From contig JBFMDH010000036.1 in NCBI GenBank assembly GCA_040754075.1, positions 1 to 64,000 on the forward strand: a DNA stretch of 64,000 nt. Reading direction: 5' to 3'. This stretch comes from Acidobacteriota bacterium (GTDB lineage Bacteria; Acidobacteriota; Blastocatellia; UBA7656). The translations under genes and the position numbers were made by a program. Below the pieces are notes generated by a model, which was not told where the DNA came from, did not search any database, and saw only the letters and a program-made list of their open reading frames with translations. Below are positions 1-64,000 of the stretch, piece by piece. Within the stretch, counting starts at the first letter, position 1, and every line of letters starts with the position of its first letter.

Positions 1-34
1 AGCCGGTTTCAAGGTGCGCACCTTGAAACCGGCT
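1..34. repeat. Perfect 34-bp palindrome (REP-like)
   Basis: The first 34 bases are a perfect palindrome with AGCCGGTTTC at one end and GAAACCGGCT at the other. A partial copy of the same word (AGCCAGTTTCAC) follows at 41-52. Related hairpins sit at 3016-3052 and 8433-8455, so this is one member of a dispersed REP-like family. It may also act as a terminator for a gene upstream of the window, but no T-run follows. Confidence 0.75.
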
Positions 35-105
35 ACAGGAGCCAGTTTCACCGAACGATGTTCCGCCCAACCAACATTCACGCTTTTGATGTTTAATATG
101 CTCAA

Positions 106-135
106 TTGACTTCATGAATTGCTCGCAGATAATAT
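106..135 (+). promoter_or_regulatory. Sigma-70-type promoter for deoC
   Basis: TTGACT at 106-111 and TAATAT at 130-135 are separated by 18 bp, close to the housekeeping consensus. The start codon of deoC lies about 70 bp further on. deoC therefore probably has its own transcript and does not depend on read-through from genes left of the window. Confidence 0.5.
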
Positions 136-209
136 CTCTCTCCGTTGACAGTAGAAATAAAAAAACTCATCAACGCGGTGTAATTTCAAAAAGCATTATT
201 TAATTTCCT

Positions 210-1106
210 ATGATGTCGAACGAATTCAATATTGAAGATTTGGTTTCGCAAATCACCGACGTGATTCTTTCGCGATTAAGTTCAAACGCCGGCAGCAATG
301 AATGCAGCATATGTCACGATGAATGTTTTGTGAAATGTCCTGATCGGATGCAATCGATTCTTGCGCACGGCGGCATTCGTTTTGGGCTGAGCGGCGCAGA
401 GAGCGAAGCCGCGCGCAAAGTTGCTTTGTATATCGACCATACCTTACTTAAACCCGAAGCGTCACGCGATGACATTTTAAAAATTTGTGAAGAAGGCGCG
501 CGCTATGGCTTTGCATCTGTCTGTATCAATCCCATCTGGGTACGCGAAGCGGCTTGTGCTTTACGTGGTAGCGGCGTGAAGATTTGTACAGTTATCGGAT
601 TTCCGCTGGGCGCGAATGTCCCTGACACCAAAGCCTATGAAGCGCGCCGGGCAATTTTTGATGGCGCAACCGAACTTGATATGGTCATCAATGTTGGTGC
701 CTTGAAATCGGGCGATGATGAACTGGTGTTGCGTGATATTAAAGGTGTGGTTGATGTCGCACACGAAGCGGATTGCCTCTGCAAGGTCATCATTGAGACC
801 GCCCTGCTTACCGATGACGAGAAGGTGAAAGCCTGTTTGCTCTCGAAACAGTCGGGCGCGGATTTCGTTAAAACATCCACGGGGTTCAGCAAAGGCGGAG
901 CGACCGTCGCCGATATTGAATTAATGCGACGCACCGTAGGAAGTATCATGGGGGTGAAAGCATCAGGCGGCGTTAAGGATTATCAACAGGCACAAGATAT
1001 GATTCGCGCCGGGGCAACCCGCATTGGTGCCAGCGTCGGCGTGAAAATTTTTCAGGAAGCATCCGGTTTAAAAACCAGCAGCGCACAGGCAGCAACAAGT
1101 TATTAG
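210..1106 (+). CDS. deoC: Deoxyribose-phosphate aldolase with N-terminal targeting-like extension
   Basis: Class I aldolase that cleaves 2-deoxyribose-5-phosphate to glyceraldehyde-3-phosphate and acetaldehyde. The TIM-barrel domain begins near residue 65 and contains the [11 protein letters not shown] start motif, the Schiff-base lysine in FVKTSTGF and the second lysine in GVKASGG. The first 60 residues are extra compared with the usual 210-260-residue enzymes. They consist of an amphipathic helix ([15 protein letters not shown], residues about 9-23), a short linker, and a four-cysteine cluster (C32, C35, C39, C43). A helix of this kind joined by a linker is the usual form of a bacterial-microcompartment encapsulation peptide, and DeoC is a known cargo of sugar-phosphate-type microcompartments, so encapsulation is inferred. 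Two ATGs open the frame and no clear ribosome-binding site is seen. The family call is secure; the cargo idea is not. Confidence 0.95.
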
Positions 1107-1139
1107 GTCATCACCTGATTTAAGTTTTTAATAAACCAA

Positions 1140-1172
1140 AGGCGCGATTGAATCATTATTCAACTCGCGCCT
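1140..1172. terminator. Bidirectional terminator between deoC and fabH
   Basis: AGGCGCGATTGAAT (1140-1153) pairs with ATTCAACTCGCGCCT (1158-1172) with a single bulge. A/T-rich tracts flank both sides, and the structure lies between the two converging genes. Confidence 0.65.
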
Positions 1173-1199
1173 GAAAAATTTATTCGACCATCGCAATTG

Positions 1200-2198
1200 T
1201 CAATAAGCCCAGCGCGCTAACACAGAGCCAACCGTAAAGCCTGCGCCGACGGCTGCAAACAGCACAAGGCTGCCTTTTTTCAATCGACCGTCATCAATGG
1301 CATCGCCGATTGCAAGGGGAATGGTGGCGGCAGTGGTATTGCCAAATTTGTGAATGTTTTTGACAACCTTGCTTTCATCCAGTCCGAGTTTGTCAGCCGT
1401 TGCATTGATGATTCTCAAATTCGCCTGATGGGCTATAAATAAATCAATGTCTTTGCCTTCAAGTCCGTTACGCTCAAGCGTTGCTTTACTGGCTTCCCCC
1501 ATTTTACGAACCGCGTATTTGAATACCGCCTGTCCCTCTTGATGAACGTAGTGCATCTTTTTCTCAACCGTCTCGTGTGATGAAGGGTTGAGGCTTCCGC
1601 CGCCTGGCATATAAAGATGTTTTCCGCCCGAACCATCAACCTCATGTCCGAAATCCAGTATACCTAAACTTTCATCTTCGCTGGGTTCCAATAACACTGC
1701 GCCCGCGCCATCGCCAAACAACACGCAGGTTGAGCGATCTTCAAAATCAATGATGCTGGACATGACATCAGCGCCAACCACCACCACTTTATTATGGGCA
1801 CCTGATTCAATAAATTGTGCACCTGCCGTCAAAGCATAAAGAAATCCTGAACACGCGGCCGACACGTCGAACCCCCAGGCGCGATTCGCCCTTACTTTGT
1901 TTTGTACCAAACAGGCGGTCGCTGGAAAAAACATATCAGGGGTGACGGTTGCCACAATGATGAGGTCGACTTCGTCGGCTTCGATGCCGCGCTGTTTCAG
2001 CATGTCATCCACAGCCATTGCGGCTAGGTCAGAAGTGGCTGTGCCTTTTTCGACCATATGGCGTTCATAAATGCCTGTGCGCTCGACAATCCAATCGTGA
2101 TTGGTATCCACGCGTTTCGCCAAATCATGGTTGGTGACGACTTTCGGCGGAACATAACGTCCGAGCGCGGTTATTTTTGCTCTGCGTGTCGCTTTCAT
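1200..2198 (-). CDS. fabH: 3-oxoacyl-ACP synthase III (KAS III)
   Basis: Condenses acetyl-CoA (or a branched starter) with malonyl-ACP to begin fatty-acid synthesis in the cytoplasm. The Cys-His-Asn triad is visible: Cys in [12 protein letters not shown], His in IAHQANLR and Asn in KFGNTTAAT. The 332-residue length is normal. I chose the ATG at 2198; a TTG two codons upstream (2204) is also possible and sits closer (5 bp) to the GAGGAG ribosome site. The gene stands alone, convergent with deoC and divergent from efp, and no other fatty-acid genes are adjacent. A close relative such as a specialised KAS III cannot be excluded, but the sequence looks like ordinary FabH. Confidence 0.95.
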
Positions 2199-2374
2199 TA
2201 ACAATAAAACTCCTCGATAAAATTTCGGTTCACTTGCGGTGTATTCAGTAAATCGTCGTTTAAATTAAGCCCGATACTAGCATCGGCATCTTTTCAGATG
2301 CAAGCAATCGCCGCCTCCGGCAAGTATCGCCAACATCCTTGCAACATTCATTTGCGATGCGGTATTTTACAAGG

Positions 2375-2404
2375 TTGGTTTTACCGCCAAATTATTACTA
2401 TATA
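2375..2404 (+). promoter_or_regulatory. Possible promoter for efp
   Basis: TTGGTT (2375-2380) and TATATA (2399-2404) are separated by 18 bp and lie 34 bp before the efp start. The -35 box is weak and the -10 region is good. Confidence 0.35.
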
Positions 2405-2437
2405 GAATAACACTTTGAGAAGGGAATAAATTCACTT

Positions 2438-2995
2438 ATGCAAGCAAACGATATTAGACGTGGAATGATTATTATGTACAACAATGCGCCGCATCGGGTG
2501 ATGGATTTTCAACATCGAACGCCCGGAAATCTCCGCGCTTTCGTGCAGGCGAAACTGCGCAATGTCAAAACCGGTTCCTCAACGGAAGTCCGGTTCAGTT
2601 CAACTGAAAACATCGAACGGGCGATGCTTGAAGAGCATGAAATGGAATATATGTATTCCGATGGCGACATGCATCATTTCATGAATACCGAAACCTATGA
2701 TCAGGTCGCGCTTGATAACGAAACCCTCGGCGATGCAATGGATTATCTGGTCGCCGGCGCAAAGATCCAAGTCGAATTTTTTGAAGGTTCGCCGCTTGGC
2801 GTTGAACTTCCGGCATCCGTTGAACTCACCGTGATTGAAACACCGCCCGAACTCAAAGGCGCAACCGCATCTAACAGTCCGAAACCGGCAAAGCTTGAAA
2901 CCGGTGTCACCATTCAGGTGCCGCCATTTATCAAAGAAGGCGACCGCATTCGTGTTGACCCGACAAAGGGCGTTTATCTTGAACGCGCAAAATAA
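2438..2995 (+). CDS. efp: Elongation factor P with Asn at the loop tip
   Basis: EF-P binds between the P and E sites of ribosomes stalled on polyproline and helps form the peptide bond. The protein is 185 residues, the family length, with the N-terminal KOW-like domain and two OB domains ending in [19 protein letters not shown]. In most families the tip of loop I is PGK (lysylated Lys) or carries Arg or Lys for other modifications. Here the loop reads TPGNLRAF, so Asn31 replaces the modified residue. No epmA, epmB, earP or ymfI gene is nearby. It is probably a variant that works without Lys or Arg modification. Confidence 0.97.
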
Positions 2996-3015
2996 ATCAT
3001 TTTGATTTCAGTAGC

Positions 3016-3052
3016 AGACGTGAAATCGGCTGCGGCAGCCAGTTTCACGTCT
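3016..3052. repeat. REP-like hairpin between efp and waaA
   Basis: Inverted repeat AGACGTGAAATCGGCTGC (3016-3033) / GCAGCCAGTTTCACGTCT (3035-3052) with two mismatches. It belongs to the same GAAA-CCGGCT family as 1-34 and 8433-8455. It occupies the region just after the efp stop, which argues against starting waaA at 3002. Confidence 0.7.
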
Positions 3053-3076
3053 TGCTTGTCTGACTTGTTATCAATA

Positions 3077-4396
3077 ATGTTTTTCTTTTACAGCTTCGCG
3101 CTTTCCTGTTTTTTCTTACTGCTCGCGCCCTACTTCCTCTATCAGGCTTTTCGTTACGGAAAATATTTCAACAACTTCAAAGAGCGACTGGGCTTTTTAC
3201 CAGAATCGCTTAATAACCAGACTCAACATCCGACCCTTTGGGTACATACGGTTTCTGTAGGCGAATTCAACGCGGCGCGACCGTTGCTTGAAAAAATCAA
3301 AACAGAGATGCCTGAATTCCGCCTGGTCGTTTCAACCACCACGCAGACTGGTCAACAACTTGCACGCAAAGAATGCCCACAAAAAATCGACGCGGTCTTT
3401 TATTTTCCCTTCGATTGGAAATTTTCCGTCCGTCGTGTGCTCAATCGCCTGCGCCCTGCTGTCGTCATCATCCTTGAAACCGAAATCTGGCCGAGATTTC
3501 TGCACGAATGCCACTTGCGTGGCATCAAAACCGCCATCGTCAACGGACGTATCTCGCCACGTTCATTTGCCCGGTATTCGTTTATCCGGCGTTTCATCTC
3601 CAGCATTCTCAATGAAATTTCTCTGCTCGTCATGCAATCGGAAGGCGACAGCGAACGCGCAATTGCGCTTGGCGCGCATCCGGCACAGGTTCGCGATTGC
3701 GGAAATTTAAAATACGATGTCGATTTATCCAATCAAACCGCCAATGTGAAAGGCAAAAATTTAGATGAACGATTCAGCCTTTCGGCAACTGAGCATTTGA
3801 TTGTTGCAGGCAGCACAGCGCCCGGCGAAGAAGCCATACTGCTGGATGCGTTGCTGGAACTTCGGAAAACTACACCGCTTGAAAATACGCGGATGCTCAT
3901 TGCGCCACGTCACCCGGAACGCTTCAATGAAGTCGCGAATCTGATTGCCACATCAGGTCTGACATTCGTTCGCCGTTCGGAAACTTCAAATCCAACAACG
4001 CAATCACAAAATGCAGCAGTCATTTTGCTGGACTCAATCGGCGAACTGGTTGCCACTTATCAGTTCGCTCGCGCGGTTTTCGTCGGCGGCAGTCTGGTTG
4101 CCAAAGGCGGGCATAACATCCTCGAACCGGCTGCCAATGCAACCCCGATTATCGTTGGTCCGCACACCGAAAATTTCCGGCAAATCATTGCCGATTTTTC
4201 GCAAGCCAATGCCATTCGGCAATTGAAATCCGCAGGCGCAGCGAGTTTGCCTGAACTCACTGACGAACTCTCTCATTTGCTCAAAAACCCTGACCAAGCC
4301 GAGGCGCTCGGAAAACGCGCTTTTGATATTCTGCTTGCCAATCGCGGCACCACCGATTGCGTCTTTGCAGCCCTACGGGAAATGATGCACTCTTAA
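3077..4396 (+). CDS. waaA: 3-deoxy-D-manno-octulosonic acid (Kdo) transferase
   Basis: Adds Kdo from CMP-Kdo to lipid IVA at the cytoplasmic face of the inner membrane (GT30 family). The N-terminal hydrophobic segment MFFFYSFALSCFFLLLAPYF anchors the enzyme. It is followed by the family motif HTVSVGEFNAARPL, by VILETEIWP, and by the C-terminal GT-B part with FVGGSLVAKGGHNILEPAA. The ATG at 3077 is preferred over an upstream start at 3002 because the first 25 codons of the longer frame run through a palindromic repeat and the anchor would not be N-terminal. The protein is 439 residues. lpxK follows after 5 bp, so the two lipid A/Kdo genes form an operon. Whether it adds one or two Kdo units cannot be told. 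Confidence 0.95.
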   Translation: MFFFYSFALSCFFLLLAPYFLYQAFRYGKYFNNFKERLGFLPESLNNQTQHPTLWVHTVSVGEFNAARPLLEKIKTEMPEFRLVVSTTTQTGQQLARKECPQKIDAVFYFPFDWKFSVRRVLNRLRPAVVIILETEIWPRFLHECHLRGIKTAIVNGRISPRSFARYSFIRRFISSILNEISLLVMQSEGDSERAIALGAHPAQVRDCGNLKYDVDLSNQTANVKGKNLDERFSLSATEHLIVAGSTAPGEEAILLDALLELRKTTPLENTRMLIAPRHPERFNEVANLIATSGLTFVRRSETSNPTTQSQNAAVILLDSIGELVATYQFARAVFVGGSLVAKGGHNILEPAANATPIIVGPHTENFRQIIADFSQANAIRQLKSAGAASLPELTDELSHLLKNPDQAEALGKRAFDILLANRGTTDCVFAALREMMHS

Positions 4397-4401
4397 TTGC
4401 A

Positions 4402-5517
4402 ATGATTGGCAAACAGGAAAAGTTCAAACGCGCAATGCTGTGGCTACCCGCAAAACTCTATGAACTGCTGGTGCGGTTGCGCATTGTGGCTTATGAAACC
4501 GCTTATCTGAAAACCCAAAAGCTTGATGCCTTTGTCATCAGTGTCGGTAATATCACTCTGGGCGGCACCGGAAAAACGCCTTTTGTCAATTACATTGCGC
4601 GTTACTTAACCCGCGAAGACCGCGCGGTTGCTATCCTCACACGCGGTTATGGGCGTCAATCAAAAGACCGCCGCGTGCTGAATGATTCGCGCCAGCAGAT
4701 GGAAAACTTATCTACGAGTTCGCAACAACAAACACAAATCAAAAATGTTGAAAGTTATACCGAGGTTGGCGATGAACCCTTGATGCTGGCGCGCGCGATG
4801 CCTGATGTGCCCGTGATTATTGATAAAAATCGTTATGAAGCAGGTATCTGGGCAAAGCAAATCTTTGATAGTGATGTGCTGATATTGGATGATGGTTATC
4901 AACATCTACAGGTGGCGCGTGATTTGAATATTCTGTTGCTTGATGCGACCAATCCATTCGGCGAATTCGAGATGGTTCCGTTCGGGGAGTTGCGCGAACC
5001 GCTTTATGCTTTGAAACGCGCCGATGTCGTGATTATCACACGCGCTGACCGCCCGTTTGACCAGGGGCAAACGCTTGCCATCATCAAACAGGTGTGCGGC
5101 GATGAGATTCCCATCCTCTATTTTTATTCAACGATAAACCGATTTCGGCATCTTGAAACCAATGAGATTTACGAAGCCGATGCTTTTGTGGGCTGGAACA
5201 TCGCAGTGATGTGTGGCATAGGCAATCCGCAAGCTTTTTCCGATGATTTAATGGCAGGCGGATTGAATGTGGTTGCGGAAAATTTTTTTGCTGACCATCA
5301 CGCGTACACGCAGAAAGATTTGCAGACGGTGATAGCGGCTGCGCGCGCCGCAGGAGCCGATGGGATTTTTACGACGGAAAAAGATGCTGTGCGATTAGAA
5401 GGGTTGCAGTTTGATCGAACGATGCCGATTTATGCTGCGCAATTGGAACTGCAAGGCGATGACGAAGTGCGACTCAAAAGTTTATTGCTCAGAGCCTTGA
5501 TACAGAAACGCGCCTGA
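4402..5517 (+). CDS. lpxK: Tetraacyldisaccharide 4'-kinase
   Basis: Phosphorylates the 4' position of the lipid A disaccharide to make lipid IVA, the acceptor of WaaA encoded just upstream. The Walker-type motif NITLGGTGKTPFV lies near residues 46-58, followed by the LTRGYGR motif and VLILDDGYQHLQVARD, all typical of LpxK. Length is 371 residues. The ATG at 4402 is 5 bp after the waaA stop; a longer TTG start at 4357 would overlap waaA and is less likely. Translational coupling to waaA is probable because no clear ribosome site is seen. Confidence 0.95.
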   Translation: MIGKQEKFKRAMLWLPAKLYELLVRLRIVAYETAYLKTQKLDAFVISVGNITLGGTGKTPFVNYIARYLTREDRAVAILTRGYGRQSKDRRVLNDSRQQMENLSTSSQQQTQIKNVESYTEVGDEPLMLARAMPDVPVIIDKNRYEAGIWAKQIFDSDVLILDDGYQHLQVARDLNILLLDATNPFGEFEMVPFGELREPLYALKRADVVIITRADRPFDQGQTLAIIKQVCGDEIPILYFYSTINRFRHLETNEIYEADAFVGWNIAVMCGIGNPQAFSDDLMAGGLNVVAENFFADHHAYTQKDLQTVIAAARAAGADGIFTTEKDAVRLEGLQFDRTMPIYAAQLELQGDDEVRLKSLLLRALIQKRA

Positions 5518-5547
5518 AGTTTTTATCACTAACAATTTCTATGTCAC

Positions 5548-6468
5548 CTAGCGAATTCCGCTATCAAATTCGATGCGAAGGTGAGCGAATTTTCCTGCGA
5601 CCACAGTGACCTGCTGCTCGCCGGCGCGTTGCATTTTGCTTTGGACAGCAGGCTTCACAAGGTATTCGCCCGGCGGTAATTTGATGCGGAACTTGCCGTC
5701 TTTGCCGGTGTCGAAGCGCGCCACTTCACGCCCATCTCCAACCGTAACCACGACCAGTGTTGTTTGAAAAGGTGCGGTGTTAGGCGTCGGGTCACCTGCG
5801 CGAACCACAGGTTTGACAGGGCCAATAACAGTTTCGCCTTCGATGCCGCATTCATTTTGTGTTGGGTTGGTCACCGATGGTTTACCTCGTTTTTCCTCAA
5901 TCAACATCAGGGCTGAGTTTTTCAATTGATAGGCTTCCGGTGTTCGGCTGGCACGCGAATAAACCAGGATTTTGCGAGTTGACGGCGAAACTTGATAAGC
6001 GTGAATGCCTTCTATTTCAGAAGCAATTTCGTCAAAAACCTTTTTATCGGCGTCCCAATGAACGATTCTAAGTTTTGCGCCCGCCGAAACACCCACCCAC
6101 CAGAGGCTCAGAATTTCCGGCATCCCGTCTTTATCCAAATCAACAATCTTTATACTGTCAACCAGGTACTGCGCGTCGCCGCCATCGGTCTGCCACACCA
6201 CCTGTGATTTTTTCCCCAGGGTTTCAATCGCCAGATGCGCCTGGGCATAGGGCAGGGTTTGCGAAGGGGGATGAGCGGTTTGCCAGGTAACAACTTGAAA
6301 ACCTTCGCGCGTGCCCGTGAGCTTGGCGATTGCGACAATTTTTCGCTTCTCCAGTTTAGCTTGTGGGCGAGCGGTAAGCGTTTCCGCAAAAAATAAAACC
6401 GCTAACAACAAAGTAAATGCTGTTAGCGGCACAACCCAAATTTTATTTCTATTCGCCACCGTTTTCAT
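5548..6468 (-). CDS. Exported protein with calcium-loop and carboxypeptidase-regulatory-like domains
   Basis: Not a named family. A hydrophobic N-terminus (residues about 11-33) looks like a signal peptide or anchor. The middle part has a DLDKDGMPEIL loop like those of FG-GAP/VCBS repeats, a Ca-binding form seen in surface proteins. The C-terminal 80 residues (FDTGKDGKFRIKLPPGEYLV) resemble a carboxypeptidase-regulatory-like beta-sandwich. The gene lies 43 bp downstream of the glycine-zipper gene on the same strand and may share its transcript. A structural or adhesion role outside the cytoplasm is a guess. Confidence 0.7.
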   Translation of the reverse strand: MKTVANRNKIWVVPLTAFTLLLAVLFFAETLTARPQAKLEKRKIVAIAKLTGTREGFQVVTWQTAHPPSQTLPYAQAHLAIETLGKKSQVVWQTDGGDAQYLVDSIKIVDLDKDGMPEILSLWWVGVSAGAKLRIVHWDADKKVFDEIASEIEGIHAYQVSPSTRKILVYSRASRTPEAYQLKNSALMLIEEKRGKPSVTNPTQNECGIEGETVIGPVKPVVRAGDPTPNTAPFQTTLVVVTVGDGREVARFDTGKDGKFRIKLPPGEYLVKPAVQSKMQRAGEQQVTVVAGKFAHLRIEFDSGIR

Positions 6469-6511
6469 GGCTTTAGCTTATCAGAGGTGGCTTTCGAGAA
6501 GCGATAGCCGA

Positions 6512-6871
6512 TTAGCGGCAGCCTCTGCGATTATTATCAAAGCGGCTGTAATTTCTGTAGCGACCGTTTTCATAACGGTCATTGTCGCGATAACGGCGGT
6601 CATAATATCGACCATAACGCTCTTCTTCGCGTTTGCCTTTGATGTAAACGGTGCCTGCGCCTGCGCCTGCGCCAACCGCTGCGCCAATAACCGCGCCCTT
6701 TTTGCCGTTCAGCAATCCGCCGATGACCGCGCCTGCGGCAGCCGCACCACCAATCCATTTCACCTTATCTTTGGTTGACATGCTGCCACCAAAATTCTGA
6801 GCGTTCACGGCATTCACCGCACCAAACATTATGACCAGACTTAACATTGCAATGCTTAACTTTTTCATCAT
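6512..6871 (-). CDS. Secreted glycine-zipper protein
   Basis: A signal peptide (MMKKLSIAMLSLVIMFGAVN, cut near AQN) is followed by a glycine-zipper stretch (residues about 38-75, GGAAAAGAVIGGLLNG then AVIGAAVGAGAGAG) and a Tyr/Arg/Asp-rich tail. Glycine zippers pack or insert into membranes, and such small proteins are often envelope-stress or outer-membrane proteins. The start at 6871 is set by a strong GGAGG ribosome site 8 bp upstream; the reading frame is open further upstream but without signal-peptide character. A sigma-54-type promoter lies 50 bp upstream (6934-6921). The exact function is unknown. The Tyr/Arg-rich tail resembles that of the Gln-rich protein at 37.3 kb, which has the same promoter type. 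Confidence 0.85.
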   Translation of the reverse strand: MMKKLSIAMLSLVIMFGAVNAVNAQNFGGSMSTKDKVKWIGGAAAAGAVIGGLLNGKKGAVIGAAVGAGAGAGTVYIKGKREEERYGRYYDRRYRDNDRYENGRYRNYSRFDNNRRGCR

Positions 6872-6920
6872 CGTTTTGTCCTCCGATTGTTTGAACTTTG
6901 CTTTCGCCTCTTTTAGTTCG

Positions 6921-6934
6921 GCAAAGCGCGTGCC
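6921..6934 (-). promoter_or_regulatory. Sigma-54-type promoter for the glycine-zipper gene
   Basis: On the minus strand the bases read TGGCACGCGCTTTGCC, with GG (6934-6933) and GC (6922-6921) separated by exactly 10 bp. This is a near-perfect -24/-12 element. The expected start site is near 6910, giving a leader of about 40 nt to the ATG at 6871. Confidence 0.7.
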
Positions 6935-7083
6935 AGTGAGTAAATTGGCAAAAATGCCCGAAAAATCGAAGTTTTTAAAGATTGCAGAAAAAATTGGCTG
7001 TTTAAAAGTAACCCATTTGGTGTGCAGAGAGACGCTAAAGGTGAATGACAAACCAGAATATAAAGAGGATTTGAGGCGAAAAA

Positions 7084-7728
7084 TTATAAGCTGACGCCCG
7101 CCTGCAACCGGTATCCGCGGGCGCGTTCGGCGATGGCGACATAATTTTGATTCTGTAGATCGCCTTTGGTGAACAGGCGTTTGCCGACGCTGATGGCAAA
7201 TGCGCCCGCCGAAAAATAATCGGCAACATCTTCGGGGGCGACATTGCCTGATGCCAGCAATCGAATGCCATTCATTCGTGAAGTGAGCGCCGCAATATAC
7301 TGAGCGCCGCCGACCTGTGAGACGGGAAAAACCGTAATCAACGAAGCGCCTGCAAGCCAGGCGTTAAATATTTCTGTGGGGGTGAGCGCGCCAATCAAAG
7401 GAAACACCCGACGTCTGCGACAGGCATCAATCAATTGATTATTGGTAAACGGTAAACTGATAAATTCAGCGCCGCTTTTCACGGCGCGGTCAATCTGTTC
7501 TTCATGGATTACCGCGCCCGCGCCGATACAAGCGCGGTCTCCGAACCGACGACCGAGTTCTGCAATGACGCGAAATTCGCCGGGCGTTTCCAGCGACACT
7601 TCGATAATTTTGATGCCGCCTATAATTGCGGCTTCGGCAGCACGCAAAGCGGTGTTAGCGGAATCGGCACGCAAAAAAGCGATGATTCGATTTTTATCTA
7701 CCAGGTTGATAAATTCCGCATCTGTCAT
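7084..7728 (-). CDS. KDPG/KHG-aldolase-like protein lacking the Schiff-base lysine
   Basis: The protein has the fold of 2-keto-3-deoxy-6-phosphogluconate aldolase: 214 residues, RIIAFLRAD start, IEVSLETPGEF and CIGAGAV. Key residues differ from the Entner-Doudoroff enzyme. The Schiff-base lysine of the canonical KFFPA motif is Thr here (LITVFPVSQVGG), the Arg after the conserved Glu is Glu, and GAGTV is GAGAV. The conserved Glu (IEV) is kept. It can hardly use normal class I aldolase chemistry and may be a pseudoenzyme or have a different reaction. The cyclase-family gene at 7735-8361 is 6 bp upstream in the same transcript, suggesting a shared pathway. A real aldolase with an alternative lysine cannot be excluded. 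Confidence 0.8.
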   Translation of the reverse strand: MTDAEFINLVDKNRIIAFLRADSANTALRAAEAAIIGGIKIIEVSLETPGEFRVIAELGRRFGDRACIGAGAVIHEEQIDRAVKSGAEFISLPFTNNQLIDACRRRRVFPLIGALTPTEIFNAWLAGASLITVFPVSQVGGAQYIAALTSRMNGIRLLASGNVAPEDVADYFSAGAFAISVGKRLFTKGDLQNQNYVAIAERARGYRLQAGVSL

Positions 7729-7734
7729 TGGCGA

Positions 7735-8361
7735 TTAACTCTGCCGTAAGATGACGCGGGCAGGCGCGCCATCGCTTTCCGTAACCTTCAAAGGCAAACA
7801 AATCATTTCATAATCACCCGGCTCAATATCGCGCAGATTCAAGCCTTCGACGATAATGGTTCCGGCGCTCAAAAATTCTTTATGAACCGGCAAATCATTA
7901 CTGCCGAATTTTTCAATCGATAGATAATCAATGCCGATCAGTTTGACACCTTCTTTAATTAAATACCTGGCGGCATCAAGGGTGATATAAACATACTCTT
8001 GAACGAATTCATTTTTTCCCCAAAGGTAGGAATTACGGGTTTTGAATAAAAGTCTGACATCTGCCATTAAATCAAATTCCTGCAATGCCTCCTCATCAAT
8101 GCGCGGTGAAGTAATTTCCACAACGCGCGCCGGACCGATTAACATTTCAAGCGGCAGTTCGTCTGCCTTAGCTCCGTCTGCAAAAAGATGAAACGGCGCA
8201 TCAATGTGAGTGCCAGTGTGAGCCCCGAAAGAAAATGTCGTCAAATTATATTCCGCGTCGTTTTTGCCCAGAGTTTTGGCGCGTTTGATTTTTATAGGAG
8301 GGTCGCCCGGATAAACTATCAGTTCTTTGGAAATGGGGACTGTGACATCGTAAATCTTCAT
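7735..8361 (-). CDS. Cyclase-family metal hydrolase (kynurenine formamidase-like)
   Basis: Member of the cyclase/KynB family (PF04199), metal-dependent hydrolases of amides, lactones or similar bonds. The signature HTGTHIDAPFH lies near residues 48-58 and PVHKEFL later carries a further metal ligand. The length of 208 residues is usual. The ribosome site GGAG lies about 11 bp before ATG. The gene is first in a two-gene transcript with the lysine-less aldolase homologue. No tryptophan-degradation genes are near, so the kynurenine substrate is not supported, and the actual substrate is unknown. Confidence 0.9.
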   Translation of the reverse strand: MKIYDVTVPISKELIVYPGDPPIKIKRAKTLGKNDAEYNLTTFSFGAHTGTHIDAPFHLFADGAKADELPLEMLIGPARVVEITSPRIDEEALQEFDLMADVRLLFKTRNSYLWGKNEFVQEYVYITLDAARYLIKEGVKLIGIDYLSIEKFGSNDLPVHKEFLSAGTIIVEGLNLRDIEPGDYEMICLPLKVTESDGAPARVILRQS

Positions 8362-8432
8362 AACCTTAACTTCTCCAGTCGTGCGAGGTATGCTATGTTA
8401 CCGACTCACGTCTTGTCAAAGCAGGTCAGTTA

Positions 8433-8455
8433 AAACCGGCTACCATAGCCGGTTT
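8433..8455. repeat. Short REP-like hairpin
   Basis: AAACCGGCTA (8433-8442) and TAGCCGGTTT (8446-8455) form a perfect 10-bp stem with a 3-nt loop. It lies between the cyclase gene and the end of the transglutaminase gene and belongs to the same family as 1-34. Confidence 0.75.
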
Positions 8456-8470
8456 CGAGTTCGGAAATTT

Positions 8471-10852
8471 TTATCGGTGATGAATCGCCTGTTTTAAATC
8501 GGCAAGCAAGGTCGCGATTTTGCGAACTTCCGTTTCGGCAAGTTGAGTATTGCCAAAACGCACGCGATTATAGAGCGCGGTAATCTCTCCAATTTGCGGA
8601 TAGCCCGATGCCGTAGCAAATTCCAGAGGCGTCTGGTCAGGGGTTTTAACCAGACCGGCTCTCGCAGCCACGGCTAACATTTGCTCGTAAAACAACACCA
8701 CCGAAGCGCGATGGTCGCGCTTTCTGAAACGCATTCGGCGCAAAACCGGCGCGATAAACCAGCGATACCACCAAGGGTTATAACCGGTCGGCATCTGGCG
8801 TTTGCGTTTAGCATAGGCGAGCGTCAGTAAAATCGCGGCTATCAGCAATAATAAAATCACCAGCGCCCCACCCAGTTTTACCCACGCGACCATATTCATT
8901 TGCGGCGCGCCCGCTACGCTTTGAATGATTTTTTTGAACCAGTTTTTAACCGATTTGTAATAATCAAGGAAAGTGTTTTTAATTTGCAGAATGCGCTGTT
9001 GAATTTCGACCATCAACGAGGCTTGTTCATCGCGGTCTAACGTAACCACATAATCAAGCCAGAACACTTCCATCGCATCCATGTATTTTCTAAGCGAGGC
9101 TCTCAACCCACCTTGCGAATAATCGTTGATGCCCGCCGATGGGGTCGGGTCGAATTCAACCCAGATGCCTTTGCCGTGGGTTTCCACCTCTTTGCTTGTC
9201 ACATTGGGCGATGCCGGGGTTTGCGCGATACTGGCGGCGTTTTCATTATGCAGAAAAAACACTTCAACCCAGGAATGGGCATCGCTTTCGCGCACGGTGT
9301 ATGACCCGTTGAGCGAATTATATTCACCCATCTGAAAGCCGTTGACGATGCGCGCAGGGATGCCAATTGACCGCATCATCATCACCATTGCTGTCGCGAA
9401 ATATTCGCAATGGCCTTCTTTGGTCTCGAATAAAAATTCGGCAAGCGGGTCGGCGCTGCTCATTTTTAAATTGAGCGTATAGCGTAAGTCGGTCTTTAAA
9501 TAATTTTGAATTGCCAGGGCTTTGTCGTAGTTGGTTCTGGCATTGGCTTGTTGAATAATTTCGAGGCTCTTTTTTCTGATTCGCGGGTCGAAGCCTTCGG
9601 GTTTTTGCAGGTAAATGCGTGCGATTTCATCTGCATAGTCTGTGGAATTATCAACGCGCAGTTCATCTTCGCCAGGTGCGCTGACATTTGATGCTACTGA
9701 ATAGGCAAACCGCCCGCGAATTCCTGTGCTCGATAAGGCACCCGAATATTTATCCTGCAAAACCATTGAGACCCGTCCTCGCAAGGTTCGCGGGGTGCGG
9801 GCGGCAAACAGCGTCGTGGTCGCCAGCGGCTCCAAACGGATTTGCTGTTCTAAAATGTCATCTTTGGTTGGCTGTTCATAAAGCGGATAATCGAAAAAAT
9901 GTGCGCGTTCAAAACTGGTATCACTATCCCTATCTTCGTTATTACTATCCTGATTTTGAAATCTACCGCTGTAACGGTTGTCCATTTTCACAACCGACCA
10001 GGATTTGCCGTTGTAATGTTCCAGCGCCACACCGCGCCAGCGCAGGAATCTGACGGGTGGTTTATTTAAAGTCACCCGCATCACCACTCGCGGGCTTTGT
10101 TTAATCTCGGCGATTTTACCGAGTTCGACGGTATTGGAAAAACCCGTGAGCGTTTCGCCTTCGCCAACATTGCCTGCGAGATTGGCGCTGTTAAATCGCG
10201 GAATCATAAAAAACAGGGGAAATGCCAATGCCGAAACGATAACGATTTGCAGGATTGACGCGCTCATCAGATACCGCACCCGTCCGGTTCGCGGGCTTTT
10301 GTAAATCGCTCCGGCTTCTTTGCCTGACGCCTTCAGCGGTTTCGGTTTTAAACGGGTGATCGATTCATCTTTACCTTTTTCAATGCTGCGGCGGGTGCGG
10401 CGTATCTCGAAAGCCGCGAGCGTTGAAATAAAGAAAAACACAAAAGCAATCAACGACGCGATGAATGTCGCATTGAAGGTTAAACCTGATGCCAGGAGAA
10501 CCTGAAAAAAGGCGATGAGGTAAAGAAACACCCAGTCGCGGTCAACCTTGTCCTGAAAGAGTTTTACTGCCGAAGCGAAAAGCGAGAGATGCACCAGCGC
10601 CAATATGCGATTGGTAATCATTACCGAATCCACCAGCATAAACGGAATGTACAATCCCGTGAGCAAGCGCCAAGCCCATTCGCGCGGTCGCCACTTCCTG
10701 ACGCCTTTGGTGTCGAGATAAAAAGCCGCAAAAAAAGCCAGGATATAGAGCAACACCGACACCGCATCCACTTCGCCGGTCAATGCCAACGCCATAAACG
10801 CCGAACCGATAAAGGCATATGAAGTTATTCGGAAATAGGTATCGAACTTCAT
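8471..10852 (-). CDS. Membrane transglutaminase-like protein (TgpA type)
   Basis: The N-terminal 230 residues hold about six membrane segments, then an extracytoplasmic transglutaminase core with Cys in EGHCEYFATAM (near 481), His in SDAHSWVEV (near 525) and Asp in WVEFDPTPS (near 567). A further membrane helix (near 660-680) is followed by a DUF4129-like C-terminal domain. Length is 793 residues. The order moxR, DUF58, transglutaminase is a widespread operon whose Pseudomonas TgpA is needed for growth, and this copy follows it exactly. The start at 10852 has no Shine-Dalgarno sequence, because the gap to the upstream gene is filled by a heptamer hairpin (10866-10927). The biochemical substrate of the family is not settled. 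Confidence 0.93.
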   Translation of the reverse strand: MKFDTYFRITSYAFIGSAFMALALTGEVDAVSVLLYILAFFAAFYLDTKGVRKWRPREWAWRLLTGLYIPFMLVDSVMITNRILALVHLSLFASAVKLFQDKVDRDWVFLYLIAFFQVLLASGLTFNATFIASLIAFVFFFISTLAAFEIRRTRRSIEKGKDESITRLKPKPLKASGKEAGAIYKSPRTGRVRYLMSASILQIVIVSALAFPLFFMIPRFNSANLAGNVGEGETLTGFSNTVELGKIAEIKQSPRVVMRVTLNKPPVRFLRWRGVALEHYNGKSWSVVKMDNRYSGRFQNQDSNNEDRDSDTSFERAHFFDYPLYEQPTKDDILEQQIRLEPLATTTLFAARTPRTLRGRVSMVLQDKYSGALSSTGIRGRFAYSVASNVSAPGEDELRVDNSTDYADEIARIYLQKPEGFDPRIRKKSLEIIQQANARTNYDKALAIQNYLKTDLRYTLNLKMSSADPLAEFLFETKEGHCEYFATAMVMMMRSIGIPARIVNGFQMGEYNSLNGSYTVRESDAHSWVEVFFLHNENAASIAQTPASPNVTSKEVETHGKGIWVEFDPTPSAGINDYSQGGLRASLRKYMDAMEVFWLDYVVTLDRDEQASLMVEIQQRILQIKNTFLDYYKSVKNWFKKIIQSVAGAPQMNMVAWVKLGGALVILLLLIAAILLTLAYAKRKRQMPTGYNPWWYRWFIAPVLRRMRFRKRDHRASVVLFYEQMLAVAARAGLVKTPDQTPLEFATASGYPQIGEITALYNRVRFGNTQLAETEVRKIATLLADLKQAIHHR

Positions 10853-10865
10853 AACAGCAGGTGTT

Positions 10866-10927
10866 AGGTATCAGGTTTCAGGTGTTAGATATAAGATTGA
10901 TTCCCTAACACCTGAAACCTGATACCT
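10866..10927. repeat. Heptamer-array hairpin between DUF58 and transglutaminase genes
   Basis: A 23-bp perfect inverted repeat (10866-10888 with 10905-10927, 16-nt loop) extends imperfectly to about 30 bp. The arms are a tandem array of a 7-bp unit AGGTNTY (AGGTGTT, AGGTATC, AGGTTTC, AGGTGTT). It fills almost the whole 84-bp gap and stops a few bases before the downstream ATG. Confidence 0.85.
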
Positions 10928-10936
10928 GTGACCTAA

Positions 10937-12505
10937 TTAAAGGTCTTCCATAAATACCACGTGGGCGCGACGCCAGACATTTGCCGGAATCGTGCCCTTG
11001 GGAGCCGAGGTGATTAACACTTTGTATCGGCGTTCGTTGGCAAGCACCGGTACGGTGTCAAATGATTTCCAAGCCTCAAGCGGTCGCGCATCGGTCTTTG
11101 GCGTTTCCTCAGCTTTATCATCATCGGCACCAAACCAGCGGCTGAAAAATCCGCGTTTCACAGGCTTCTCCTGAGTTTCTTCACCGTCAACTTTTAATAA
11201 ATTGATTGGCTCCAACATTGCCAGCGACCGCAAAATATTATAAAGGTGGTCGTGACCTGAGCCTGAGCGCACGTTCAGTTTTTCATCGGTGGTAATCAAT
11301 TCAACTTCCGATTGTTCAAAGATGAAATGATTCGCCAGCGATGCCGCCTGAATAATCGCCTTTTCAAATTTCTCTTCAAAGCCTTGGTTCGCCGATTGCT
11401 CGATGGAATTTTCCGGCGAATTATTTTTTTCGGCGGCGGCTTTTTTCTCCGCTTTTTTTCGCGGCACACGGCGCACCGTATCAAAAACGATGGTCAACCG
11501 GCGTTCGTCTTCGCGGGTGTATTCGCGCACCATCATTTCCGAGGCTTTCGCCGTCGCCTTCCAATCGATATGGCGCATCTGGTCGGATGGCAGATAACGG
11601 CGAATGGTGTAGAGTTCATCGCCATAGCCTCTGATTTGACTTTGAATTTGCCCTGCTAAGATAGGCAATGTGTGATAAGTGTCATCGATGGATTGCGGAT
11701 TTGGATAAACGATGATTTCGCCGGTTGCATCAATGCGTCGCCACTTTTTAAAAAAGCCCGCCGGAAATTTTGAAGCGATACGAAAGCCGGTGATTTGATA
11801 ACGCCCGCGTCTTGCGAAAGTGTGTTGAATGCGTTGCCGCGCCGTTGAACGCGCCGGAATCAATAAGAAATAGGCGAGTTTGCCGAGTCCGTTTTTCGTC
11901 GTTTCATCTTCATCGTCATCTTCGGAATTTTTACTTGCGGATTTCACCGCCTCTTTTTTTTCAATCTCGCGTTTGGCTTTCACATAATCATCATCTTTAT
12001 CCGATAACGCTTCGACGACAAAACTATAACTTGGCAAAAAGCGTTTGTGATTGGTGACATTGATATTCAGATTTGCCGGTTCGCCCGCATAAATATGGTC
12101 AGGAAATCGCAGTTGCACCGAAACATCCGAAAGCGTCACTCTGCCGATTAAATTTGCTGCGATTAAAAAGGCAATCATCGCCGAGAGCACCAGATACAAC
12201 AAATTGTTTGCGGTATTCCAGGCGGCAAACCCGATAACTGTCAAAAAGACAAAAAACAGAACCCCTTCAACCGTAACCGAGGTGCGCACGGCAAAGCGCA
12301 ACATTTCCAGGCGAATATTACGCGCGAGCCTCGGAATGATGTAAATCGCGCCGACCGTCGCCAGCAACAATGAAATTGCCGCAGCAATGGCTGCCGGTCG
12401 CGGCTGTAACTGTTCAGCTAAAATTGCGCTGAGCAGCGCAATGATAAATGAAAGACCGAGAAAAAAGACGGTGATGAAGAAATCACGAATCGCCTGCCGA
12501 TTCAT
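10937..12505 (-). CDS. DUF58 membrane protein
   Basis: Two N-terminal hydrophobic hairpins (residues about 8-60 and 75-115) are followed by an immunoglobulin-like part and a DUF58 domain with the typical LPSDQMRHIDWKATAKASEMMVREYTRE region split by short variable stretches. Several Lys/Glu-rich insertions occur, such as the one near residue 190 and another near 350-375. DUF58 proteins resemble von Willebrand A domains and work with MoxR ATPases. The MoxR gene is 6 bp upstream and the transglutaminase gene downstream. Length is 522 residues. The function is probably in assembly or maturation of an envelope complex; this is inferred from family context. Confidence 0.9.
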   Translation of the reverse strand: MNRQAIRDFFITVFFLGLSFIIALLSAILAEQLQPRPAAIAAAISLLLATVGAIYIIPRLARNIRLEMLRFAVRTSVTVEGVLFFVFLTVIGFAAWNTANNLLYLVLSAMIAFLIAANLIGRVTLSDVSVQLRFPDHIYAGEPANLNINVTNHKRFLPSYSFVVEALSDKDDDYVKAKREIEKKEAVKSASKNSEDDDEDETTKNGLGKLAYFLLIPARSTARQRIQHTFARRGRYQITGFRIASKFPAGFFKKWRRIDATGEIIVYPNPQSIDDTYHTLPILAGQIQSQIRGYGDELYTIRRYLPSDQMRHIDWKATAKASEMMVREYTREDERRLTIVFDTVRRVPRKKAEKKAAAEKNNSPENSIEQSANQGFEEKFEKAIIQAASLANHFIFEQSEVELITTDEKLNVRSGSGHDHLYNILRSLAMLEPINLLKVDGEETQEKPVKRGFFSRWFGADDDKAEETPKTDARPLEAWKSFDTVPVLANERRYKVLITSAPKGTIPANVWRRAHVVFMEDL

Positions 12506-12511
12506 ACAACC

Positions 12512-13456
12512 TCACAGCGGCACATTGATGTTGCGGAGAATTTCTTTGAGGGCGGTTTCCGCTTCGTCTGAACGACGCATCCCTGTCGAGTAACGCGAAT
12601 TGACGATGATGCGATGCGCGAACACCGGAACCACCAGACGTTTGATGTCATCCGGGATAACAAAATCCCTGCCTTCGATGTAGGCAAGCGCCTGCGCCGC
12701 GCGATGCAGTGCGAGGCTGCCGCGCGGGCTGACGCCGAGATTCAAAATATCGGTTTCTCGCGTGGCGCGCACGATGTTGATTAAATAATCGAGCAATGAT
12801 TCATCGACGGCGACTTCCAGCACTTCGCGTTGCAATGCCAGCACATCATCGCCGCTCATCACCGGGCGCAGATGTTCAACCGGTGAATTGAGGGTTTGTT
12901 GACGCAGGATGCTTTTTTCATCTTCGGCATCGGGGTAACCCATCCGCACGCGCATCATGAAGCGGTCGAGTTGCGATTCGGGCAATGGGTAAGTGCCATG
13001 ATGTTCGACAGGGTTTTGCGTCGCCAGCACCATAAACGGTTTCGGCAACGGGTAAGTATTCTGCTCAACCGTGACGTGACCTTCTGCCATCGCTTCAAGC
13101 AATGCGGATTGGGTTTTCGGCGTCGTGCGATTGATTTCGTCGGCAAGAATAACATTGGCAAAAATCGGTCCCGATTTAAAATCGAACGCCCCGTTGCGTT
13201 GATTGTAAACTTCAAGTCCGACAATATCAGAAGGCAATAAATCGGAGGTGAATTGAATGCGTTGAAACGAGCAGTCGAAACTGCGAGCCAACGCTTGCGC
13301 AAGTGTCGTTTTACCGACTCCGGGAACGTCTTCTATCAACAGGTGCCCGCCGCCAAGCAGCGCGACCAATGCAAGTTCGACGACATCGGATTTGCCGTGA
13401 ATGACACTTTCAATTGAAGATTGCAGTTGCTGTACTTTGCCTGCGGTGGTTATCAC
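12512..13456 (-). CDS. MoxR-family AAA+ ATPase
   Basis: AAA+ chaperone ATPase of 314 residues. Walker A is EDVPGVGKTTLAQA, Walker B ILADEINR, and sensor ATQNPVEHHGTYPLPESQLDRF. The C-terminal lid is complete. I set the start at the GTG at 13456 because GGAGAA lies 8 bp upstream and the protein then begins at the usual family position (VITTAGKVQQLQ); an open frame of 49 more codons upstream shows no conservation features. The gene is first in the moxR-DUF58-transglutaminase operon and is divergent from the histidine kinase gene. Confidence 0.95.
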   Translation of the reverse strand: MITTAGKVQQLQSSIESVIHGKSDVVELALVALLGGGHLLIEDVPGVGKTTLAQALARSFDCSFQRIQFTSDLLPSDIVGLEVYNQRNGAFDFKSGPIFANVILADEINRTTPKTQSALLEAMAEGHVTVEQNTYPLPKPFMVLATQNPVEHHGTYPLPESQLDRFMMRVRMGYPDAEDEKSILRQQTLNSPVEHLRPVMSGDDVLALQREVLEVAVDESLLDYLINIVRATRETDILNLGVSPRGSLALHRAAQALAYIEGRDFVIPDDIKRLVVPVFAHRIIVNSRYSTGMRRSDEAETALKEILRNINVPL

Positions 13457-13612
13457 TAAGTTGGTTCTCCGCTCCTTTTTTTCCGCTTCATCAACGGGCG
13501 CTCTTAAAATGTAGCATAAAATCTGCGACCCGCGAATATTTAACTCAGAAAACGCCGCGCCTGAGAAAAAGTTGCAAAAGCCGGTTGCAAATTTTAAGAC
13601 CAAATAATTCTG

Positions 13613-13626
13613 GCAAGCCGGTTGCT
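13613..13626 (+). promoter_or_regulatory. Sigma-54-type promoter for the two-component system
   Basis: CTGGCAAGCCGGTTGCT places GG (13613-13614) and GC (13625-13626) exactly 10 bp apart, with TGGCA and TTGCT boxes. The histidine kinase ATG is about 48 bp beyond the expected start site. A sigma-54 promoter before a sigma-54 activator operon suggests positive autoregulation. The -24 box deviates by one base (TGGCAA). Confidence 0.6.
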
Positions 13627-13684
13627 GTTACCCCCTCAACGCAATATCTTTTATGGTGAATCCATTTAACATTCAGGAACTTTT

Positions 13685-15142
13685 ATGAGAACCAGTACGC
13701 GTTTGATTTTGCTATTAACCTTGACCGTAAGTGCCGTCATGGTCATCGCGACCTATCTGACATCGCAAAACAGCGCCCGCTTGCTCGAAGACGCCGCCCG
13801 TGATGAAATTCGCGTTCATGCCATCACTTTGCAGATGGCGCTTGAAGAGGATTACCTGTCGGGGGGTTCGCTTGATGCCCAACGTTTCATCAACCGGCTG
13901 GGTTCGATTGAAAAAATTTATTGCGTGATTCTCTTCGATGACCAAGGCGAAATCTCTATGGTTTCCAACAGCATCAACTCCGAACAGGTCAAAGACCCGC
14001 TCGAAGCGCAACAGGCGATTGCCACCGGAAAGGCTTTTGAAACCGTCAGACAAATCAACAATCAGACGGTTTTTTCGATCATCGCCCCCTTGCAGGTAAA
14101 TGAAAAACGCATCGGCGCGCTTGAGGTGGCGCAACCGATTTCCTTCGTCAACCGGCATATCGCGCAAACCCGCCGGGACACCGTGCTGTTGGGCGCGTTA
14201 ATTTGTCTGGCAATGTTTCTGGTGGTGCTTGCCGTGACGCGCTTCAGTCTGGCAAATCCGATTAAAGAGTTGCTCGGCGGCGCGGTTGCCTTCGGCAGCG
14301 GTGATTTAAGCCATCGCGTTAAAGTCCACAGAGGCGGAAGCGAACTCAAAATTCTCGCCAGCGAATTCAATCGCATGGCTGACCAACTTGCCGAGCAACG
14401 CGCGCGAATTGCAACCGAAGCCGAAGAGCGGTTGCAGCTTGAACGAAAATTGCGCCACAGTGAACGCCTCGCAACCGTCGGGCGACTGGCTGCGGGGGTG
14501 GCACACGAAATCGGCGCGCCATTGCAGGTGATTGACGGACGCGCCAAACAGTTGCAGGAAAGTCTCGATGCCCCGGTTGAAAAACGCCAGCGCAACCTTG
14601 CCATCATTCGCGCTCAGGTTGACCGCATTTCGCGCATCATTCGTAACCTGTTGAATCTGGCAAGACCTTATAATCTCAATCTCAAAAAAATCGATTTGCA
14701 ACAGGCGATTGCTACGGTTGTTGAAGCGTTGGAAACCCAGGCGGCGCGCGCCGGGGTTAGAATCAAACTCGAATCCGAAAATGGCGTGGCGGTTAAAGCC
14801 GATGCCGATTTACTCAATCAGGTGTTGCTCAACATCGCGCTAAACGGCATACAGGCAATGCCCGGAGGCGGGTTTTTATGCATTCGTTATACGGCTGATG
14901 CGGGCATCAAAGATGGCGAGCGGTTCGCTTCGATTCGCATATCCGATAATGGCAGCGGAATTGCAAATGAACATTTATTGCGCATCTTCGACCCGTTCTT
15001 TACCACGAAGGAAGTGGGCAGCGGCACGGGACTGGGGCTTGCCGTTTCGAGCCGCATTGTCGAAGAGCATGGCGGCTGGATAGAAGCCGGAAATAACAGC
15101 GAAGGCGGCGCAACCTTTACGATTTATCTGCCGCAAAATTGA
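13685..15142 (+). CDS. Membrane sensor histidine kinase, NtrB/ZraS-like
   Basis: A first membrane helix (residues about 7-24), a periplasmic sensor of about 140 residues, and a second helix (about 163-186) are followed by HAMP, a HisKA domain with the phospho-acceptor in [10 protein letters not shown] (His near 273), and a HATPase domain with the N box [11 protein letters not shown] and G boxes SDNGSGI and [10 protein letters not shown]. Length is 485 residues. The partner response regulator follows after 9 bp. The sensor domain faces the periplasm and has no obvious PAS or metal motif. Its likely role is to sense an envelope or redox signal, in line with the kinds of genes behind nearby sigma-54 promoters. 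Confidence 0.95.
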
Positions 15143-15151
15143 AAGACCATT

Positions 15152-16522
15152 ATGAACCCAAGAATATTGATAGCCGAAGACGACGCCGATTTACGCGATT
15201 TGTTGCAGGACGTGCTCGAAGACTGCGGGTTTGAAACGATTGCCGCGATGGATGGGCGCGCGGCGCTCGTGCATCTCGAACGCCAATCGGAAACCATCGA
15301 TTTGCTCATCACCGATGTCAATATGCCGGGCTTGTCGGGAAGCGATTTGCTTGCCGCAGCGCGCGAAAAACGCAGCGAAATTGCGGTCATCATCATTACG
15401 GCATTCGGCTCGGTCGAACAGGCGGTTGAACTCGTCAAAGCCGGTGCCTTTCAATATCTCACCAAACCGTTTGACACCGATGACTTATTGAAAACCGTTG
15501 AACAGGCGCTCGAACAAACCGCCGCCCAACGCGCCCAGGCAAAACTGAGGCGCGAAATCCCTGCCGCCCCGCAGCGCATCATCGGCGCTTCACGCCCGAT
15601 GCAGGAACTTTTCAAATTGATGCCGCGCGCCGCGCGCAGTGCAAGCACTGTGCTCATCACCGGCGAATCGGGAACCGGCAAAGAACTCGTGGCGCGTTCC
15701 ATTCACGAAATGTCTGAACGCAAAGGCGCATTCGTGCCGGTCAACTGCGCGGCGATTCCTACGGATTTAATCGAAGCCGAACTGTTCGGACACACCGGCG
15801 GGGCTTTTACCGGCGCTAAACAAGCCCGCGCAGGGCTGTTTGAAAGCGCCGAGGGCGGCACTTTGTTTCTTGACGAAATCGGCGAATTGCCGCTCGCTGT
15901 GCAACCCAAACTGTTGCGCGTCCTGCAGGAAGGCACGGCACGGCGCGTTGGCGCAGACCGTGAACGCGAAATCAATGTGCGAGTAATTGCCGCAACCAAT
16001 CGCGACCTTGAAAAAGAGGTTGAGGAAAATCGCTTTCGCGAAGATTTATACTGGCGGTTGAATGTCATTCATCTGCACATTCCGCCGCTCAGAGAACGCC
16101 CCTTCGATATACCGTTATTGGTTGAACACTTCCTTAATAAAATTGCTATGGTCAATCACGCGACCCCAGTGAATGTTTCACCGGAAGCCCTCGCGGTGCT
16201 CACCGCTTATGAATGGCGCGGCAATGCGCGTGAACTGGAAAATGCGCTTGAGCGCGCCGTTGCCTTAGCCGAAGGCACAACGCTTACGCCGGCAGATTTA
16301 CCCGAACGCATCAGAAGCAGCGGACACACGGCGCAACTATTAACCCAGGCGAAAGAAAAACGATTGACCATGTATGAACTGGAACGCGAATACATCCTGG
16401 AAACTTTGCGACTCACCGGCGGCAATAAATCGCGCGCCGCAGAACTGCTCGGCTTCGACCGTCGCACCCTGCATCGCAAACTCGATGAATACCGCGCGCA
16501 AGACCCGAACTTTGAATTGTGA
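15152..16522 (+). CDS. Sigma-54-dependent response regulator (NtrC family)
   Basis: A receiver domain (residues 1-115, phospho-acceptor Asp near 54 in LLITDVNMPG) is followed by a AAA+ domain with Walker A GESGTGKELVARS (near 171), the sigma-54 contact loop GAFTGA (near 220) and Walker B FLDEIGELPL. A Fis-type helix-turn-helix ends the protein (GGNKSRAAELLGFDRRTLHRKL). All elements needed to activate sigma-54 RNA polymerase are intact; length is 456 residues. It lies in an operon with the sensor kinase. Six sigma-54-type promoters in this window are candidate targets, the nearest only 170 bp downstream. Confidence 0.97.
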   Translation: MNPRILIAEDDADLRDLLQDVLEDCGFETIAAMDGRAALVHLERQSETIDLLITDVNMPGLSGSDLLAAAREKRSEIAVIIITAFGSVEQAVELVKAGAFQYLTKPFDTDDLLKTVEQALEQTAAQRAQAKLRREIPAAPQRIIGASRPMQELFKLMPRAARSASTVLITGESGTGKELVARSIHEMSERKGAFVPVNCAAIPTDLIEAELFGHTGGAFTGAKQARAGLFESAEGGTLFLDEIGELPLAVQPKLLRVLQEGTARRVGADREREINVRVIAATNRDLEKEVEENRFREDLYWRLNVIHLHIPPLRERPFDIPLLVEHFLNKIAMVNHATPVNVSPEALAVLTAYEWRGNARELENALERAVALAEGTTLTPADLPERIRSSGHTAQLLTQAKEKRLTMYELEREYILETLRLTGGNKSRAAELLGFDRRTLHRKLDEYRAQDPNFEL

Positions 16523-16584
16523 ATATGGAATTAGTCCATTCACCTTTATTCATCCAACCTTGCTCTATTTTGTTTGTCTAACTT

Positions 16585-16613
16585 TGTCTCATTCAATCAA
16601 TCAGAGTGAGACA
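16585..16613 (+). promoter_or_regulatory. Candidate activator binding site (inverted repeat)
   Basis: TGTCTCA (16585-16591) and TGAGACA (16607-16613) form an inverted repeat centred about 95 bp upstream of the -24 box at 16693. This is where an NtrC-type enhancer would be. The word TGTCTCA also occurs upstream of the sigma-54 promoters at 19165 (19098-19104) and 37146 (37089-37095). Confidence 0.4.
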
Positions 16614-16692
16614 TTCTGCCTCATCGTCTTCATGCCGCAGTTATAAACTCGCGAGAACTGCCCAAAAATCGAGCGTTTTTCAACCTGCTTAC

Positions 16693-16706
16693 GGCACATC
16701 GGTTGC
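16693..16706 (+). promoter_or_regulatory. Sigma-54-type promoter for the baeRF/TerB operon
   Basis: CGGCACATCGGTTGCC has GG (16693-16694) and GC (16705-16706) exactly 10 bp apart and matches the GGCAC-N5-TTGC core. The expected start is near 16718, about 40 nt before the first ATG at 16759. Confidence 0.65.
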
Positions 16707-16758
16707 CTAATCTCAAGCGTGACGATAGCGAACTCATTAATTAAGTGAAGAGGATGAT

Positions 16759-16962
16759 ATGAAGTCCATACGGTTAATCAAACGCCAGCACGTCGTTCAA
16801 GCTGACACCAAACTCGCCGTTAAAAAGCCTGTACAGGAAAAGCGCGCGGTGAAAAATGCCGTTGAGGTTGTCGGGCAGTGGGCAAAACAGCGCCGTGCCA
16901 GGCAACAACAAAGCGCCCGGCAGATGTTTGCGGCGCTTTTCAGGCAAGCGCAAGTTGAATAA
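16759..16962 (+). CDS. Small basic protein
   Basis: Unrecognised protein of 67 residues, rich in Lys, Arg, Gln and Ala, with a predicted helical C-terminal half (VVGQWAKQRRARQQQSARQM). An AAGAGGA ribosome site sits right before the ATG and a sigma-54-type promoter lies upstream, which is why I consider it real. It is the first gene of the baeRF/TerB-like operon, 37 bp before baeRF. Its positive charge would fit nucleic-acid or ribosome binding, but this is a guess. Confidence 0.65.
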   Translation: MKSIRLIKRQHVVQADTKLAVKKPVQEKRAVKNAVEVVGQWAKQRRARQQQSARQMFAALFRQAQVE

Positions 16963-16999
16963 TTTTTTCATCATCGTTGAAAACCGGAAAAGACGAATA

Positions 17000-18118
17000 A
17001 TGGAACTCAAAGAATTACAAACGCACATACGAACGCTGGCAACTCTGGATGAAACCGAAGCCCCGGTCATCAGTTGTTATCTCAATCTGGAATCCGACCA
17101 AGCGGGGTTTCGCGCGGCTTTTGATGAGCGGGTGCGCATCTTGAAGAAAAGTTTATCGGCATCCGAGTGGCAAAGCTTCAATGAAGCCTTGAACCGTCTG
17201 GAAGATTATCTTGGCAGCGCATCGTTTACCGAAGCTCAGGGCGCAGCCATCTTTTCCCGAGGCGGCACGCGCAAATTTTTCTTACCGCTACGGTTCCGCG
17301 TGCCGCTACCCAACTGGTTGAGCGTAGATTCGACGCCGAATATTTTTCATCTGGTCGAACTGAAAGACACCTATGCGCGGTTCGTCGTTTTGCTTTCAAC
17401 CGAAGAGAGCGCCCGCATCCTGGAAGTCAATCTCGGCGAAGTCACGGAAACTTTGTGGAAAGAACGCCCGGAACTTCGCAAACGGGTCGGGCGCGAATGG
17501 ACCAAAGAGCATTATCAAAATCACCTGCGCGACCGGCGTTATCAATTCATCAAAGAGAAGATTGAAATGCTCGACCGCTTGATGATTGCGGGCAAACACA
17601 CGCATTTGATTCTGGCGGGCAACCCGCGAATGACCTCACAGATTAAAAACGCCTTGCCCAAGCATCTGGCGATGAAACTCGTCGATACGATTCCCGCATC
17701 CGGCAATGACCGAATTTCGGATGTGGTGGCGGCAACCTTAGCAACTTTTGTTGAACAGGAAGAGCGCGAATCGCTGGCGGTCGTCGAACATTTGCGCCGT
17801 GAAATTCAGACTACCAGGCTTGCGGTTCAAGGCACGCTTGACACTTTGCGGGCGCTTGAACGCGGTCAGGTTGATGTGCTGGTGTTGGCTAAAGATTATG
17901 AACCGGAATCCATCTATCAATCGGAATTCAACGCGCAACAATTTTTCTCTGCCAATTTAAAAGAAGCGATGGTGCGATTTGCCGAACAACAGGGCTGTCA
18001 TATCGAAGTCGTCACCCACAGCGATGTACTCATGCAACTGGGCGGCGTCGGCGCACTTTTGCGTTATGCCCTGCCCGAACAGGCGCAGTTTCAGGTGCAA
18101 ACCAGCAAGGTCGCTTAA
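17000..18118 (+). CDS. baeRF-family protein (bacterial eRF1-like)
   Basis: Resembles the bacterial homologues of archaeal/eukaryal release factor eRF1 (baeRF, probably family 10). The N-terminus reads LRTLATL...VISCYLNLE, and the C-terminus ends in an eRF1-domain-3-like motif LGGVGALLRYALPEQ. Length is 372 residues. Such proteins are thought to act on stalled ribosomes or tRNA, like Vms1, and often lie with stress genes. The ATG at 17000 is preceded by GGAAAAG; the upstream open frame overlaps the small basic gene and is discarded. It lies in an operon with the small basic protein and the TerB-like protein under a sigma-54-type promoter. The biochemical activity is inferred from the family only. 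Confidence 0.85.
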   Translation: MELKELQTHIRTLATLDETEAPVISCYLNLESDQAGFRAAFDERVRILKKSLSASEWQSFNEALNRLEDYLGSASFTEAQGAAIFSRGGTRKFFLPLRFRVPLPNWLSVDSTPNIFHLVELKDTYARFVVLLSTEESARILEVNLGEVTETLWKERPELRKRVGREWTKEHYQNHLRDRRYQFIKEKIEMLDRLMIAGKHTHLILAGNPRMTSQIKNALPKHLAMKLVDTIPASGNDRISDVVAATLATFVEQEERESLAVVEHLRREIQTTRLAVQGTLDTLRALERGQVDVLVLAKDYEPESIYQSEFNAQQFFSANLKEAMVRFAEQQGCHIEVVTHSDVLMQLGGVGALLRYALPEQAQFQVQTSKVA

Positions 18119-18164
18119 CTTTATTTTATAGGCGGTCAGCGCGGATTACGGGGAAATCTAAAGT

Positions 18165-18749
18165 ATGCAGATCAGAGAAGCAATAATTGGCGAATCGCGA
18201 AAACCGCTGGATTATCCATTTCAAAAACATAGCAACGCATTAATAGAAGCGATGAGAGAGAAAATTCAAAGAGAGCAGGAGTTGCAGGAACTGGCGCAGC
18301 TTGCGGGCATTCGCGATACGGAATCGCTCCGTTTGTTGCAAGCCTTAGGTTACACACGCGACACGGTTGCGCTGTTGCCGCTGACGCCACTGGTGCGCAT
18401 AGCATGGGCGGAAGGGCGCGTATCGAAAACCGAGCGCGATTTAATTCTGGCAATTGCCAGGTCGCGCGGCATTGATCAAGAGACGCTGGCGTATGACCTG
18501 CTATGTGTCTGGTTGGAGGAACGTCCGGCGGAGCAATTTCTGGAATCATCTTTACGATTATTTGTCGAGCAGGTGAAAAGATTGCCGCCCGAAGTTCGCA
18601 ACCTGAACGAACGCGAACTGGTATCGAATTGCACGCGCGTTGCCGAGGCTTCAGGGACGATTGTCGGGTTTATCAAATCCAGCAGTCGGATTTGTAAAGA
18701 AGAGCGTGAAATGCTCAAACGCATCAACAAAGAATTGAGTTCGAGTTAA
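18165..18749 (+). CDS. TerB-like protein
   Basis: All-helical protein of 194 residues with a TerB-like core (VRIAWAEGRVSKTERDLILAIARSRGID), the pattern of the tellurite-resistance TerB family and its relatives. The acidic metal-binding positions of TerB are only partly clear. No signal peptide or membrane helix is seen. The gene follows baeRF by 46 bp, and the operon ends at a strong hairpin at 18773. TerB-like proteins take part in membrane-associated stress responses, and the pairing with baeRF fits a stress module. Confidence 0.75.
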   Translation: MQIREAIIGESRKPLDYPFQKHSNALIEAMREKIQREQELQELAQLAGIRDTESLRLLQALGYTRDTVALLPLTPLVRIAWAEGRVSKTERDLILAIARSRGIDQETLAYDLLCVWLEERPAEQFLESSLRLFVEQVKRLPPEVRNLNERELVSNCTRVAEASGTIVGFIKSSSRICKEEREMLKRINKELSSS

Positions 18750-18772
18750 GGGTATCGCTCTTTTCAGTGTGG

Positions 18773-18839
18773 GCGATGAAACGACCCCTACAATGCCGCT
18801 CCCCTCTGGCTCGCTCGTTTCATCGCTCATTATTTTTTC
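18773..18839 (+). terminator. Terminator of the baeRF/TerB operon
   Basis: GCGATGAAACGA (18773-18784) pairs perfectly with TCGTTTCATCGC (18815-18826), followed by TCATTATTTTTT. It lies 24 bp after the TerB-like stop codon. Confidence 0.7.
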
Positions 18840-19133
18840 TCCGGGCATTTTCCCCATTCAATCATCAGAACTGCTTGCGATGGATTTCGGTTGAGAGCGT
18901 GGTTCAAGCCGGTAATTCCCAACGACGCGCTCATAAACCGCCGGTTCAACAAACGGTTTTGCGAGCCGCGCTGATTTCCAACGCCTCATTCAACCTGTCG
19001 ATTGAAAAATGCCCGGAAGTCGAGCCAGCAGCTCTGAGAAGGATTCGCAGGCGGCGATGTGATGTTGCTCAAGCTTGTCACGCCACTGTGACATATTGTC
19101 TCAGTGGTTTTATGAAGAAGGTTAAAACCCCGC
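18840..19133. other. Gene-free stretch with a 10-bp hairpin
   Basis: No supportable gene. An open frame over 18767-19147 has no ribosome site and runs through the terminator. The only structure seen is CCACTGTGAC (19083-19092) with GTCTCAGTGG (19098-19107). It contains the TGTCTCA word and lies about 60-80 bp upstream of the sigma-54 promoter at 19165, so it could be an activator site. Confidence 0.4.
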
Positions 19134-19161
19134 AAAAAAGCCTGTAAAATCAGGCTTTTTT
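19134..19161. terminator. Bidirectional intrinsic terminator
   Basis: AAAAAAGCCTG (19134-19144) and CAGGCTTTTTT (19151-19161) form a perfect stem with a 6-nt loop, with A and T runs on the two sides. It ends just before the sigma-54-type promoter at 19165 and would insulate it from upstream transcription. Confidence 0.85.
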
Positions 19162-19164
19162 CAT

Positions 19165-19178
19165 GGCACAGAGGTTGC
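19165..19178 (+). promoter_or_regulatory. Sigma-54-type promoter for a gene-free transcript
   Basis: TGGCACAGAGGTTGCC has GG (19165-19166) and GC (19177-19178) 10 bp apart, matching both consensus boxes. There is no convincing gene for more than 500 bp downstream on this strand, only stem-loops and a terminator. Confidence 0.65.
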
Positions 19179-19189
19179 CGTTGTGACTT

Positions 19190-19534
19190 ATGTGACGCTG
19201 ACTGTGTGATTCAGGAGAAGTCGCACAGAAAGCAAGACGCGCTTCCCGCATGCCTGCATATGGCGCGTCTTGAATTTCAGGCGCGCGGTTGACGAGCGGT
19301 CCTGCCGCGCGCCCTCTATCGCAGAAGCGAGTTTTGCAGAAGGTACAAATTGTGAGGACGACAGCCTGCACCGAAGGTCACAATTTTGAAGCCGCTTGCA
19401 TCTATTGCGTCACGCTTATGAAACGTGAAGAAACCAAACTCAAGCCGGGGAAGGTTAACCAGTTTAAGAATGTGTAATCACCATAACGCCTAATCCCAGC
19501 AGGTTGGCAGTGCCTGCAACCTGCTGGCTTTTTT
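19190..19534 (+). ncRNA. Candidate sigma-54-controlled small RNA
   Basis: A transcript starting about 12 bp after the sigma-54 box and stopping at the terminator at 19497-19534 would be about 345 nt. It contains three successive stems: AAGACGCGC/GCGCGTCTT (19234-19242, 19263-19271), GGCGCGCGG/CCGCGCGCC (19280-19288, 19305-19313) and AAATTGTGA/TCACAATTT (19347-19355, 19378-19386). An open frame at 19289-19477 starts with TTG inside the second stem, lacks a ribosome site and encodes an unremarkable 62 residues, so a noncoding role is more likely. The 5' and 3' ends are predictions. A small protein encoded late in the transcript cannot be ruled out. Confidence 0.5.
19497..19534 (+). terminator. 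Intrinsic terminator of the candidate small RNA
   Basis: CAGCAGGTTG (19497-19506) pairs with CAACCTGCTG (19517-19526), followed after two bases by six T residues. Confidence 0.85.
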
Positions 19535-19609
19535 CAAAGCCAAGGCTTGAAAATTTTGTCCCTTGTTTTGATTTGAACATTCGATGTTGTATCGCTAGCC
19601 CTTTTCATC

Positions 19610-19682
19610 CTTGAAGGATTGGGAGAGTCCTTCAAGTTTCCAACCCCTTGTCGTGAACTTCCCGGCAAGGGGTTATTTTTTT
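19610..19682 (+). terminator. Second hairpin pair with intrinsic terminator
   Basis: CTTGAAGGA/TCCTTCAAG (19610-19618, 19628-19636) is followed by AACCCCTTG/CAAGGGGTT (19642-19650, 19666-19674) and an A then seven T residues. It points along the plus strand, so it ends either read-through from the candidate small RNA or a second short transcript of 100-150 nt. The converging DUF1990 gene ends at 19696. Confidence 0.7.
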
Positions 19683-19695
19683 GCGCAGTTCAAAT

Positions 19696-20289
19696 TCACA
19701 ACTCCTCAAATTTGACGGCGCGAAGCATCGCCTGTTGGGAATCCGCAGCAAAACGTTTTTGCAATTGGCGACTCACAGGATAGGCGAGTCGCGCAAATGG
19801 ATGACGGGGTTTTGAAAAGGCAAACAGGTCATACCAGACCGAATTATCGGCGTGATGCCATTCAACTGAAAAACGCTCTTCGCCCTGTTCAACGTGTTCC
19901 GTGAGTGTGCCATAAGCAAAGCCGTATTTTTTTACGTTCACGTCGTTATCATTTTCATCAATGACATAAACGATGCGGCAGGCGTTTAAGGAATAAAATC
20001 CCAAATGACTGGCGAGCGGCGCAACGCAGGCGCCAACCGCTATCGGCGCATCGCTGAAATAGAGTTTAACCCAACCCGTATTGAACATCTGCCAGCGTTG
20101 GATCGCCTGAACGGCAAGCGCGAAGGCGTCTGCGCCGGTGCCGAGTTGAATGCGATTATGATCGCTGTTGTAGCCAATGGGTGAGCCGTGTCTGGACGCG
20201 CCGACTTCCGCATAAGAGAACCCGGACGAGGCTTGCGCATCAAGAAATTCGCGCACCTGTTTTTTAGTCGGTTGGGTCAACAAAAACAT
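19696..20289 (-). CDS. DUF1990 family protein
   Basis: A 197-residue cytoplasmic protein with the DUF1990 pattern: SGFSYAEVGASR near the start, YNSDHNRIQLGTGADAF, the FNTGWVKLYF segment, a central CRIVYVIDE strand and the ending FAYGTLTEHVEQGEERFSVEW. The family is of unknown function and common in soil bacteria. It stands alone, convergent with the small-RNA region and divergent from the toxin-antitoxin pair. No catalytic residues can be assigned. Confidence 0.85.
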   Translation of the reverse strand: MFLLTQPTKKQVREFLDAQASSGFSYAEVGASRHGSPIGYNSDHNRIQLGTGADAFALAVQAIQRWQMFNTGWVKLYFSDAPIAVGACVAPLASHLGFYSLNACRIVYVIDENDNDVNVKKYGFAYGTLTEHVEQGEERFSVEWHHADNSVWYDLFAFSKPRHPFARLAYPVSRQLQKRFAADSQQAMLRAVKFEEL

Positions 20290-20373
20290 AAATCACTCTG
20301 AAAGGAATTATAGCGAGCGCGTTGGAAAAAATAAGAAATTGACTTCGTACAAGGGTTGTTTTACCGTTTTGCC

Positions 20374-20613
20374 ATGATTGAAGTCACCATAGAAGAAGCC
20401 AAAGCGCAATTATCAGGACTCTTGCAGCGTGTCAGTATGGGCGAAGATGTAATTATTTGTGAAGGCGGCAAAGCCATCGCCAAACTTGTCACAACCCAAC
20501 AACGCCCGCGCCGAAAACTCGGCGAAGACGCTGGCAAAGGCTGGGTGGCTGACGATTTTGATGCGCCACTGCCTGATGATATACAAGCCTACTTCGAGGG
20601 ACGCGGCGAGTGA
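20374..20613 (+). CDS. Antitoxin, Phd/YefM type
   Basis: An 79-residue protein starting MIEVTIEEAKAQLSGLLQRV, the typical N-terminal DNA-binding fold of Phd/YefM antitoxins, with an acidic C-terminal tail (DDFDAPLPDDIQAYFEGRG) that would wrap the toxin. The ATG at 20374 is preferred over an upstream frame opening at 20356. The last four bases overlap the GTG start of the PIN toxin, so the two are translationally coupled. It probably represses its own promoter. Confidence 0.92.
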   Translation: MIEVTIEEAKAQLSGLLQRVSMGEDVIICEGGKAIAKLVTTQQRPRRKLGEDAGKGWVADDFDAPLPDDIQAYFEGRGE

Positions 20614-21014
20614 AAATATTGATAGATACTCAAAGTTTTCTGTGGTTTTTTCTGGAACCTCATAAACTTGGCAATGATGGAAAAGATGCGCTGACGGATA
20701 CGAACAATGAATTATACCTGTCAGCAGCGCGCGCTTGGGAAATCTCAATAAAGTATGGGCTTGGTAAAATAGCTCTGCCTGAACCGCCGGATATTTATCT
20801 CCCCAAAAAACTACTTAGCGCGGGTATAATTGGTTTTCCAATAGAATTTCATCATGTTCTCGCCGTTTATTCCTTGCCGCTGATTCACAAAGACCCGTTT
20901 GACCGATTAATTATTGCTCAAACCAAAATTGAATCGCTCACCCTTCTAACGGCAGACCCAATTATGCTCAAATATACTTCGGATTTCATCTGGAGCGCGA
21001 AACCCAACCCTTAA
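20610..21014 (+). CDS. PIN-domain toxin (VapC-like)
   Basis: Predicted magnesium-dependent ribonuclease of 134 residues. The PIN acidic residues are visible: Asp in ILIDTQSFLW, Glu in RAWEISIKYGLGKI, and the HKDPFDRLIIAQ motif with Asp. It belongs to the subgroup (YhjJ/HigB-like VapC) usually paired with Phd-type antitoxins. It starts with GTG, overlapping the antitoxin stop as GTGA. A stop follows at 21012-21014. RNA targets are unknown. Confidence 0.92.
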   Translation: MKILIDTQSFLWFFLEPHKLGNDGKDALTDTNNELYLSAARAWEISIKYGLGKIALPEPPDIYLPKKLLSAGIIGFPIEFHHVLAVYSLPLIHKDPFDRLIIAQTKIESLTLLTADPIMLKYTSDFIWSAKPNP

Positions 21015-21046
21015 TTTATCTTAAATCAAACCCCATTGATGTTTTC

Positions 21047-21076
21047 TTGACAACGAAAGCCGCCGCTATGAATACT
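21047..21076 (+). promoter_or_regulatory. Sigma-70-type promoter for the aldehyde dehydrogenase
   Basis: A perfect TTGACA (21047-21052) and AATACT (21071-21076), 18 bp apart, lie 40 bp before the start codon. Confidence 0.6.
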
Positions 21077-21115
21077 CAAAACTGCTCTTATTCAAAATTC
21101 TAAGGAGAATATTTT

Positions 21116-22558
21116 ATGACTGCTTCCAAACCGCAAGATGTGATTATCCATGACAAAATTTACATCAATGGCGAATGGGTCGCTCCCGTTGGCAAAAATA
21201 TGATTGATGTCATCAATTCGACAACCGAAGAAGTAATGGGACGCATTCCCGAATGCGCCGTTGAAGATGTCAACCGCGCCGTCGCCGCTGCCCGCGCCGC
21301 CTTCGCCACCTGGGCTGCGACTCCAGCCGAAGAACGCGCCGCCATCATCGCCCGCATCAGCGAAGGCTTGAAAGCCAGAGTCAATGAACTTGGCAATCTC
21401 ATCGCCAATGAAGTCGGTATGCCTTTGCAGATGGCGACCGCCGTACAAGCCGGAATGCCGGCGATGGTCATGGGGTCTTATGCAAAACTTCTCGGCGAAT
21501 ATCAGTTTGAAGAACAGGTCAACAATTCGCTCATCGTCAAAGAACCCGTCGGCGTCATCGGTTGCATCACGCCCTGGAATTATCCGCTGCATCAGGTGGT
21601 CTGCAAAGTTGCGCCCGCAATTGCCGCCGGTTGCACGGTGGTTTTGAAGCCCAGTGAAGTTGCGCCGCTCACAGCATTCGTTTTCGCCGAAGTGTTGCAC
21701 GATGCGGGACTCCCGGCAGGGGTGTTCAACCTGGTCACCGGTTACGGTACGGTTGTCGGCGAAGCCATCGCCGCGCACCCGGATATTGATATGGTGTCGT
21801 TCACCGGTTCGACTCGCGCAGGCAAGCGTGTGAGCGAAGTCGCCGCGCAAAATGTCAAGCGCGTAGCACTCGAACTTGGTGGCAAGTCGGCGAGCATTGT
21901 TTTGGACGATGCGGATTTGCAACGCGCCGTCTCATCAAGCGTCGGCAATTGCTATTTCAATTCGGGGCAAACCTGTTCGGCGCACACGCGCCTGCTGGTT
22001 CCCGAATCGCGTTATGATGAAGCCGTGCAAATCGCCAAAGCGACCGCCGAAAAATTCACGGTCGGCGACCCGCGCACAGGCGAAGCGAAACTCGGACCTT
22101 TGGTTTCCAAAACCCAACAGGAGCGTGTTCGCGGCTTTATTCAAAAAGGCATTGATGAAGGCGCGACTCTGGTGACCGGCGGCGCACAGCAACCCGAAGG
22201 CTTGGACAAAGGCTTTTTCGTCAAGCCGACGGTCTTTGCCAATGTGAGCAATGATATGACCATCGCGCAGGAAGAGATTTTCGGACCGGTGCTTTCCATC
22301 ATTGCTTACAAAGATGAAGATGACGCGGTGCGTATTGCTAACGATACGATTTACGGACTCGCGGGCGGCGTATGGTCAGGCGACGTCGAACGCGCCAAAC
22401 GTCTGGCGCGGCGCATTCGCGCAGGACAAATTGACATCAACGGTGGCAAGTTCAATCCGCTGGCTCCCTTCGGCGGCTTCAAACAATCGGGGCACGGACG
22501 CGAAATGGGCAAATACGGATTTGAAGAGTATCTCGAAATCAAATCCCTGCAACTTTAG
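21116..22558 (+). CDS. NAD(P)-dependent aldehyde dehydrogenase
   Basis: Oxidises an aldehyde to the acid. At 480 residues it is full length. The catalytic Cys lies in [11 protein letters not shown] (near 286) and the general base Glu in [10 protein letters not shown] (near 253). The cofactor motif [16 protein letters not shown] and the binding Gly residues of [14 protein letters not shown] are present. It starts after an AAGGAG ribosome site. It is monocistronic, between a strong promoter and a terminator. Sequence resembles the broad-specificity family near betaine-aldehyde and aromatic-aldehyde dehydrogenases; the substrate cannot be chosen from sequence. Confidence 0.95.
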
Positions 22559-22580
22559 AAGAGTTGTTCGGTAGGAATTT

Positions 22581-22621
22581 AAAAGTTGGTCTGCAACTTA
22601 CCGTTTACAGGCCAACTTTTT
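22581..22621. terminator. Terminator between aldehyde dehydrogenase and secreted protein genes
   Basis: AAAAGTTGG (22581-22589) pairs with CCAACTTTT (22612-22620), with a T tract following and an A tract preceding. The two genes converge here. Confidence 0.65.
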
Positions 22622-22632
22622 CTTTATCAATA

Positions 22633-23259
22633 CTACTGCCCGTTATCGCAGGCTGAGGTGAAGGTGGTCGGCTCTCCGTTGACTTCGACGCTGATGTTAT
22701 CGAGGTAAACAAAGCCTACACCGGTATCAATGCCTTCGTCGAAAACAATAATCAATCCGCTGATGGTTCCGTTTACGGCATCGGCTCCGCCGGCGGCAAC
22801 CACAAGGTTCAAAATATCCGCCGAGGAATAGGCGTCTAAAGTCCATCCCGCGGCGCTTCCGGCGCTATGCGAGGCTCCGGCGCATCCTAAAAACACCGTA
22901 TAAGAGGTTCCGCTTGCGCCTTTAATAAATAAATCCCAGCGCGGCGCGCCGCCACTGCAATGCCCATCATCTCGACTTTCCCACGAAAGTCCGGTTAAAT
23001 CCGCAACCGCCTTGCCTTCGAGTCCATTGACGACTGCCACACCGGCGGCAAAAGTCGCAGTCGTGGTGTTCTTTTCAAATAACAATGCCTGTTTGCCATT
23101 GCCGCAATTATCGGGCAAACCTTGTTTGGCTTTCCACGAAGCTTTCGATTTTTCACCGAAGCCGTTCGGATGTAATTTCAAGGCATCAGCAAATGCCAAG
23201 CTTGATGAAGCCATGAGCGTGATAACCAGAAAGAGGGCAAAGGTTTGTTTAATGTTCAT
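22633..23259 (-). CDS. Secreted protein of unknown function
   Basis: A 208-residue protein with a signal peptide (MNIKQTFALFLVITLMASSS, cut after AFA). The mature part is rich in Gly, Ala and Ser, has four to six Cys likely to form disulphides, and a beta-sandwich-like pattern ending FVYLDNISVEVNG, reminiscent of carbohydrate-binding or jelly-roll surface domains. The start at 23259 has an AGGAG ribosome site about 10 bp upstream. I recognise no family. It is convergent with the aldehyde dehydrogenase and divergent from lptD. Confidence 0.75.
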   Translation of the reverse strand: MNIKQTFALFLVITLMASSSLAFADALKLHPNGFGEKSKASWKAKQGLPDNCGNGKQALLFEKNTTTATFAAGVAVVNGLEGKAVADLTGLSWESRDDGHCSGGAPRWDLFIKGASGTSYTVFLGCAGASHSAGSAAGWTLDAYSSADILNLVVAAGGADAVNGTISGLIIVFDEGIDTGVGFVYLDNISVEVNGEPTTFTSACDNGQ

Positions 23260-23503
23260 AGCCAGGGTACTCCTATTCAACTCTTGATTTTCAGGTAAAG
23301 CATCGGGAGGTTTTCAATCTACCTGTTTAGGTTTCATTTCAGTTTGAGAAGCGACCCGCAAATCCTATGCTCGACGTATCAAGAATGCAAGGAAAAGACT
23401 TCTCTAAAACCCTGTTGATATAGTGACATTGCCGCCTGTAAGAACGGCGTGCTACCATCGGATTTACTGCTGCCAGCCCGTTACTTCAGAGGAGTTTTTA
23501 TTT

Positions 23504-26500
23504 GTGGCGCGTTATTCAAGATTGCTTATCGTAGCAATTTTTCTTCTCTTTATTTTACTCATTGCCGCTCGCCCCAGCCGCGCGCAATACATCTACATCC
23601 TCAAACAAAATCCGCAGGATGAAAAAGCCGATAAGAAAGCCCGAAAACAGGAACGCAAGGCGGCACAGGAAAAATCGCAAAAATCCGAAACAGAAAATAA
23701 ACCACCCGGCGAAGAAAAACCCGCAGCGCCGAAAACTCCTACCGGTGAAGTGGTCGTCGTCACCGCCGATAAACAGACCAAAGACGGCGATATTTATCTC
23801 TATGAAGGCTATGTCAATCTGACCGCAGGGCTTTATCGTTTGCAAGCCGACCGCGTGACCTTCAATGACGCCACTAAAGATGCGGTTGCCGAAGGCAATG
23901 TCATTTTTGATGAAGGCGAAGACCAGCGCATCACCGCCAGACGCGCCGAAATCAATCTGGTTTCCAAACGCGGGACGTTTTGGGATACCACAGGATTCAG
24001 CAACCGCACACAAACCGGCGAGTACATTTATTACACTGCCGCAGAGGTGCACAAAACCGGCGAGGGCATTTACGAACTCATCAATGCTGATGTGACAGCT
24101 TGCGAAGATGCGATTCCGAAATGGATTTTTGCAGCGAAACGCGCCGAGTTGAAACAGGGCGACCGGTTGATTTTAAACAAAGCGATTTTCCGCGTAAAAA
24201 ACCTGCCGATTTTTTATCTGCCGTATGCGTGGATACCAAGCACACGCAACGGACGCCAATCCGGCTTTTTGCTGCCGACCACCGGTTCGTCCAATCAAAA
24301 AGGGCGCACCATTCGCAATGCTTACTATCAAACGCTCGGCAATTCCGCAGACATCACCTTTCGCAATGACCTCTACACTTCGCGCGGCAGCGGGTTTGGC
24401 GCAGAGTTTCGCGCGCAGACCGATGAAAAATCCTATTTGCGGCTTGGCACCTTCACCGTCAAAGACCGGTTGTTTGGACCTGTGGGTGAAAATCAGGGCG
24501 GCACGGCGTTTTCCGGTGAAGCCATTCAATACCTGCCGCATGGTTGGCTTGCCGTGGGCAATGTCTCTGTGGTTTCTTCGCTGAAATTCCGCCAGGCATT
24601 TTCCGATGACATCACCCAAGTCATCGACCCGCGCCGCGAATCGACCTTTTATGCCAATAACAACACCGGCAATTTCAGTTTCAATTTTTTAGCCTCGAAT
24701 GAAATCACCCGCATCTTTCGTTTGAATCAGGAGTCAGTTGGCGGCACTGATTTCGATGTCAAAGTGCGACAAGCGCCGGAAATCAATTTGACCATGTATC
24801 CACACCGCATCTTTGACAATCTGCCAATCTATTTTGCATTCGATGCCGATATCGGCGCATTGAAACGTGAACACAGCGTCAATGACAACCGGGTTTTTGT
24901 CACCCCTGCCGTCGTTCAACGATTCGATTTTCAACCGAAAGTCACCGTGCCGCTCGCCACCGTTGCAGGCATCGCGGTCACTCCGAGTTTCTCGATTCGC
25001 GAAACCTATTACACCAGCAGCCTCGACCCGCTGCGTTCGGGATTTACCCCGGAGTTGTTTGCCGCCAGTCCTGACGACCCGCGACTCAATCCGCTGCTAC
25101 CGGAATTCAATCCCAACATCACGCTTTATAATCGCGAACAATTCGACCCGATTATTCCGCAATCGCTGTTGCGCAGTTACGCAGAATTTGCCGTCGATAT
25201 TCGCCCCCCGGCATTTGAGAAAATCTTTTTGAAGGCGGACGGTTCCAGACGTTTCAAACATTTAATCGAACCTTACATCACTTATCGTTTAATCAAAGGC
25301 GTCGGCAGCGAGTTCAATGAAATCATCCGTTTCGATGAACGCGACGCCGTAGCCAACACCAACGAATTTGAATACGCCTTGGTCAACCGGTTTTACACTA
25401 CGATTGAAAGCAGCGATTTACGGCGCGATAAAAAAATTCGCAAACAACAACAACCCGGCAATCCCTTTCCGATGGAAATTGAACGCCCTGAAACCAAACG
25501 CAAGAAAAATAAAAAGAGTGAACCGGTAAGCGGCGAAAACCCGACGGATAACGTAACAAGCGATGAAGCCAAAGCGACGAAAGAGAAAAAGCCGAAACTC
25601 GCGACCGGCGAATCAAGCGAATTGAAGAATAATTCCAATCAACTCGACCGGCGCATCGCAACCGACATCGACGCGAATAAAGACGCGGTTACCAATGACG
25701 CGAATCGCAAAGCGGCAACTTCGGAAACCAAACCTGACGAGTCAACCGCGACACTCAGCGAAACCGAACGCCTTGCGGCATCCGCAACCAACGAAGATGC
25801 GCCCGAACAGGCTTATGAATTTCTAACCATCAAAGTCGCGCAGAAATATTTTTTTGACCGCGACTTCGGCGGGGCGTTGAAACCCCTGGCGCGTAATCAA
25901 TTTTTTCCCATCAATACGCTTTCCGGGTTTACTTTCGGCGGGCGGGCGCGCAGTTTTTCACCCGCCAACATTCAGGTGCGTTATCGACCGCTATCGGTGC
26001 TGTTCACGGACGTGCGAATGGATGTCGGCTCTACAGACGGCGTGGTTCGCAACGTAACGATTTCGGGCGGCTATGACAAAGATAAATTCACGGTTTCATC
26101 AAGTTGGTTTTTATCGCGACGCATTACGCTTGATGCCAATCGCTTTGAGCCGGGAAGTTTTGCCGGCAATCAACTGGTGACCACTTTTCAATATGGCGAC
26201 GAAGGCAAAGGCTTTTACTGGGGCACGAATATCGGCTACGACTTCACCGACCAGTTTTTGAGCGCCACGGAAGTTTCCAACGGAAGGCTGAGAAACTCGC
26301 GCAGCTATTTCGGCTATGCCTTCGATTGTTGCGGCATTCAATTCAACTACAACACCTTCAAAGCCGGGCTGCGCAACGAAAGCGCGTTTACGTTCACCTT
26401 CTCGCTTGCAGGGCTTGGCAGTTTCGGCACCGACCAGTTTTCCCAGCTCGGCGGGGGTGGCGGCAGTTCCCGCAAAGCCGCGAAACGCGCCCGCAAAGCC

Positions 26501-26518
26501 GCCGCCAACGATTTTTAA
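23504..26518 (+). CDS. lptD: LPS-assembly outer-membrane protein
   Basis: LptD (OstA/Imp) inserts lipopolysaccharide into the outer leaflet. A hydrophobic signal segment (residues about 6-22) precedes a Lys/Glu-rich linker, the OstA-like jelly-roll (VVVTADKQTKDGDIYLYEGYV) and the C-terminal beta-barrel (LPYAWIPSTRNGRQSGFLLPT). The GTG at 23504 is chosen because AGAGGAG lies 9 bp upstream and the signal sequence then is N-terminal; a longer frame to 23423 is not supported. Length is 1004 residues, longer than the 780 of E. coli. Much of the excess is a charged, low-complexity insert of about 130 residues within the barrel region (DNA about 25420-25805). LptE or other Lpt genes are not adjacent. 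Confidence 0.95.
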   Translation: MARYSRLLIVAIFLLFILLIAARPSRAQYIYILKQNPQDEKADKKARKQERKAAQEKSQKSETENKPPGEEKPAAPKTPTGEVVVVTADKQTKDGDIYLYEGYVNLTAGLYRLQADRVTFNDATKDAVAEGNVIFDEGEDQRITARRAEINLVSKRGTFWDTTGFSNRTQTGEYIYYTAAEVHKTGEGIYELINADVTACEDAIPKWIFAAKRAELKQGDRLILNKAIFRVKNLPIFYLPYAWIPSTRNGRQSGFLLPTTGSSNQKGRTIRNAYYQTLGNSADITFRNDLYTSRGSGFGAEFRAQTDEKSYLRLGTFTVKDRLFGPVGENQGGTAFSGEAIQYLPHGWLAVGNVSVVSSLKFRQAFSDDITQVIDPRRESTFYANNNTGNFSFNFLASNEITRIFRLNQESVGGTDFDVKVRQAPEINLTMYPHRIFDNLPIYFAFDADIGALKREHSVNDNRVFVTPAVVQRFDFQPKVTVPLATVAGIAVTPSFSIRETYYTSSLDPLRSGFTPELFAASPDDPRLNPLLPEFNPNITLYNREQFDPIIPQSLLRSYAEFAVDIRPPAFEKIFLKADGSRRFKHLIEPYITYRLIKGVGSEFNEIIRFDERDAVANTNEFEYALVNRFYTTIESSDLRRDKKIRKQQQPGNPFPMEIERPETKRKKNKKSEPVSGENPTDNVTSDEAKATKEKKPKLATGESSELKNNSNQLDRRIATDIDANKDAVTNDANRKAATSETKPDESTATLSETERLAASATNEDAPEQAYEFLTIKVAQKYFFDRDFGGALKPLARNQFFPINTLSGFTFGGRARSFSPANIQVRYRPLSVLFTDVRMDVGSTDGVVRNVTISGGYDKDKFTVSSSWFLSRRITLDANRFEPGSFAGNQLVTTFQYGDEGKGFYWGTNIGYDFTDQFLSATEVSNGRLRNSRSYFGYAFDCCGIQFNYNTFKAGLRNESAFTFTFSLAGLGSFGTDQFSQLGGGGGSSRKAAKRARKAAANDF

Positions 26519-26680
26519 GCAGACCTGTTTCTTATTGAATTTTTAATCGAAGCGAAACTCCACCATATCTTGTGTGATCAGGCGAGCGTCATCACCTGTT
26601 TCATTTCCTCGATTCGTGACAACCCTCTGTCTATCTGAGTATTCTATTTTTATAAACTTATAGCAGGAGAAAATAAGGTT

Positions 26681-28087
26681 ATGTCCAGCAATTTATCAAA
26701 CTCTCAAACACGCATGGAAACCGACAGCATGGGTGCGATTGCAGTGCCCGCTTCGGTTTACTGGGGCGCGCAAACCGCGCGTTCGCTCATTCATTTCAAC
26801 ATCGGGCACGACCGCATGCCAGCGGAACTGATTCGCGCATTTGCGATTTTGAAAAAAGCCGCCGCGATGGTCAATCTCGACCTCGGCAAATTGCCAGCGG
26901 AAAAAGCTCGCCTCATCATTCAAGCCGCTGATGAAATCATCACGGGAAAATTGAGCGACCAGTTTCCTTTGAGTATCTGGCAAACCGGCAGCGGCACCCA
27001 GACCAACATGAATTTGAATGAAGTCATCGCCAATCGCGCCATTGAACTTGCCGGGGGCATACGCGGTTCAAAAAATCCCATTCACCCCAACGATGATGTA
27101 AATATGTCGCAATCATCGAACGACACCTTTCCGACCGCCATGCACATCGCCGCGGCAGAGCGCGTACACAATTATCTGATTCCCGCGATTCAACTGGTTC
27201 ACGACGCGATTGACGCAAAAGCCAAAGCGTTTGCCGGAGTCGTCAAGATTGGTCGCACGCATTTGCAGGACGCAACGCCGCTCACCGTCGGGCAGGAGAT
27301 GTCGGGCTGGGCGAGTCTGCTTGCGCGCGACATCCGAAGGCTCAGAGAGTCGCTTGATGGGCTTTATGATTTAGCTATCGGCGGCACAGCCGTTGGCACA
27401 GGACTCAACACTCATCCCGAATTTGCCGAACGCGCGGCAGCGCGCATTGCCGAACTGACAGGCTTGCCGTTTCGTTCGCATCCGAACAAATTCGCGGCGC
27501 TTTCGGCGCATGATGAACTGGTGTTTGCGCACGGCGCAATTCATACGCTCGCGGTGTCGCTGATGAAAATTGCCAATGATATACGCTGGCTGGCGTCTGG
27601 TCCGCGTTGCGGACTCGGCGAGTTGATTATTCCTGAAAATGAGCCGGGGTCTTCGATTATGCCGGGCAAAGTCAATCCCACGCAGTGCGAAGCGATGACC
27701 ATGATTACTGCACAGGTTCACGGCAATAATGCGGCGATTGCTTTTGCGGGTTCACAGGGCAATTTTGAATTGAATGTCTTCAAGCCGGTGATCATTCATA
27801 ATTTCCTGCATTCGGTGACGCTCATTCATGATGCCTGTCATGGATTTGTCGATTATATGATTCGCGGCATCGAACTCAACCGCGCGCAGATTGCGGCGCA
27901 CGTCAATAATTCTTTGATGCTGGTGACGGCGCTTGCCCCGCGCATCGGTTACGACAACGCGGCGCATCTCGCGCATACGGCTTATGTAGAAGGCAGCACC
28001 TTGCGTGACGCCTGCATAAAACTCGGCTTGCTGAGCGCCGCAGAGTTCGATGAAATCGCGCGACCCGAAACCATGACGCATCCGTAA
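26681..28087 (+). CDS. fumC: Fumarate hydratase class II
   Basis: Iron-independent fumarase of the TCA cycle, interconverting fumarate and malate. At 468 residues it is full length. The superfamily signature [15 protein letters not shown] with its catalytic Ser is present, and the substrate motifs [32 protein letters not shown] and [16 protein letters not shown] match FumC rather than argininosuccinate lyase. Aspartase is close in sequence, but the SGTQTNMN and HPNDDVN segments favour fumarase. AGGAG lies upstream of the ATG. It is convergent with the EthD gene, 26 bp apart. Confidence 0.93.
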
Positions 28088-28113
28088 AGTGAATGCGAAG
28101 CTACCGGATTGGC

Positions 28114-28431
28114 TTAACGCGAAACGGTGATTTCGCTAATCTGCACGACGGGTTGCACGTTGGTGTAATTCGGAATGTCCGCCATGAGTTCCTGCGCGTG
28201 CGGCGCGATTGCTTCCTGAAACGCTTCGACGGAATCGAAGAGCAAATGCCCTGCGGCAATATAAGTTGGCTGAGAGCCGGGCGCGCCACTGCTCAATCCT
28301 TTTTCGATGGTCACACCTCTGAGGGCTGCGCTGAGTCGCGCTTCGGTCATCGGGATGTGGGTGTTAGTGTAATAATCCAAATCGAATTTACAGCCTTCAT
28401 TGTTAGGGTAAAGGATGCTGACTTTAATCAT
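28114..28431 (-). CDS. EthD-domain protein
   Basis: A 105-residue protein of the EthD family, dimeric alpha/beta barrels related to monooxygenase accessory proteins. The pattern IKVSILYPNNEGCKFDLDYY with THIPMTEARL is typical. The start at 28431 has AAAGGA 5 bp upstream; a longer open frame starting at 28593 has no support. EthD itself assists ether degradation in Rhodococcus, but the family is broad and no such genes are near, so the role is unknown. Confidence 0.88.
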   Translation of the reverse strand: MIKVSILYPNNEGCKFDLDYYTNTHIPMTEARLSAALRGVTIEKGLSSGAPGSQPTYIAAGHLLFDSVEAFQEAIAPHAQELMADIPNYTNVQPVVQISEITVSR

Positions 28432-28682
28432 TGGTTTCCTTTCGCGGTTGTTATAAAAATTGCATTCATATTCAACCTTGCAAATTATGAAAGACGCAAG
28501 CCAGTAAGTCGGATTTGCGTTTTTTATATGGTATCGATTGATGCGAGCGAGCCTGCGCTGCGGAAAGGCGCATTTTTTGAGGATAATTTGCAACCTTTAT
28601 CTGTAGACAATTCAATTTTACGAGTAGGTTTGACTACAACTGAATCCGGTTGTTACCTTTTCAAATTCCGTTTAGCTCAATG

Positions 28683-28717
28683 GCGCAGGCATAGAGAGCT
28701 TGCGCTAAATTTTTTTT
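28683..28717 (+). terminator. Terminator or attenuator in the proS leader
   Basis: GCGCAGGC (28683-28690) pairs with GCTTGCGC (28698-28705, one G-U pair) around a 7-nt loop, followed by TAAA and eight T residues. The AGGAG ribosome site of proS begins one base after the T run and the ATG is at 28734. The gene on the other side (EthD, minus strand) is divergent, so a terminator here can only act on the proS leader, pointing to attenuation. Confidence 0.6.
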
Positions 28718-28733
28718 AGGAGTTCGTTAATTT

Positions 28734-30473
28734 ATGAAATGGTCGAAGCTGTTTATTCCAACCCTGCGTGAAGACCCTGCCGATGCCGAAGTCGTCAGCC
28801 ACCGTCTGCTGGTGCGCGCCGGTTACATTCGTCAACTCACCGCCGGCGTCTATTCCATGCTGCCGCTTGGGCATCGCGTGCGCTTGAAAGTCATGCAAAT
28901 CATTCGCGAAGAGATGAATCGCATCGGCGCGCAGGAATTTTTACTGCCGGCGATTCACCCCGCCGAAGTCTGGAAAGAATCGGGTCGCTGGGACGTGATG
29001 GGCGACAATATGTTTCGCTTGAAAGACCGCAAAGGCGCAGAGATGGCTCTGGGGATGACGCACGAAGAAGTTTTCACGAGTATCGCGCGCGGCGCGCTTC
29101 GTTCTTACCGTGACCTACCGCAAGTCTGGTATCAGATTCAAACCAAATTCCGCGACGAAGCGCGCCCTAAATCGGGGCTGCTCAGAGTGCGCGAATTCAC
29201 TATGAAAGACGCCTATTCATTCGACGTTGATTTTGCCGGACTCGATAAAGCTTTCGACGACCAATACAACGCCTATTGCGCGATATTCAATCGCTGCGGT
29301 TTGAAATTCACGCCGGTCGAAGCGAGTTCCGGCGCGATGGGCGGCAGCAAATCGACCGAATTTATGGTGCGCACGGAAGCCGGTGAAGACCGCATCGTGG
29401 TTTGCGAAAAATGCGGCTATTCGGCAAACGTTGAAAAAGCGACCTCGAAACTTGACGCCGTAAACGATGGCGAAGACAAATTCACCGCGCCGGAAATTTT
29501 CCCGACGCCGGGCGTGCGCACCATTGAAGACCTGGTGCAATTTGAAGGCGGCGCGCCCGCTGATAGGCAAATCAAAACTCTGGTCTATGTGCTGGATGGC
29601 AAACTGGCGCTGGTGCTGATGCGCGGCGACCACGAACTCAATGAAACCAAACTGGCGGACGCGACCGGCGCGATTGAGATTCGCCCTGCACACCCCGAAG
29701 AGATTGTCGAAGCCCTCGGCGCATCCGCAGGTTCCTTGGGCGCGGTCGGTGTCACGCCATCAACCCATAAACTCATCACGCGCATTGTTGCCGATGAAGC
29801 GTTGCAAGGTCGAAAAAATATGACCACCGGGGCAAATAAAGACGACCACCATTTGCGTGGCGTGTCGGTGGCGCGTGACCTTCAGGTTGCTAAATGGGCG
29901 AGCCTGCGCACTGTGAATGCCGGTGAGATGTGCGCTACTTGTGAATCGCCGCTTGATGTTTTCAAAGCCGTTGAAATCGGTCACATCTTCAAACTCGGAT
30001 TGAAATATTCCGAGAGTATGGGCGCGAATGTCCTGACCACCGATGGCAAAAGTGTGCCGATAGTTATGGGCAGTTATGGCATCGGCGTTGAGCGCGTGAT
30101 GGTCGCAGCGGTTGAACTCTTCAACGACGAAGCGGGAATTATCTGGAATCCGGCAATCGCCCCTTTTCAGGTCGTCGTTACCCCTGTGAATGTAAAAGAC
30201 GAAGTGGTGCTTGCGGCGGCTGAAAAACTTTATGGTGAATTAGAAGCTGCCGGTATTGAAGTTTTACTCGATGACCGCGACGAACGCGCCGGTGTGAAAT
30301 TCAATGATGCGGATTTGATAGGCGTGCCATTTCGCGTGACCGTCGGCAAAAAAATCAGCGAAGGCAAAGTTGAACTCCTGACGCGCGCTTCACGGCAAAA
30401 AGAGGATGTAGCAATTGACGCAGTGGTTTCAGTTCTTAAAACGAAAATTGCCGAAGCGATGCCAACAGCATAA
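28734..30473 (+). CDS. proS: Prolyl-tRNA synthetase
   Basis: Charges tRNA-Pro; class II synthetase of 579 residues, the bacterial (E. coli) type. Motif 2 [20 protein letters not shown] is near residue 140-160, the editing insertion spans roughly 230-400, motif 3 [11 protein letters not shown] is near 440, and the anticodon-binding domain follows. AGGAG lies before the ATG. A predicted terminator hairpin immediately precedes the ribosome site, suggesting transcription attenuation. Confidence 0.97.
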
Positions 30474-30480
30474 AAGAATA

Positions 30481-30726
30481 AACCGCCAGGACGCCAAGAA
30501 CGCCAGGGCTGTAACAAAGTCTGGGGCAAATCCAAAAGTGCTTCTCTATGAGGAATCAGAAAACTTTTTAACTGGGAACGCGGACGTCCACGTCCACAGC
30601 CGTGAAGTCGGCGGACGTGGACGTCCGCGTTCCCAGTATCACGGCTTCCGACTTTGTTACAGCCCTGCCAAGAACGCCAAATCAAAACCTGACTAATTTT
30701 TTGGCGTACTTGGCGTCCTGGCGGTT
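30481..30726. repeat. Nested palindromic element after proS
   Basis: The outer arms AACCGCCAGGACGCCAAG (30481-30498) and their exact complement (30709-30726) extend to 25 bp with one mismatch; they are 9-bp repeats of the form ACGCCANGN. Inside lies a second pair of 17-bp arms (30505-30521, 30650-30666) and inside that a third perfect 25-bp pair (30571-30595, 30613-30637). The stretch has no gene. Nesting suggests one mobile palindrome inserted in another. Confidence 0.85.
30506..30666. mobile_element. MITE-like element inserted in the outer palindrome
   Basis: A 161-bp unit bounded by terminal inverted repeats GGGCTGTAACAAAGTC / GACTTTGTTACAGCCC interrupts the 9-bp array of the outer hairpin (the array continues after it as TGCCAAGAACGCC). 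The bases GCCA occur immediately before (30502-30505) and after (30667-30670), a possible 4-bp target duplication. It carries no coding capacity and would need a transposase elsewhere. Confidence 0.6.
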
Positions 30727-30730
30727 CAAA

Positions 30731-30763
30731 ATAAAAGCGCAACGAATTTAATTTTCGTTGCGC
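30731..30763 (-). terminator. Terminator after the S46 remnant / toxin
   Basis: On the minus strand GCGCAACGAA (30763-30754) pairs with TTCGTTGCGC (30746-30737), followed by TTTTATTTT. It lies 14 bp after the stop of the S46 remnant and probably ended the original peptidase gene. Confidence 0.75.
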
Positions 30764-30777
30764 CAGCGGTTTTACAA

Positions 30778-30905
30778 TTAGCGTGTGCTTGCCGCAACCT
30801 CACCTTTCGTCAGTTCATCGACCAACTCTTTCACAATGAAATTGCCGACCAGGGATTCGATATTGCCGTCGAAAATCAAACCCACGGGTTCGAGATTTTT
30901 GTTAA
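30778..30905 (-). pseudogene. 3' remnant of a duplicated S46 peptidase gene
   Basis: The last part of an S46 peptidase reading frame is preserved: on the minus strand it reads from INKNLEPVGLIFDG to GNFI, then directly VKELVDELTKGE and the extra tail VAASTR before a stop at 30778-30780. The intact gene at 31707-33794 has the same sequence with 27 more codons between GNFI and KELVDELTKGE. The nucleotide match is close (a few changes per 100 bases), so the copy is recent or kept by conversion. The copy starts where the PIN toxin gene ends, with the toxin stop codon formed at the junction. It has no start and is not a gene. Confidence 0.85.
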
Positions 30906-31381
30906 TCCGGGTCTGTGAAAAGTTTCAAGAATGCGACCGGGTCAATTATTTTCAGCGGGCGAAATCTTTGGCGAAATTCTTTGCATTCGGCGGTGTGTCC
31001 GGTCATCAAATCAAGCAGGTCTTTATCGCGGCTCACCAGATAATCCGCTTTTGTTTCAACGGCAAGGTTGATATACGGTTCATCTTTCGGATCGCGTTCA
31101 TAACGAAATTTTTGGGCTACCGATTTCAAGACGACGGCTTTGCTTGTCAGGTCTTTGAGAAAAGCCTCAACGGCTTCGGGGGTGGCTTGGGCAAACTGGT
31201 TTTGGGTTTCCGGTCGGGTTAAAACATCTCGCACTTCATCCAACACGTCGGCGCTGAGAAAGAGAATGATTTTTCCATCCTCAACCAGTTTCTGACACCG
31301 CCCGGAAGCCCCCGTTTTTGAAAAGAACGCTTGCCAGAGGATATTGCAATCGAAAACCACCCTGAGCAACTCTGCGGTCAC
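30902..31381 (-). CDS. PIN-family toxin (COG1569 type)
   Basis: A 159-residue PIN-domain protein of the COG1569 toxin family. The first acidic residue lies in RVVFDCNILWQAF, a second in the SADVLDEVRDVL segment, and the late motif is DPKDEPYINLAVETKADYLVSRDKDLLDL. It starts with GTG, overlapping the antitoxin stop by 4 bp as GTGA. The stop codon lies in the boundary with the S46 remnant, so the last residues may differ from relatives. A ribonuclease role is inferred. Confidence 0.88.
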   Translation of the reverse strand: MTAELLRVVFDCNILWQAFFSKTGASGRCQKLVEDGKIILFLSADVLDEVRDVLTRPETQNQFAQATPEAVEAFLKDLTSKAVVLKSVAQKFRYERDPKDEPYINLAVETKADYLVSRDKDLLDLMTGHTAECKEFRQRFRPLKIIDPVAFLKLFTDPD

Positions 31382-31644
31382 TGGGCATTATCCTTTGCGG
31401 GTTTTTCTTGCCAGGCTTTTTCCCGAACGTCATTCAAGAAATCGTCTAACTCATCTTCTGTCATGCCGCTTTCGGCGAATTCCTGACGCACCGGCGCAAG
31501 AATTTCATCAACGCTTTTAACAGGTTTCAAGGCTTCCTGCTTCACAACACTCTCAACAAATTCCTTAATATCCTGCCCCAAAGACTGAGCGCGCTGTTGA
31601 AGTTTGGCTTGCACCTCCGGCTCAATCGTAATCGTGATGTCCAT
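31378..31644 (-). CDS. Antitoxin, ribbon-helix-helix type
   Basis: An 88-residue protein with an N-terminal ribbon and two helices (ITITIEPEVQAKLQQRAQSL then DIKEFVESVVKQEAL), typical of an RHH antitoxin, and an acidic C-terminal half (ESGMTEDELDDFLNDVREKA) for binding the toxin. It overlaps the PIN toxin by four bases and precedes it, as in most type II systems. The pair lies between an S46 remnant and the intact S46 gene, so it may have inserted into a duplicated gene. Confidence 0.88.
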   Translation of the reverse strand: MDITITIEPEVQAKLQQRAQSLGQDIKEFVESVVKQEALKPVKSVDEILAPVRQEFAESGMTEDELDDFLNDVREKAWQEKPAKDNAQ

Positions 31645-31706
31645 ACGCCCTCCGTTTTCAGGCCGCTTGATTTTCCTGTCTTATCGCGCTTCGATGCGCT
31701 ATCAAG

Positions 31707-33794
31707 TTACTCACCTTTCGTCAGTTCATCGACCAATTCTTTCGCGCTGTAGATATTTTTCAAAGCGTACAACATGGCTCTGACATCAACCGACACGGCG
31801 CGATTCTGGGTTTCGTCGTAAATGAAATTGCCGACCAGGGATTCGATATTGCCGTCGAAAATCAAACCCACGAGTTCGAGATTTTTATTAATCACCGGAG
31901 ACCCGGAATTGCCGCCGATGATGTCGTGCGTGGTGACGAAATTGAACGGCGTCTTCATATCAAGCTGAGCTTTTTTCGCTGTCCAGCTTTCGGGAATTTT
32001 GTAAGGCTCTTTGTTGCCGTGCGCTGCCGCGTGTTTAAACAGTCCCGCAAAATCCGTAAAGGGCGGAATGAATTTGCCATTTACCGTGTAGCCTTTCACC
32101 GCGCCATAAGATAAACGCAGGGTAAAGGTCGCATCCGGGTAGACTTTCGTGCCTTCGACTTCAAACCGCGCTTTGGCAATTTTGGCATAATTGGCGCGTT
32201 CGCTCGCCTGCACTTCGGTCTCATATCTCTTGCGCAGTTCACGCGCTTGCGGGTCAATCATTCGGGCAAGGGCAATCATCGCGTCCGTTGATTCCTGAAT
32301 GGCTTTTGTGCCACCTGCGGCAAGCTGTTTGCGGTACTCAACGTCTTTCAATTTGCTGCCGTCAATGAGTTCAGCGGCGCGGGCTTCGGGCGTTTTACCC
32401 GCCAGAACTTTCTGCACCGTCGGATGATTAGCTCCCAGTTCATCGCGCATAAACGCCAGGGCATTTGCGAGTTTGACTTTCTCGAAATCTTCATAAATCG
32501 GCGCCGGTGAATAGAGTCCGAGTTCAAGCGACTGGCGGCGCGCATCGGTGTATTCCGGTAGACGTTCGGCGTTAGGCTTTTGACTCTCTTCGGTCAAGCG
32601 AACCAGCGCCAGCGCAATGCCGAAAAGTTCGGAATCAAACGCTGCGCCGTTTGATAGCAGGGAATGCTCTTTGAAATACGCGGCAAACATTTTGCGCCCT
32701 TTGGCAATCGCGTCCCAGGCATCGGCGAATTCTTTTTTCATTTTCGGGTCGGCTGCAACTCTAGCGCGCAAAGCGGTTTCGGCAGCCTGTTTTTTCGCAA
32801 GGATTTTCGGGTCGCGAAGCCCGGCGTATTGCCCGCGCAAGGCTTTCAAACTGTTTTCAATTCCGAAAATATCTTCCTGAGCGCGACGCGATTGTTCATC
32901 GCCTTTCTTGCTGTATTCGCGCAAGGCTTTGACCCGCGATTCGAGTAATTTCAAGGTGTAAGGCAAGCCGTTATCGCGCAGATATTCGAGGTGCGCGACG
33001 GTATTCAGGCGTTGCGTCGAACCGGGATGCCCGGAGACGAAAACCAGTTCACTCACGCTTGAACCTTTGGTTGACCATTTGAAATAACTCGGACTTTTGA
33101 TGGGCTTATCATTTTCATAAACGCGGAATAATGCCATATCCAGGTCGTAACGCGGATATTCAAAGTTATCCGGGTCGCCGCCGAAAAAGGCGATGTCAAA
33201 TTCGGGCGCAAAGACCAACCGCACGTCAGTATATTTTTTATAGCGATACAGGTGATATTGCCCGCCCTGATAGAGCGTGACAACATCGCTTCTGAGTCCG
33301 GTTTTTTCCGTTGACTCTTTTTCGATTTCAGCTATCGCGGCGCGGCGCGCAGCGTTGGCTTCGGCAGGCGACGCATTGGCTTTCACTGCGGCATTGACGC
33401 GCGTGGTGACGTCTTCGAGGCTGTCGAGGACATTGAGTTCAAGGTCAGGCGCTTTAATTTCTTCGGCATGAGTTTTGGCATAAAACCCGATGCGCACATA
33501 ATCTTTTTCCGGGGTGGAGATTTTTTGCAGGGTTTCGGAAGCGACGTGATGGTTGGTTAAAACCAGTCCGTCGGACGAAACGAAAGACCCGCTGCCGCCG
33601 CTATTGAAGCGCACTGAACCGAGTTGCACTTTTTTCAACCACTCATCGGTCACCTCAAAGCCGTAGCGTTTTTTAATGTCAGCTTTCGGGATGTTATTAA
33701 ATGTCCACATGCCTTCATCGGCAAATGCCAGGGCGATGTTTGACACGCTGAAAGCAAGAATCAGCAATAGGCTAAATAATTTTTTTAATCGCAT
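31707..33794 (-). CDS. S46-family dipeptidyl-peptidase (DPP7-like)
   Basis: Periplasmic serine exopeptidase removing dipeptides from peptides. A signal peptide (MRLKKLFSLLLILAFSVSNI, cut near AFA) starts at 33794 with GAGG 8 bp upstream; a longer open frame to 33911 includes a hairpin and is discarded. The catalytic His lies in LVLTNHHVASETL, Asp in DNFEYPRYDLD and Ser in GGNSGSPVINKN. The residue that separates DPP7 from DPP11 is Gly in LIFDGNIES, which favours DPP7-like preference for hydrophobic residues. Length is 695 residues. S46 enzymes feed peptide-eating bacteria. A shortened copy of the 3' end remains at 30778-30905. Confidence 0.95.
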   Translation of the reverse strand: MRLKKLFSLLLILAFSVSNIALAFADEGMWTFNNIPKADIKKRYGFEVTDEWLKKVQLGSVRFNSGGSGSFVSSDGLVLTNHHVASETLQKISTPEKDYVRIGFYAKTHAEEIKAPDLELNVLDSLEDVTTRVNAAVKANASPAEANAARRAAIAEIEKESTEKTGLRSDVVTLYQGGQYHLYRYKKYTDVRLVFAPEFDIAFFGGDPDNFEYPRYDLDMALFRVYENDKPIKSPSYFKWSTKGSSVSELVFVSGHPGSTQRLNTVAHLEYLRDNGLPYTLKLLESRVKALREYSKKGDEQSRRAQEDIFGIENSLKALRGQYAGLRDPKILAKKQAAETALRARVAADPKMKKEFADAWDAIAKGRKMFAAYFKEHSLLSNGAAFDSELFGIALALVRLTEESQKPNAERLPEYTDARRQSLELGLYSPAPIYEDFEKVKLANALAFMRDELGANHPTVQKVLAGKTPEARAAELIDGSKLKDVEYRKQLAAGGTKAIQESTDAMIALARMIDPQARELRKRYETEVQASERANYAKIAKARFEVEGTKVYPDATFTLRLSYGAVKGYTVNGKFIPPFTDFAGLFKHAAAHGNKEPYKIPESWTAKKAQLDMKTPFNFVTTHDIIGGNSGSPVINKNLELVGLIFDGNIESLVGNFIYDETQNRAVSVDVRAMLYALKNIYSAKELVDELTKGE

Positions 33795-33866
33795 TTTATA
33801 ATCCTCGAATTGAATTGCAGTTTTAATCGGGCTGGTAATCATCTGAACTCGTAGATGCGTAAAAAT

Positions 33867-33896
33867 GAGGGCGAGATGTTCTGACCTCTCGCCCTC
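33867..33896. repeat. 10-bp hairpin upstream of the S46 gene
   Basis: GAGGGCGAGA (33867-33876) pairs with TCTCGCCCTC (33887-33896), 10-nt loop. The gap 33795-34011 between the S46 start and the mnmG stop otherwise shows nothing clear. The hairpin may end mnmG transcription, but no T run follows. Confidence 0.55.
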
Positions 33897-34011
33897 TACC
33901 ATTCCGCTCACTCTTGGAGAAGATGGCAGTTCGCTGCTGCCAATAAAATGATAGCAGATTCGCTCACTGGCGCAACAGGGCTTTCCGGTAAGCCGGATTC
34001 AGCCTAGCAAC

Positions 34012-35883
34012 CTAATTTCTAAGCATGGCGACGAGCAGAATCGAAATCGCCGCAGGAGTTATCCCGGGAATGCGCGCTGCCTGCCCGATGGTCATCGGGC
34101 GAATGCGCGTGAGTTTTTGTATGACTTCACTCGACAATCCGCCGATTTGCGCGAAATCCATCTCGCGGGGAATTTCCAGATTGTCATAGCGCGCGCGCTT
34201 TTTCGCTAAGGTTTCCTGGTCTTTCAAATACCCGGCATAGCGCGTGTCATTGAGCGCAATAACAATTTCCGCATCGGCAATTTCGCCTCCTGCCACTTCG
34301 CGCAACAGCGCCGTCAGCTTTTCAATATCGGTATCGTGACGCCGCGCCAGATATTCGAGCTTTTTACCAACCAGATTGTCCTGCGAACCCTCGATAGCTA
34401 AATTATTGACGAATGCTTCATCGAGTTCGGAAATTTTCTTGTTCACTAAAATGGTTTTAACGCGCTCGACATTTTCCTGTCTTCGTAAAAACGCCTGATA
34501 GTCGGTCTCATCAACCGAACCGATTTGGTAACCTAGCAGCGTAAGCCTCTGGTCGGCGTTATCATATCTGAGCGACAAACGCATTTCGGCGCGTGAGGTG
34601 AACATTCTGTAAGGTTCATCTGCGCCTTTGGTAACCAGGTCATCAATCATCACCCCGATATAACTCGACGCCCGGTCAAGCACTACCGGTTCGCGACCTA
34701 AAACTTTCAATGCGGCGTTGATTCCAGCGACAATGCCTTGCCCTGCGGCTTCCTCATAACCGCTGGTGCCATTGATTTGCCCCGCATGAAAAAGCCCGTT
34801 TACTTGTTTGGTTTCAAGCGTCGAGTAGAGTTCGCGCGGGTCAACGAAATCATATTCGATGGCATAACCGGGTCGCAGAAATTTTACCGCTTCAAGTCCA
34901 GGTATAGCCCGCACGAACATTTTCTGCACCGCTTCATCCATACTGGTCGAGATGCCGTTCGGATAAACCTCATAGGTTTCGTAGCCTTCGGGTTCGAGGA
35001 AAATCTGATGCCGGTCTTTTTCGGCAAACTTCACCACTTTATCTTCAATCGACGGGCAGTAACGCGGGCCGATGCCTTGAATATCACCGCTGTAGAGCGG
35101 GGATTTATCAATGTTATTGCGAATGATGTCGTGAACGCTGTGGTTGGTGTAGCCGATGAAGCATTCGATTTGTTGACGACGGATGCGTTCGGTCTTGAAT
35201 GAAAACGGCACCGGCTCCGGGTCGCCCGGTTGGCGCTCGAATTTCGTGTAATCAATCGTGCGTCCATCAAGTCGTGGCGGGGTTCCGGTTTTGAGTCGCC
35301 CCATTTTAAATCCGACACGGCGAATGCTTGCGGCTAATTTGATGGATGCGGGTTCGCCGCTGCGTCCCGCCGAAAAAGTCTTTTTGCCAACGTGAACCAG
35401 ACCGTTTAAAAACGTCCCGGTGGTCAAAACAACTGCGCGCGCTTCGATGATTGTACCGTCAGCGAGTTCGACGCCGGTGATTTTATCGCCGGTGATTTGG
35501 ATTTCCGCGACTTCGCCGCCGATGACCGTAAGATTTTCCGTGAGTCCTAGTCGACGGCGCATTTCACGACGATAGAGATTTCTATCCGCCTGGGCGCGTG
35601 GCGATTGCACGGCAGGCCCACGGCTGCGATTCAGCAAGCGAAATTGAATGCCGGTCGCGTCGATAACTTCGCCCATCAAACCGCCGAGCGCGTCGACTTC
35701 GCGAACCATATGTCCCTTGGCAATGCCGCCGATTGCCGGATTGCAACTCATCATGCCGATGGAATTGACATCGATGGTGCAAAGCGCGGTCTTTGCGCCA
35801 ATGCGCGCAGCAATGTACGCGGCTTCGCATCCGGCGTGTCCCGCGCCGATGACCACTACATCAAATGAAAGTGTGCTGCTCAT
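34012..35883 (-). CDS. mnmG: tRNA uridine-5-carboxymethylaminomethyl modification enzyme MnmG
   Basis: With MnmE it installs the cmnm5 or nm5 group on wobble uridine 34 of several tRNAs, using FAD and methylene-tetrahydrofolate. The Rossmann motif VVIGAGHAGCEAA is at residues about 9-21, GMMSCNPAIGG and GRLKTGTPPRLDGR are present, and the C-terminal helical domain follows, giving the full 623 residues. The gene usually lies directly after mnmE; here the two are separated by about 8 kb of unrelated genes. The start at 35883 has weak AGG-type ribosome site. Confidence 0.97.
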   Translation of the reverse strand: MSSTLSFDVVVIGAGHAGCEAAYIAARIGAKTALCTIDVNSIGMMSCNPAIGGIAKGHMVREVDALGGLMGEVIDATGIQFRLLNRSRGPAVQSPRAQADRNLYRREMRRRLGLTENLTVIGGEVAEIQITGDKITGVELADGTIIEARAVVLTTGTFLNGLVHVGKKTFSAGRSGEPASIKLAASIRRVGFKMGRLKTGTPPRLDGRTIDYTKFERQPGDPEPVPFSFKTERIRRQQIECFIGYTNHSVHDIIRNNIDKSPLYSGDIQGIGPRYCPSIEDKVVKFAEKDRHQIFLEPEGYETYEVYPNGISTSMDEAVQKMFVRAIPGLEAVKFLRPGYAIEYDFVDPRELYSTLETKQVNGLFHAGQINGTSGYEEAAGQGIVAGINAALKVLGREPVVLDRASSYIGVMIDDLVTKGADEPYRMFTSRAEMRLSLRYDNADQRLTLLGYQIGSVDETDYQAFLRRQENVERVKTILVNKKISELDEAFVNNLAIEGSQDNLVGKKLEYLARRHDTDIEKLTALLREVAGGEIADAEIVIALNDTRYAGYLKDQETLAKKRARYDNLEIPREMDFAQIGGLSSEVIQKLTRIRPMTIGQAARIPGITPAAISILLVAMLRN

Positions 35884-36310
35884 AACCTACCATCTTAATT
35901 TCCGTGTCTTTTGTAATCTATTTGTTTAACGCTTTTCGGTAGGCAAATGCAATGGTGAAATTCACCTTGCGCTAAAAGCGGGTACGATTAAAAGTGGGAC
36001 TGGCTTTGGAATGCGGCGACAGTAGAGTCATACTCTGGTTGAACAGATGAATGTTGAAAGCGTTGATAAACAGCTTGCGGTTGATGATGAAAATACCTGT
36101 CAAATGATTCGCGAACCGGGTTAGACCTTGGCTCGAATTCATCAGAGGTCACGAGAAACCACCAACAGAAATCAATGGATATGGTCTTAAAAGTTATCGC
36201 GACCCTTGCTTGCGTGATATTGCCTATCGGGTTGCGGCATTTCACGCGGCGAAATCGCAAATTTCGATTATTTACCTCCTAAAAACCCGGTTTTTACCGC
36301 TATTTACCTC
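35884..36310. other. Gene-free stretch upstream of the hemerythrin gene
   Basis: No supportable gene; an open frame on the minus strand (35988-36260) has no ribosome site or recognisable sequence. Small symmetric words such as AGAGTCATACTCT (36023-36035) and CGAAATCGCAAATTTCG (near 36250) could be activator sites for the sigma-54 promoter at 36311, but they do not match the TGTCTCA word seen elsewhere. Confidence 0.4.
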
Positions 36311-36324
36311 GGCACAAAGCTTGC
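36311..36324 (+). promoter_or_regulatory. Sigma-54-type promoter for the hemerythrin gene
   Basis: CGGCACAAAGCTTGCA has GG (36311-36312) and GC (36323-36324) exactly 10 bp apart, matching GGCAC-N5-TTGCA. The expected start is near 36336, about 28 nt before the ATG. Confidence 0.7.
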
Positions 36325-36363
36325 AGTTTTGTTCACTTTAACACTTTATGCAGGAGTCGACTT

Positions 36364-36918
36364 ATGTCAGCGCCATTTTACATTTTGAAACACGAACACA
36401 GGGTAATTGAACGGGCATTGCGGGCGCTTGAGGGCGTCTGCTTCAGGCTCAAAGCCGGAGAAACGGTGCCCGCCGCTGATCTTTTAAAACTTATTGATTT
36501 CATCAGCGATTTCGCGCATGGATTTCACCACTTCAAAGAAGAACAATACCTATTTCCCCGGCTGAGACAACAAGGCATCAGCGGCGAAGGCGGCGTACTG
36601 CAAGCCCTCTCTTATGAGCATGAAATTGAGACCGAGTTGGTAGAAAAGCTACTGGATGCGGTGAAAGGCATCGAGAAAAATGATGCGGTGGCTATTGAGC
36701 AGTTCACCGACATCGCCTCCAAATATGTAGCGCACCTCATCGGGCATTTGCGCCACGAAGACGCGACGCTATTTCGATTGGCTGAAGAGTTATTAGAGCA
36801 GCCGGACAAAGACGCGCTCTACCAGGATTTTAAACTTGCAGAAAATAGTCTCGGCACGGATGCGGTTCGCGAATACGAAGACCTTGCCTCAACGCTTGAA
36901 GAGAAATGGGCGGTTTAA
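36364..36918 (+). CDS. Hemerythrin HHE-domain protein
   Basis: A 184-residue helical protein with the HHE pattern of a di-iron site: His in ILKHEHRVIE, HHFKEEQYLFP, LSYEHEIE, and HLRHEDATLF. Such proteins bind oxygen or act in nitric-oxide and iron-sulphur stress. No signal peptide; it is cytoplasmic. The start is preceded by AGGAG. A sigma-54-type promoter lies 40 bp upstream. The gene is monocistronic, with no obvious terminator before the next promoter. Confidence 0.92.
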   Translation: MSAPFYILKHEHRVIERALRALEGVCFRLKAGETVPAADLLKLIDFISDFAHGFHHFKEEQYLFPRLRQQGISGEGGVLQALSYEHEIETELVEKLLDAVKGIEKNDAVAIEQFTDIASKYVAHLIGHLRHEDATLFRLAEELLEQPDKDALYQDFKLAENSLGTDAVREYEDLASTLEEKWAV

Positions 36919-37145
36919 ATTTTTTAAGATGAGCTAACACTTACGCGACCTTTATCGCCGTCTGCTGCTCATTTACCAATGAATTTTAAATTTTTGCATC
37001 CTGCCATTTTATGAAATCTTCATAAAAATTTTGATAAGCCAGCGGCTTTTAAAAAGTAACGCTTTCGCTTCACCGGCGTACGAAATGGTGTCTCACCTTC
37101 TCCTCTTTTAAAATCCAAATACTGTTATTGCACCATTTACTCGAA

Positions 37146-37159
37146 GGCACGCTATTTGC
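37146..37159 (+). promoter_or_regulatory. Sigma-54-type promoter for the Gln-rich protein
   Basis: AGGCACGCTATTTGCC has GG (37146-37147) and GC (37158-37159) 10 bp apart and the full GGCACG-N4-TTGC core. TGTCTCA (37089-37095), also found near two other sigma-54 boxes here, lies about 55 bp upstream, and AAATGGTG/CACCATTT (37084-37091, 37128-37135) flank it. The leader to the ATG at 37274 is about 100 nt. The rest of the gap 36919-37273 shows no gene. Confidence 0.7.
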
Positions 37160-37273
37160 CAATAAAATTGAATTGAAATGTATGTAGCCAATCGGACTTT
37201 TTGCAGTGATGGATTGCCTTGTGATTTCTTACAAAAAGTCTTAGCGGCATACAACAGAAGAAGGAGATAAATT

Positions 37274-38386
37274 ATGAAAAGAAATATTTTTACACGTCTA
37301 TTATCTCTTGTAATGAGCGCACTGTTTTTAGTCGGAACCGGAATGCCGGTTTACACACAGCAGAACGGACAACAAGACAAGCAGGCACGCAAAGAGCAGC
37401 GTCGTCAAGAACAGCAACAAGCCGAACAGCAGCGACAGCAACAAAAGCAGCAACGTCGCACTGAACGACAACAACAAGCTCAACAAGAACTACAACGTCA
37501 ACAACAGCTGGAAACTCAGCGCCAGCAGGAAAAACAACAGCGTCGCTTAGAGCAGCAACGTCAGGAGCAGCAACAACAGCAACAGCGTCAGCAACAACGC
37601 GCTGCTCGTCAACAAACGGCGCAACAACAGGAAGCTGCGCGTCAACAACAGGAAGTTGTGCGTCAGCAGCAACGCGCCGCGCAACAACGTTTAGAACAAC
37701 AGCGACAGGAAGAGGCTCGGCAACGCCATTTGCAAAATCAACAACAGAAACAAGCCGCCAGAGCCGAACGCGAACGGCTGTCGCAACAGCAGCAACAGGC
37801 GTTGATTAATCGTCAACAACAACGAATTGTGCAGTATCGTCAGGCGCTTGAACAACGTGAGCGAATTTCCCGTGACCGTTTAAATTACCTGCAACGACAA
37901 AGACGTATACAGCAATATCGTTATCAGCAGGCTTATTTTGAGCACCTGCGCGAACAGCAACGCCGGATTCAGGCGATGAGAAATTACAACTACTACAACG
38001 ACCCGTATTTCTACACGCCACCGAGTTACCGTTACTATCGCGCTGGCAGGTACTATCAGGTAAATCGCTACGCAGCAGATTTGCTGCGACAGGCAATTAA
38101 CCAGGGTTATCAGGAAGGATTCCGTGCCGGACAGGCGGATAGAGAAGATGGCTGGAGATTTGATTATCGCTCCTCGTTTGCCTATCAGGATGCTAACTAT
38201 GGTTACACGGGATTTTATGTAGACCAGTCTGAGTACAATTACTATTTCCGCGAAGGATTCCGTCGCGGTTACGAAGACGGTTATTATAGCCGCCATCGTT
38301 ATGGGAACTACTCAAATGGCAGAATCTCAATTTTGGGCGCAGTCTTAACCGGAATTCTCGGTTTAACGGCACTCTTTTCAGACTAA
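37274..38386 (+). CDS. Secreted Gln/Arg-rich protein with Tyr-rich C-terminal part
   Basis: Unrecognised protein of 370 residues. A signal peptide (residues about 1-29, cut after VYTQ) is followed by about 190 residues almost only of Gln, Arg, Glu, Lys and Ala, predicted to be a long charged coiled coil. A Tyr-rich part with two copies of an EGFRxGxxDxxxG-type motif (QEGFRAGQADREDG near 278, REGFRRGYEDGYY near 338) and a C-terminal hydrophobic helix (SILGAVLTGILGLTALF) end it. AAGGAG precedes the ATG. It has a sigma-54-type promoter and a strong terminator, so it is a single-gene unit. A structural role in the envelope is likely but unproven. Confidence 0.85.
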   Translation: MKRNIFTRLLSLVMSALFLVGTGMPVYTQQNGQQDKQARKEQRRQEQQQAEQQRQQQKQQRRTERQQQAQQELQRQQQLETQRQQEKQQRRLEQQRQEQQQQQQRQQQRAARQQTAQQQEAARQQQEVVRQQQRAAQQRLEQQRQEEARQRHLQNQQQKQAARAERERLSQQQQQALINRQQQRIVQYRQALEQRERISRDRLNYLQRQRRIQQYRYQQAYFEHLREQQRRIQAMRNYNYYNDPYFYTPPSYRYYRAGRYYQVNRYAADLLRQAINQGYQEGFRAGQADREDGWRFDYRSSFAYQDANYGYTGFYVDQSEYNYYFREGFRRGYEDGYYSRHRYGNYSNGRISILGAVLTGILGLTALFSD

Positions 38387-38409
38387 TTTGAGTCTGTTTG
38401 AAATTGAGC

Positions 38410-38455
38410 AGCCCGACACAATCAAACAAAACTCGGTTGTGTCGGGCTTTATTTT
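38410..38455 (+). terminator. Terminator after the Gln-rich gene
   Basis: AGCCCGACACAA (38410-38421) pairs perfectly with TTGTGTCGGGCT (38437-38448), followed by TTATTTTTT. Confidence 0.9.
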
Positions 38456-38500
38456 TTCTGCTCACAAGACAGGTGAGCAGGTTGAAATTTTTATAAGCGA

Positions 38501-39934
38501 TTACTTGTTGTTTTGCGCTCCGACAGCTTCGCGTTTCGGCACGGCAAAGGGCAATTTATCAGGCGTCACCCGCACCCCGGTTGTTAGTTTTAGTGGATAT
38601 TTGCCGCCGCTCGGAAAGGTCAACTCCACAAAATAAGCTGTAAAGCCTTCCATAGGCGCTGCAATTTGAGCGTGATACATTCCTGCTTTTTTAGCGGTCA
38701 ACACGGAACTCTTATAAACCGCGCCTATCGTATCCAAACGAAAATCGCGAGCTTTCGCATTAGTCGCCTGCCAGAGCTTGACTTCTGTAGGCTGGTCTTT
38801 GGTTTGCACAGTTATTGAACCATCCTTTTCAATCCTCCAGGAAAAGCGTGGGCGCGGTTGATTTTTTACCACCGATTCAAAAAATGCATGCAGACTGTCG
38901 CGGGCATCCGAATTGCGCAGGTCATGTCTGGTGTTCGGGATGTAACGCAGATTTTTCTCGCCCCGCAAATCATCGAAATAAAATTGCCAGGAATCAGGCA
39001 GAAAGAACTGGTCGCCGGTCGAGTTCATAATCAATTTCGGCATGGTGAGTCGTTCGCGATACGAATACGGGTCTTCGATTTTCATGAGTTCGGCGTACTG
39101 CGGCGTGCCCGACCATGAATGCAGGTTCGAGTAATCGGCAATCGCCGGTGCCCAAAAACCATAAGCCCGGAAATGATGTTCCATGCTTTTTTCATTGTTT
39201 AAAACATCAATCACAATCGGCACCACAGCCGTCACCCGATCATCAACTGCGGCGGTTGTCCACGCTGTCCAGCCGCGTTTTGACCCCCCGGCGACAACGA
39301 ATTTATCAACCCTAAGCTTTCCGCGTTCCGCCTCGCCGCAAAATGCCGTTACCGTATCCATCGCGCGCACCGCGGCTTTGGTCATCGGCAGACGCAGGGG
39401 CCAGGTTTCATCGCCGGTCTTTAAAAATTTCTCCCACGTGTAAGCGATGATGCCATCTTCGGTGCGTGATTTCGTTTCATCTTTAAAGGTCAATGGCTCG
39501 TTTGGCACCATACGTAAATCGGCAACCACGGCTTGCGTATCAACCGCAACCGCCGCGAGATTCGCATCCGCGCCGTTTGGCGCTTTGCTGCCATTTGAGC
39601 CGCCATTGATAAACAGCATTGCCGTTGAAGTGGTCACCTTTTCGGGTTGAATGATGACCAACCAATGTTTCCACAACGGGCGGTCAACCTCTTCAGCCGC
39701 GCGCCACTGTTGCGACGTGAGTTCGATGATGAATGCCGTATAGCCCGCGCCTTTCACGGTATTGAGCAAGTCATAGCGATAATTCGCATCCGGTTTGAAA
39801 ACGTAACGGTCAAGGGCTGTCTGTTTGCGCAGGTTGCGCTCGCGCGGCGCGGCATAAACATAGCTGCCAATCAATAAAATCAAGGCGCATAAAATGGTAT
39901 GACGAATCAATGACAAACTAATCCTGTTGCTCAC
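38501..39934 (-). CDS. PhoPQ-activated pathogenicity-related family protein
   Basis: Secreted alpha/beta-hydrolase-like protein of the PhoPQ_related (PqaA) family. The signal segment (SLIRHTILCALILLIGSYVYA) is followed by the family pattern WRAAEEVDRPLWKHWLVIIQP, INGGSNG and VVAGGSKRGWTAW, the nucleophile-elbow-like serine. GTG at 39934 is chosen because AAGGAG lies 10 bp upstream and the signal peptide is then N-terminal; an ATG further upstream (39997) has no ribosome site. Length is 477 residues. The family was first linked to antimicrobial-peptide resistance in Salmonella; the enzymatic activity is unknown. It is convergent with the Gln-rich gene. Confidence 0.9.
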   Translation of the reverse strand: MSNRISLSLIRHTILCALILLIGSYVYAAPRERNLRKQTALDRYVFKPDANYRYDLLNTVKGAGYTAFIIELTSQQWRAAEEVDRPLWKHWLVIIQPEKVTTSTAMLFINGGSNGSKAPNGADANLAAVAVDTQAVVADLRMVPNEPLTFKDETKSRTEDGIIAYTWEKFLKTGDETWPLRLPMTKAAVRAMDTVTAFCGEAERGKLRVDKFVVAGGSKRGWTAWTTAAVDDRVTAVVPIVIDVLNNEKSMEHHFRAYGFWAPAIADYSNLHSWSGTPQYAELMKIEDPYSYRERLTMPKLIMNSTGDQFFLPDSWQFYFDDLRGEKNLRYIPNTRHDLRNSDARDSLHAFFESVVKNQPRPRFSWRIEKDGSITVQTKDQPTEVKLWQATNAKARDFRLDTIGAVYKSSVLTAKKAGMYHAQIAAPMEGFTAYFVELTFPSGGKYPLKLTTGVRVTPDKLPFAVPKREAVGAQNNK

Positions 39935-39999
39935 TTGAAAACTCTCCTTATGGAATCGAAGCCTGTGCGTCATTCGGTGGCGGAAATTTTCTATCAACT

Positions 40000-40043
40000 C
40001 TCGGTGTCTCTGTATTTTTCTTTTTCACCACTGAGACACCGAG
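40000..40043. repeat. Imperfect hairpin with heptamer-like arms
   Basis: CTCGGTGTCTC (40000-40010) pairs with GAGACACCGAG (40033-40043), and both ends continue with related 7-bp words (TCTCTGT, GAGACGC). It lies in the gap between the PhoPQ-related gene and the esterase gene on the minus strand. Confidence 0.7.
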
Positions 40044-40131
40044 ACGCAGAGGGTTACATAAAATCACTCGTATCAAGACGCTTGAAATTTACCCACGTTT
40101 CGGGTAATCAACCTAAAATTTTCCACTGGAA

Positions 40132-41034
40132 CTATTTTTTTGAAGCATCATTGGAATTTAAAAAGCCCTGTCCGCGCAACCAATTTTCTAAGAGTGTAGA
40201 CCAGAGGCTCAAGGTCGCATCGTCTTTGGCTAACCCTACGCCATGTCTGCCGTGTTCAAAGAGGTGCATTTCAAATTTGACATTATTTTTGCGCAAGGCA
40301 TCGGCAAACCTGGTGCTGTTTTCAACAGGCACACCACTGTCATCGACCGTGTGAAATAAAAAGGTCGGCGGGGTTTTTGCCGTCACCTGCGTTTCATTGG
40401 AAAGCCAGTCTATCAACTCCGGCGCAGGCGTTTCGCCCAATAAATTTTTACGCGAGCCGCTGTGCGTAAACGGTGACTTCATCGTAATCACCGGATAGCA
40501 GAGAATCGCCACATCCGGGCGACTGCTCACGCGGTCAACCGGGTCGGCAGCTTGCGCATTGCCGTCATCGAAATGCGTGGCGGCGGTCGATGCCAGATGC
40601 CCGCCCGCTGAAAATCCCATCACCCCGATACGATGCGGGTCGATTTTCCATTCGGTGGCTTTAGTGCGCGCCAGACGAATCGCCCGCTGCACATCCCACA
40701 TCATCGCCGGGTGATGATAGCGCGGACCCAGACGATATTTGAGAACGAAGGCGGTAATTCCCAGACGATTGAGCCACAACGCCACATCGTGCCCTTCGTG
40801 GGACGCAAGATGACCGTAGCTGCCGCCCGGACAAACGACAATGGCAGCGCCCGTCGCTTTATCGGCAGGCGCAGGATAATACTGAATCGCCGGTGTGTCT
40901 TCCGGTTGGCTGCCTTTGGCGGCAGGCGCGCCTTGCGGCCACAGCGGTTCAAGTGGCGGCGCAGTTTGTCTATTGACGGTTGGCAAATTAAAAAGCGCGC
41001 TTAGGATGAAAGCATACAAAAGCCTTTTCCTCAT
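40132..41034 (-). CDS. Secreted alpha/beta hydrolase (acetyl-esterase-like)
   Basis: An esterase of about 300 residues with a signal peptide ([18 protein letters not shown]). The oxyanion motif [15 protein letters not shown], the nucleophile in [13 protein letters not shown], Asp in HTVDDSGVP and His in FEHGRHGVG are present, the pattern of BD-FAE/acetyl-xylan esterases. The ATG at 41034 has GGAG 6 bp upstream. Its location with a GH42 gene on the same strand suggests plant polysaccharide breakdown, but the substrate is not known. Confidence 0.92.
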
Positions 41035-41201
41035 GGGTATCTCCGTTGATAGTGGCGAATCATAACGGCACGCCTGATGAAGCGCAATGCGATTCAAGAC
41101 CTGGCTCTTTCATAACCGGTTTTCTTTTGCTTAAGAGCTTTATGTTTGAGAGCCACCATTTTATCCTGCATAGTCCAGCCAAATTTTCAGTTTATCAACC
41201 T

Positions 41202-41777
41202 TCAAGCAATCTCTTCGGGAGCGACTTTGCGACAATAAATTCCCGAATCCGGGTGAATCGGATGAAACGCATGTTTTTCAACTGCTTGAAATCCTACAGT
41301 TGTTACCGGTCTGACATAGATGTAACGGATTGACCGATTCGCTTTAATGATGGCTTTCAAGTCGCGATAGAGCAGGTAAATCAGATAACCTTGCGCTTGT
41401 CGGGTGCGACCATAAACCATCGAAAGATAGAGCGCATCAACCGATTCGTTGGCTTGGCATAAATGCGCTGCGGTAAGTTCGCGGCTTTGGCAAATCACCC
41501 CTGATTCAATCAAGGTTTCACATTCCCGGTTAATCGGATAGAGAATATAAAAACCGACCATCGAGTCAACGGTTGCAGTTTGTGGCTTAATCAATTTAAT
41601 GATGCGAGGATTGAGGCGATGCCTTTCGAGCAATACCGATTCGCTGACCTGGGCGACACGTTCAAGAATCCTGTCATCAAGCGCGCATAATCGTTGAAGC
41701 GATGCCTCATCACAATATTCATCCGTAAAACGGCTGCAAAAATGTTTGCGTATTTGCGGAGAAATGAACCTTGTCAT
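41202..41777 (-). CDS. Unrecognised protein, possibly an acyltransferase fold
   Basis: A 191-residue cytoplasmic protein. The second half (IYLLYRDLKAIIKANRSIRYIYVRPVTTVGFQAVEKHAFHPI) has the alternating helix/strand layout seen in N-acyltransferases of the GNAT type, and a proline-arginine pattern like a substrate pocket, but no clear acetyl-CoA loop. No membrane segment. It sits between the esterase and the beta-galactosidase on the same strand, without a strong ribosome site. A homology search would settle the family. Confidence 0.6.
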   Translation of the reverse strand: MTRFISPQIRKHFCSRFTDEYCDEASLQRLCALDDRILERVAQVSESVLLERHRLNPRIIKLIKPQTATVDSMVGFYILYPINRECETLIESGVICQSRELTAAHLCQANESVDALYLSMVYGRTRQAQGYLIYLLYRDLKAIIKANRSIRYIYVRPVTTVGFQAVEKHAFHPIHPDSGIYCRKVAPEEIA

Positions 41778-41843
41778 GCGGAGAGCCTACCGGGTTTTCA
41801 AAAGCGATTCAACTTCACTTTCCATATGGCTCCCTCTTTCAAA

Positions 41844-43940
41844 TTATTTCCAGATTAAAACCTCAGCTGGCTTCAAGGGCAAATTCCCCAAAAGAATTTC
41901 TGCGCCTTTTGGCAATGACAGACTCGCCGCCCGCGAAGAATAATTGACCGCTACATAAAAGCCGTCGCGCCATTCGACATAAACGCCTTCCGGGTAATCT
42001 TCAACGGCGATGCCCGCGCGCTGATAAACCTGGCGTAAGACGGCTCGTTCCAACTGCCCGTCTTTGCTGTGTACACCGATATAGGTGACACTGCCTTTGC
42101 CGATTTTGCGATAGGTCACGGCTGTTTGTCCGGCATAGTATTGATTGGCGTATTGCGCCAGGCTTTCCGTATTTGCCAATGGCTTCAAGACATCCGCCCA
42201 GACGTTCCATTGATAGTTCGTCGTGTTCAGGCGAACCGCTCCGGTCGTATCGCCCGGCAGCGCGTCAAAGAAAGCGACCTCTGCGCCAATTAAAGAATAG
42301 ATAGGCTCTGCCCAACGCGCTTCCCACAACTGCCCGTTGCGTTTCTTTTGCCCGGTGCGACAGGTGAGCACGAGATTGCCGCCTTGTTCAACATAGCGTG
42401 TCCATTTGCTGACCAACGCTTCATCGAGCAATTGATAAGCCGGGGCAATGAGCACCGGGTATTTATTGAAATCATCGGTTTCGGCAATCACGTCCACGGG
42501 CGCGCCGCAAGACTTGGCGCTTTCCAGATAACGAAACGTATGTCCCCAGGTGTCCCAAAGCCCTGTCTGTTTCTGCTCATTAATATTCCAGAGGTTTTCG
42601 TGATTCCATAAAATCGCCGTCCTGCGCGCCAGATAATCAGCCGGAACTTTTGCCGCCGCATCATATTTCGCTCGTAAGCCTCGCATCTCTTTAATAACCT
42701 GCTGATATTCCAAGCCGCCGGGCGAAGGCGTCACGCCATCCGTGCGCACAATGCCATAATGATACTGTTCGCTGCCGTAAAGCGGTTGGCGGAAACGATA
42801 GGTGCAGGCGAAAGAACTGCCTCCGGCAAACGCATGCCACAGCCACATACGCACGACGCCCGGGTTGGGCTGCGGATTGATGTATGCCCAGTTGACCTGA
42901 CCGGGTTGCAGTTCCATTACCCCTGTGACGCCTTTAAACGATTTGTAAAATGCATTGCCGAATGCCATGCCATATTGCCAACCCAGACGAAACCCATCAT
43001 CGCCCAGGTTATGACCGCCGCTTACGGGATAGAGGGTAAACGAGATGAAATCCAAATCGGTTGAACGGCGCGGGTCGCTTGAAGCGATAGTGGTGATGTA
43101 ATTTGTGGTGATCCATTGCGCGGGCGCGGTGTGACGCCTGAGGAGCGCCGCTTGCCAGTTCAAAAACTTGCCGGTTTGGTCTGCCGTGAAGCGGCGAAAA
43201 TCAAGCAAGGCATGCGGGTTGACGCCATACAGATAGGTCGGATTAGGGATGCGAATCTGCGCGAAGTTGTTGTAGGTCAAACTCCAGAACGCCGTGCCCC
43301 ATTCCTTGTTTAGTTGTTCGATGGTTTTATAACGCGCCCTGAGCCACTGGCGAAACGCCACTTGTGCCGAAGGGCTGTAATCGGGCGGCGCGCCCGGTTC
43401 GTTATCGAGTTGCCAGCCCCAGACATTCGGATTGCGCCCGTAACGCCGCGCCATCTCCGTGATGATGCGCTCACTCAGTCGCAAATAGGTCGGGTCGGCA
43501 AGCGCGTTGTTGCCGCGCGAGCCGTGTTCGCGGCGTCGCCCGTCGCTTCCGACTAAAAAGGTTTGCGGATATTTTTCGCCCATCCACGCAGGGGGACAGG
43601 GCGTCGGCGTACAGAGCACGACGCGCAGATGATGACGCGCCGCCAGCGCAATGGCTTTATCGAGCCAGGCGAAATCGAATCTCCCTTCGACCGGTTCCAT
43701 CCGCGCCCAGGCGAATTCCGCCAGGTGAACGAACTCGAAACCCATCGCTTCCATATTGGCGAAATCTCTGTCCCATTGCGCCTCAGTCCAGTGTTCCGGG
43801 TAATAATAAACGCCGATGGTCATCAGGTCTTTAGCGGGAAAAAACCGCGATGCCGTTTGAGCGGCAATGACCATTGAAACCTGCGACAACATGAGCGCAA
43901 GCAGAACTGAAATCCTCACAAAGCGGCAAAATCTGTTCAT
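41844..43940 (-). CDS. Secreted beta-galactosidase, GH42
   Basis: A 698-residue glycoside hydrolase with a signal peptide (residues about 1-26). The GH42 start IGVYYYPEHWTEAQWDRD, the acid/base Glu in WQLDNEPG (near 181) and the nucleophile Glu in GVMELQPGQVNW (near 342) are present. The trimerisation and C-terminal domains follow. Unlike typical cytoplasmic GH42 this one is exported, probably to cleave galactosides or arabinogalactan fragments in the periplasm. It may be co-transcribed with the small gene and esterase downstream. A loop near residue 120 includes a CTPTPCPP cysteine pair that could bind metal or form a disulphide. Confidence 0.95.
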   Translation of the reverse strand: MNRFCRFVRISVLLALMLSQVSMVIAAQTASRFFPAKDLMTIGVYYYPEHWTEAQWDRDFANMEAMGFEFVHLAEFAWARMEPVEGRFDFAWLDKAIALAARHHLRVVLCTPTPCPPAWMGEKYPQTFLVGSDGRRREHGSRGNNALADPTYLRLSERIITEMARRYGRNPNVWGWQLDNEPGAPPDYSPSAQVAFRQWLRARYKTIEQLNKEWGTAFWSLTYNNFAQIRIPNPTYLYGVNPHALLDFRRFTADQTGKFLNWQAALLRRHTAPAQWITTNYITTIASSDPRRSTDLDFISFTLYPVSGGHNLGDDGFRLGWQYGMAFGNAFYKSFKGVTGVMELQPGQVNWAYINPQPNPGVVRMWLWHAFAGGSSFACTYRFRQPLYGSEQYHYGIVRTDGVTPSPGGLEYQQVIKEMRGLRAKYDAAAKVPADYLARRTAILWNHENLWNINEQKQTGLWDTWGHTFRYLESAKSCGAPVDVIAETDDFNKYPVLIAPAYQLLDEALVSKWTRYVEQGGNLVLTCRTGQKKRNGQLWEARWAEPIYSLIGAEVAFFDALPGDTTGAVRLNTTNYQWNVWADVLKPLANTESLAQYANQYYAGQTAVTYRKIGKGSVTYIGVHSKDGQLERAVLRQVYQRAGIAVEDYPEGVYVEWRDGFYVAVNYSSRAASLSLPKGAEILLGNLPLKPAEVLIWK

Positions 43941-44051
43941 CCCTAAATCTCCAATGAAGATTTTTCAGTTGAGTGTTGGTCAGAAAACGACAAGCGCGCT
44001 CAATGACCGCTTCTCAACTCGGTCTATCGTATTTTGATTTGCAATTCAGTA

Positions 44052-45416
44052 TCACTTTCCAATGCAGAAAGTCGAGAAGATTTGATTGAGAATATCATCG
44101 GTCAAGGTTTCACCGGTGATGTCGCCGAGCGCAGTTAATGAAGCATGGAGTTTCAGCAAAATCACTTCTTCGAGTTCGCCTTCGACGATTAAATCGCGCG
44201 CCTGCTTTGCCTGTTCAAACGCCACTCGCACGGCTTGCTGTTGACGCGCATCGGTGATTAACAGGTCGTCGCGCTCAACACTGAGGTCGCCGGAAAGCTG
44301 ATGAAAAATTCTGTCGCGCAACCCATCCAAGCCTTCACCGGTGAGCGCCGAAATAATCACCGCATCTTTCAACTCGTCACCGATTTTCTCTTCCAACCGG
44401 TGTGCAAGGTCGGATTTATTGAGCGCAACGATGCGTCTTTCAACCGGAAGTTCTGTAAGCAACCGTTTATCATCCGCGCTTAAATTTTCCGAATTATCCA
44501 AAACCAATAACACGATGTCGGCATCGGCAATCGCACGGCGGCTGCGGCTGATGCCAAGGCTTTCAACCACATCCTGGGTTTCGCGAATCCCTGCCGTGTC
44601 AATCAAGCGCACGGGGATGCCGGCAATCGAGGCGCTTTCATAAAGCGTATCTCTGGTGGTGCCGGGAATCGCCGTGACGATGGCGCGGTCGCTGCCTACG
44701 AGTTGATTGAAGACCGACGATTTGCCGACATTCGGGCGACCGACAATAGCGAGGTCAAAACCTTCTTTGACGAATCGACCGAGCGCAAAGGTCGCGGCTA
44801 CTTTTTTCAGTTCGCCAATCACCCGTTCGAGTTTTTGCAGAATGCGTCCGAGATTTTCCGGCGTGATGTCATCTTCGACAAACTCGACGCTCGATTCCAT
44901 GTGAACAATAATATCGAGCAGGGTTTGTTTGAGCGGCGCGAGTTGTTTTGAAAATGCGCCTTCGAGTTGGCGAGTCGCCACCCGCGCTTGATAGGCAGTC
45001 TGGGCGTTGATGATGTCGCGCACCGCCTGGGCTTGCGCCAAATCAATCCGGCGATTTAAGAAAGCGCGAAAGGTGAACTCGCCGGGTTCGGCAATGCGCG
45101 CGCCGCTCACAATCAGCAAATCCAGAACCCGGCGCAAGACGACGGGGCTGCCGTGACAACTGAGTTCAACAACATCTTCGCCGGTGTAAGAATGCGGCGC
45201 TTTGAAATAGGTGAGAATCGCTTCGTCAACGACTTCACTGGTCGTCAAGTCAACGATGCGTCCGAAACGCGCGTAGTTTGGTTGGAAATCTTTCGTCGTG
45301 GTATGAAAAATTTGCCGGGCGATACTCAGCGAATCTTTGCCGCTCAAGCGCACAACGCCGATGCCGCCGCGCCCCGTGGGCGTTGAAATCGCTGCGATGG
45401 TGTCATCTCTTAACAT
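44052..45416 (-). CDS. mnmE: tRNA modification GTPase MnmE
   Basis: Partner of MnmG in wobble-uridine modification. The N-terminal folate-binding domain (IAAISTPTGRGGIGVVRLSG), the GTPase domain with GRPNVGKSS, DTAGIRET and NKSD, and the C-terminal FCIGK motif are all there; length is 454 residues. The gene lies downstream of khpB in the rpmH-to-mnmE cluster. A heptamer hairpin (45423-45491) fills the gap between khpB and mnmE and leaves no ribosome site before the mnmE ATG. Confidence 0.97.
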   Translation of the reverse strand: MLRDDTIAAISTPTGRGGIGVVRLSGKDSLSIARQIFHTTTKDFQPNYARFGRIVDLTTSEVVDEAILTYFKAPHSYTGEDVVELSCHGSPVVLRRVLDLLIVSGARIAEPGEFTFRAFLNRRIDLAQAQAVRDIINAQTAYQARVATRQLEGAFSKQLAPLKQTLLDIIVHMESSVEFVEDDITPENLGRILQKLERVIGELKKVAATFALGRFVKEGFDLAIVGRPNVGKSSVFNQLVGSDRAIVTAIPGTTRDTLYESASIAGIPVRLIDTAGIRETQDVVESLGISRSRRAIADADIVLLVLDNSENLSADDKRLLTELPVERRIVALNKSDLAHRLEEKIGDELKDAVIISALTGEGLDGLRDRIFHQLSGDLSVERDDLLITDARQQQAVRVAFEQAKQARDLIVEGELEEVILLKLHASLTALGDITGETLTDDILNQIFSTFCIGK

Positions 45417-45422
45417 AGTGAT

Positions 45423-45491
45423 GAGTGATGAGTAATGAGTGATGAGTGAAAAGCCATTTACTCATTACTCATCACTCATTACTCATCACTC
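45423..45491. repeat. Heptamer-array hairpin between khpB and mnmE
   Basis: A 25-bp perfect inverted repeat (45423-45447 with 45467-45491) built of tandem GAGTGAT and GAGTAAT units. It begins 6 bp from the mnmE start codon and ends 2 bp from the khpB stop codon. Confidence 0.9.
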
Positions 45492-45493
45492 TT

Positions 45494-45946
45494 TTAAGCG
45501 GGATAGACCACCAGGCGGCGGTCTTCGCCGTTGCCTGTGCTTTCCGTGCGGATGCCTGTGTGAATGGAAAGCGCCAGATGAATAATCTTTCTTTCATGCG
45601 CGCTCATCGGGTCAAACTTGAAAGGAATTTTTGTGGTGCGAACTTTTTCCGCAGCTTTTTCCGCCATCATGTGCAACTCTTTTTCGCGGCGCGCGCGATA
45701 GTTGCCCGAATCGAAAGCGATGTGCGTCTCTTCATCACGACCTTTGGATAACACGCGATTGCCGAGATATTCGAGGGCGTCTAAAAATTCGGCGTTATGA
45801 CCAAGCAATATGGCAACATCGTCGCCACGCACCTGTACTTTAAAACCCTCTGCCAGCGTTTCCGCTTCAGCGGTCAATCTGAGACGGCTCGATTTCAGCA
45901 ATGCATTGGTAAAATCAACGATTATGTTGGCGTCTTCTTGAGTCAT
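45494..45946 (-). CDS. khpB: RNA-binding KhpB/Jag protein
   Basis: A 150-residue protein with a KH domain (GDDVAILLGHNAEFLDALEYL) and an R3H domain (DPMSAHERKIIHLALS). Such SpoIIIJ-associated proteins bind mRNA and influence cell division and YidC function. The N-terminal Jag-N domain of some members is absent here. It lies between yidC and mnmE, its usual place. The start at 45946 has weak ribosome site. Confidence 0.93.
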   Translation of the reverse strand: MTQEDANIIVDFTNALLKSSRLRLTAEAETLAEGFKVQVRGDDVAILLGHNAEFLDALEYLGNRVLSKGRDEETHIAFDSGNYRARREKELHMMAEKAAEKVRTTKIPFKFDPMSAHERKIIHLALSIHTGIRTESTGNGEDRRLVVYPA

Positions 45947-46001
45947 AATTTTTTACAAACAGGTTGCGACATCACTTCACCTGCGATTCAAAATTTCCGG
46001 T

Positions 46002-48059
46002 TTAAGCTTCGACGTTGCGACTTCTTTGAGTTGGTTTCTTATCCTTTTTTTTGCTCACATCCGCAGGTTGGGCTTGCGGTTCGGCGGTCATTTTGTTGAT
46101 AACCAGTTGAATGGCGACGCCGACGATATTGCTGACCATCCAGTACAACACCAATCCGCTTGGCGCGCTCAGGAAGAAAAACCAGGTGAGCATAATCGGC
46201 ATCACCCAGGTCATCAAGGTGCGCTGCATCTTCATCGAGGGGTCAGCCGCCGCCGGTTGCGGCATCAAGGCGGTCGAAGCAATCATCGTCACACACATAA
46301 TAATCGGCAGAATATGCAGCGGGTCGGGCTTCGACAAATCTTTCACCCAGAGCAGCCAGTGCGCGTGACGCATATCGAGCGAAATGGTTAAGAAGATAAA
46401 GAACGACCAGAAAATCGGCATCTGCAACAGCATCGGCAAACAACCGCCCATCGGGTTCGCCTCTTTCATGATTTCCATCTGCTCGCGTTGAATGGCTTCG
46501 ATCTCGCGTTGCGAAGCTTTGGGGTTTTCCTTGAGTTTCTTCATCTTTTCCTGCAACTCTTTAATGCGCGGTTGATGTTTGGCAGCCTGCTTCATCTTCT
46601 TCGAGCTATACCAACGCAAAGGGAACAGCAATAGATTGACCACAGCGGTGATGGCGACAATCGCCCAGCCATAGTTTTTAAAGATGTTGCCAAGTCCATC
46701 GAGCGCCGGCGCAAGAATCGCGACAATCGGACGAACGATGGCGCGAAACATTCCATAATCGATAATGTCTTCGAGATTCGCGCCCAACTCATTGCTCAGA
46801 CGGATGAGCAATTCGCGGTCTTTGGGACCGATGAAAATTTTGGTCGATGCCTGGCTATCTACCGGAACCGCAACCGATGGATAATCCTGCGCGACTTCCT
46901 GTTGTTCGCCGTTTCTCAGTTGCACGCTGCTTAGCGCGATTTGGCTGACCGCTTGCGGCGGAATTGCCAGCATACTGAAATAGTGATCCATCACCCCCGC
47001 CCACGCATAGCTGTTGTGTAAGGTATCTGCCGCCTGCCCGACCCCATTACCGACCTGAACGCCTTCCGGCAGGGCATCCAAAGTCAGGGTTTGATTATTG
47101 CCTTCGCGTTCCGTGACGCGGGCAAAACCGACGAGCGAAATATAATTTTTGCCGTCGCCGCCAATAATTTTTATGCCTTCGACATCGCTCGCAAGTGGCT
47201 TATCGATTTGAATGCGTTTGGTGGCTTCGTCAATTTGCGTGATTTTTGCAAACTGATGGGTGATCTGCGCGCCATCAACCTGTACACGGGAACCCTCTTT
47301 GGTATAGGCGATGGCTTGATAGTGATTGGCATAACTGCCGCCGGTTTGCGCGTTGGTGGCATCCCCGATGCGCGGACCTAAAACCAGTTCGACATTTTTC
47401 TTCTCGCCATTGGCAACCACTTCGGCAGTGGTGTCGAATACAAATTTACCGCCATCGAATTTAAAGGTTTTACGGGCTGTGATGCCTGGCGCTTGATAGG
47501 TAAAGGTGATTTCGCGTTGTTCGCCCGGTTTGAGGGCTATCTCTGATTCATTTGCGCCTTCGATTTGAAAGTTCGCTTGATTGAGTTGATAGGTAAGCTC
47601 TGCTGCCCAGGGAATGCGGTAGCGAAACGGCGCGCCCAGTTGTTTAATCTCGTCCTGCGGAATCAGTTCGAGCGGGTTGCCGTTTGCCGCAGTAATCTGG
47701 CGCGTGCCATCCTGTTTAATAATCCAGGAGGTCGCCACTGCGCCGCGATTGGAAAATTTGGCGCGCCAGAACGGCGTATCAATGATCAAGTCACGTTCGG
47801 CTACCTGAGTTTGAGGTGGCGCAGGTTGCGCGACGGTCGCCGTCGTCTTTGCCACGGATTTTTTATCCTCAGATTTTGCCGGGGCAGTCATCGTTGGCGC
47901 AGGCGGCGTCGGTGCAGGTTCCTGCGCCGGTGGCATCTCTGTAGCCGTAGGCTCGGCAGGCGCTTGCATCAAGCCCAGTCGTTTCATTACCAGGGGCCAG
48001 CCAATCAAGATTATTGTTGAAAGAAAAATTGCCAGTATTATTCTACTTCGTTGTTCCAT
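46002..48059 (-). CDS. yidC: Membrane protein insertase YidC
   Basis: Inserts and folds inner-membrane proteins, alone or with Sec. One N-terminal helix, a large periplasmic domain (residues about 60-440) with a Pro/Ala-rich linker, and five C-terminal helices with the hydrophilic groove (MKQAAKHQPRIKELQEKMKKL, NPMGGCLPMLLQMPIFWSFF) are present; length is 685 residues. The ATG at 48059 is preferred over a TTG immediately before it. The gene lies in the usual order after yidD and before khpB, and ends in a basic tail typical for ribosome contact. Confidence 0.97.
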   Translation of the reverse strand: MEQRSRIILAIFLSTIILIGWPLVMKRLGLMQAPAEPTATEMPPAQEPAPTPPAPTMTAPAKSEDKKSVAKTTATVAQPAPPQTQVAERDLIIDTPFWRAKFSNRGAVATSWIIKQDGTRQITAANGNPLELIPQDEIKQLGAPFRYRIPWAAELTYQLNQANFQIEGANESEIALKPGEQREITFTYQAPGITARKTFKFDGGKFVFDTTAEVVANGEKKNVELVLGPRIGDATNAQTGGSYANHYQAIAYTKEGSRVQVDGAQITHQFAKITQIDEATKRIQIDKPLASDVEGIKIIGGDGKNYISLVGFARVTEREGNNQTLTLDALPEGVQVGNGVGQAADTLHNSYAWAGVMDHYFSMLAIPPQAVSQIALSSVQLRNGEQQEVAQDYPSVAVPVDSQASTKIFIGPKDRELLIRLSNELGANLEDIIDYGMFRAIVRPIVAILAPALDGLGNIFKNYGWAIVAITAVVNLLLFPLRWYSSKKMKQAAKHQPRIKELQEKMKKLKENPKASQREIEAIQREQMEIMKEANPMGGCLPMLLQMPIFWSFFIFLTISLDMRHAHWLLWVKDLSKPDPLHILPIIMCVTMIASTALMPQPAAADPSMKMQRTLMTWVMPIMLTWFFFLSAPSGLVLYWMVSNIVGVAIQLVINKMTAEPQAQPADVSKKKDKKPTQRSRNVEA

Positions 48060-48110
48060 CAAACCACATCAAACGCCATCGGGCGTTTGTCCTTTATTAA
48101 ATTCGCGAAC

Positions 48111-48320
48111 TCATTTCACCGGGTCATAGCCCCCCGGATGAAACGGATGGCAGCGCAACAGACGGCGAATTGCCAGATAGGTGCCACGCCAAGCGCCATA
48201 CTTGGTGATTGCTTCCAGGGCGTATTGTGAACAGGTAGGAGTGAATCGACAAGCAGGCGGCAGTAGCGGCGAAATGCAAACCTTATAAGTCCGAATCAGA
48301 AATATCAGAATGAACTTCAC
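48111..48320 (-). CDS. yidD: Membrane-insertion efficiency factor YidD
   Basis: A 69-residue protein with the conserved [20 protein letters not shown] and [14 protein letters not shown] motifs of YidD, which assists YidC and sits at the inner membrane. It overlaps the 3' end of rnpA by 38 bp in another frame, a conserved arrangement in many bacteria. It is 51 bp upstream of yidC. Confidence 0.95.
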
Positions 48321-48663
48321 TGCGCTTGCCCGCCTTTTTTAGAAAAGAGATGAAGTCGCTTTCAACATCCGTATAGGCGGCTTCACTGATAGAATCCCTT
48401 GCATTCAGGACGATGTCAATGCCATCCGCCGCGAGTTGTTTATTTTTTCTAAAGACTTCGCGCAACAGGCGGCGCGCGCGATTGCGCCGAACGGCATTGC
48501 CCATCTTGCGCGTCGTGGTAATGCCGAGCCTGGTCTGGTTACCCTGGTTGTCAATAACAAACGCGGTAAAAAATTTTGCCTGAAATCTACGCCCTTGCTG
48601 GTAAACCTGGCGAAACTCCGCACGCCTGAGAATTCTATGCGATTTTGGAAAATGCTCACTCAT
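48283..48663 (-). CDS. rnpA: Ribonuclease P protein component
   Basis: Binds the catalytic RNA of RNase P and trims the 5' end of pre-tRNA. The 126-residue length is usual. The RNR motif is visible in [19 protein letters not shown] and the N-terminal [13 protein letters not shown] fold is typical. The start at 48663 has no Shine-Dalgarno sequence, since the gap to rpmH is filled by a heptamer hairpin (48674-48736). It follows rpmH, its invariant neighbour. Confidence 0.96.
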
Positions 48664-48673
48664 AGAAGTCTGG

Positions 48674-48736
48674 AGTCCGGAGTCTGGAGTCGAGAGTCAT
48701 TACTGACCCCAGACTCTCGACTCCAGACTCCGGACT
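48674..48736. repeat. Heptamer-array hairpin between rpmH and rnpA
   Basis: A 25-bp perfect inverted repeat (48674-48698, 48712-48736) made of GAGTCTG, GAGTCCG and GAGTCGA units. It exactly fills the gap between the rpmH stop (48744) and the rnpA start (48663). Confidence 0.9.
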
Positions 48737-48743
48737 CTGATTT

Positions 48744-48887
48744 TTAGTAATGCGCAGGGCTTAATTGTTTGCGACCTTTGGCACGGCGGCGTTTTAAGAC
48801 CAGTTGTCCGCCTTTGGTTTTCATGCGCACGCGAAAGCCGTGGGTTTTGGCGCGCCGACGATTATTCGGTTGAAACGTTCTCTTCAT
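48744..48887 (-). CDS. rpmH: 50S ribosomal protein L34
   Basis: A 47-residue basic protein. It reads [19 protein letters not shown], then [20 protein letters not shown] and KQLSPAHY, a clear L34. A GAGAGG ribosome site lies before the ATG at 48887. It is the first gene of the rpmH-rnpA-yidD-yidC-khpB-mnmE run, which in many bacteria lies next to dnaA and oriC. dnaA is not beside it in this window. Confidence 0.98.
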
Positions 48888-48927
48888 AGCATACCTCTCG
48901 AAATTCGTTTGTACAGAAAAGGGTAAG

Positions 48928-48955
48928 CGTACTAGTCACAATACATCATTGTCAA
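48928..48955 (-). promoter_or_regulatory. Probable promoter of the rpmH operon
   Basis: A perfect TTGACA (48955-48950 on the minus strand) is followed 15-17 bp later by a weak -10 (TAGTAC or GTACGC), about 40 bp before the rpmH start. The region 48888-49046 holds nothing else clear. Confidence 0.4.
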
Positions 48956-49046
48956 GATTAGGTTTCGACCTACTGGAAGTTGCTGCTTTTATGAGGTTGA
49001 CGCTCATTGGATTCAGTCCGAAAATCTTTTTTCAAACAGGAGAGCG

Positions 49047-49412
49047 ATGATTAAATTCAGTTCTATCATTTTACTGGTGACGCTGGTTTCCGCCTGCAAC
49101 AGCAAGGCACCCACCGGGGAAGCCCTCAAGCGGGAACCTTTTCTGATTCAAAGCTCGATTGTTGACCCGACCACTCAATCCCTCGTGGTACAGATTACGC
49201 TCTCCCCGCCGGTTTCCGAACAGACAGCCAAAACCGCCGCCGAAACCGTAATCGAAAGGCATAAAAGCCAGTATAAAAATATTATCGTCCGGGCTTACAC
49301 CGGTGCTTCGCCAACCGGCTTGCCGCCACTGAGCATCTCAACCTTTGACGGCACGCAAATCACCCATCAAATCAATAACGCGCTGATGCCGCAAAAAATT
49401 CCCAGTCACTAA
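49047..49412 (+). CDS. Small lipoprotein
   Basis: A 121-residue protein with a lipobox (LVTLVSAC, Cys near 17). The mature part is a small alpha/beta domain with no recognised family. CAGGAG precedes the ATG. phhB starts 5 bp after its stop, so the two share a transcript. The function is unknown. Confidence 0.8.
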   Translation: MIKFSSIILLVTLVSACNSKAPTGEALKREPFLIQSSIVDPTTQSLVVQITLSPPVSEQTAKTAAETVIERHKSQYKNIIVRAYTGASPTGLPPLSISTFDGTQITHQINNALMPQKIPSH

Positions 49413-49417
49413 CGATT

Positions 49418-49717
49418 ATGCAGCGATTAACTGACCAACAAATCACTGAGCGGTTAGAGCGGCTCGCTGGCTGGTCGCGGATTGAAAAGGCGATTGAGAA
49501 AAAATACCGCTTCAAAAATTTTTTACGGGCGATGTGGTTCGTGAATGCCGTGGGCTACCTTGCCGAATCGCTCAATCATCACCCGGATATTTTCATCCAT
49601 TACAACGAAGTCACGCTCATCAACTGGACACACGACACCGGCGGGTTAACCGAAAAAGATTTTCTACTGGCGGAAAAAATCGACGCGCTGGCGGAAAGTA
49701 TGAAGTCGGAACGCTGA
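49418..49717 (+). CDS. phhB: Pterin-4a-carbinolamine dehydratase
   Basis: Recycles the pterin cofactor of aromatic-amino-acid hydroxylases. The core ESLNHHPDIFIHYNEVTL with the HHPD motif is present; length is 99 residues. The gene follows the lipoprotein gene by 5 bp. The last codons and stop overlap the left arm of a palindromic repeat (49701-49819), so the C-terminus (MKSER) is partly encoded by the repeat. No phenylalanine hydroxylase gene is in the window. Confidence 0.95.
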   Translation: MQRLTDQQITERLERLAGWSRIEKAIEKKYRFKNFLRAMWFVNAVGYLAESLNHHPDIFIHYNEVTLINWTHDTGGLTEKDFLLAEKIDALAESMKSER

Positions 49718-49819
49718 ACGATGAACAAGGCAATGAAAAAGTGTTGATAAGTTTTTCTAGCGGCTTTTAGCGAATAAAGTAAGCTATTTCTTACTTCATC
49801 GTTCAGCGTTTTGACTTCA
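49701..49819. repeat. Palindrome with heptamer arms at the 3' end of phhB
   Basis: 25-bp arms (49701-49725 and 49795-49819) pair with two mismatches and are built of 7-bp units such as GAACGCT and GAACGAT. The left arm supplies the phhB stop codon. The loop (69 bp) has no gene. The right arm ends 11 bp before the amidase stop. Confidence 0.85.
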
Positions 49820-49830
49820 CCGTTTAATCC

Positions 49831-51615
49831 TCAGTCCAACTTGGGATGTTGCTGGTGCCAGTTGGTCGCTTGTTGATAAGCGCGCGCGACTCTCAAGGGT
49901 GCGCCTTCGTCATACAGGTTGCCGGTGAACATAATCGATTGCGGCAAATTATTAATAAATCCGCAAGGCAAACAGACCGCCGGGTGTCCGGTTAAATTGG
50001 TCACAATCAAACTGGCGCTTTGGGGGGCGGGCGAAACAAAGACATCCCAGTTTGCCATCAGTTTATCCATCTCGCGCATCAAGAGTGTCCGCGCCCGTTG
50101 CGCGCGAATGTATTCGACCGCCGGAATGAATCGCGCCGAACGAAAGGTGTTAGGCCAATCGCCGGGATTTTGTCCCGACAGTTGATTGACCCGACCATCG
50201 CGGGTGATGTCATCAAAAGCGGTCGCCGCCTCTGCGGTTAAAATAATTCTCAGGCTCTGGGTCGAGAATTTCGGCAATTCAATCGGTTGCAGATTGGCTC
50301 CGGCTTTTCGCAATGCCTCGAGCGCCTCGCTGTACATCTTGCTGCGCTGCTCGCTGTTTTGTTGATTCGCGCCACCGCCCGGCGTTTCAAATTCGGCTTT
50401 CAAATAGCCGATGCGCATTTTGGCAAGCGGCACGCTCGCATCGAAACTGAAAGGCACATCGCTGACCGTAATGTCGCGCTCATCGGGTCCGTAAATCGCT
50501 TCGAGCACGATGGCGCAATCTTCGGCGCTACGGCAAATCGCGCCGATTTTATCCATCGTCCAACTGAGCGCCATCGCGCCATAGCGGCTCACACGTCCAT
50601 AAGTCGGACGAAGCCCGGTCACGCCGCAACGCGACGACGGCGAAACGATTGAACCCAGGGTTTCCGTGCCGATTGAAAAGCCCACAAGCCCGGCTGCGGT
50701 TGCCGAAGCCGAACCGGCAGACGAACCGCTTGACCCGATGCGGTCTTCGTTCGGTTGCCAGGGGTTGCGCGTGACGCCCGCAAACCAGCGCCCGCCTTGC
50801 GCAAGCGCCCCCATCGAAAGTTTGGCGACCAGCACCGCGCCGGCTTCGCGCAATCGCTCAACGACGGTCGCGTCGTAATCGATCATCTGGTCGCGGAAAG
50901 GTTCTGCGCCCCAGGTGGTCTTTATCCCTTTGGTGGCGAACAAATCTTTCACGCCGCAGGGTATGCCATGCAGCGCGCCGCGATATTTGCCTCGTTTGAT
51001 TTCGCGTTCGGCTTGCTCAGCTTGCGCCATCGCCAAATCTTCGGTGAGGGTGACGACATTTAGCAGGCGCGGCGAATATTTTTTCAGTCGCCCCAGATAC
51101 ATTTTCGCGAGTTCCACGGGCGCGATTTGTTTGGCGCGAATCAATTCGCCAAGCTGCGTGGCGGTATAAAACGCGACTTCTTCAAGTGAGCCGAAATGCG
51201 GCGCGGTGGCTTTTGCCGATTTGACTTTCGTTTTTGCCACAGGCTTTTTCTTATTGAATTTTTTGCCCGGCAGCGCCGGATGAAAAGCGGTCGCCGGTTC
51301 CGTATCGAGCGGAATCTCGATTTTGCGAAGCGTTTCGTAACTTGTGAGATACCCGTTGAGGTTATTTAGCGCCAGGGCTTCCTGCGCGTCCGTCAGTTCA
51401 ATGCCGATAAGCCCTTCGGCGGTATGCAACATCTCTTTGGTGATGCGTTGCGGGGTTTGCGGTTGTTGCGGTTGTTGCGCGGCTTCGGTTGCTTCGATTA
51501 AAGCGCCGGGCGTTGCAACGCTTGCCAATCCAATCGCCGGTAAGCTTTTAACAAACGAACGGCGATTGAGATTCAACTTTTTCGAGGTGGACTCTTTACG
51601 CGAAGTTTTTTTCAT
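49831..51615 (-). CDS. Amidase-signature protein with Tat signal
   Basis: Hydrolyses an amide bond. The start at 51615 has AAAGGA upstream and gives a twin-arginine signal NRRSFVKSLPAIGLA. After a 110-residue leader the amidase domain has the Lys in VLVAKLSMGALAQGG and the GSSGSSAGSASATAAGL segment with both catalytic Ser, so the Ser-cisSer-Lys triad is complete. Length is 594 residues. An unusual Pro/Lys-rich part near residues 90-150 separates the signal from the catalytic domain. The substrate is unknown. A relative of GatA is unlikely because of the secretion signal. Confidence 0.93.
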   Translation of the reverse strand: MKKTSRKESTSKKLNLNRRSFVKSLPAIGLASVATPGALIEATEAAQQPQQPQTPQRITKEMLHTAEGLIGIELTDAQEALALNNLNGYLTSYETLRKIEIPLDTEPATAFHPALPGKKFNKKKPVAKTKVKSAKATAPHFGSLEEVAFYTATQLGELIRAKQIAPVELAKMYLGRLKKYSPRLLNVVTLTEDLAMAQAEQAEREIKRGKYRGALHGIPCGVKDLFATKGIKTTWGAEPFRDQMIDYDATVVERLREAGAVLVAKLSMGALAQGGRWFAGVTRNPWQPNEDRIGSSGSSAGSASATAAGLVGFSIGTETLGSIVSPSSRCGVTGLRPTYGRVSRYGAMALSWTMDKIGAICRSAEDCAIVLEAIYGPDERDITVSDVPFSFDASVPLAKMRIGYLKAEFETPGGGANQQNSEQRSKMYSEALEALRKAGANLQPIELPKFSTQSLRIILTAEAATAFDDITRDGRVNQLSGQNPGDWPNTFRSARFIPAVEYIRAQRARTLLMREMDKLMANWDVFVSPAPQSASLIVTNLTGHPAVCLPCGFINNLPQSIMFTGNLYDEGAPLRVARAYQQATNWHQQHPKLD

Positions 51616-51701
51616 AGCTGTCCTTTTATTGAAAAAATCTGTAGAAAAATTTGAAGGCAGCAATCTTAGCTTTGCAGGTAAACCCGACGCAAATCGACAA
51701 A

Positions 51702-51941
51702 TCACTTGCTGATGGATTTCAGTAGTTCGCGCGCATCGCGGCGGTGTTTGCGCGACACGGGCAGGCGCATTCGATTGGCGAGTTCGATGAACATCTCGCC
51801 CTGAATGGTGGTCGTTAGAGCCTGAATATGGGCGATGCAGACAAGATTATTGCGATGGAATTGTTTGAAACTTTCGGGGTCTAAGCGGTCAAGCAAACCG
51901 GCAAGCGACGAATCGCAAATCGCTTGGGTATTACCACTCAT
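51702..51941 (-). pseudogene. LytTR DNA-binding domain fragment
   Basis: About 79 residues resembling the second two thirds of a LytTR domain: SLAGLLDRLDPESFKQFHRN, the NLVCIAHIQAL strand, and MRLPVSRKHRRDARELL. The receiver domain and the first LytTR strand are missing. The frame starts at 51941, overlapping the end of the metallo-hydrolase gene by 11 bp. It is either a decayed response-regulator gene joined to the hydrolase end or a short, translationally coupled regulator. The first reading is more likely. Confidence 0.65.
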
Positions 51942-52695
51942 AGACGCGCCCGACTTCGGCGATAAATAGTCGCGGATGGTTAAGCGCGCGGAGTTGTGCA
52001 ATCACTTGCCGGTGATGGCTCGGTTTGATGTGCATTGCGTAAATCTCGGCTTCGCATTTCAGTTTCTGCAAATCCCCGGCAAGCGACTCAGGCGTGAAAT
52101 GTTTGGCAACCCGCGCCAACCCTTCGAGTTCATTCGGATACGACACATCAACGAAAATCGCTTTCAGGTTAGCGGCATCAGAAGCCACTTGCCACAGTTC
52201 ATCGGTGACATAGGTATCAGCCGAAAAAATTACCGTCGCCGTTTGGTCTTCAACCATCATGCCGCACGAAGGAACTGTGTGATTGACCGGAATCGGGGTT
52301 ACCTGTAGCCCGCCAATGTCAATGCGTTTTCGCGGCTCCAGCGTCTGGTAGCGAATCGCCCCATCGTTTGTCCCTGCCAGATGAATCTTCGTAAAATCCG
52401 GTGAAATCGCGTCGTTGAAAATGTGAGCTTGCAAACCTGTAATCACTTCTTCAATTCCATAAATCATTACAGGCGTTTCAAGATGCGTGAAGGCTTCGGC
52501 GATTAACACCGGAAGACTGGCGATGTGGTCGTTATGGGTGTGGGTAACGATGACGTGACCAATCGCCGCCATCTCTGCGGGGGTAAGCGCCACGGCAAGA
52601 CTGCCCGCATCAATGGTGACCTCGTCATTGATTAAGAAGGTGGTGAAGGTTTGCAAATTCGCATCAATGTTACTGGGCAGTAGTTTGATTTTCAT
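51931..52695 (-). CDS. Metallo-beta-lactamase-fold phosphodiesterase-like protein
   Basis: A 254-residue hydrolase with the metal motif IVTHTHNDHIASLPV, a later His in PVNHTVPSCG, and Asp in VIFSADTYVTDE; the layout resembles class II cAMP phosphodiesterases and other MBL-fold enzymes such as RNase Z. A cyclic-nucleotide role would fit with the cNMP-binding protein at 60.8 kb but is speculative. The start at 52695 is followed by MKIKLLPSN. The 3' end overlaps a LytTR fragment. Confidence 0.85.
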   Translation of the reverse strand: MKIKLLPSNIDANLQTFTTFLINDEVTIDAGSLAVALTPAEMAAIGHVIVTHTHNDHIASLPVLIAEAFTHLETPVMIYGIEEVITGLQAHIFNDAISPDFTKIHLAGTNDGAIRYQTLEPRKRIDIGGLQVTPIPVNHTVPSCGMMVEDQTATVIFSADTYVTDELWQVASDAANLKAIFVDVSYPNELEGLARVAKHFTPESLAGDLQKLKCEAEIYAMHIKPSHHRQVIAQLRALNHPRLFIAEVGRVYEW

Positions 52696-52770
52696 GCGCT
52701 GCTCTCCCGTTTGTCGCCCGATATGTAACTACGAAAAGCCGATTCGAGCAAGCAGAATCCGTCATTGCAT

Positions 52771-52917
52771 TATGGCTAAAGCCCATAGGAAATTTTCTTT
52801 AAAATTTGGCTAAAGCCGGTTTATCTGCGTCACCATTCATTCACCCCCCTTCAATGAATTGCCACTCGCTTGAGCTAGTGGACTGAAGATGAATTATGAA
52901 AAGCGGCTTTAGCCGAA
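52771..52917. repeat. Inverted GGCTAAAGCC repeats in a gene-free stretch
   Basis: The gap 52696-53145 holds three copies of a TNGGCTAAAGCC word. One is near-palindromic (52771-52787). The next (52805-52822) pairs with an inverted copy at 52899-52917 over about 18 bp with two mismatches. Shorter stems ATTCATT/AATGAAT and CCACT/AGTGG lie between them. No gene is seen here. Confidence 0.75.
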
Positions 52918-53145
52918 TTCAAGAGCAAGCAATATTCCTTTTCGCTTCAGCTTAAATTGTTGGTGAATAATTTTGCTATCAGCCAACAAACAAAAATCGC
53001 TTGACTCGATTTTCTAACCTTTCGCTCTGCGAAATATAATTCCGCTTTCTTGAAATCAATTGCGCACCTGACATATACTCCGCGCCGAAAAGCCGCTCAT
53101 TACACAGGTCGTTTGTGGGCTTCCCTGCAAAAAAGGAGTTTGAGT

Positions 53146-55107
53146 ATGCGAAGAGTTGTTTGCCAACGCTTGCTATTTTTCATTGCGCCGATGCTCTTCC
53201 TGTTTACCGGAAGCGCCTGGCTGCAATCAACGGCTATCCCCATCATCAAAGCTCCGGCTTGCGCTTATGACGTACGCTCAGGCACGCTTGTCCTCAAAGG
53301 CGACAATTTTCAAAGCGGCGCGGTTGTGAGTCTCAGTAGCGCCGAAGGGGCAATCAATTTCGGGCGCGTCAAAATCAAAAGCGTCAAAAAAATCGTCATC
53401 AATAATGTCTCTGCCGAAGACGCCCGCCGAGGCTTTGAGGCGCAAGTCATGGTCAATGGCGTCGCCTCAGAAGTCGTGCATTTAACCTTCGATGCGGTCG
53501 ATGAAAGCCAGCTTACCGAAAGCGATGTCAAAAAAATCATTGAACAGACGGCAGCGCAAGCCGAAGCGAGCAACCTGAAAGTCACCATCGCTGTAGCAGA
53601 CGCAGAAGGCAATGTCCTCGGGGTTTTTGAAATGGCGGGGGCAGCGGCAAACACCACCATCGGTACAGGCAAATGCGCAGGACGCGCGGGCGAGTGCGGA
53701 CTTGAAGGCGTCGTTGTGCCGTCATGCGCGGCGGCAATTTCAAAAGCCGTGACCGGGACGTTTTTAAGCAGTCAGGGTCACGCCTTTTCGACGCGCACCG
53801 CGAGTTTCATCGTGCAGGAACACTTTCCGCCCGGCGTCAATTTTCAAGCGGGGGGTCCACTTTTCGGCGTGCAGTTTTCGCAACTCGAAGTCTGTAGCGA
53901 CATCAATCCGAAAGCGCCGCTCGGACTTTCGGCAGACCCCGGCGGCATTCCGCTTTACAAAAACGGTTTGAAAGTCGGCGGTCTCGGCATCGAAGGCGAC
54001 GGCAAATACACGCTCGACCCCGACCCTACGGATAACGATGTCCCAACCGAAGAACTCATCGCCGTTGCAGGGGCGCGCGGCTATGAACCACCGGCGGCAA
54101 TCACCGGCGATAAAATTATCGTCAACGGCATTCGCTTCAAGTATGTGAATGCCGGGACGCCTGCTGCCGCTTCGCAAACTTCGTTCAATAATTTGCGCGG
54201 CACGACCGATACCGCTTGTTCGACTCTGGGGCTTGCGCCGAACGTCGTAAGGAACGCGCCGGCTTCGGAATTCATCAGCGAAACCTTGAATGGCGCGCCC
54301 GCTGGTCGTGTTAATAAACGCATTTTTCCAAATGGCGCGGCATCTTTTCGTAGTGGTTCGGCGCTCACCGTGAGCGAAGTGAATATGCTACTTGCGCAAG
54401 CCGCCGCGCAGGCGTTCAAGACCCGCGCGGCGATTCGTCAACCGGAAGGCAGCGCCGCAGAAGTCAACATCGCGGTCGTTGATACGGATGGCACTCTGCT
54501 TGGACTTTTCAGCACCGTTGATGCGCCGATGTTTGGCTTGGATGTGTGCGTGCAGAAAGCCCGCACCGCTGCTTTTTTCAGCAAAACGACTGCTGCAAGC
54601 GAACTGAGAAGCGTAGGGCTTGGCAGCTATGTTGATGCGGCATCGCGTGACGGCATTCGCCTTGATGGGTCGGTAGCATTCAGCGACCGGGGGCACGGAT
54701 TTTTGAGTCGCCCGTTTTTTCCCGATGGCATAGATGAAACCGAACACGGGCCGTTTTCGGTAGCGATTGAAGAATTCTCGCCGTTCAATGTCGGCTTGCA
54801 ACTCGATTTGATTACCCCCGCGCTGGTTAAATTTTTAACCACAGGAATGACGAGTCCGAATAACTGCACGGGGATAGCGGCGCTCAAAAACGGCATTCAA
54901 ATTTTTCCCGGCAGTGTGCCGCTTTATAAAAACGGTCGGTTGGTAGGAGCCATCGGCGTCAGCGGCGACGGCGTCGATCAGGACGATTTGATTTCTGCGA
55001 TGGGCAGCACGGGCTTTGAATCGCCAACCAGCATCCGTTGCGATACCGTGTTCGTGCGCGGCACTCGCTTACCGTTTGTGAAATTCCCGCGCAATCCGAA
55101 CCGGTGA
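53146..55107 (+). CDS. Secreted protein with two HbpS/GlcG-like domains
   Basis: A 653-residue exported protein. The ATG at 53146 has AAGGAG 7 bp upstream and begins a signal peptide (MRRVVCQRLLFFIAPMLFLF). An N-terminal beta-sandwich precedes two copies of a haem-binding HbpS/GlcG fold: ESDVKKIIEQTAAQAEASN with TIAVADAEGNVLGVF, and VNMLLAQAAAQAFKTRAAI with NIAVVDTDGTLLGLFS. Each is followed by a GVPLYKNG...GGLGIEGDG-type segment. Cysteine-rich loops (KCAGRAGECGLEG) are present. HbpS-type proteins bind haem or iron and act in oxidative stress sensing, so a periplasmic haem role is likely. It is monocistronic. Confidence 0.85.
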   Translation: MRRVVCQRLLFFIAPMLFLFTGSAWLQSTAIPIIKAPACAYDVRSGTLVLKGDNFQSGAVVSLSSAEGAINFGRVKIKSVKKIVINNVSAEDARRGFEAQVMVNGVASEVVHLTFDAVDESQLTESDVKKIIEQTAAQAEASNLKVTIAVADAEGNVLGVFEMAGAAANTTIGTGKCAGRAGECGLEGVVVPSCAAAISKAVTGTFLSSQGHAFSTRTASFIVQEHFPPGVNFQAGGPLFGVQFSQLEVCSDINPKAPLGLSADPGGIPLYKNGLKVGGLGIEGDGKYTLDPDPTDNDVPTEELIAVAGARGYEPPAAITGDKIIVNGIRFKYVNAGTPAAASQTSFNNLRGTTDTACSTLGLAPNVVRNAPASEFISETLNGAPAGRVNKRIFPNGAASFRSGSALTVSEVNMLLAQAAAQAFKTRAAIRQPEGSAAEVNIAVVDTDGTLLGLFSTVDAPMFGLDVCVQKARTAAFFSKTTAASELRSVGLGSYVDAASRDGIRLDGSVAFSDRGHGFLSRPFFPDGIDETEHGPFSVAIEEFSPFNVGLQLDLITPALVKFLTTGMTSPNNCTGIAALKNGIQIFPGSVPLYKNGRLVGAIGVSGDGVDQDDLISAMGSTGFESPTSIRCDTVFVRGTRLPFVKFPRNPNR

Positions 55108-55155
55108 GAAATTTATGTGGATTTACGGCAGATATTAACAAATATAAGGCGGGTT

Positions 55156-55692
55156 TTAAGAAGGTTGACGAATACCCTTTCTTACATTTTCGTTCAGTTC
55201 ATCGTATGCAATCCTATTCGCTCTGATTGCATTGTGAATAATTTCTTTTACCTGTCCTGCTGTAAAGGTATAAATGTATTTCTCACTTCTGACCTGTCCT
55301 GAAATTAATTTAGCTAAATCGCATAATTTATCCATGTCCAAATCTATTAAATCGTGATGTCTTGCTTTTAGATCGTTAATTAGAGTATCACCTGATTCAG
55401 GTGATAACTTTACTTCAAGGTTAATAGCATCTAGTTCTGATTTTTCAAGTAATAAAATATTAAGTTTTGAAAGTGATGCATTTTTTGCCGTCATCAATGC
55501 TAATACAACTTCTGAAACATCTTCCCTCGTTTCTTGAGATGCCCAAACAGACAGGCCATTGCTGGTAGTCCTAATGCAATTACAAATTGCATCTGCCCAA
55601 ATACCGTTAGGTTTCAGTGGGGGAACTTCTTCCCACTTTGAACGCGCAATTTTCCTAGCAAGAAATTTCAAAGAAGAATTACTGTTTTGCAT
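55156..55692 (-). CDS. Unknown protein of the AT-rich cassette (third gene)
   Basis: Unrecognised cytoplasmic protein of 178 residues if ATG 55692 is used; a TTG at 55707 is the alternative, and neither has a well placed ribosome site. Mostly helical, with an acidic, Leu-rich central part (VVLALMTAKNASLSKLNILL) and a basic C-terminus. Base composition is clearly lower in GC than the genome around it. It is the last of three genes transcribed from 57302 leftwards. Confidence 0.65.
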   Translation of the reverse strand: MQNSNSSLKFLARKIARSKWEEVPPLKPNGIWADAICNCIRTTSNGLSVWASQETREDVSEVVLALMTAKNASLSKLNILLLEKSELDAINLEVKLSPESGDTLINDLKARHHDLIDLDMDKLCDLAKLISGQVRSEKYIYTFTAGQVKEIIHNAIRANRIAYDELNENVRKGIRQPS

Positions 55693-55764
55693 TTCCTGAT
55701 GGTCCAACGAATTGTGAGCTATCCTAATGATTTATACAAAGATTTTATTAACACTATTACCAAA

Positions 55765-56454
55765 TTATTCAAGGTCGTTTATCACACTCTGCATATAGTC
55801 TCTTAACCACGAAATATTTTCAGTTTTAACTCGATTTTTTAAAATATCTATTGCTTGATTTCCACCCCATAATTCAAGTGTGGAAACAGCCGCTTCACGA
55901 ACTTCAACAGAATCCTGAAAAAGTGCGTGAGTTGGAAGTAAACGTAATTTTTCTGTTATAAGCTTAACTGGAACTCTTCCTGCGACCTGGAGGAGATCTG
56001 CTGATAAGCCTGGATATTTTAATATTGACTCATAATAAAGATTTTCAATGGCTTCTTCGACAAATTTATTTCCAACTTCAAATTCATGCAGTAAAAAATT
56101 TTCAGCAGGATGTGTTACACCATCTTCAACAGGTTCTATTTTTAGGAGTTCACGAATTTGCATCTTCAGATTCAGTTGTTCCGGCTTGATTGGTGAACTA
56201 AAAAATCTCTCGTTTCCAAAATTATCCTTGTCGTCGAGGAAATCAATAGTAGGTTTATTATTATTTATGGATTCTAAAAAACTCGTTGAATGAGTTCTAA
56301 AGTCGAATTTCTGAATGTAAGGCATTTCCTGTTCATCGTTACCTGTGGCAGCAGAACTAACGGAAAGGTATATACCTGCAACTAAGATTGACCTTAAAAG
56401 CTTCTGATAATTAGGTCGTGAAGTAAAACTAGAATTTTCGGTTGATGTATTCAT
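55765..56454 (-). CDS. Unknown protein of the AT-rich cassette with HEAT-like end
   Basis: A 229-residue protein with an N-terminal hydrophobic segment (LLRSILVAGIYLSVSSAATG) that may be a signal peptide or anchor, and a C-terminal HEAT-like repeat (SVEVREAAVSTLELWGGNQA). AGGTGAG lies just before the ATG at 56454; a GTG nine bases upstream is less likely. It follows the 276-residue gene by 17 bp, so the two are co-transcribed. The function is unknown. Confidence 0.7.
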   Translation of the reverse strand: MNTSTENSSFTSRPNYQKLLRSILVAGIYLSVSSAATGNDEQEMPYIQKFDFRTHSTSFLESINNNKPTIDFLDDKDNFGNERFFSSPIKPEQLNLKMQIRELLKIEPVEDGVTHPAENFLLHEFEVGNKFVEEAIENLYYESILKYPGLSADLLQVAGRVPVKLITEKLRLLPTHALFQDSVEVREAAVSTLELWGGNQAIDILKNRVKTENISWLRDYMQSVINDLE

Positions 56455-56471
56455 AAAACTCACCTATAGGC

Positions 56472-57302
56472 TTATGAGATAAAATTTATTATCTCATTTA
56501 CTATTTCATCGTGCCATTGGGGTGATTCTGAGAAGTAGCTTGAAATGTCATTACTATTAAACCGCTCTTGAATATTCTTAGGATCAGTATTGATGTCTGT
56601 TTGTATTCTAATTCTATCTAAAGTTTCTCCAATTCCAGAACTTCGAGAGATATTAGCAACCTGTCTATGAATACCAGTTAATGAAATTGATCTTTCAGTT
56701 TTATTTCCAAATGTGCGTTCGGAATAAGAACCGGCTCTCCAATCCCACTCAAAAGGAAGATGCTTGGAATATAGCTGAGGAAGGTTCAAAAGTATCGAAG
56801 CAACTTTGTTCATTTCTTCCTCAGACATTTCTTTTAGAAAAAATTCTTTCACTGATGCGAGTCGGTGTGGTTGTAAATTAAAATAACCTGTAACTTCATT
56901 GATCATTTCAGAGCCAATTCGACAGAAATATGAAAACTCATCGAAATTATCGTAACTCCCATCAAAACCAAGGTAAACGAAATCAAATCTTTTACCCATT
57001 AGTAAAAGATGTATCTGCTCGTTTATAGATTTAAATGATATTCGAGAGCTATTGCCGGTCGGAGTCTGTTCCTGAATGATTGTGGGAAATAAACCATGCT
57101 TCCCATAAATTGGCGTCAATTCAGAAATTATTTTTGGGTCAGGAACTATTTGCTCAGCTTTTACAAACGCACTAGCTTGATATTTCAAAATTCTATCAAT
57201 CACAAATAAATCTCCAAAATGTTTCAATGAAGATGCAATGATATACACATCCGATAAGGACACACAAGAATTTGTAGAAACGATTGAGTTAAAAATCATC
57301 AA
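56472..57302 (-). CDS. Unknown protein of the AT-rich cassette (first gene)
   Basis: Unrecognised 276-residue protein, no membrane segments. The sequence near the end (GIHRQVANISRSSGIGETLDRIRIQTD) suggests an alpha/beta fold with a Gly-Arg rich loop, and hydrophobic strands (FDFVYLGFDGS) are followed by acidic residues, but no motif is decisive. It starts at a double ATG without a ribosome site. It lies 44 bp after the redox fusion gene stop. The AT-rich composition suggests transfer from elsewhere. Confidence 0.65.
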   Translation of the reverse strand: MMIFNSIVSTNSCVSLSDVYIIASSLKHFGDLFVIDRILKYQASAFVKAEQIVPDPKIISELTPIYGKHGLFPTIIQEQTPTGNSSRISFKSINEQIHLLLMGKRFDFVYLGFDGSYDNFDEFSYFCRIGSEMINEVTGYFNLQPHRLASVKEFFLKEMSEEEMNKVASILLNLPQLYSKHLPFEWDWRAGSYSERTFGNKTERSISLTGIHRQVANISRSSGIGETLDRIRIQTDINTDPKNIQERFNSNDISSYFSESPQWHDEIVNEIINFIS

Positions 57303-57346
57303 ATTAATGTCTTTAATTTTACGTTTCTTAATTTAATGAAAATATA

Positions 57347-60300
57347 TCAACCGATTTGAATGCCGATTTTTTCTAAAAATTTCGTCGGGCGGTCGCCGCC
57401 GATTAACGCGAAAATATAATCGTTTGCCACGCGGGCTTTTTCGTTGCCTTTGCCATCCACCAACACCACCTCTTGCGGGGTAATCTCTTTAATCTGCGTG
57501 CCGAAAAAAACTTTGATGCGCCCTGCGTCAATGCAATCAAACACGTTCATCTTGTTGCCGAGTTTTAAATCGCCTTTGAAATCGCTGCGAATCACCAGCG
57601 TCACTTCGTTCGTCCGCGTAAAGCTTATCTCTCGCCCTTCGCGTTTAAAGCCGGTCAAATCCACCGCCGCTTCGATTGCCGAATTGCCTGCGCCCACCAC
57701 AATACATTTTTTGCCGACATATTCATCGGGATCGGCAAGGCGATATTTCACTTTGCTGTCAGGCTTAGGCGCTTGCGCTTTCGGGGTAAATTTTTCGCCG
57801 CACTGCACACAAAACTTCATCTTCGCGGCGCGCGCGGTTCCGCACTTATAACAGAACTTCGGCAGTGCCGCCGGCGACTCGACCGTGATTTTTATATCTT
57901 CGCCCGACACGCCGAGTTTAAGCGGCGCGCCGCGATTGCCAACTGCAATGACGACGCGACGCGCCGTGTAAGTTTGCGGTTCCTGCAAAGCGCCTTTCGC
58001 GGTCACCACCGTAAAACCACCGTTTGCGGCTTTGATGTCTTTACAGCTTTCATCTTCGTTTACTTTGACGCCGTTTTGCATCATGGCATCGAACCAACCC
58101 TTGAGCATCTCTTCTTTGCTGTCGCCTGCGCCGGGCAGCGGAATCGCGCCCTTTGCCTGCACCGAATCGGGTTTATAAAAAACGTATTTGCCCGCCGGAT
58201 ACGTTTGTTGAATCGTCGCCGCAACTTTTTCCTGTTCGATAGCGACATAGCGCAAGCCGCGTTGCCTGGCTAACACCGCCGCCGAAAGCCCGGCGGGACC
58301 AATGCCGATAATCGCCACGTCATATTCGGCGCTGGGGTTTGCCCCTTCCTTTTGCAAATCCGCGATGATGGTATCAATCACCTGCGCGCCTTCGTTGATG
58401 GCGTTTTTGATGAGCGGCACGCCCGACACATCGCCAATCAGATAGATACCATCGACATTGGTTTTATAACGACTGTCGCGCGCCGGGACTTTGCGCGGCG
58501 GAATAATTTTATTGGTGTTGATGACGATACAGGATTTCGGATTGGTCGGGCATTCCGCCTGACAGGCGGTATCTTCCATGCACTGGTCGGCAGCAACCGG
58601 AACCGCTACGCCGTTGACGATGGCGAGCACATCGTGCGGGCAGGCTTCAACGCAGGCGTGACAACCGATGCAGGTGATGGGATTGACAATCGGATAAGGG
58701 TAACGCGGGCCATCGGCTATCACTTGATTGAGGTCAATTTTGGCGGTTTGCCACCACGAATCTTTCAAGGCTTCCCAGCCGATGCCTTTATCAACCGTCT
58801 TTTCGAGTCTGCCGGTATCGCCACGCGGAATGATGGTGTTTTTCAAAATGTATTTGCGCCGCACCGTATTGGCTGCAAGCACGACCAGCGCAAGCAACGG
58901 AAACGCCAGTAACCCAACTGCCCAACCCGTCCAATTCAACGCGCCGAGTTGTGCATCGCGGTCAAATCGCAAAGCGTCTTTTTCCTGACGAATGACGCTG
59001 GCGCTGCCGATGCCTGAAAAGGCGACGAATGATTTGCGCCCGTCGTTACTCAGTTTTTCGGATTCTTCAACCGAAGCTAAAAACTTGCTCACCTCGCGTA
59101 AACTTCGCGCGCCCTCTTCAACAGCTTGTTTCGCTTGTTCAGACAAATCGCTTGCTACCGGATGTTGTTTGTGACAGGTGATGCAATTGGCAAGCGGCGT
59201 TTGCAGGCTGGCTATCGTTTCATTGGTTTCACTCGTCGCGTGACATTTCAAACAGGCTTCGCGCAGGCTGCGAATACCTTCAGCGGATTTCGCGTCGAGT
59301 TTATTGTCCTGGTGACAGACGACGCAGGCGCGGTCGTCACTGGCTTTGCCGAGATAATGAAGCAGGTGAAACTGGTCGGTTTTTAAATAACCGACTGCGG
59401 GCAGAGTTTCGAGTTTTTGCGGCGTGTAAATTTTCTGGAGTTCTTTATTTTCCCAACGCTCAAACGCCTGTTGCCAGCGCGCCGCTTGCCAGCCCGACCA
59501 TTTATATTCGACGCCGAGTTGCGGAAGTCCGACGCTTGCGCCGCCGTGCGGGACGGCGAGGAGTTCGCCTTTTCGCGCGCCGTCTTCAATGCGGTACTGA
59601 CCGTTATGGCAATTGACGCAAAGCCCATAATTCAACAGCCCCGCCTGGCTTGCGCGCCCTTGATGTTCCGTGTGACAGGCATTGCATGCCGTGACATTGG
59701 CGCGGCGGTGTCCGCTGATGAGCGCCAGCGGCAAAAAACTTTGCGCGGTTTGAACAGATACGGCAGTTGAATTCCCTGCTGTGTTATGACAGTCAATGCA
59801 TTGATTTTGCACGCCGGTGACGACGTTATGACACGCGGTGCAGGAATTGGCATTCGGGCGCAAAGCGATGCCGCGCGCGCTCAAGGTGTCGCTCGCGTGA
59901 ACCTCTGCGACCGGCGCGGGCGCAAAGGTATCGGCATGCAAAAATGCGGCGGCGAGGGCAAACAATCCGACGAGCAACGCGCCCCAGACCCAGTAAGATT
60001 TGCGCCAGAGTTTGGATAAATCGAGCGTCGGTTGCCAGTTGAATTGCGCTTTGCCCAACCGCCTCGCAACTTTCGGATGCAGCATGGTCGCTTCGATCAA
60101 TTTACCGGCTTCGCGTTTACGTTTATCCCAAAAAATTTTGATGACCTGTTCATCAATGCCTGGCGTAAAGGTTAAAAGCTTGCCGGTCAGCTTCAAGCGT
60201 TGCGTGCCACCGGGCGTGATAATCGGAGCCTTGCGTTTGGCGGGGATATTGACAATCAGTGTGGAATCCGTTTCACTGCCGCCAACCGACATCGGCATGA

Positions 60301-60673
60301 GTAATCCGGTTTGCCCGGCGATGGGATTGACTTCGATTTCGCGTTCGACGGCAATGAACAAGCCGTCATCGTTGTAATTGATTTTGAGCAGGAAGGGTCC
60401 GATTTGTACCAGATCGCCATCGGCAAGCGGCGTTCGTTCAACCAACTCTCCGTTAAGCAAGGTGCCGTTTGCCGCCGAAAGATTATAAATCCAGAAATCT
60501 TTGCCGATTTGATTGATGCCGGCGTGAACCCTTGAAACCGAGCGATGATTGAGCGCCAGATCGTTTTTGATGCTGCGCCCGATGGAGAGTCCTTCTCTAT
60601 CCATCACCACATCATCAATGGCGCTTACGCCATCTTTTCTTTTAATGATGTAACGGCTCAGTGCTCCGGTCAT
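57347..60673 (-). CDS. FHA - heptahaem cytochrome c - ferredoxin - flavin reductase fusion
   Basis: A 1108-residue fusion. Residues about 8-105 form an FHA phosphopeptide-binding domain (LSIGRSIKNDLALNHRSVSRVH). A membrane helix (about 228-248) is followed by seven CxxCH haem sites (CTACH, CIDCH, CNACH, CVNCH, CVVCH, CLKCH, CITCH; about 271-505), a second helix (about 574-598), two [4Fe-4S] motifs (CIGCHACVEACP and CQAECPTNPKSC, about 664-715), then an FAD/NAD(P) reductase (IIGIGPAGLSAA near 784, VVGAGNSAIEAA near 990) with a zinc-ribbon CYKCG...CVQCG inserted near 945. Topology implies FHA and reductase in the cytoplasm and haems in the periplasm. The start has no ribosome site; a hairpin lies just upstream. 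It would move electrons across the membrane in one polypeptide. Confidence 0.9.
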   Translation of the reverse strand: MTGALSRYIIKRKDGVSAIDDVVMDREGLSIGRSIKNDLALNHRSVSRVHAGINQIGKDFWIYNLSAANGTLLNGELVERTPLADGDLVQIGPFLLKINYNDDGLFIAVEREIEVNPIAGQTGLLMPMSVGGSETDSTLIVNIPAKRKAPIITPGGTQRLKLTGKLLTFTPGIDEQVIKIFWDKRKREAGKLIEATMLHPKVARRLGKAQFNWQPTLDLSKLWRKSYWVWGALLVGLFALAAAFLHADTFAPAPVAEVHASDTLSARGIALRPNANSCTACHNVVTGVQNQCIDCHNTAGNSTAVSVQTAQSFLPLALISGHRRANVTACNACHTEHQGRASQAGLLNYGLCVNCHNGQYRIEDGARKGELLAVPHGGASVGLPQLGVEYKWSGWQAARWQQAFERWENKELQKIYTPQKLETLPAVGYLKTDQFHLLHYLGKASDDRACVVCHQDNKLDAKSAEGIRSLREACLKCHATSETNETIASLQTPLANCITCHKQHPVASDLSEQAKQAVEEGARSLREVSKFLASVEESEKLSNDGRKSFVAFSGIGSASVIRQEKDALRFDRDAQLGALNWTGWAVGLLAFPLLALVVLAANTVRRKYILKNTIIPRGDTGRLEKTVDKGIGWEALKDSWWQTAKIDLNQVIADGPRYPYPIVNPITCIGCHACVEACPHDVLAIVNGVAVPVAADQCMEDTACQAECPTNPKSCIVINTNKIIPPRKVPARDSRYKTNVDGIYLIGDVSGVPLIKNAINEGAQVIDTIIADLQKEGANPSAEYDVAIIGIGPAGLSAAVLARQRGLRYVAIEQEKVAATIQQTYPAGKYVFYKPDSVQAKGAIPLPGAGDSKEEMLKGWFDAMMQNGVKVNEDESCKDIKAANGGFTVVTAKGALQEPQTYTARRVVIAVGNRGAPLKLGVSGEDIKITVESPAALPKFCYKCGTARAAKMKFCVQCGEKFTPKAQAPKPDSKVKYRLADPDEYVGKKCIVVGAGNSAIEAAVDLTGFKREGREISFTRTNEVTLVIRSDFKGDLKLGNKMNVFDCIDAGRIKVFFGTQIKEITPQEVVLVDGKGNEKARVANDYIFALIGGDRPTKFLEKIGIQIG

Positions 60674-60688
60674 AACATTCTGTCAGGT

Positions 60689-60807
60689 GATAGGATTCAG
60701 GGCTAAAAAAACAATGAAAGCGGAATACTGACGATGAACAAATCTATAACACTTTCTGTTCATCGTTCATCGTTCCTACTTCATACTTTCTTTTCCTGAA
60801 TCCTATC
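60689..60807. repeat. Nested hairpin between the two redox genes
   Basis: Outer arms GATAGGATTCAGG (60689-60701) and CCTGAATCCTATC (60795-60807) enclose a 10-bp inner stem ACGATGAACA/TGTTCATCGT (60731-60740, 60757-60766), both built of 7-bp words (GTTCATC, GTTCATC, GTTCCTA). The right outer arm contains the stop codon of the 818-residue gene and the left arm begins 15 bp upstream of the next start codon. Confidence 0.85.
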
Positions 60808-63259
60808 TTGCCAAATAAAACACCACTTGAAAAATGTGCACCAGCATCAACGCCAGCATCAGTGAAGTGAACAACACATGCGGCGGCAGCCAGAGTTTCA
60901 ACAAGCGATGCAGATAAATCAACGCATCGACGCGGCGCAAAGTAGCAGCGGCTTCGATGGCGCGCGTGAGTTCGCGGCTTTCATCGGGCGCAAGTTGCGC
61001 GGCAACCGCTTGATAATCGGCTTTTGCCGCGTCGAGCATATCTTCAAGCCGTTCGCGTTTGAGATATTGTCGCAACAAAAAGCTAATCGAAATAAATCGC
61101 GGCACCACTTTGTGAGCCGCAATGTAACGCACGGCTTCGGATGGCGAGCCTGCAACTTTGCCAATCTCGCGTCTGAGTTCTTCGCGACGGGTTTTCAAAT
61201 CATCGATGAGCAGCGGCGAGCCTTCGATTTTGGTGAGCAGGCGCGGCGCCACTGCGTAACAGAAGATACCAAATATTCCTGTGGCAATCACCGCATCAAA
61301 TGACCACATCAACAGCGTCGTCAGCCACCCGCCGGAATCATTCCCGCCGTGTATGAGTAACATCAACCCGGCAATCACGCCTGCATAAGCATGGACGAGT
61401 AACCAGTAACGCAGCGCCCCGCGCCGCCTGGTGTAGACCTGACGCCTGAACGCATAGCCCATCACCCAGACGATGCCCGCAAGTCCCACAAGCCCGGTTA
61501 TCCAGCGCATATTCAGAGTGCCGAAGATGCTGCCGCCAAGACCGAATTGTTTTAACCCGAACCACGTCGCGATAAGGAGCGCGGCGGTCAAGCCGATGCC
61601 GCCCACATGCAACAATCGTTTGAGTGGGTCGGATTTATGAATGTTGCGACCGATGGCATGGGTTTCGTCTATGCGGAACAAGCCTTCGATTTGCCCGACT
61701 TCATTGAAATACTGGCTCGGCGTAATGCGCGCCAGCGCCCCCGTCGGACAGTTCTCTTCACAACTGTATTTCGCTTTCTGATTTTTCGCAGGATTAAGGG
61801 TTGTGCCGGTGCACAGGTTGCATTTGACAGCGACTAAATCTTCGGTGGCATCAACCGCCGCAGGCAAGGGGTCGGGTTGCAGCCTGAGTAAATCTTTAAT
61901 GCGCCAGGCAAAATTTTTATTTGTGTCCGGCGTTGCGCGTTTGCGCGGCACCATCGAAATCGCATCATAAGGGCACTGGGTGGCGCAATCGCCGCAACCG
62001 ATACAAAGCTTAGGTTCAATATCGACCTGCCCCTGCTCGAACCGTCCGATGGCTCCGGTCGGGCATCCGGTTAAACATTCCGGGTCGGCGCAGTGCATGC
62101 AGACTTCCGGCGACAACACGCTTTGTCGCGCGCCAAGTTTCGCCGCTGACAATCTGATGATGTGAATGCCGCGTCGGGTGAGGCGCGACTGACCATGAAT
62201 CTGGTGACAGGCGAGCGAACAGTTGCCGCAACGCACGCACAAATCCATATCCATCACCAGCAGGTTATTGGCATCGACGAGACCTGTAGTGATGACTTCC
62301 TGTTGCGCCATCAGAATGCGTCTGCCGAGTGTGACATTGGTTACATCTTTACCGGGAATAATTCGCGAACCGATTTGTGGAGGGTGAAACCGCGCAAATA
62401 GTTTTTCGAGATTATCTTGAATCTCGGCGGTCTGGCGCAATTTATTGATGGATATTTCCAGAACCTCTGCGCGTGACATGAGTTCCGCCGTGTACTGCCA
62501 TTGCTGATTTTGCGAAAGACCTTCGAGTCCGAAAAAATAACCTTTGCCGAGATAATCTTCGACCACCTGCGGCTGGTCGTTCATCATGAAATCATAACGG
62601 CGTTTCATCCACCCTTGCTTGATGATGTAGAGGCGATTGATGGTTTCGCCTTGCCGAAAGAGCGTATGATTTTTACTGAAGATTCTAAATGTCGAAATTT
62701 TTTTAAGCGCGTCGATGGTTTCAATGCTCACCCCCGTCAGCAAGCGCAAATCTTCAAGCAGGGTGCGCCGTCCGTGACGACGATAATTTCTGTCGAGGTC
62801 GTCGCTGAAATTCGTGAGTTTGCGAAGCAATCGCAGAGCCGGGCGTTGAATCTCTAATATCTTCGTGTTTTGGTCGGGCGCAACAATCATCGTGGCGTTA
62901 TGCGGGGTGCCCGCCAGCACCGCCATTTCGCCAAAAATTGCGCCGCGTTGAAGTTCAGCAACCTTGACGCGCTCACCGTTCGGCGCATTGACGAAGACCG
63001 CGATGAGTCCATTCACTACGACATAAAATGTATTGCCGCCCCACGCGCCTTCTTCAATAACGGTTTCGCCCGGACGGTAACTCAGAAGCCGCAAATAAGG
63101 TCCAACTTTTTTGCCGCGATAATTGCGCCCGTAAACCGAAACTTCCAAGTCGAGTTCAAAATCGAAATGACCGTCATGAGTGGAAAGCAGAGCCGAAAGC
63201 GCAGGCAACGAACGGATGGCGTCGAGAACTTCGCGGCGGCTCTTATGTTCTTGCGGCAT
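60803..63259 (-). CDS. cNMP-binding - ferredoxin - membrane cytochrome fusion
   Basis: An 818-residue fusion. Two cyclic-nucleotide-binding (CAP/Crp-like) domains lie at about 45-140 (VAELQRGAIFGEMAVLAGTP) and 190-285. Four Cys clusters follow: CVRCGNCSLACH near 338, CMHCADPECLTGCP near 386, CIGCGDCATQCP near 418, and CNLC...CEENCP near 478-502. Five membrane helices end the protein; His in LLVHAYAG, LLIHGG and MLVHIFQ could ligate haem b. A Gly residue replaces part of the cNMP phosphate-binding Arg region only partly, so binding is uncertain. The gene is between the multihaem gene and the FHA fusion in one transcript. It seems to couple cytoplasmic ligand or redox sensing to quinone or cytochrome electron transfer. 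Confidence 0.88.
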   Translation of the reverse strand: MPQEHKSRREVLDAIRSLPALSALLSTHDGHFDFELDLEVSVYGRNYRGKKVGPYLRLLSYRPGETVIEEGAWGGNTFYVVVNGLIAVFVNAPNGERVKVAELQRGAIFGEMAVLAGTPHNATMIVAPDQNTKILEIQRPALRLLRKLTNFSDDLDRNYRRHGRRTLLEDLRLLTGVSIETIDALKKISTFRIFSKNHTLFRQGETINRLYIIKQGWMKRRYDFMMNDQPQVVEDYLGKGYFFGLEGLSQNQQWQYTAELMSRAEVLEISINKLRQTAEIQDNLEKLFARFHPPQIGSRIIPGKDVTNVTLGRRILMAQQEVITTGLVDANNLLVMDMDLCVRCGNCSLACHQIHGQSRLTRRGIHIIRLSAAKLGARQSVLSPEVCMHCADPECLTGCPTGAIGRFEQGQVDIEPKLCIGCGDCATQCPYDAISMVPRKRATPDTNKNFAWRIKDLLRLQPDPLPAAVDATEDLVAVKCNLCTGTTLNPAKNQKAKYSCEENCPTGALARITPSQYFNEVGQIEGLFRIDETHAIGRNIHKSDPLKRLLHVGGIGLTAALLIATWFGLKQFGLGGSIFGTLNMRWITGLVGLAGIVWVMGYAFRRQVYTRRRGALRYWLLVHAYAGVIAGLMLLIHGGNDSGGWLTTLLMWSFDAVIATGIFGIFCYAVAPRLLTKIEGSPLLIDDLKTRREELRREIGKVAGSPSEAVRYIAAHKVVPRFISISFLLRQYLKRERLEDMLDAAKADYQAVAAQLAPDESRELTRAIEAAATLRRVDALIYLHRLLKLWLPPHVLFTSLMLALMLVHIFQVVFYLAR

Positions 63260-63330
63260 AGGAGGAGACCTTGATTAAGCTTGTATTACGAACTCACCTC
63301 AATCGCAGTTAGTTTAACGGTAAATCTTTT

Positions 63331-63460
63331 TAACACGAAGCACACGAAACACACGAAGGGTAAAAATTTTGTTATGCGCAAAGATAAATCATTCCGGTTG
63401 GGTCAGGTAATCAAAAATTGCGTTAATTGGTTTCGTGTTCTTTGTGTTCTTCGTGTAAAA
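63331..63460. repeat. Inverted array with 9-bp units upstream of the cNMP fusion
   Basis: Left arm (63331-63358) consists of ACACGAANN 9-bp repeats. The right arm (63430-63459) is an imperfect reverse complement built of TTCGTGTTC units. It fills the gap between the multihaem gene stop (63509) and the next gene (63259), the same layout as the heptamer hairpins but with a 9-bp period. Confidence 0.8.
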
Positions 63461-63508
63461 AACCGCCCCCCCATCGAGCAGCTTGATGAGGGCATCATCT
63501 TTTCATTA

Positions 63509-64000
63509 TTAAAACGGAATGGCGCTGCGATGACATTTCGAGCAGACCGCTTCGCGTTTGGGCGCGTGACACGTCCAGCACGCCGAACGGTGACGCTGCC
63601 CGCGCGCCGTGTTGATTTGTTGAACATCAAGACGCGCTTCTTCCTGCGGTTCGCCTAACCGGTGACAGCGTTCACAACCCGATTTCAGATGCGACGGGCT
63701 GTGTCGGAAATTGAAACTCGCGGCGCTCCCCATTCCCGGACTGTAAATGATGGCTTCGCTCTTTTGCACGTGACAGACGCCGCAACCGCCGAGTTTTTCG
63801 CCCGCCTGATGGGTGTGACACTGGTAACATTCGGCGTGTCGCGGAAAAGTCGCGCGCGTCGGATTGCTCTTCACGTTATGACAATTACCGCAACTCACCT
63901 CTGCGCCTTCGCCGCTCATCTTCTGCGCGTCCATGTGAGTTTTATGCGAAAAGCCTTTGAGTCCGCCGCGTGTGCCGAACTCCTGGTTGCGCGTTGGGTA
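63509..64000 (-). CDS. Multihaem cytochrome c, partial (continues beyond the window)
   Basis: The reading frame is open to the right edge, so the N-terminus is outside the window. The visible 163 residues carry six haem-binding CxxCH sites (CGNCH, CYQCH, CGVCH, CERCH, CWTCH, CSKCH) with distal His residues (TFPRHAECYQ, FRHSPSHLKS) for bis-His ligation, as in cytochrome c7/c3-type proteins. It should be periplasmic. It is the most upstream visible gene of the redox transcript with the cNMP and FHA fusions. An ATG at 63934 lies inside the frame and is not the real start, since coding sequence of the same character precedes it. Confidence 0.88.
   Translation of the reverse strand, partial: YPTRNQEFGTRGGLKGFSHKTHMDAQKMSGEGAEVSCGNCHNVKSNPTRATFPRHAECYQCHTHQAGEKLGGCGVCHVQKSEAIIYSPGMGSAASFNFRHSPSHLKSGCERCHRLGEPQEEARLDVQQINTARGQRHRSACWTCHAPKREAVCSKCHRSAIPF

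Follow-up and report, generated by a model that had tools for sequence, protein, structure and literature searches.

The stretch of DNA analysed here, hereafter referred to as the window, comprises 64,000 nucleotides, positions 1-64,000 of contig JBFMDH010000036.1 from the Acidobacteriota bacterium GCA_040754075.1 (lineage Blastocatellia, UBA7656). The genome of this bacterium (G000) is 7.58 Mb and the window is its contig 36. The window contains the genes of a sensor histidine kinase and of an NtrC-type response regulator. Three genes, which encode a small basic protein named p67, a release-factor-like protein of baeRF family 10 and a conserved protein of 194 amino acids, separate the regulator gene from the segment 19190-19534, which is proposed to encode a non-coding RNA (Table 1). 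Further downstream, region 20356-21014 encodes a Phd/YefM-type antitoxin, recognised by a weak match below the Pfam cut-off, paired with a PIN-domain toxin. Here, the RNA segment and its surroundings were compared with a set of 162 genomes of the class, and blastn searches with the RNA stretch were also run in 58 genomes.

Table 1 Features of the window around the proposed RNA gene.
Feature	Position	Strand	Basis or remark
Sensor histidine kinase (HAMP, HisKA, HATPase_c)	13685-15142	+	Domain matches
NtrC-type response regulator, proposed to activate the RNA promoter	15152-16522	+	Orthologs, shared sites
Related activator-type half-sites, TGTCTCA...TGAGACA, before the p67/baeRF promoter	16585-16613	+	15/26 against the full consensus, weaker
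Sigma-54 box CGGCACATCGGTTGCC before p67	16692-16707	+	Sequence
p67, small basic protein (RLIKR...ARQMFAALF)	16759-16962	+	No Pfam match
baeRF family 10 release-factor-like protein	17000-18118	+	Longest frame begins at 16856, likely start at 17000
194-aa conserved protein, last gene before the RNA	18165-18749	+	Sequence; no Pfam match
Upstream activator site TTGTCACGCCACTGTGACATATTGTCTCA, subsites TGTCAC / GTGACA / TGTCTC	19075-19103	+	24/26 against the site consensus
Insulating terminator hairpin, symmetric, 11 bp	19134-19161	.	Between activator site and promoter
Sigma-54 promoter TGGCACAGAGGTTGCC	19164-19179	+	Sequence
Proposed non-coding RNA, about 345 nt	19190-19534	+	Fold, G001 relative, no coding conservation
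Hairpin H1, conserved loop CAGGAGAA	19202-19228	+	Fold, G001 comparison
Hairpin H2, perfect 10-bp stem CAAGACGCGC	19233-19272	+	Almost identical in G001
Hairpin H3, perfect 9-bp stem GGCGCGCGG	19280-19313	+	Fold, G001 comparison
Perfect 9-bp stem AAATTGTGA/TCACAATTT	19347-19386	+	In the less structured 3' half
Intrinsic terminator, 11-bp stem and U tract	19496-19534	+	Sequence

Promoter, terminators and activator site

The sigma-54 box of the proposed RNA gene has the exact GG-N10-GC spacing, and its sole mismatch to the consensus is the last base. Just upstream of it, the arms AAAAAAGCCTG and CAGGCTTTTTT form a perfect 11-bp stem. The terminator at the other end of the segment also has a perfect 11-bp stem, made from CCAGCAGGTTG and CAACCTGCTGG and followed by CTTTTTT. 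A preliminary description of this DNA had listed these three elements, as a clean sigma-54 box at 19165, an insulating terminator at 19134-19161 and a strong intrinsic terminator at 19497-19534, and all of them were found, the first and the last with the slightly different limits of Table 1. Terminators like the upstream one occur elsewhere in the same genome (L004). Two further hairpins are located at 19610-19681, 3' of the RNA terminator; the last of these, AACCCCTTG.../CAAGGGGTT, is followed by a T run and may be a back-up terminator.

By itself, the pattern TGGCAC-N5-TTGC is not rare, with 41 occurrences in the genome of origin against 18 for the reversed pattern, and the number of sigma-54 boxes with two or fewer mismatches in the window equals the chance expectation. 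A promoter with 93% identity to that of the RNA over 28 bases is found in genome G009 (contig C54; L002 1501-1528). There it serves the gene of a 304-aa protein, and the 194-aa neighbour protein is missing from that genome.

The activator site, which consists of three subsites, was combined with the box in the pattern TGTCNC-N15-TGTCNC-N42..71-GGC-N7-TTGC, which was searched for in the 162 genomes. There were 14 matches, and 4 for a reversed control pattern. The only match in the genome of origin is the RNA promoter. Five others lie within about 5 kb of orthologs of the regulator, in four genomes, and the remaining 8 are of low complexity or scattered. A scored scan was also made of 0.66 Mb of fetched loci, in which a site of at least 17 of 26 together with a box of at least 9 was considered strong. 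Such combinations occurred only in the window and at the loci of regulator orthologs and were absent from the reversed control; the site consensus was derived partly from the sites that it scores, so that the scan is not fully independent, while the reversed control is.

About 25 class genomes have an ortholog of the regulator, 61-79% identical to it and in nearly all cases accompanied by its kinase; the closest named orthologs belong to acidobacterial metagenome bins. Several of these loci have sigma-54 boxes preceded by the same site at a similar distance, for example TTGTCCCACCACTGAGGCATCTTGTCCCA in G027. Because the combination of site and box is unique in the genome of origin, and because the strong matches in relatives adjoin regulator orthologs, it is very probable that the adjacent regulator activates the RNA promoter. 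Placing the RNA under the same stress control, as had been suggested previously, is strengthened by the site that its promoter has in common with promoters around the regulator orthologs.

It could be argued that there is nothing specific at this locus and that a chance sigma-54 box lies amid ordinary terminators and GC-rich hairpins. Boxes of this kind are common, terminators are found everywhere, and relaxed scans also yield boxes with poor activator sites. However, the strength of the activator site and its specificity to the regulator loci speak against this, as does the covariance match in genome G001, described below, which is reciprocal and collinear with promoter and terminator. We therefore regard a chance arrangement as very unlikely.

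In relatives, the likely targets of the regulator are the genes of a beta-carbonic anhydrase (Pro_CA), of a SulP-type transporter (Sulfate_transp), of a 126-aa protein and of p67. At loci L101, L102, L103, L104 and L124, the kinase/regulator pair appears to govern beta-carbonic anhydrase and SulP-type transporters, which suggests that its regulon in relatives is bicarbonate/CO2-related. Strongly structured leaders separate the sigma-54 promoter from the beta-carbonic anhydrase gene at L101 (9228-9496, minus strand), L102 (3512-3648) and L104 (1288-1380, minus strand). The L101 leader has a fold z-score of -10.9 and some of these leaders contain terminator-like hairpins; regulation of the beta-carbonic anhydrase genes through their leaders is possible.

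Fold, coding potential and a homologous RNA

The start of the predicted RNA was placed 12 nt past the -12 element and its end was set at the U tract. The segment 19190-19536 folds with -130.2 kcal/mol (z-score -4.0), and none of 100 shuffled sequences was as stable. This excess of stability is uneven: 120-nt segments across 19300-19479 are no better than shuffled sequences, so that the structure sits in the 5' part and in the terminator. The 5' part can be described as three consecutive hairpins, H1 to H3. The three perfect 9-bp stems of the preliminary description are all present, but the one at 19233-19272 has 10 bp; the other two have 9 bp.

A forward frame of 62 amino acids (19289-19477) has a codon score of -0.01, which is intermediate between genes (5th percentile of gene stretches, -0.04) and wrong frames (75th percentile, -0.001). 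A 73-aa reverse frame likewise has an intermediate codon score. A tblastn search of the 162 class genomes with the 62-aa frame gave no credible relative, the best E-value being 0.008, and the frame was rejected as a gene for this lack of conservation. The stretch, previously described as gene-free, indeed has no supported open reading frame. The transcript might still serve a small protein, encoded by the 62-aa frame or by a 19-aa frame from 19418, behind a long structured leader. The intermediate codon score would agree with this, as would the weakly structured 3' half, which a coding stretch might have. However, besides the result of the tblastn search, the possible starts have no clear ribosome-binding site and the relative of the RNA in G001 has no frame that matches the 62-aa one, which makes a small-protein transcript quite unlikely.

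Strict and permissive searches of the RNA stretch against Rfam gave no family that reached the cut-off. Using blastn at default sensitivity against the 58 and the 162 genomes, no relative of the RNA was found; the matches returned were the genome of origin itself, terminator look-alikes and the promoter shared with G009. The 194-aa neighbour protein was tried as a route to relatives, and it is missing from the family of the source organism and has no match in the named genome collection. A covariance model was then built on the 5' domain (19200-19332) and run on the 162 class genomes. It identified one full-length relative, at 1190-1064 on the minus strand of contig 55 of G001, a genome of a different genus in the same family (E-value 5.7e-6, 37.9 bits). 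The next match in any other genome has 25 bits and the minus strand of the window itself has 27.6 bits, GC-rich hairpins being a source of background scores in this model. Outside G001, the reverse model, built from its RNA, matched the window alone across the 162 genomes (E-value 1.8e-5). Neither model revealed an additional relative at the regulator-ortholog loci or in the other examined genera of the family. Of the weaker matches, that in G144 was followed up; it appears to lie in protein-coding sequence and was rejected.

The G001 relative starts just past a sigma-54 box, TGGCACAGGCATTGCA, and ends in a terminator; its fold has a z-score of -5.4. Sensitive blastn aligned it to the window with 64% identity over 123 nt, starting at the sigma-54 box. 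It has three hairpins in the same order, the same H1 loop and the linker TTGATTTTTAGGCGCG, which is TTGAATTTCAGGCGCG in the window. Among 12 changed pairs, 10 can still pair, with 9 double changes, which corresponds to a binomial p of about 0.0016 if the two sides change independently, for two sequences whose alignment was fitted to the hairpins. In H1, six pairs differ by double changes and two are broken, H3 has three double changes, and H2 has one A-U pair replaced by G-U, its lower stem being nearly identical in every letter. Compensatory changes, which the preliminary description had proposed to look for, are thus seen in H1 and H3 in this one relative. For the stem at 19347-19386, no counterpart was recognised in G001, and the comparison therefore backs no more than the 5' domain and the existence of a terminator. 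A long-range 5'-3' helix in the fold of the window RNA was not reproduced when G001 was folded from its inferred start, and was discarded. Taken from two sequences, the case for a conserved RNA structure is moderate, not strong. The folded relative behind a sigma-54 box, its compensatory changes and the lack of coding conservation in the 62-aa frame, which the preliminary description had named as a further check, largely support the predicted non-coding RNA of about 345 nt.

G001 has no close ortholog of the regulator (best E-value 6.8e-108, in the range of paralogs), and its activator-site match scores only 16, which is the maximum of the control. For these two reasons, the RNA of G001 may answer to another activator.

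p67 and predicted sequence-unrelated RNAs

Small basic proteins of the LIKR...FAALF family, which has no Pfam match, were found in 61 of the 162 class genomes at an E-value of 0.05 or better. In addition to p67 of the window, members are located at L215 (1950-2144, minus strand) and L104 (6507-6701), and the genome of origin has a paralog at L246 (G000 C7:34740-34922, minus strand). Several genes of this family are preceded by their own sigma-54 box. Other p67 loci were considered as sites of further RNAs and rejected, the second sigma-54 boxes there preceding short protein genes.

The RNA of G001 lies downstream of a p67 homolog on the same strand, and near a MoxR ATPase gene homologous to one that adjoins the kinase gene of the window. 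In G049, the p67 gene is followed by a sigma-54 promoter with an activator site, a predicted non-coding transcript of about 95 nt and a terminator (L104 7385-7482; fold z-score -6.0). The order of p67 and then a non-coding RNA is therefore seen in three genera, those of the window, G001 and G049. G046 has a similar promoter with a weaker site (16), about 185 nt that are apparently non-coding, and a strong terminator (L103 3914-4101, minus strand; fold z-score -4.7). With both covariance models, the RNAs of G049 and G046 have no detectable homology to that of the window; what the three have in common is their layout and control.

The promoters of this regulator in relatives often precede protein genes by way of structured leaders, of which that of L101 is an example, and structure is lacking in the 3' half of the RNA of the window. 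Both observations would fit what is left of a protein gene driven by sigma-54, of which promoter and structured leader survive and the coding part has decayed or been lost. Such a remnant is nevertheless improbable, as the terminator is intact, the G001 relative is also non-coding and has kept the hairpins, and a non-coding RNA follows p67 in three genera. A wider proposal is that, in this group of acidobacteria, the kinase/regulator pair habitually drives sequence-unrelated non-coding RNAs and structured leaders in addition to its protein targets, that p67 is a partner of the RNA, and that RNA, p67 and release-factor-like protein form a new translation stress unit; we hold this to be unlikely, and mention it as a speculation.

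Proposed function and comparison with known systems

Based on these comparisons, 19190-19534 probably encodes a regulatory RNA that depends on sigma-54, is controlled by the two-component system and most likely acts in trans. Sequence comparison supports the promoter, the shared activator site, the non-coding nature, the conserved 5' structure and the terminator, and from these we infer transcription, the exact ends and any action in trans. In the proposed mechanism, the kinase/regulator pair (13685-16522) would sense a signal, and the activated regulator would bind the three-subsite site and open the sigma-54 promoter. RNA polymerase would then make an untranslated RNA composed of H1 to H3, a less structured 3' segment and the intrinsic terminator, while the upstream terminator would shield the gene from read-through. 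The RNA would most likely act on mRNAs in trans, either through base pairing or because it holds an RNA-binding protein, and would provide post-transcriptional control within a regulon to which p67 and the release-factor-like protein also belong. In its 3' segment, where structure is weak, it could pair with mRNAs or be a binding site for Hfq.

The H1 loop resembles a ribosome-binding site or a site for CsrA. That the RNA serves as a decoy of RNA-binding proteins of CsrA or Hfq type, as RsmY/Z or CrcZ do, and not as a base-pairing RNA, would be compatible with this loop, a GGA in a hairpin loop that is identical in both genera, and with a layout like that of CbrAB-CrcZ. However, CsrA (PF02599) was found in 0 of 19 genomes, those of the source and of 18 relatives, in a search that detected it in E. 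coli, B. subtilis and T. maritima, and a long A-rich array of CrcZ type was not seen by eye. A CsrA decoy was rejected as unlikely, and a decoy of either type is less unlikely than the other alternatives, though still doubtful.

Between regulator and RNA lies the gene of a baeRF family 10 protein, and a published analysis considers proteins of this family potentially active as peptidyl hydrolases (PMC6514570). It is therefore plausible, though speculative, that the regulatory RNA acting in trans has a part in translation under stress. What results is a regulator with a probable binding site and, in relatives, likely targets, together with an RNA candidate whose predicted ends and structure are precise enough for experiments. 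In a literature collection, a full-text search combining acidobacteria, sigma-54 and small RNA found one review, which was unrelated, and Rfam has no family for this RNA.

The layout can be compared with that of CrcZ/CrcY/CrcX of the Pseudomonadaceae, under the CbrA-CbrB system. There, a non-coding RNA of about 407 nt comes from a sigma-54 promoter that is activated by CbrB, an NtrC-type regulator encoded adjacent to it whose binding site consists of three short phased subsites (PMC8395346, PMC8871633, PMC6296734). The window likewise has a sigma-54 promoter for a proposed non-coding RNA near the gene of an NtrC-type regulator, and three subsites in the activator site. It differs in that its RNA has no Rfam match and no A-rich run of CrcZ type noticed by eye, belongs to another phylum and is three genes away from the regulator. 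NrsZ of Pseudomonas, an RNA of about 226 nt located just downstream of ntrC, depends on sigma-54 and NtrC (PMC8395346). It is similar in being a sigma-54 RNA near the gene of an NtrC-type regulator, and the NrsZ family is characterised by control through NtrB/NtrC when nitrogen is limiting. However, no sequence or Rfam relation to it was seen, three genes separate regulator and RNA in the window, and the activator site and the targets differ, the latter being carbonic anhydrase, SulP-type transporter and p67 in relatives, not nitrogen genes.

GlmY of E. coli and the Qrr RNAs of Vibrio also have sigma-54-type promoters that are activated by NtrC-type response regulators. The window RNA resembles them in this type of promoter and regulator, and differs in structure, partners and phylum, again with no Rfam match. 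Background on GlmY/GlmZ is given in PMC7073468. As far as its sequence allows, the window RNA can be placed among the sigma-54/two-component small RNAs, not as a member of CrcZ/NrsZ, and it suggests that the design of these two, a two-component system with its own nearby sigma-54 RNA, also occurs far from Pseudomonas.

Follow-up and report, generated by a model that had tools for sequence, protein, structure and literature searches.

Regulation of extracellular electron transfer is mostly looked for at the transcriptional level. The stretch of DNA analysed here (the window, 64,000 nt from a soil-type acidobacterium of the class Blastocatellia) ends in three adjacent genes that encode large redox proteins, two of which also carry domains that typically read signals: cyclic-nucleotide-binding (CNB) domains in one and an FHA domain, a reader of phosphothreonine, in the other. 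These fusions raise the question of whether an electron conduit across the cell envelope might be controlled directly at the level of ligand binding.

Gene content and conservation of the locus

A sequence-only reading had listed three co-directional open reading frames, all of which are present at the stated positions on the minus strand (Table 1), and had described them as a complete electron conduit to which signal domains are joined. The joining of signal domains to a conduit stands, but the trio is only the 3′ end of a longer set. The source contig extends to position 73971 and carries four further co-directional genes upstream, giving seven in all (G1–G7). That reading saw three of the seven genes and therefore missed the outer-membrane half. 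In order, the set encodes a tetrahaem–barrel fusion (the barrel being putative), a decahaem/LVIVD protein, tetra-, octa- and nonahaem cytochromes, and then G6 and G7. The multihaem cytochrome previously called partial is G5, which is truncated by the window edge only; the complete gene has nine CxxCH motifs and a lipobox-like start. G1 combines a tetrahaem domain with a long stretch that has no Pfam match. This stretch may form an outer-membrane barrel, and its strand periodicity is weak (reached by 17 of 500 shuffles). An associated gene for an HbpS-like protein lies nearby, and in other classes the corresponding operons contain a homologue of it.

Table 1. Coordinates of the genes and domains discussed, numbered from the first nucleotide of the window unless otherwise stated.
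Feature	Residues	Position	Strand	Basis
G1–G4, upstream of G5		outside window (L009:7744-15763)		
G5, nonahaem lipoprotein-like cytochrome, 339 aa		63509-64000, on to contig ~64528 past window edge	-	
G6, 818 aa: CNB1, CNB2, four [4Fe-4S], bis-haem b membrane domain		60803-63259	-	
G6 CNB1	59-143	62831-63085	-	
G6 CNB1 cassette	109-123	62891-62935	-	
G6 CNB2, cassette degenerate class-wide	~190-284	62408-62692	-	
G6 four [4Fe-4S] clusters, NrfC/DmsB/HycB type	334-515	61715-62260	-	
G6 membrane domain, five helices	545-817	60809-61627	-	
G7, 1108 aa: FHA, TM helix, heptahaem, TM helix, 2[4Fe-4S] ferredoxin, TrxR-type flavin reductase		57347-60673	-	
G7 FHA domain (R33, S47, H50, N69 present)	30-92	60398-60586	-	domain match, alignment
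G7 heptahaem stretch	278-501	59171-59842	-	CxxCH motifs
G7 2[4Fe-4S] ferredoxin	661-711	58541-58693	-	domain match
G7 flavin reductase	FAD tail ~730-770; Rossmann core 784-1107	57353-58477	-	
HbpS-like double-domain protein, associated gene		53050-55107	+	
Metallo-beta-lactamase-fold protein, class II cyclic-nucleotide phosphodiesterase-like		51931-52695	-	

Of the 58 Blastocatellia genomes sampled, 34 contain relatives of G6 (E < 1e-100), the source genome included. The G6–G7 pair, or a split form of it, is found wherever the contig continues, and the pair is conserved across Blastocatellia. The conservation of G6 and of its neighbourhood is far beyond chance. A contig scan with strict peptide patterns gave no full-length match outside Blastocatellia, which, given the strictness of the patterns, is no evidence of absence; profile searches found distant relatives. 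The same modules, differently partitioned among genes, occur in other Acidobacteriota and in Planctomycetota, and the association of FHA and CNB domains with redox modules persists through gene fission and domain reshuffling in both phyla. Weak cytochrome b matches were also seen in further genomes.

A predicted route through the inner membrane

The two fusions described in the sequence-only reading are borne out by domain matches and conserved residues. For G6, domain searches returned cNMP_binding (2.6e-32) in two stretches together with several Fer4 families. All 16 cluster cysteines and four membrane histidines (H623, H637, H794 and H808) are invariant among 39 orthologues, and the four histidines are unchanged throughout the phylum at 18–61% identity. 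The pairs H623/H637 and H794/H808 are the putative ligands of two b haems. The membrane domain itself gave only weak Pfam matches (Ni_hydr_CYTB and Ferric_reduct; best E ~1e-3, in other members), and a sequence search found no relative of solved structure. The fold search used a model of the whole of G6, and its result lists were dominated by CNB matches; the Fe-S and haem regions of the G6 and G7 models were poor, cofactors being absent from the prediction.

G7 matches FHA (8e-15), Fer4_10 (4e-6) and Pyr_redox_3 (8e-30), and has seven haem motifs (residues 278, 292, 330, 352, 450, 474 and 497). An eighth CxxCH, at residue 668, is part of the ferredoxin and is not a haem motif. Positive-inside topology, as predicted for the membrane proteins of the pair, would place the heptahaem stretch in the periplasm, between helices 225–247 and 581–612. 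Comparison of the reductase model with known structures identified the YpdA/TrxR-type ferredoxin-NADP+ reductase fold, with its FAD and NAD(P) Rossmann domains (Z 18–21 over ~250–264 residues; best match Z 20.6, rmsd 4.8, 264 residues). The FAD tail segment precedes the Rossmann core, and the reductase is therefore circularly permuted. The permuted segment order and the fused ferredoxin rule out a plain thioredoxin reductase.

Taken together, G6 and G7 would form an inner-membrane redox complex. On the cytoplasmic side, electrons would be exchanged between NAD(P)H and the FAD of G7 and would pass through the G7 ferredoxin to the four [4Fe-4S] clusters of G6. From there a stack of two b haems spanning the membrane would lead to the periplasmic heptahaem of G7. 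In this family the nona-, octa- and tetrahaem cytochromes would bridge the periplasm, and the tetrahaem–barrel and decahaem–LVIVD proteins would cross the outer membrane. The constant pairing of the two genes is explained if both termini of the route lie in G7, which has no cofactor within the membrane, and the wire between them is in G6. We consider this topology, route and complex formation very probable. Passage of NAD(P)H-linked electrons through G6–G7 and on to the surface via the cytochromes is the most likely function, and the parts fix no direction. Electrons could run inwards: an extracellular donor would feed the outer-membrane cytochromes and NAD(P)+ would be reduced by the complex, in the manner of lithotrophic or syntrophic uptake. 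The NuoEF-like NADH module that stands in place of the flavin reductase in some other-class loci would suit such a direction; the operon, however, encodes no donor-specific enzyme, and Chloracidobacterium-type genomes retain G6–G7 without local outer-membrane cytochromes, so we view inward flow as rather unlikely.

Candidate ligand sites and linked signalling genes

The cytoplasmic N-terminal domains (the tandem CNB of G6 and the FHA of G7) might decide on assembly of the complex or on its conductance, with a cyclic nucleotide, probably cAMP, acting via CNB1, and a partner or subunit phosphorylated on Thr acting via FHA. We put the probability that G6–G7 is a conduit under CNB/FHA ligand control at roughly 0.55. 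Gating by phosphorylation and a cyclic nucleotide had been proposed before, on the understanding that the domains keep their ligand-binding residues, and the family and the source genome differ in this respect. Among 77 relatives the CNB1 cassette retains its Glu in 97% and its Arg in 99%, against a mean column identity of 47%, whereas both residues are lost from CNB2 of the same proteins. Canonical cassettes are kept in other classes, often in both CNBs. The window protein itself has His120 (codon CAT) where Arg is near-universal, and binding of a cyclic nucleotide by its CNB1 is therefore doubtful. The phosphothreonine-site residues of its FHA domain (GR, SR.H and NGT) are intact and conform to the GR, SxxH and NG pattern of phosphothreonine-binding domains. 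Retention among 63 relatives is 79% for R, 98% for S, 83% for H and 83% for N; in Chloracidobacterium-type families GR has become GS, and Pyrinomonadaceae-type families keep the residues in part only.

Nearby genes also bear on the source of a ligand. The phosphodiesterase-like protein (Table 1) matches PF02112 at 44.6 bits (gathering score 23.7); in NCBIfam it scores 38.6 as RNase Z and, slightly lower, 35.1 as cyclic-nucleotide phosphodiesterase, both far below cut-off. A single-copy gene of this kind lies <5 kb from the pair in four genera, and in two of these it is followed directly by a gene for an FHA-GAF-nucleotide cyclase, the genera being related and not independent. Orthologues stand directly after G7 in two relatives and adjoin a cyclase in three. 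The source genome encodes two class III cyclases and ~38 Ser/Thr kinases, with no cyclase beside the operon.

Gating gains support from the contrast between CNB1 and CNB2 and from the phosphodiesterase-like and cyclase linkage; His120, the loss of FHA residues in some families, the lack of a cyclase beside the operon in the source genome, the slightly better RNase Z score of the phosphodiesterase-like protein and the relatedness of the genera that show the linkage speak against it. For the family, ligand control appears moderately supported, at about even odds; control by cAMP in the source genome is less probable. That conductance is switched directly by both a cyclic nucleotide and threonine phosphorylation, as a modular device of Acidobacteriota and Planctomycetota for which some lineages have a dedicated nucleotide cyclase and phosphodiesterase, is a tentative proposal that we hold at somewhat less than an even chance.

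The degenerate CNB2, the Arg lost from the window protein's CNB1 and the FHA Arg lost in some families, set beside invariant redox parts, would also suit a trans-envelope conduit that is NAD(P)H-coupled and constitutive, its CNB and FHA domains serving only as assembly or localization scaffolds and exerting no ligand control. The near-complete retention of the CNB1 Glu and Arg, the canonical cassettes of other classes and the linkage to phosphodiesterase-like and cyclase genes make this unlikely.

In trypanosomes, PKA regulatory subunits whose cassettes are altered bind nucleosides; two such structures (6hyq and 6h4g) are among the fold matches of G6. Together with His120 and a faint resemblance of CNB1 to Pycsar effectors, they allow, for the source genome at least, a ligand other than cAMP (such as a nucleoside, cCMP/cUMP or some other anion). 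The standard Glu/Arg cassette of the relatives and the linked cyclase, which looks purine-specific by eye, render this improbable. A defence system was ruled out, the weak Pycsar similarity being the sole pointer to one.

A redox sensor, in which electron load on haems and clusters alters CNB/FHA and releases or recruits kinases or a cyclase to report external redox state, would fit the cytoplasmic position of both domains, their fusion to electron carriers and the nearby FHA-GAF-cyclase (in another family, FHA-GAF-SpoIIE phosphatase), but a sensor could do with less than a complete NAD(P)H reductase and haems by the dozen, and the CNB1 cassette resembles a ligand receptor, making it very unlikely.

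Relation to known systems and implications

No named family, complex or paper for this domain combination was found in open-licence literature or family databases, and the earlier statement that no characterized system has this set stands in that no named complex was found in those papers. The nearest systems share parts of the plan. Ext conduits have been described in Geobacter (PMC6148476), where the extHIJKLMNOPQS cluster is linked to selenite/tellurite reduction and the inner-membrane module is a bc-like Rieske/cytochrome b (PMC5877670). Both sets comprise a barrel (putative in the present one), several multihaem cytochromes, a b-type cytochrome and an Fe-S protein, and the cytochrome part of G2 matches NCBIfam ExtM (5e-28). 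Its 98 bits, however, compare with a cut-off of 800 (ExtN 33 and ExtO 34 against 200), and Ext lacks the CNB, FHA and flavin reductase of G6–G7. The domain search found no Rieske match in the core of the seven-gene set, which is CNB–FeS–bis-haem b plus FHA–heptahaem–reductase. Ext membership is ruled out by the scores and the missing Rieske/cytochrome b module.

The Tmc, Hmc and Dsr (MKJOP) complexes of sulfate reducers have in common a cytoplasmic Fe-S subunit, a membrane cytochrome b and a periplasmic multihaem cytochrome. Weak matches to DsrO (61 bits; cut-off 200), HmcB (36; 420), HmcA (29–35; 400) and TmcA (27–30; 114) all fall below curated cut-offs, which rules out membership. The present set shows no heterodisulfide-reductase-like or NrfD-like subunit and adds CNB, FHA and the NAD(P)H module. 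Mtr/Pcc conduits, which place multihaem cytochromes inside and outside an outer-membrane barrel, are similar in general idea, but our operon has no recognized MtrA/B/C set, its putative barrel and tetrahaem are a single polypeptide and its surface-type protein is a decahaem–LVIVD. The G7 reductase differs from TrxR-type ferredoxin-NADP+ reductases and YpdA in its displaced FAD tail and its fusion to ferredoxin, membrane helices, haems and FHA. The tandem CNB resembles PKA/PKG regulatory subunits, with a canonical first cassette in G6 relatives, but G6 joins it to Fe-S clusters and a membrane cytochrome, and its second cassette is degenerate in the class.

We know of no description of an electron conduit that is controlled at the level of ligand binding. 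In the present set, redox proteins contain two well-known kinds of signal reader, and this union has outlasted gene fission and permutation in two phyla. Adjoining genes in two genera are predicted to produce and degrade the messenger. The locus likely represents an unrecognized route by which soil and wastewater bacteria, most of them uncultured, exchange NAD(P)H-linked electrons, and it offers a directly testable switch.

A seven-gene cluster of predicted electron-transfer proteins

The three genes recognized in the sequence-only reading, a multihaem cytochrome and two large fusion proteins (G6 and G7), are present on the minus strand with the domains assigned to them. The cytochrome (G5), which had been read as partial, is indeed multihaem, and its whole gene continues past the window edge. 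The contig extends to 73,971 bases, beyond the window end (genome size 7.58 Mb), and carries four further genes (G1-G4) upstream of G5, on the same strand and separated by small gaps. The set therefore comprises seven genes, of which only the inner-membrane end had been seen. Each of G1-G5 has a single hydrophobic N-terminal segment, as expected for exported proteins.

Coordinates and content of the cluster genes and associated features
Feature	Location	Strand	Length	Content
G1	outside window, upstream	-	786 aa	four CxxCH, putative outer-membrane barrel
G2	outside window, upstream	-	1323 aa	nine CxxCH, one CX4CH, LVIVD repeats
G3	outside window, upstream	-	152 aa	tetrahaem
G4	outside window, upstream	-	333 aa	octahaem
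G5	straddles window edge	-	339 aa	nonahaem, lipobox-like start
G6	60803-63259	-
G7	57347-60673	-
G7 reductase	57353-58477	-		double-zinc-ribbon-like insertion, residues 939-965
Low-GC stretch	55156-57302	-		three ORFs, 34-36% GC (flanks 51-55%)
HbpS-like gene	53050-55107	+		double-domain protein
Phosphodiesterase-like gene	51931-52695			4.7 kb from G7
Locus L044	3780-4706			PIG-L deacetylase
Locus L047	13889-15031			ClpX-like AAA protein
Locus L057	5643-10125			FHA-GAF-SpoIIE phosphatase, TPR-GGDEF
Locus L167	5592-7214			FHA-GAF-class III cyclase of the window genome

G6 consists of two tandem cyclic-nucleotide-binding domains (CNB1 and CNB2), four [4Fe-4S] clusters of the NrfC/DmsB/HycB type and a five-helix membrane domain. 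All 16 cluster cysteines are invariant among 39 orthologues, as are four histidines of the membrane domain (H623, H637, H794 and H808), which are likewise invariant in 19 phylum-wide sequences with 18-61% identity to the window protein. The charge distribution places the N-terminus inside and one histidine pair near each membrane face, and we infer that this domain forms a two-haem wire across the membrane. The predicted layout of G7 starts inside with a phosphothreonine-reading FHA domain; between two helices lie seven c haems on the outside, and a 2[4Fe-4S] ferredoxin and flavin reductase then follow inside. In fold, the reductase comes nearest to YpdA and to ferredoxin-NADP+ reductases of the TrxR type, with Z of 18-21. 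The segment forming its FAD tail, at about residues 730-770, precedes the Rossmann core (784-1107), whereas in flavoprotein homologues from other acidobacterial classes this segment follows the core, indicating circular permutation. The interpretation of the cluster as an electron conduit is a strong one.

The arrangement can be likened to a trans-membrane redox complex of the Tmc/Hmc type with an outer conduit of the Ext/Pcc type attached; at curated cut-offs, membership in the Tmc/Hmc, Ext or Pcc systems was not found. The cytochrome part of G2 matches ExtM, a protein of the selenite/tellurite cluster of Geobacter; that cluster's parts include a barrel, multihaem cytochromes, a Rieske protein and cytochrome b (PMC5877670). 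The overall plan is similar, but the inner-membrane module differs from G6-G7. No description of this combination of domains and genes was found in the open-licence literature, and within that literature and the curated models no characterized system with this set was found, in agreement with the sequence-only reading.

Distribution and rearrangement of the modules

Among 58 sampled Blastocatellia genomes, this one included, 34 carry G6 relatives (E below 1e-100) and 32 carry G7 matches (E below 1e-60). Wherever the contig reaches far enough, an FHA-heptahaem gene comes after G6, with few exceptions, in the 20 neighbourhoods and 73 additional named loci examined; the ferredoxin-reductase is part of the same protein, encoded by the next gene, or not seen. 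The complete set was observed in the window's family and, outside it, in a single genome from another family. In Pyrinomonadaceae-type genomes the G6-G7 pair is accompanied by divergent octa-, nona- and tetrahaem genes, and in those of the Chloracidobacterium type no local multihaem genes accompany it. In one lineage with a split G7, the gene in L044 lies between its FHA-heptahaem and ferredoxin-reductase parts, and that in L047 occupies the same place in another lineage; the L057 genes, from another family of the class, are upstream of G6.

When 396 genomes of the phylum were searched with a profile, CNB-FeS relatives turned up in other acidobacterial classes. There the parts are repartitioned into a reductase-CNB-CNB-FeS protein (about 790 aa), a bis-haem b protein (about 275 aa) and an FHA-decahaem protein, sometimes with a second FHA, with further HbpS-like, G1-type barrel and G2-type decahaem modules. 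In some of these loci a NuoEF-like NADH module replaces the flavin reductase. A NuoEF-like fusion gene (2Fe-2S thioredoxin-like plus 51K FMN) adjoins CNB-FeS in L143 and L146, which suggests that the NADH input module is exchangeable. CNB-FeS matches (E below 1e-20) are also present in 47 of 199 genomes from the phylum of one planctomycete match, where some loci (L153, L165) encode in a row 17-haem, bis-haem b, CNB-CNB-FeS and FHA-15-haem proteins. Across these layouts, and within one neighbourhood, the Fe-S protein retains the CNB domains and the multihaem protein retains FHA. Such constancy of partners argues that both are functional parts and not accidents of fusion.

Ligand residues and putative messenger genes

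The CNB1 phosphate-binding cassette retains Glu111 in 97% and Arg120 in 99% of 77 relatives, compared with a column identity averaging 47%, whereas CNB2 of the same relatives has neither Glu nor Arg. This contrast within one protein is the best indication from sequence that a cyclic nucleotide may be bound. The window protein has His120 (codon CAT), shared by L080 only; this substitution makes it doubtful that CNB1 binds cAMP in this genome. Cassettes in other classes are canonical, often in both domains. The phosphothreonine-site residues of FHA are largely kept among 63 relatives (Arg 79%, Ser 98%, His 83%, Asn 83%) and are intact in the window copy. Ser replaces Arg in the Chloracidobacterium type and His or Gly is lost in the Pyrinomonadaceae type; phosphothreonine control is thus not universal. 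Ligand residues stand in CNB1 of relatives and in the window FHA, and fail in the window CNB1, in CNB2 throughout this class and in the FHA of some families.

In two related genomes (G003 and G004), G7 is immediately followed by two genes in its own orientation: one class-II-phosphodiesterase-like and, after 12-27 bases, one for an FHA-GAF-class III nucleotide cyclase. The former was found in six of seven genomes tested and the latter in all seven, each in single copy at the thresholds used. The putative phosphodiesterase assignment rests on Pfam (PF02112, above its cut-off) and on the pairing with the cyclase; in NCBIfam, RNase Z scores slightly better, far below threshold. Inspection by eye shows both metal-Asp motifs in the cyclase, together with the Lys and Asp that an adenylate cyclase should carry. 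The phosphodiesterase-like gene is 2.8 kb from G7 in G001, and in G007 it is paired with the cyclase on another contig. The cyclase orthologue of the window genome (50-52% identity over its length) is also on another contig, where its neighbours are mutL-like and NADH dehydrogenase subunit genes. For a genome this large, a single-copy gene would land no more than 5 kb away from G7 by chance about once in 700 cases; because the four genera share ancestry, this is one retained linkage, not four events.

In the window, the gap between G7 and the phosphodiesterase-like gene contains the HbpS-like gene and, between this and G7, the low-GC stretch, which is likely a recent insertion separating G7 from the phosphodiesterase-like gene. 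The only matches of its ORFs are to PHROG families without known function, one of them at 7e-28. The HbpS-like gene recurs near the system in about 30 loci and sits inside the operon in other classes.

The sequence-only reading had proposed that electron flow is gated by phosphorylation and a cyclic nucleotide. Because of His120, this proposal is weaker in this genome than was supposed; with the conservation of the cassette and the linkage to messenger genes, it is better supported than could then be known.
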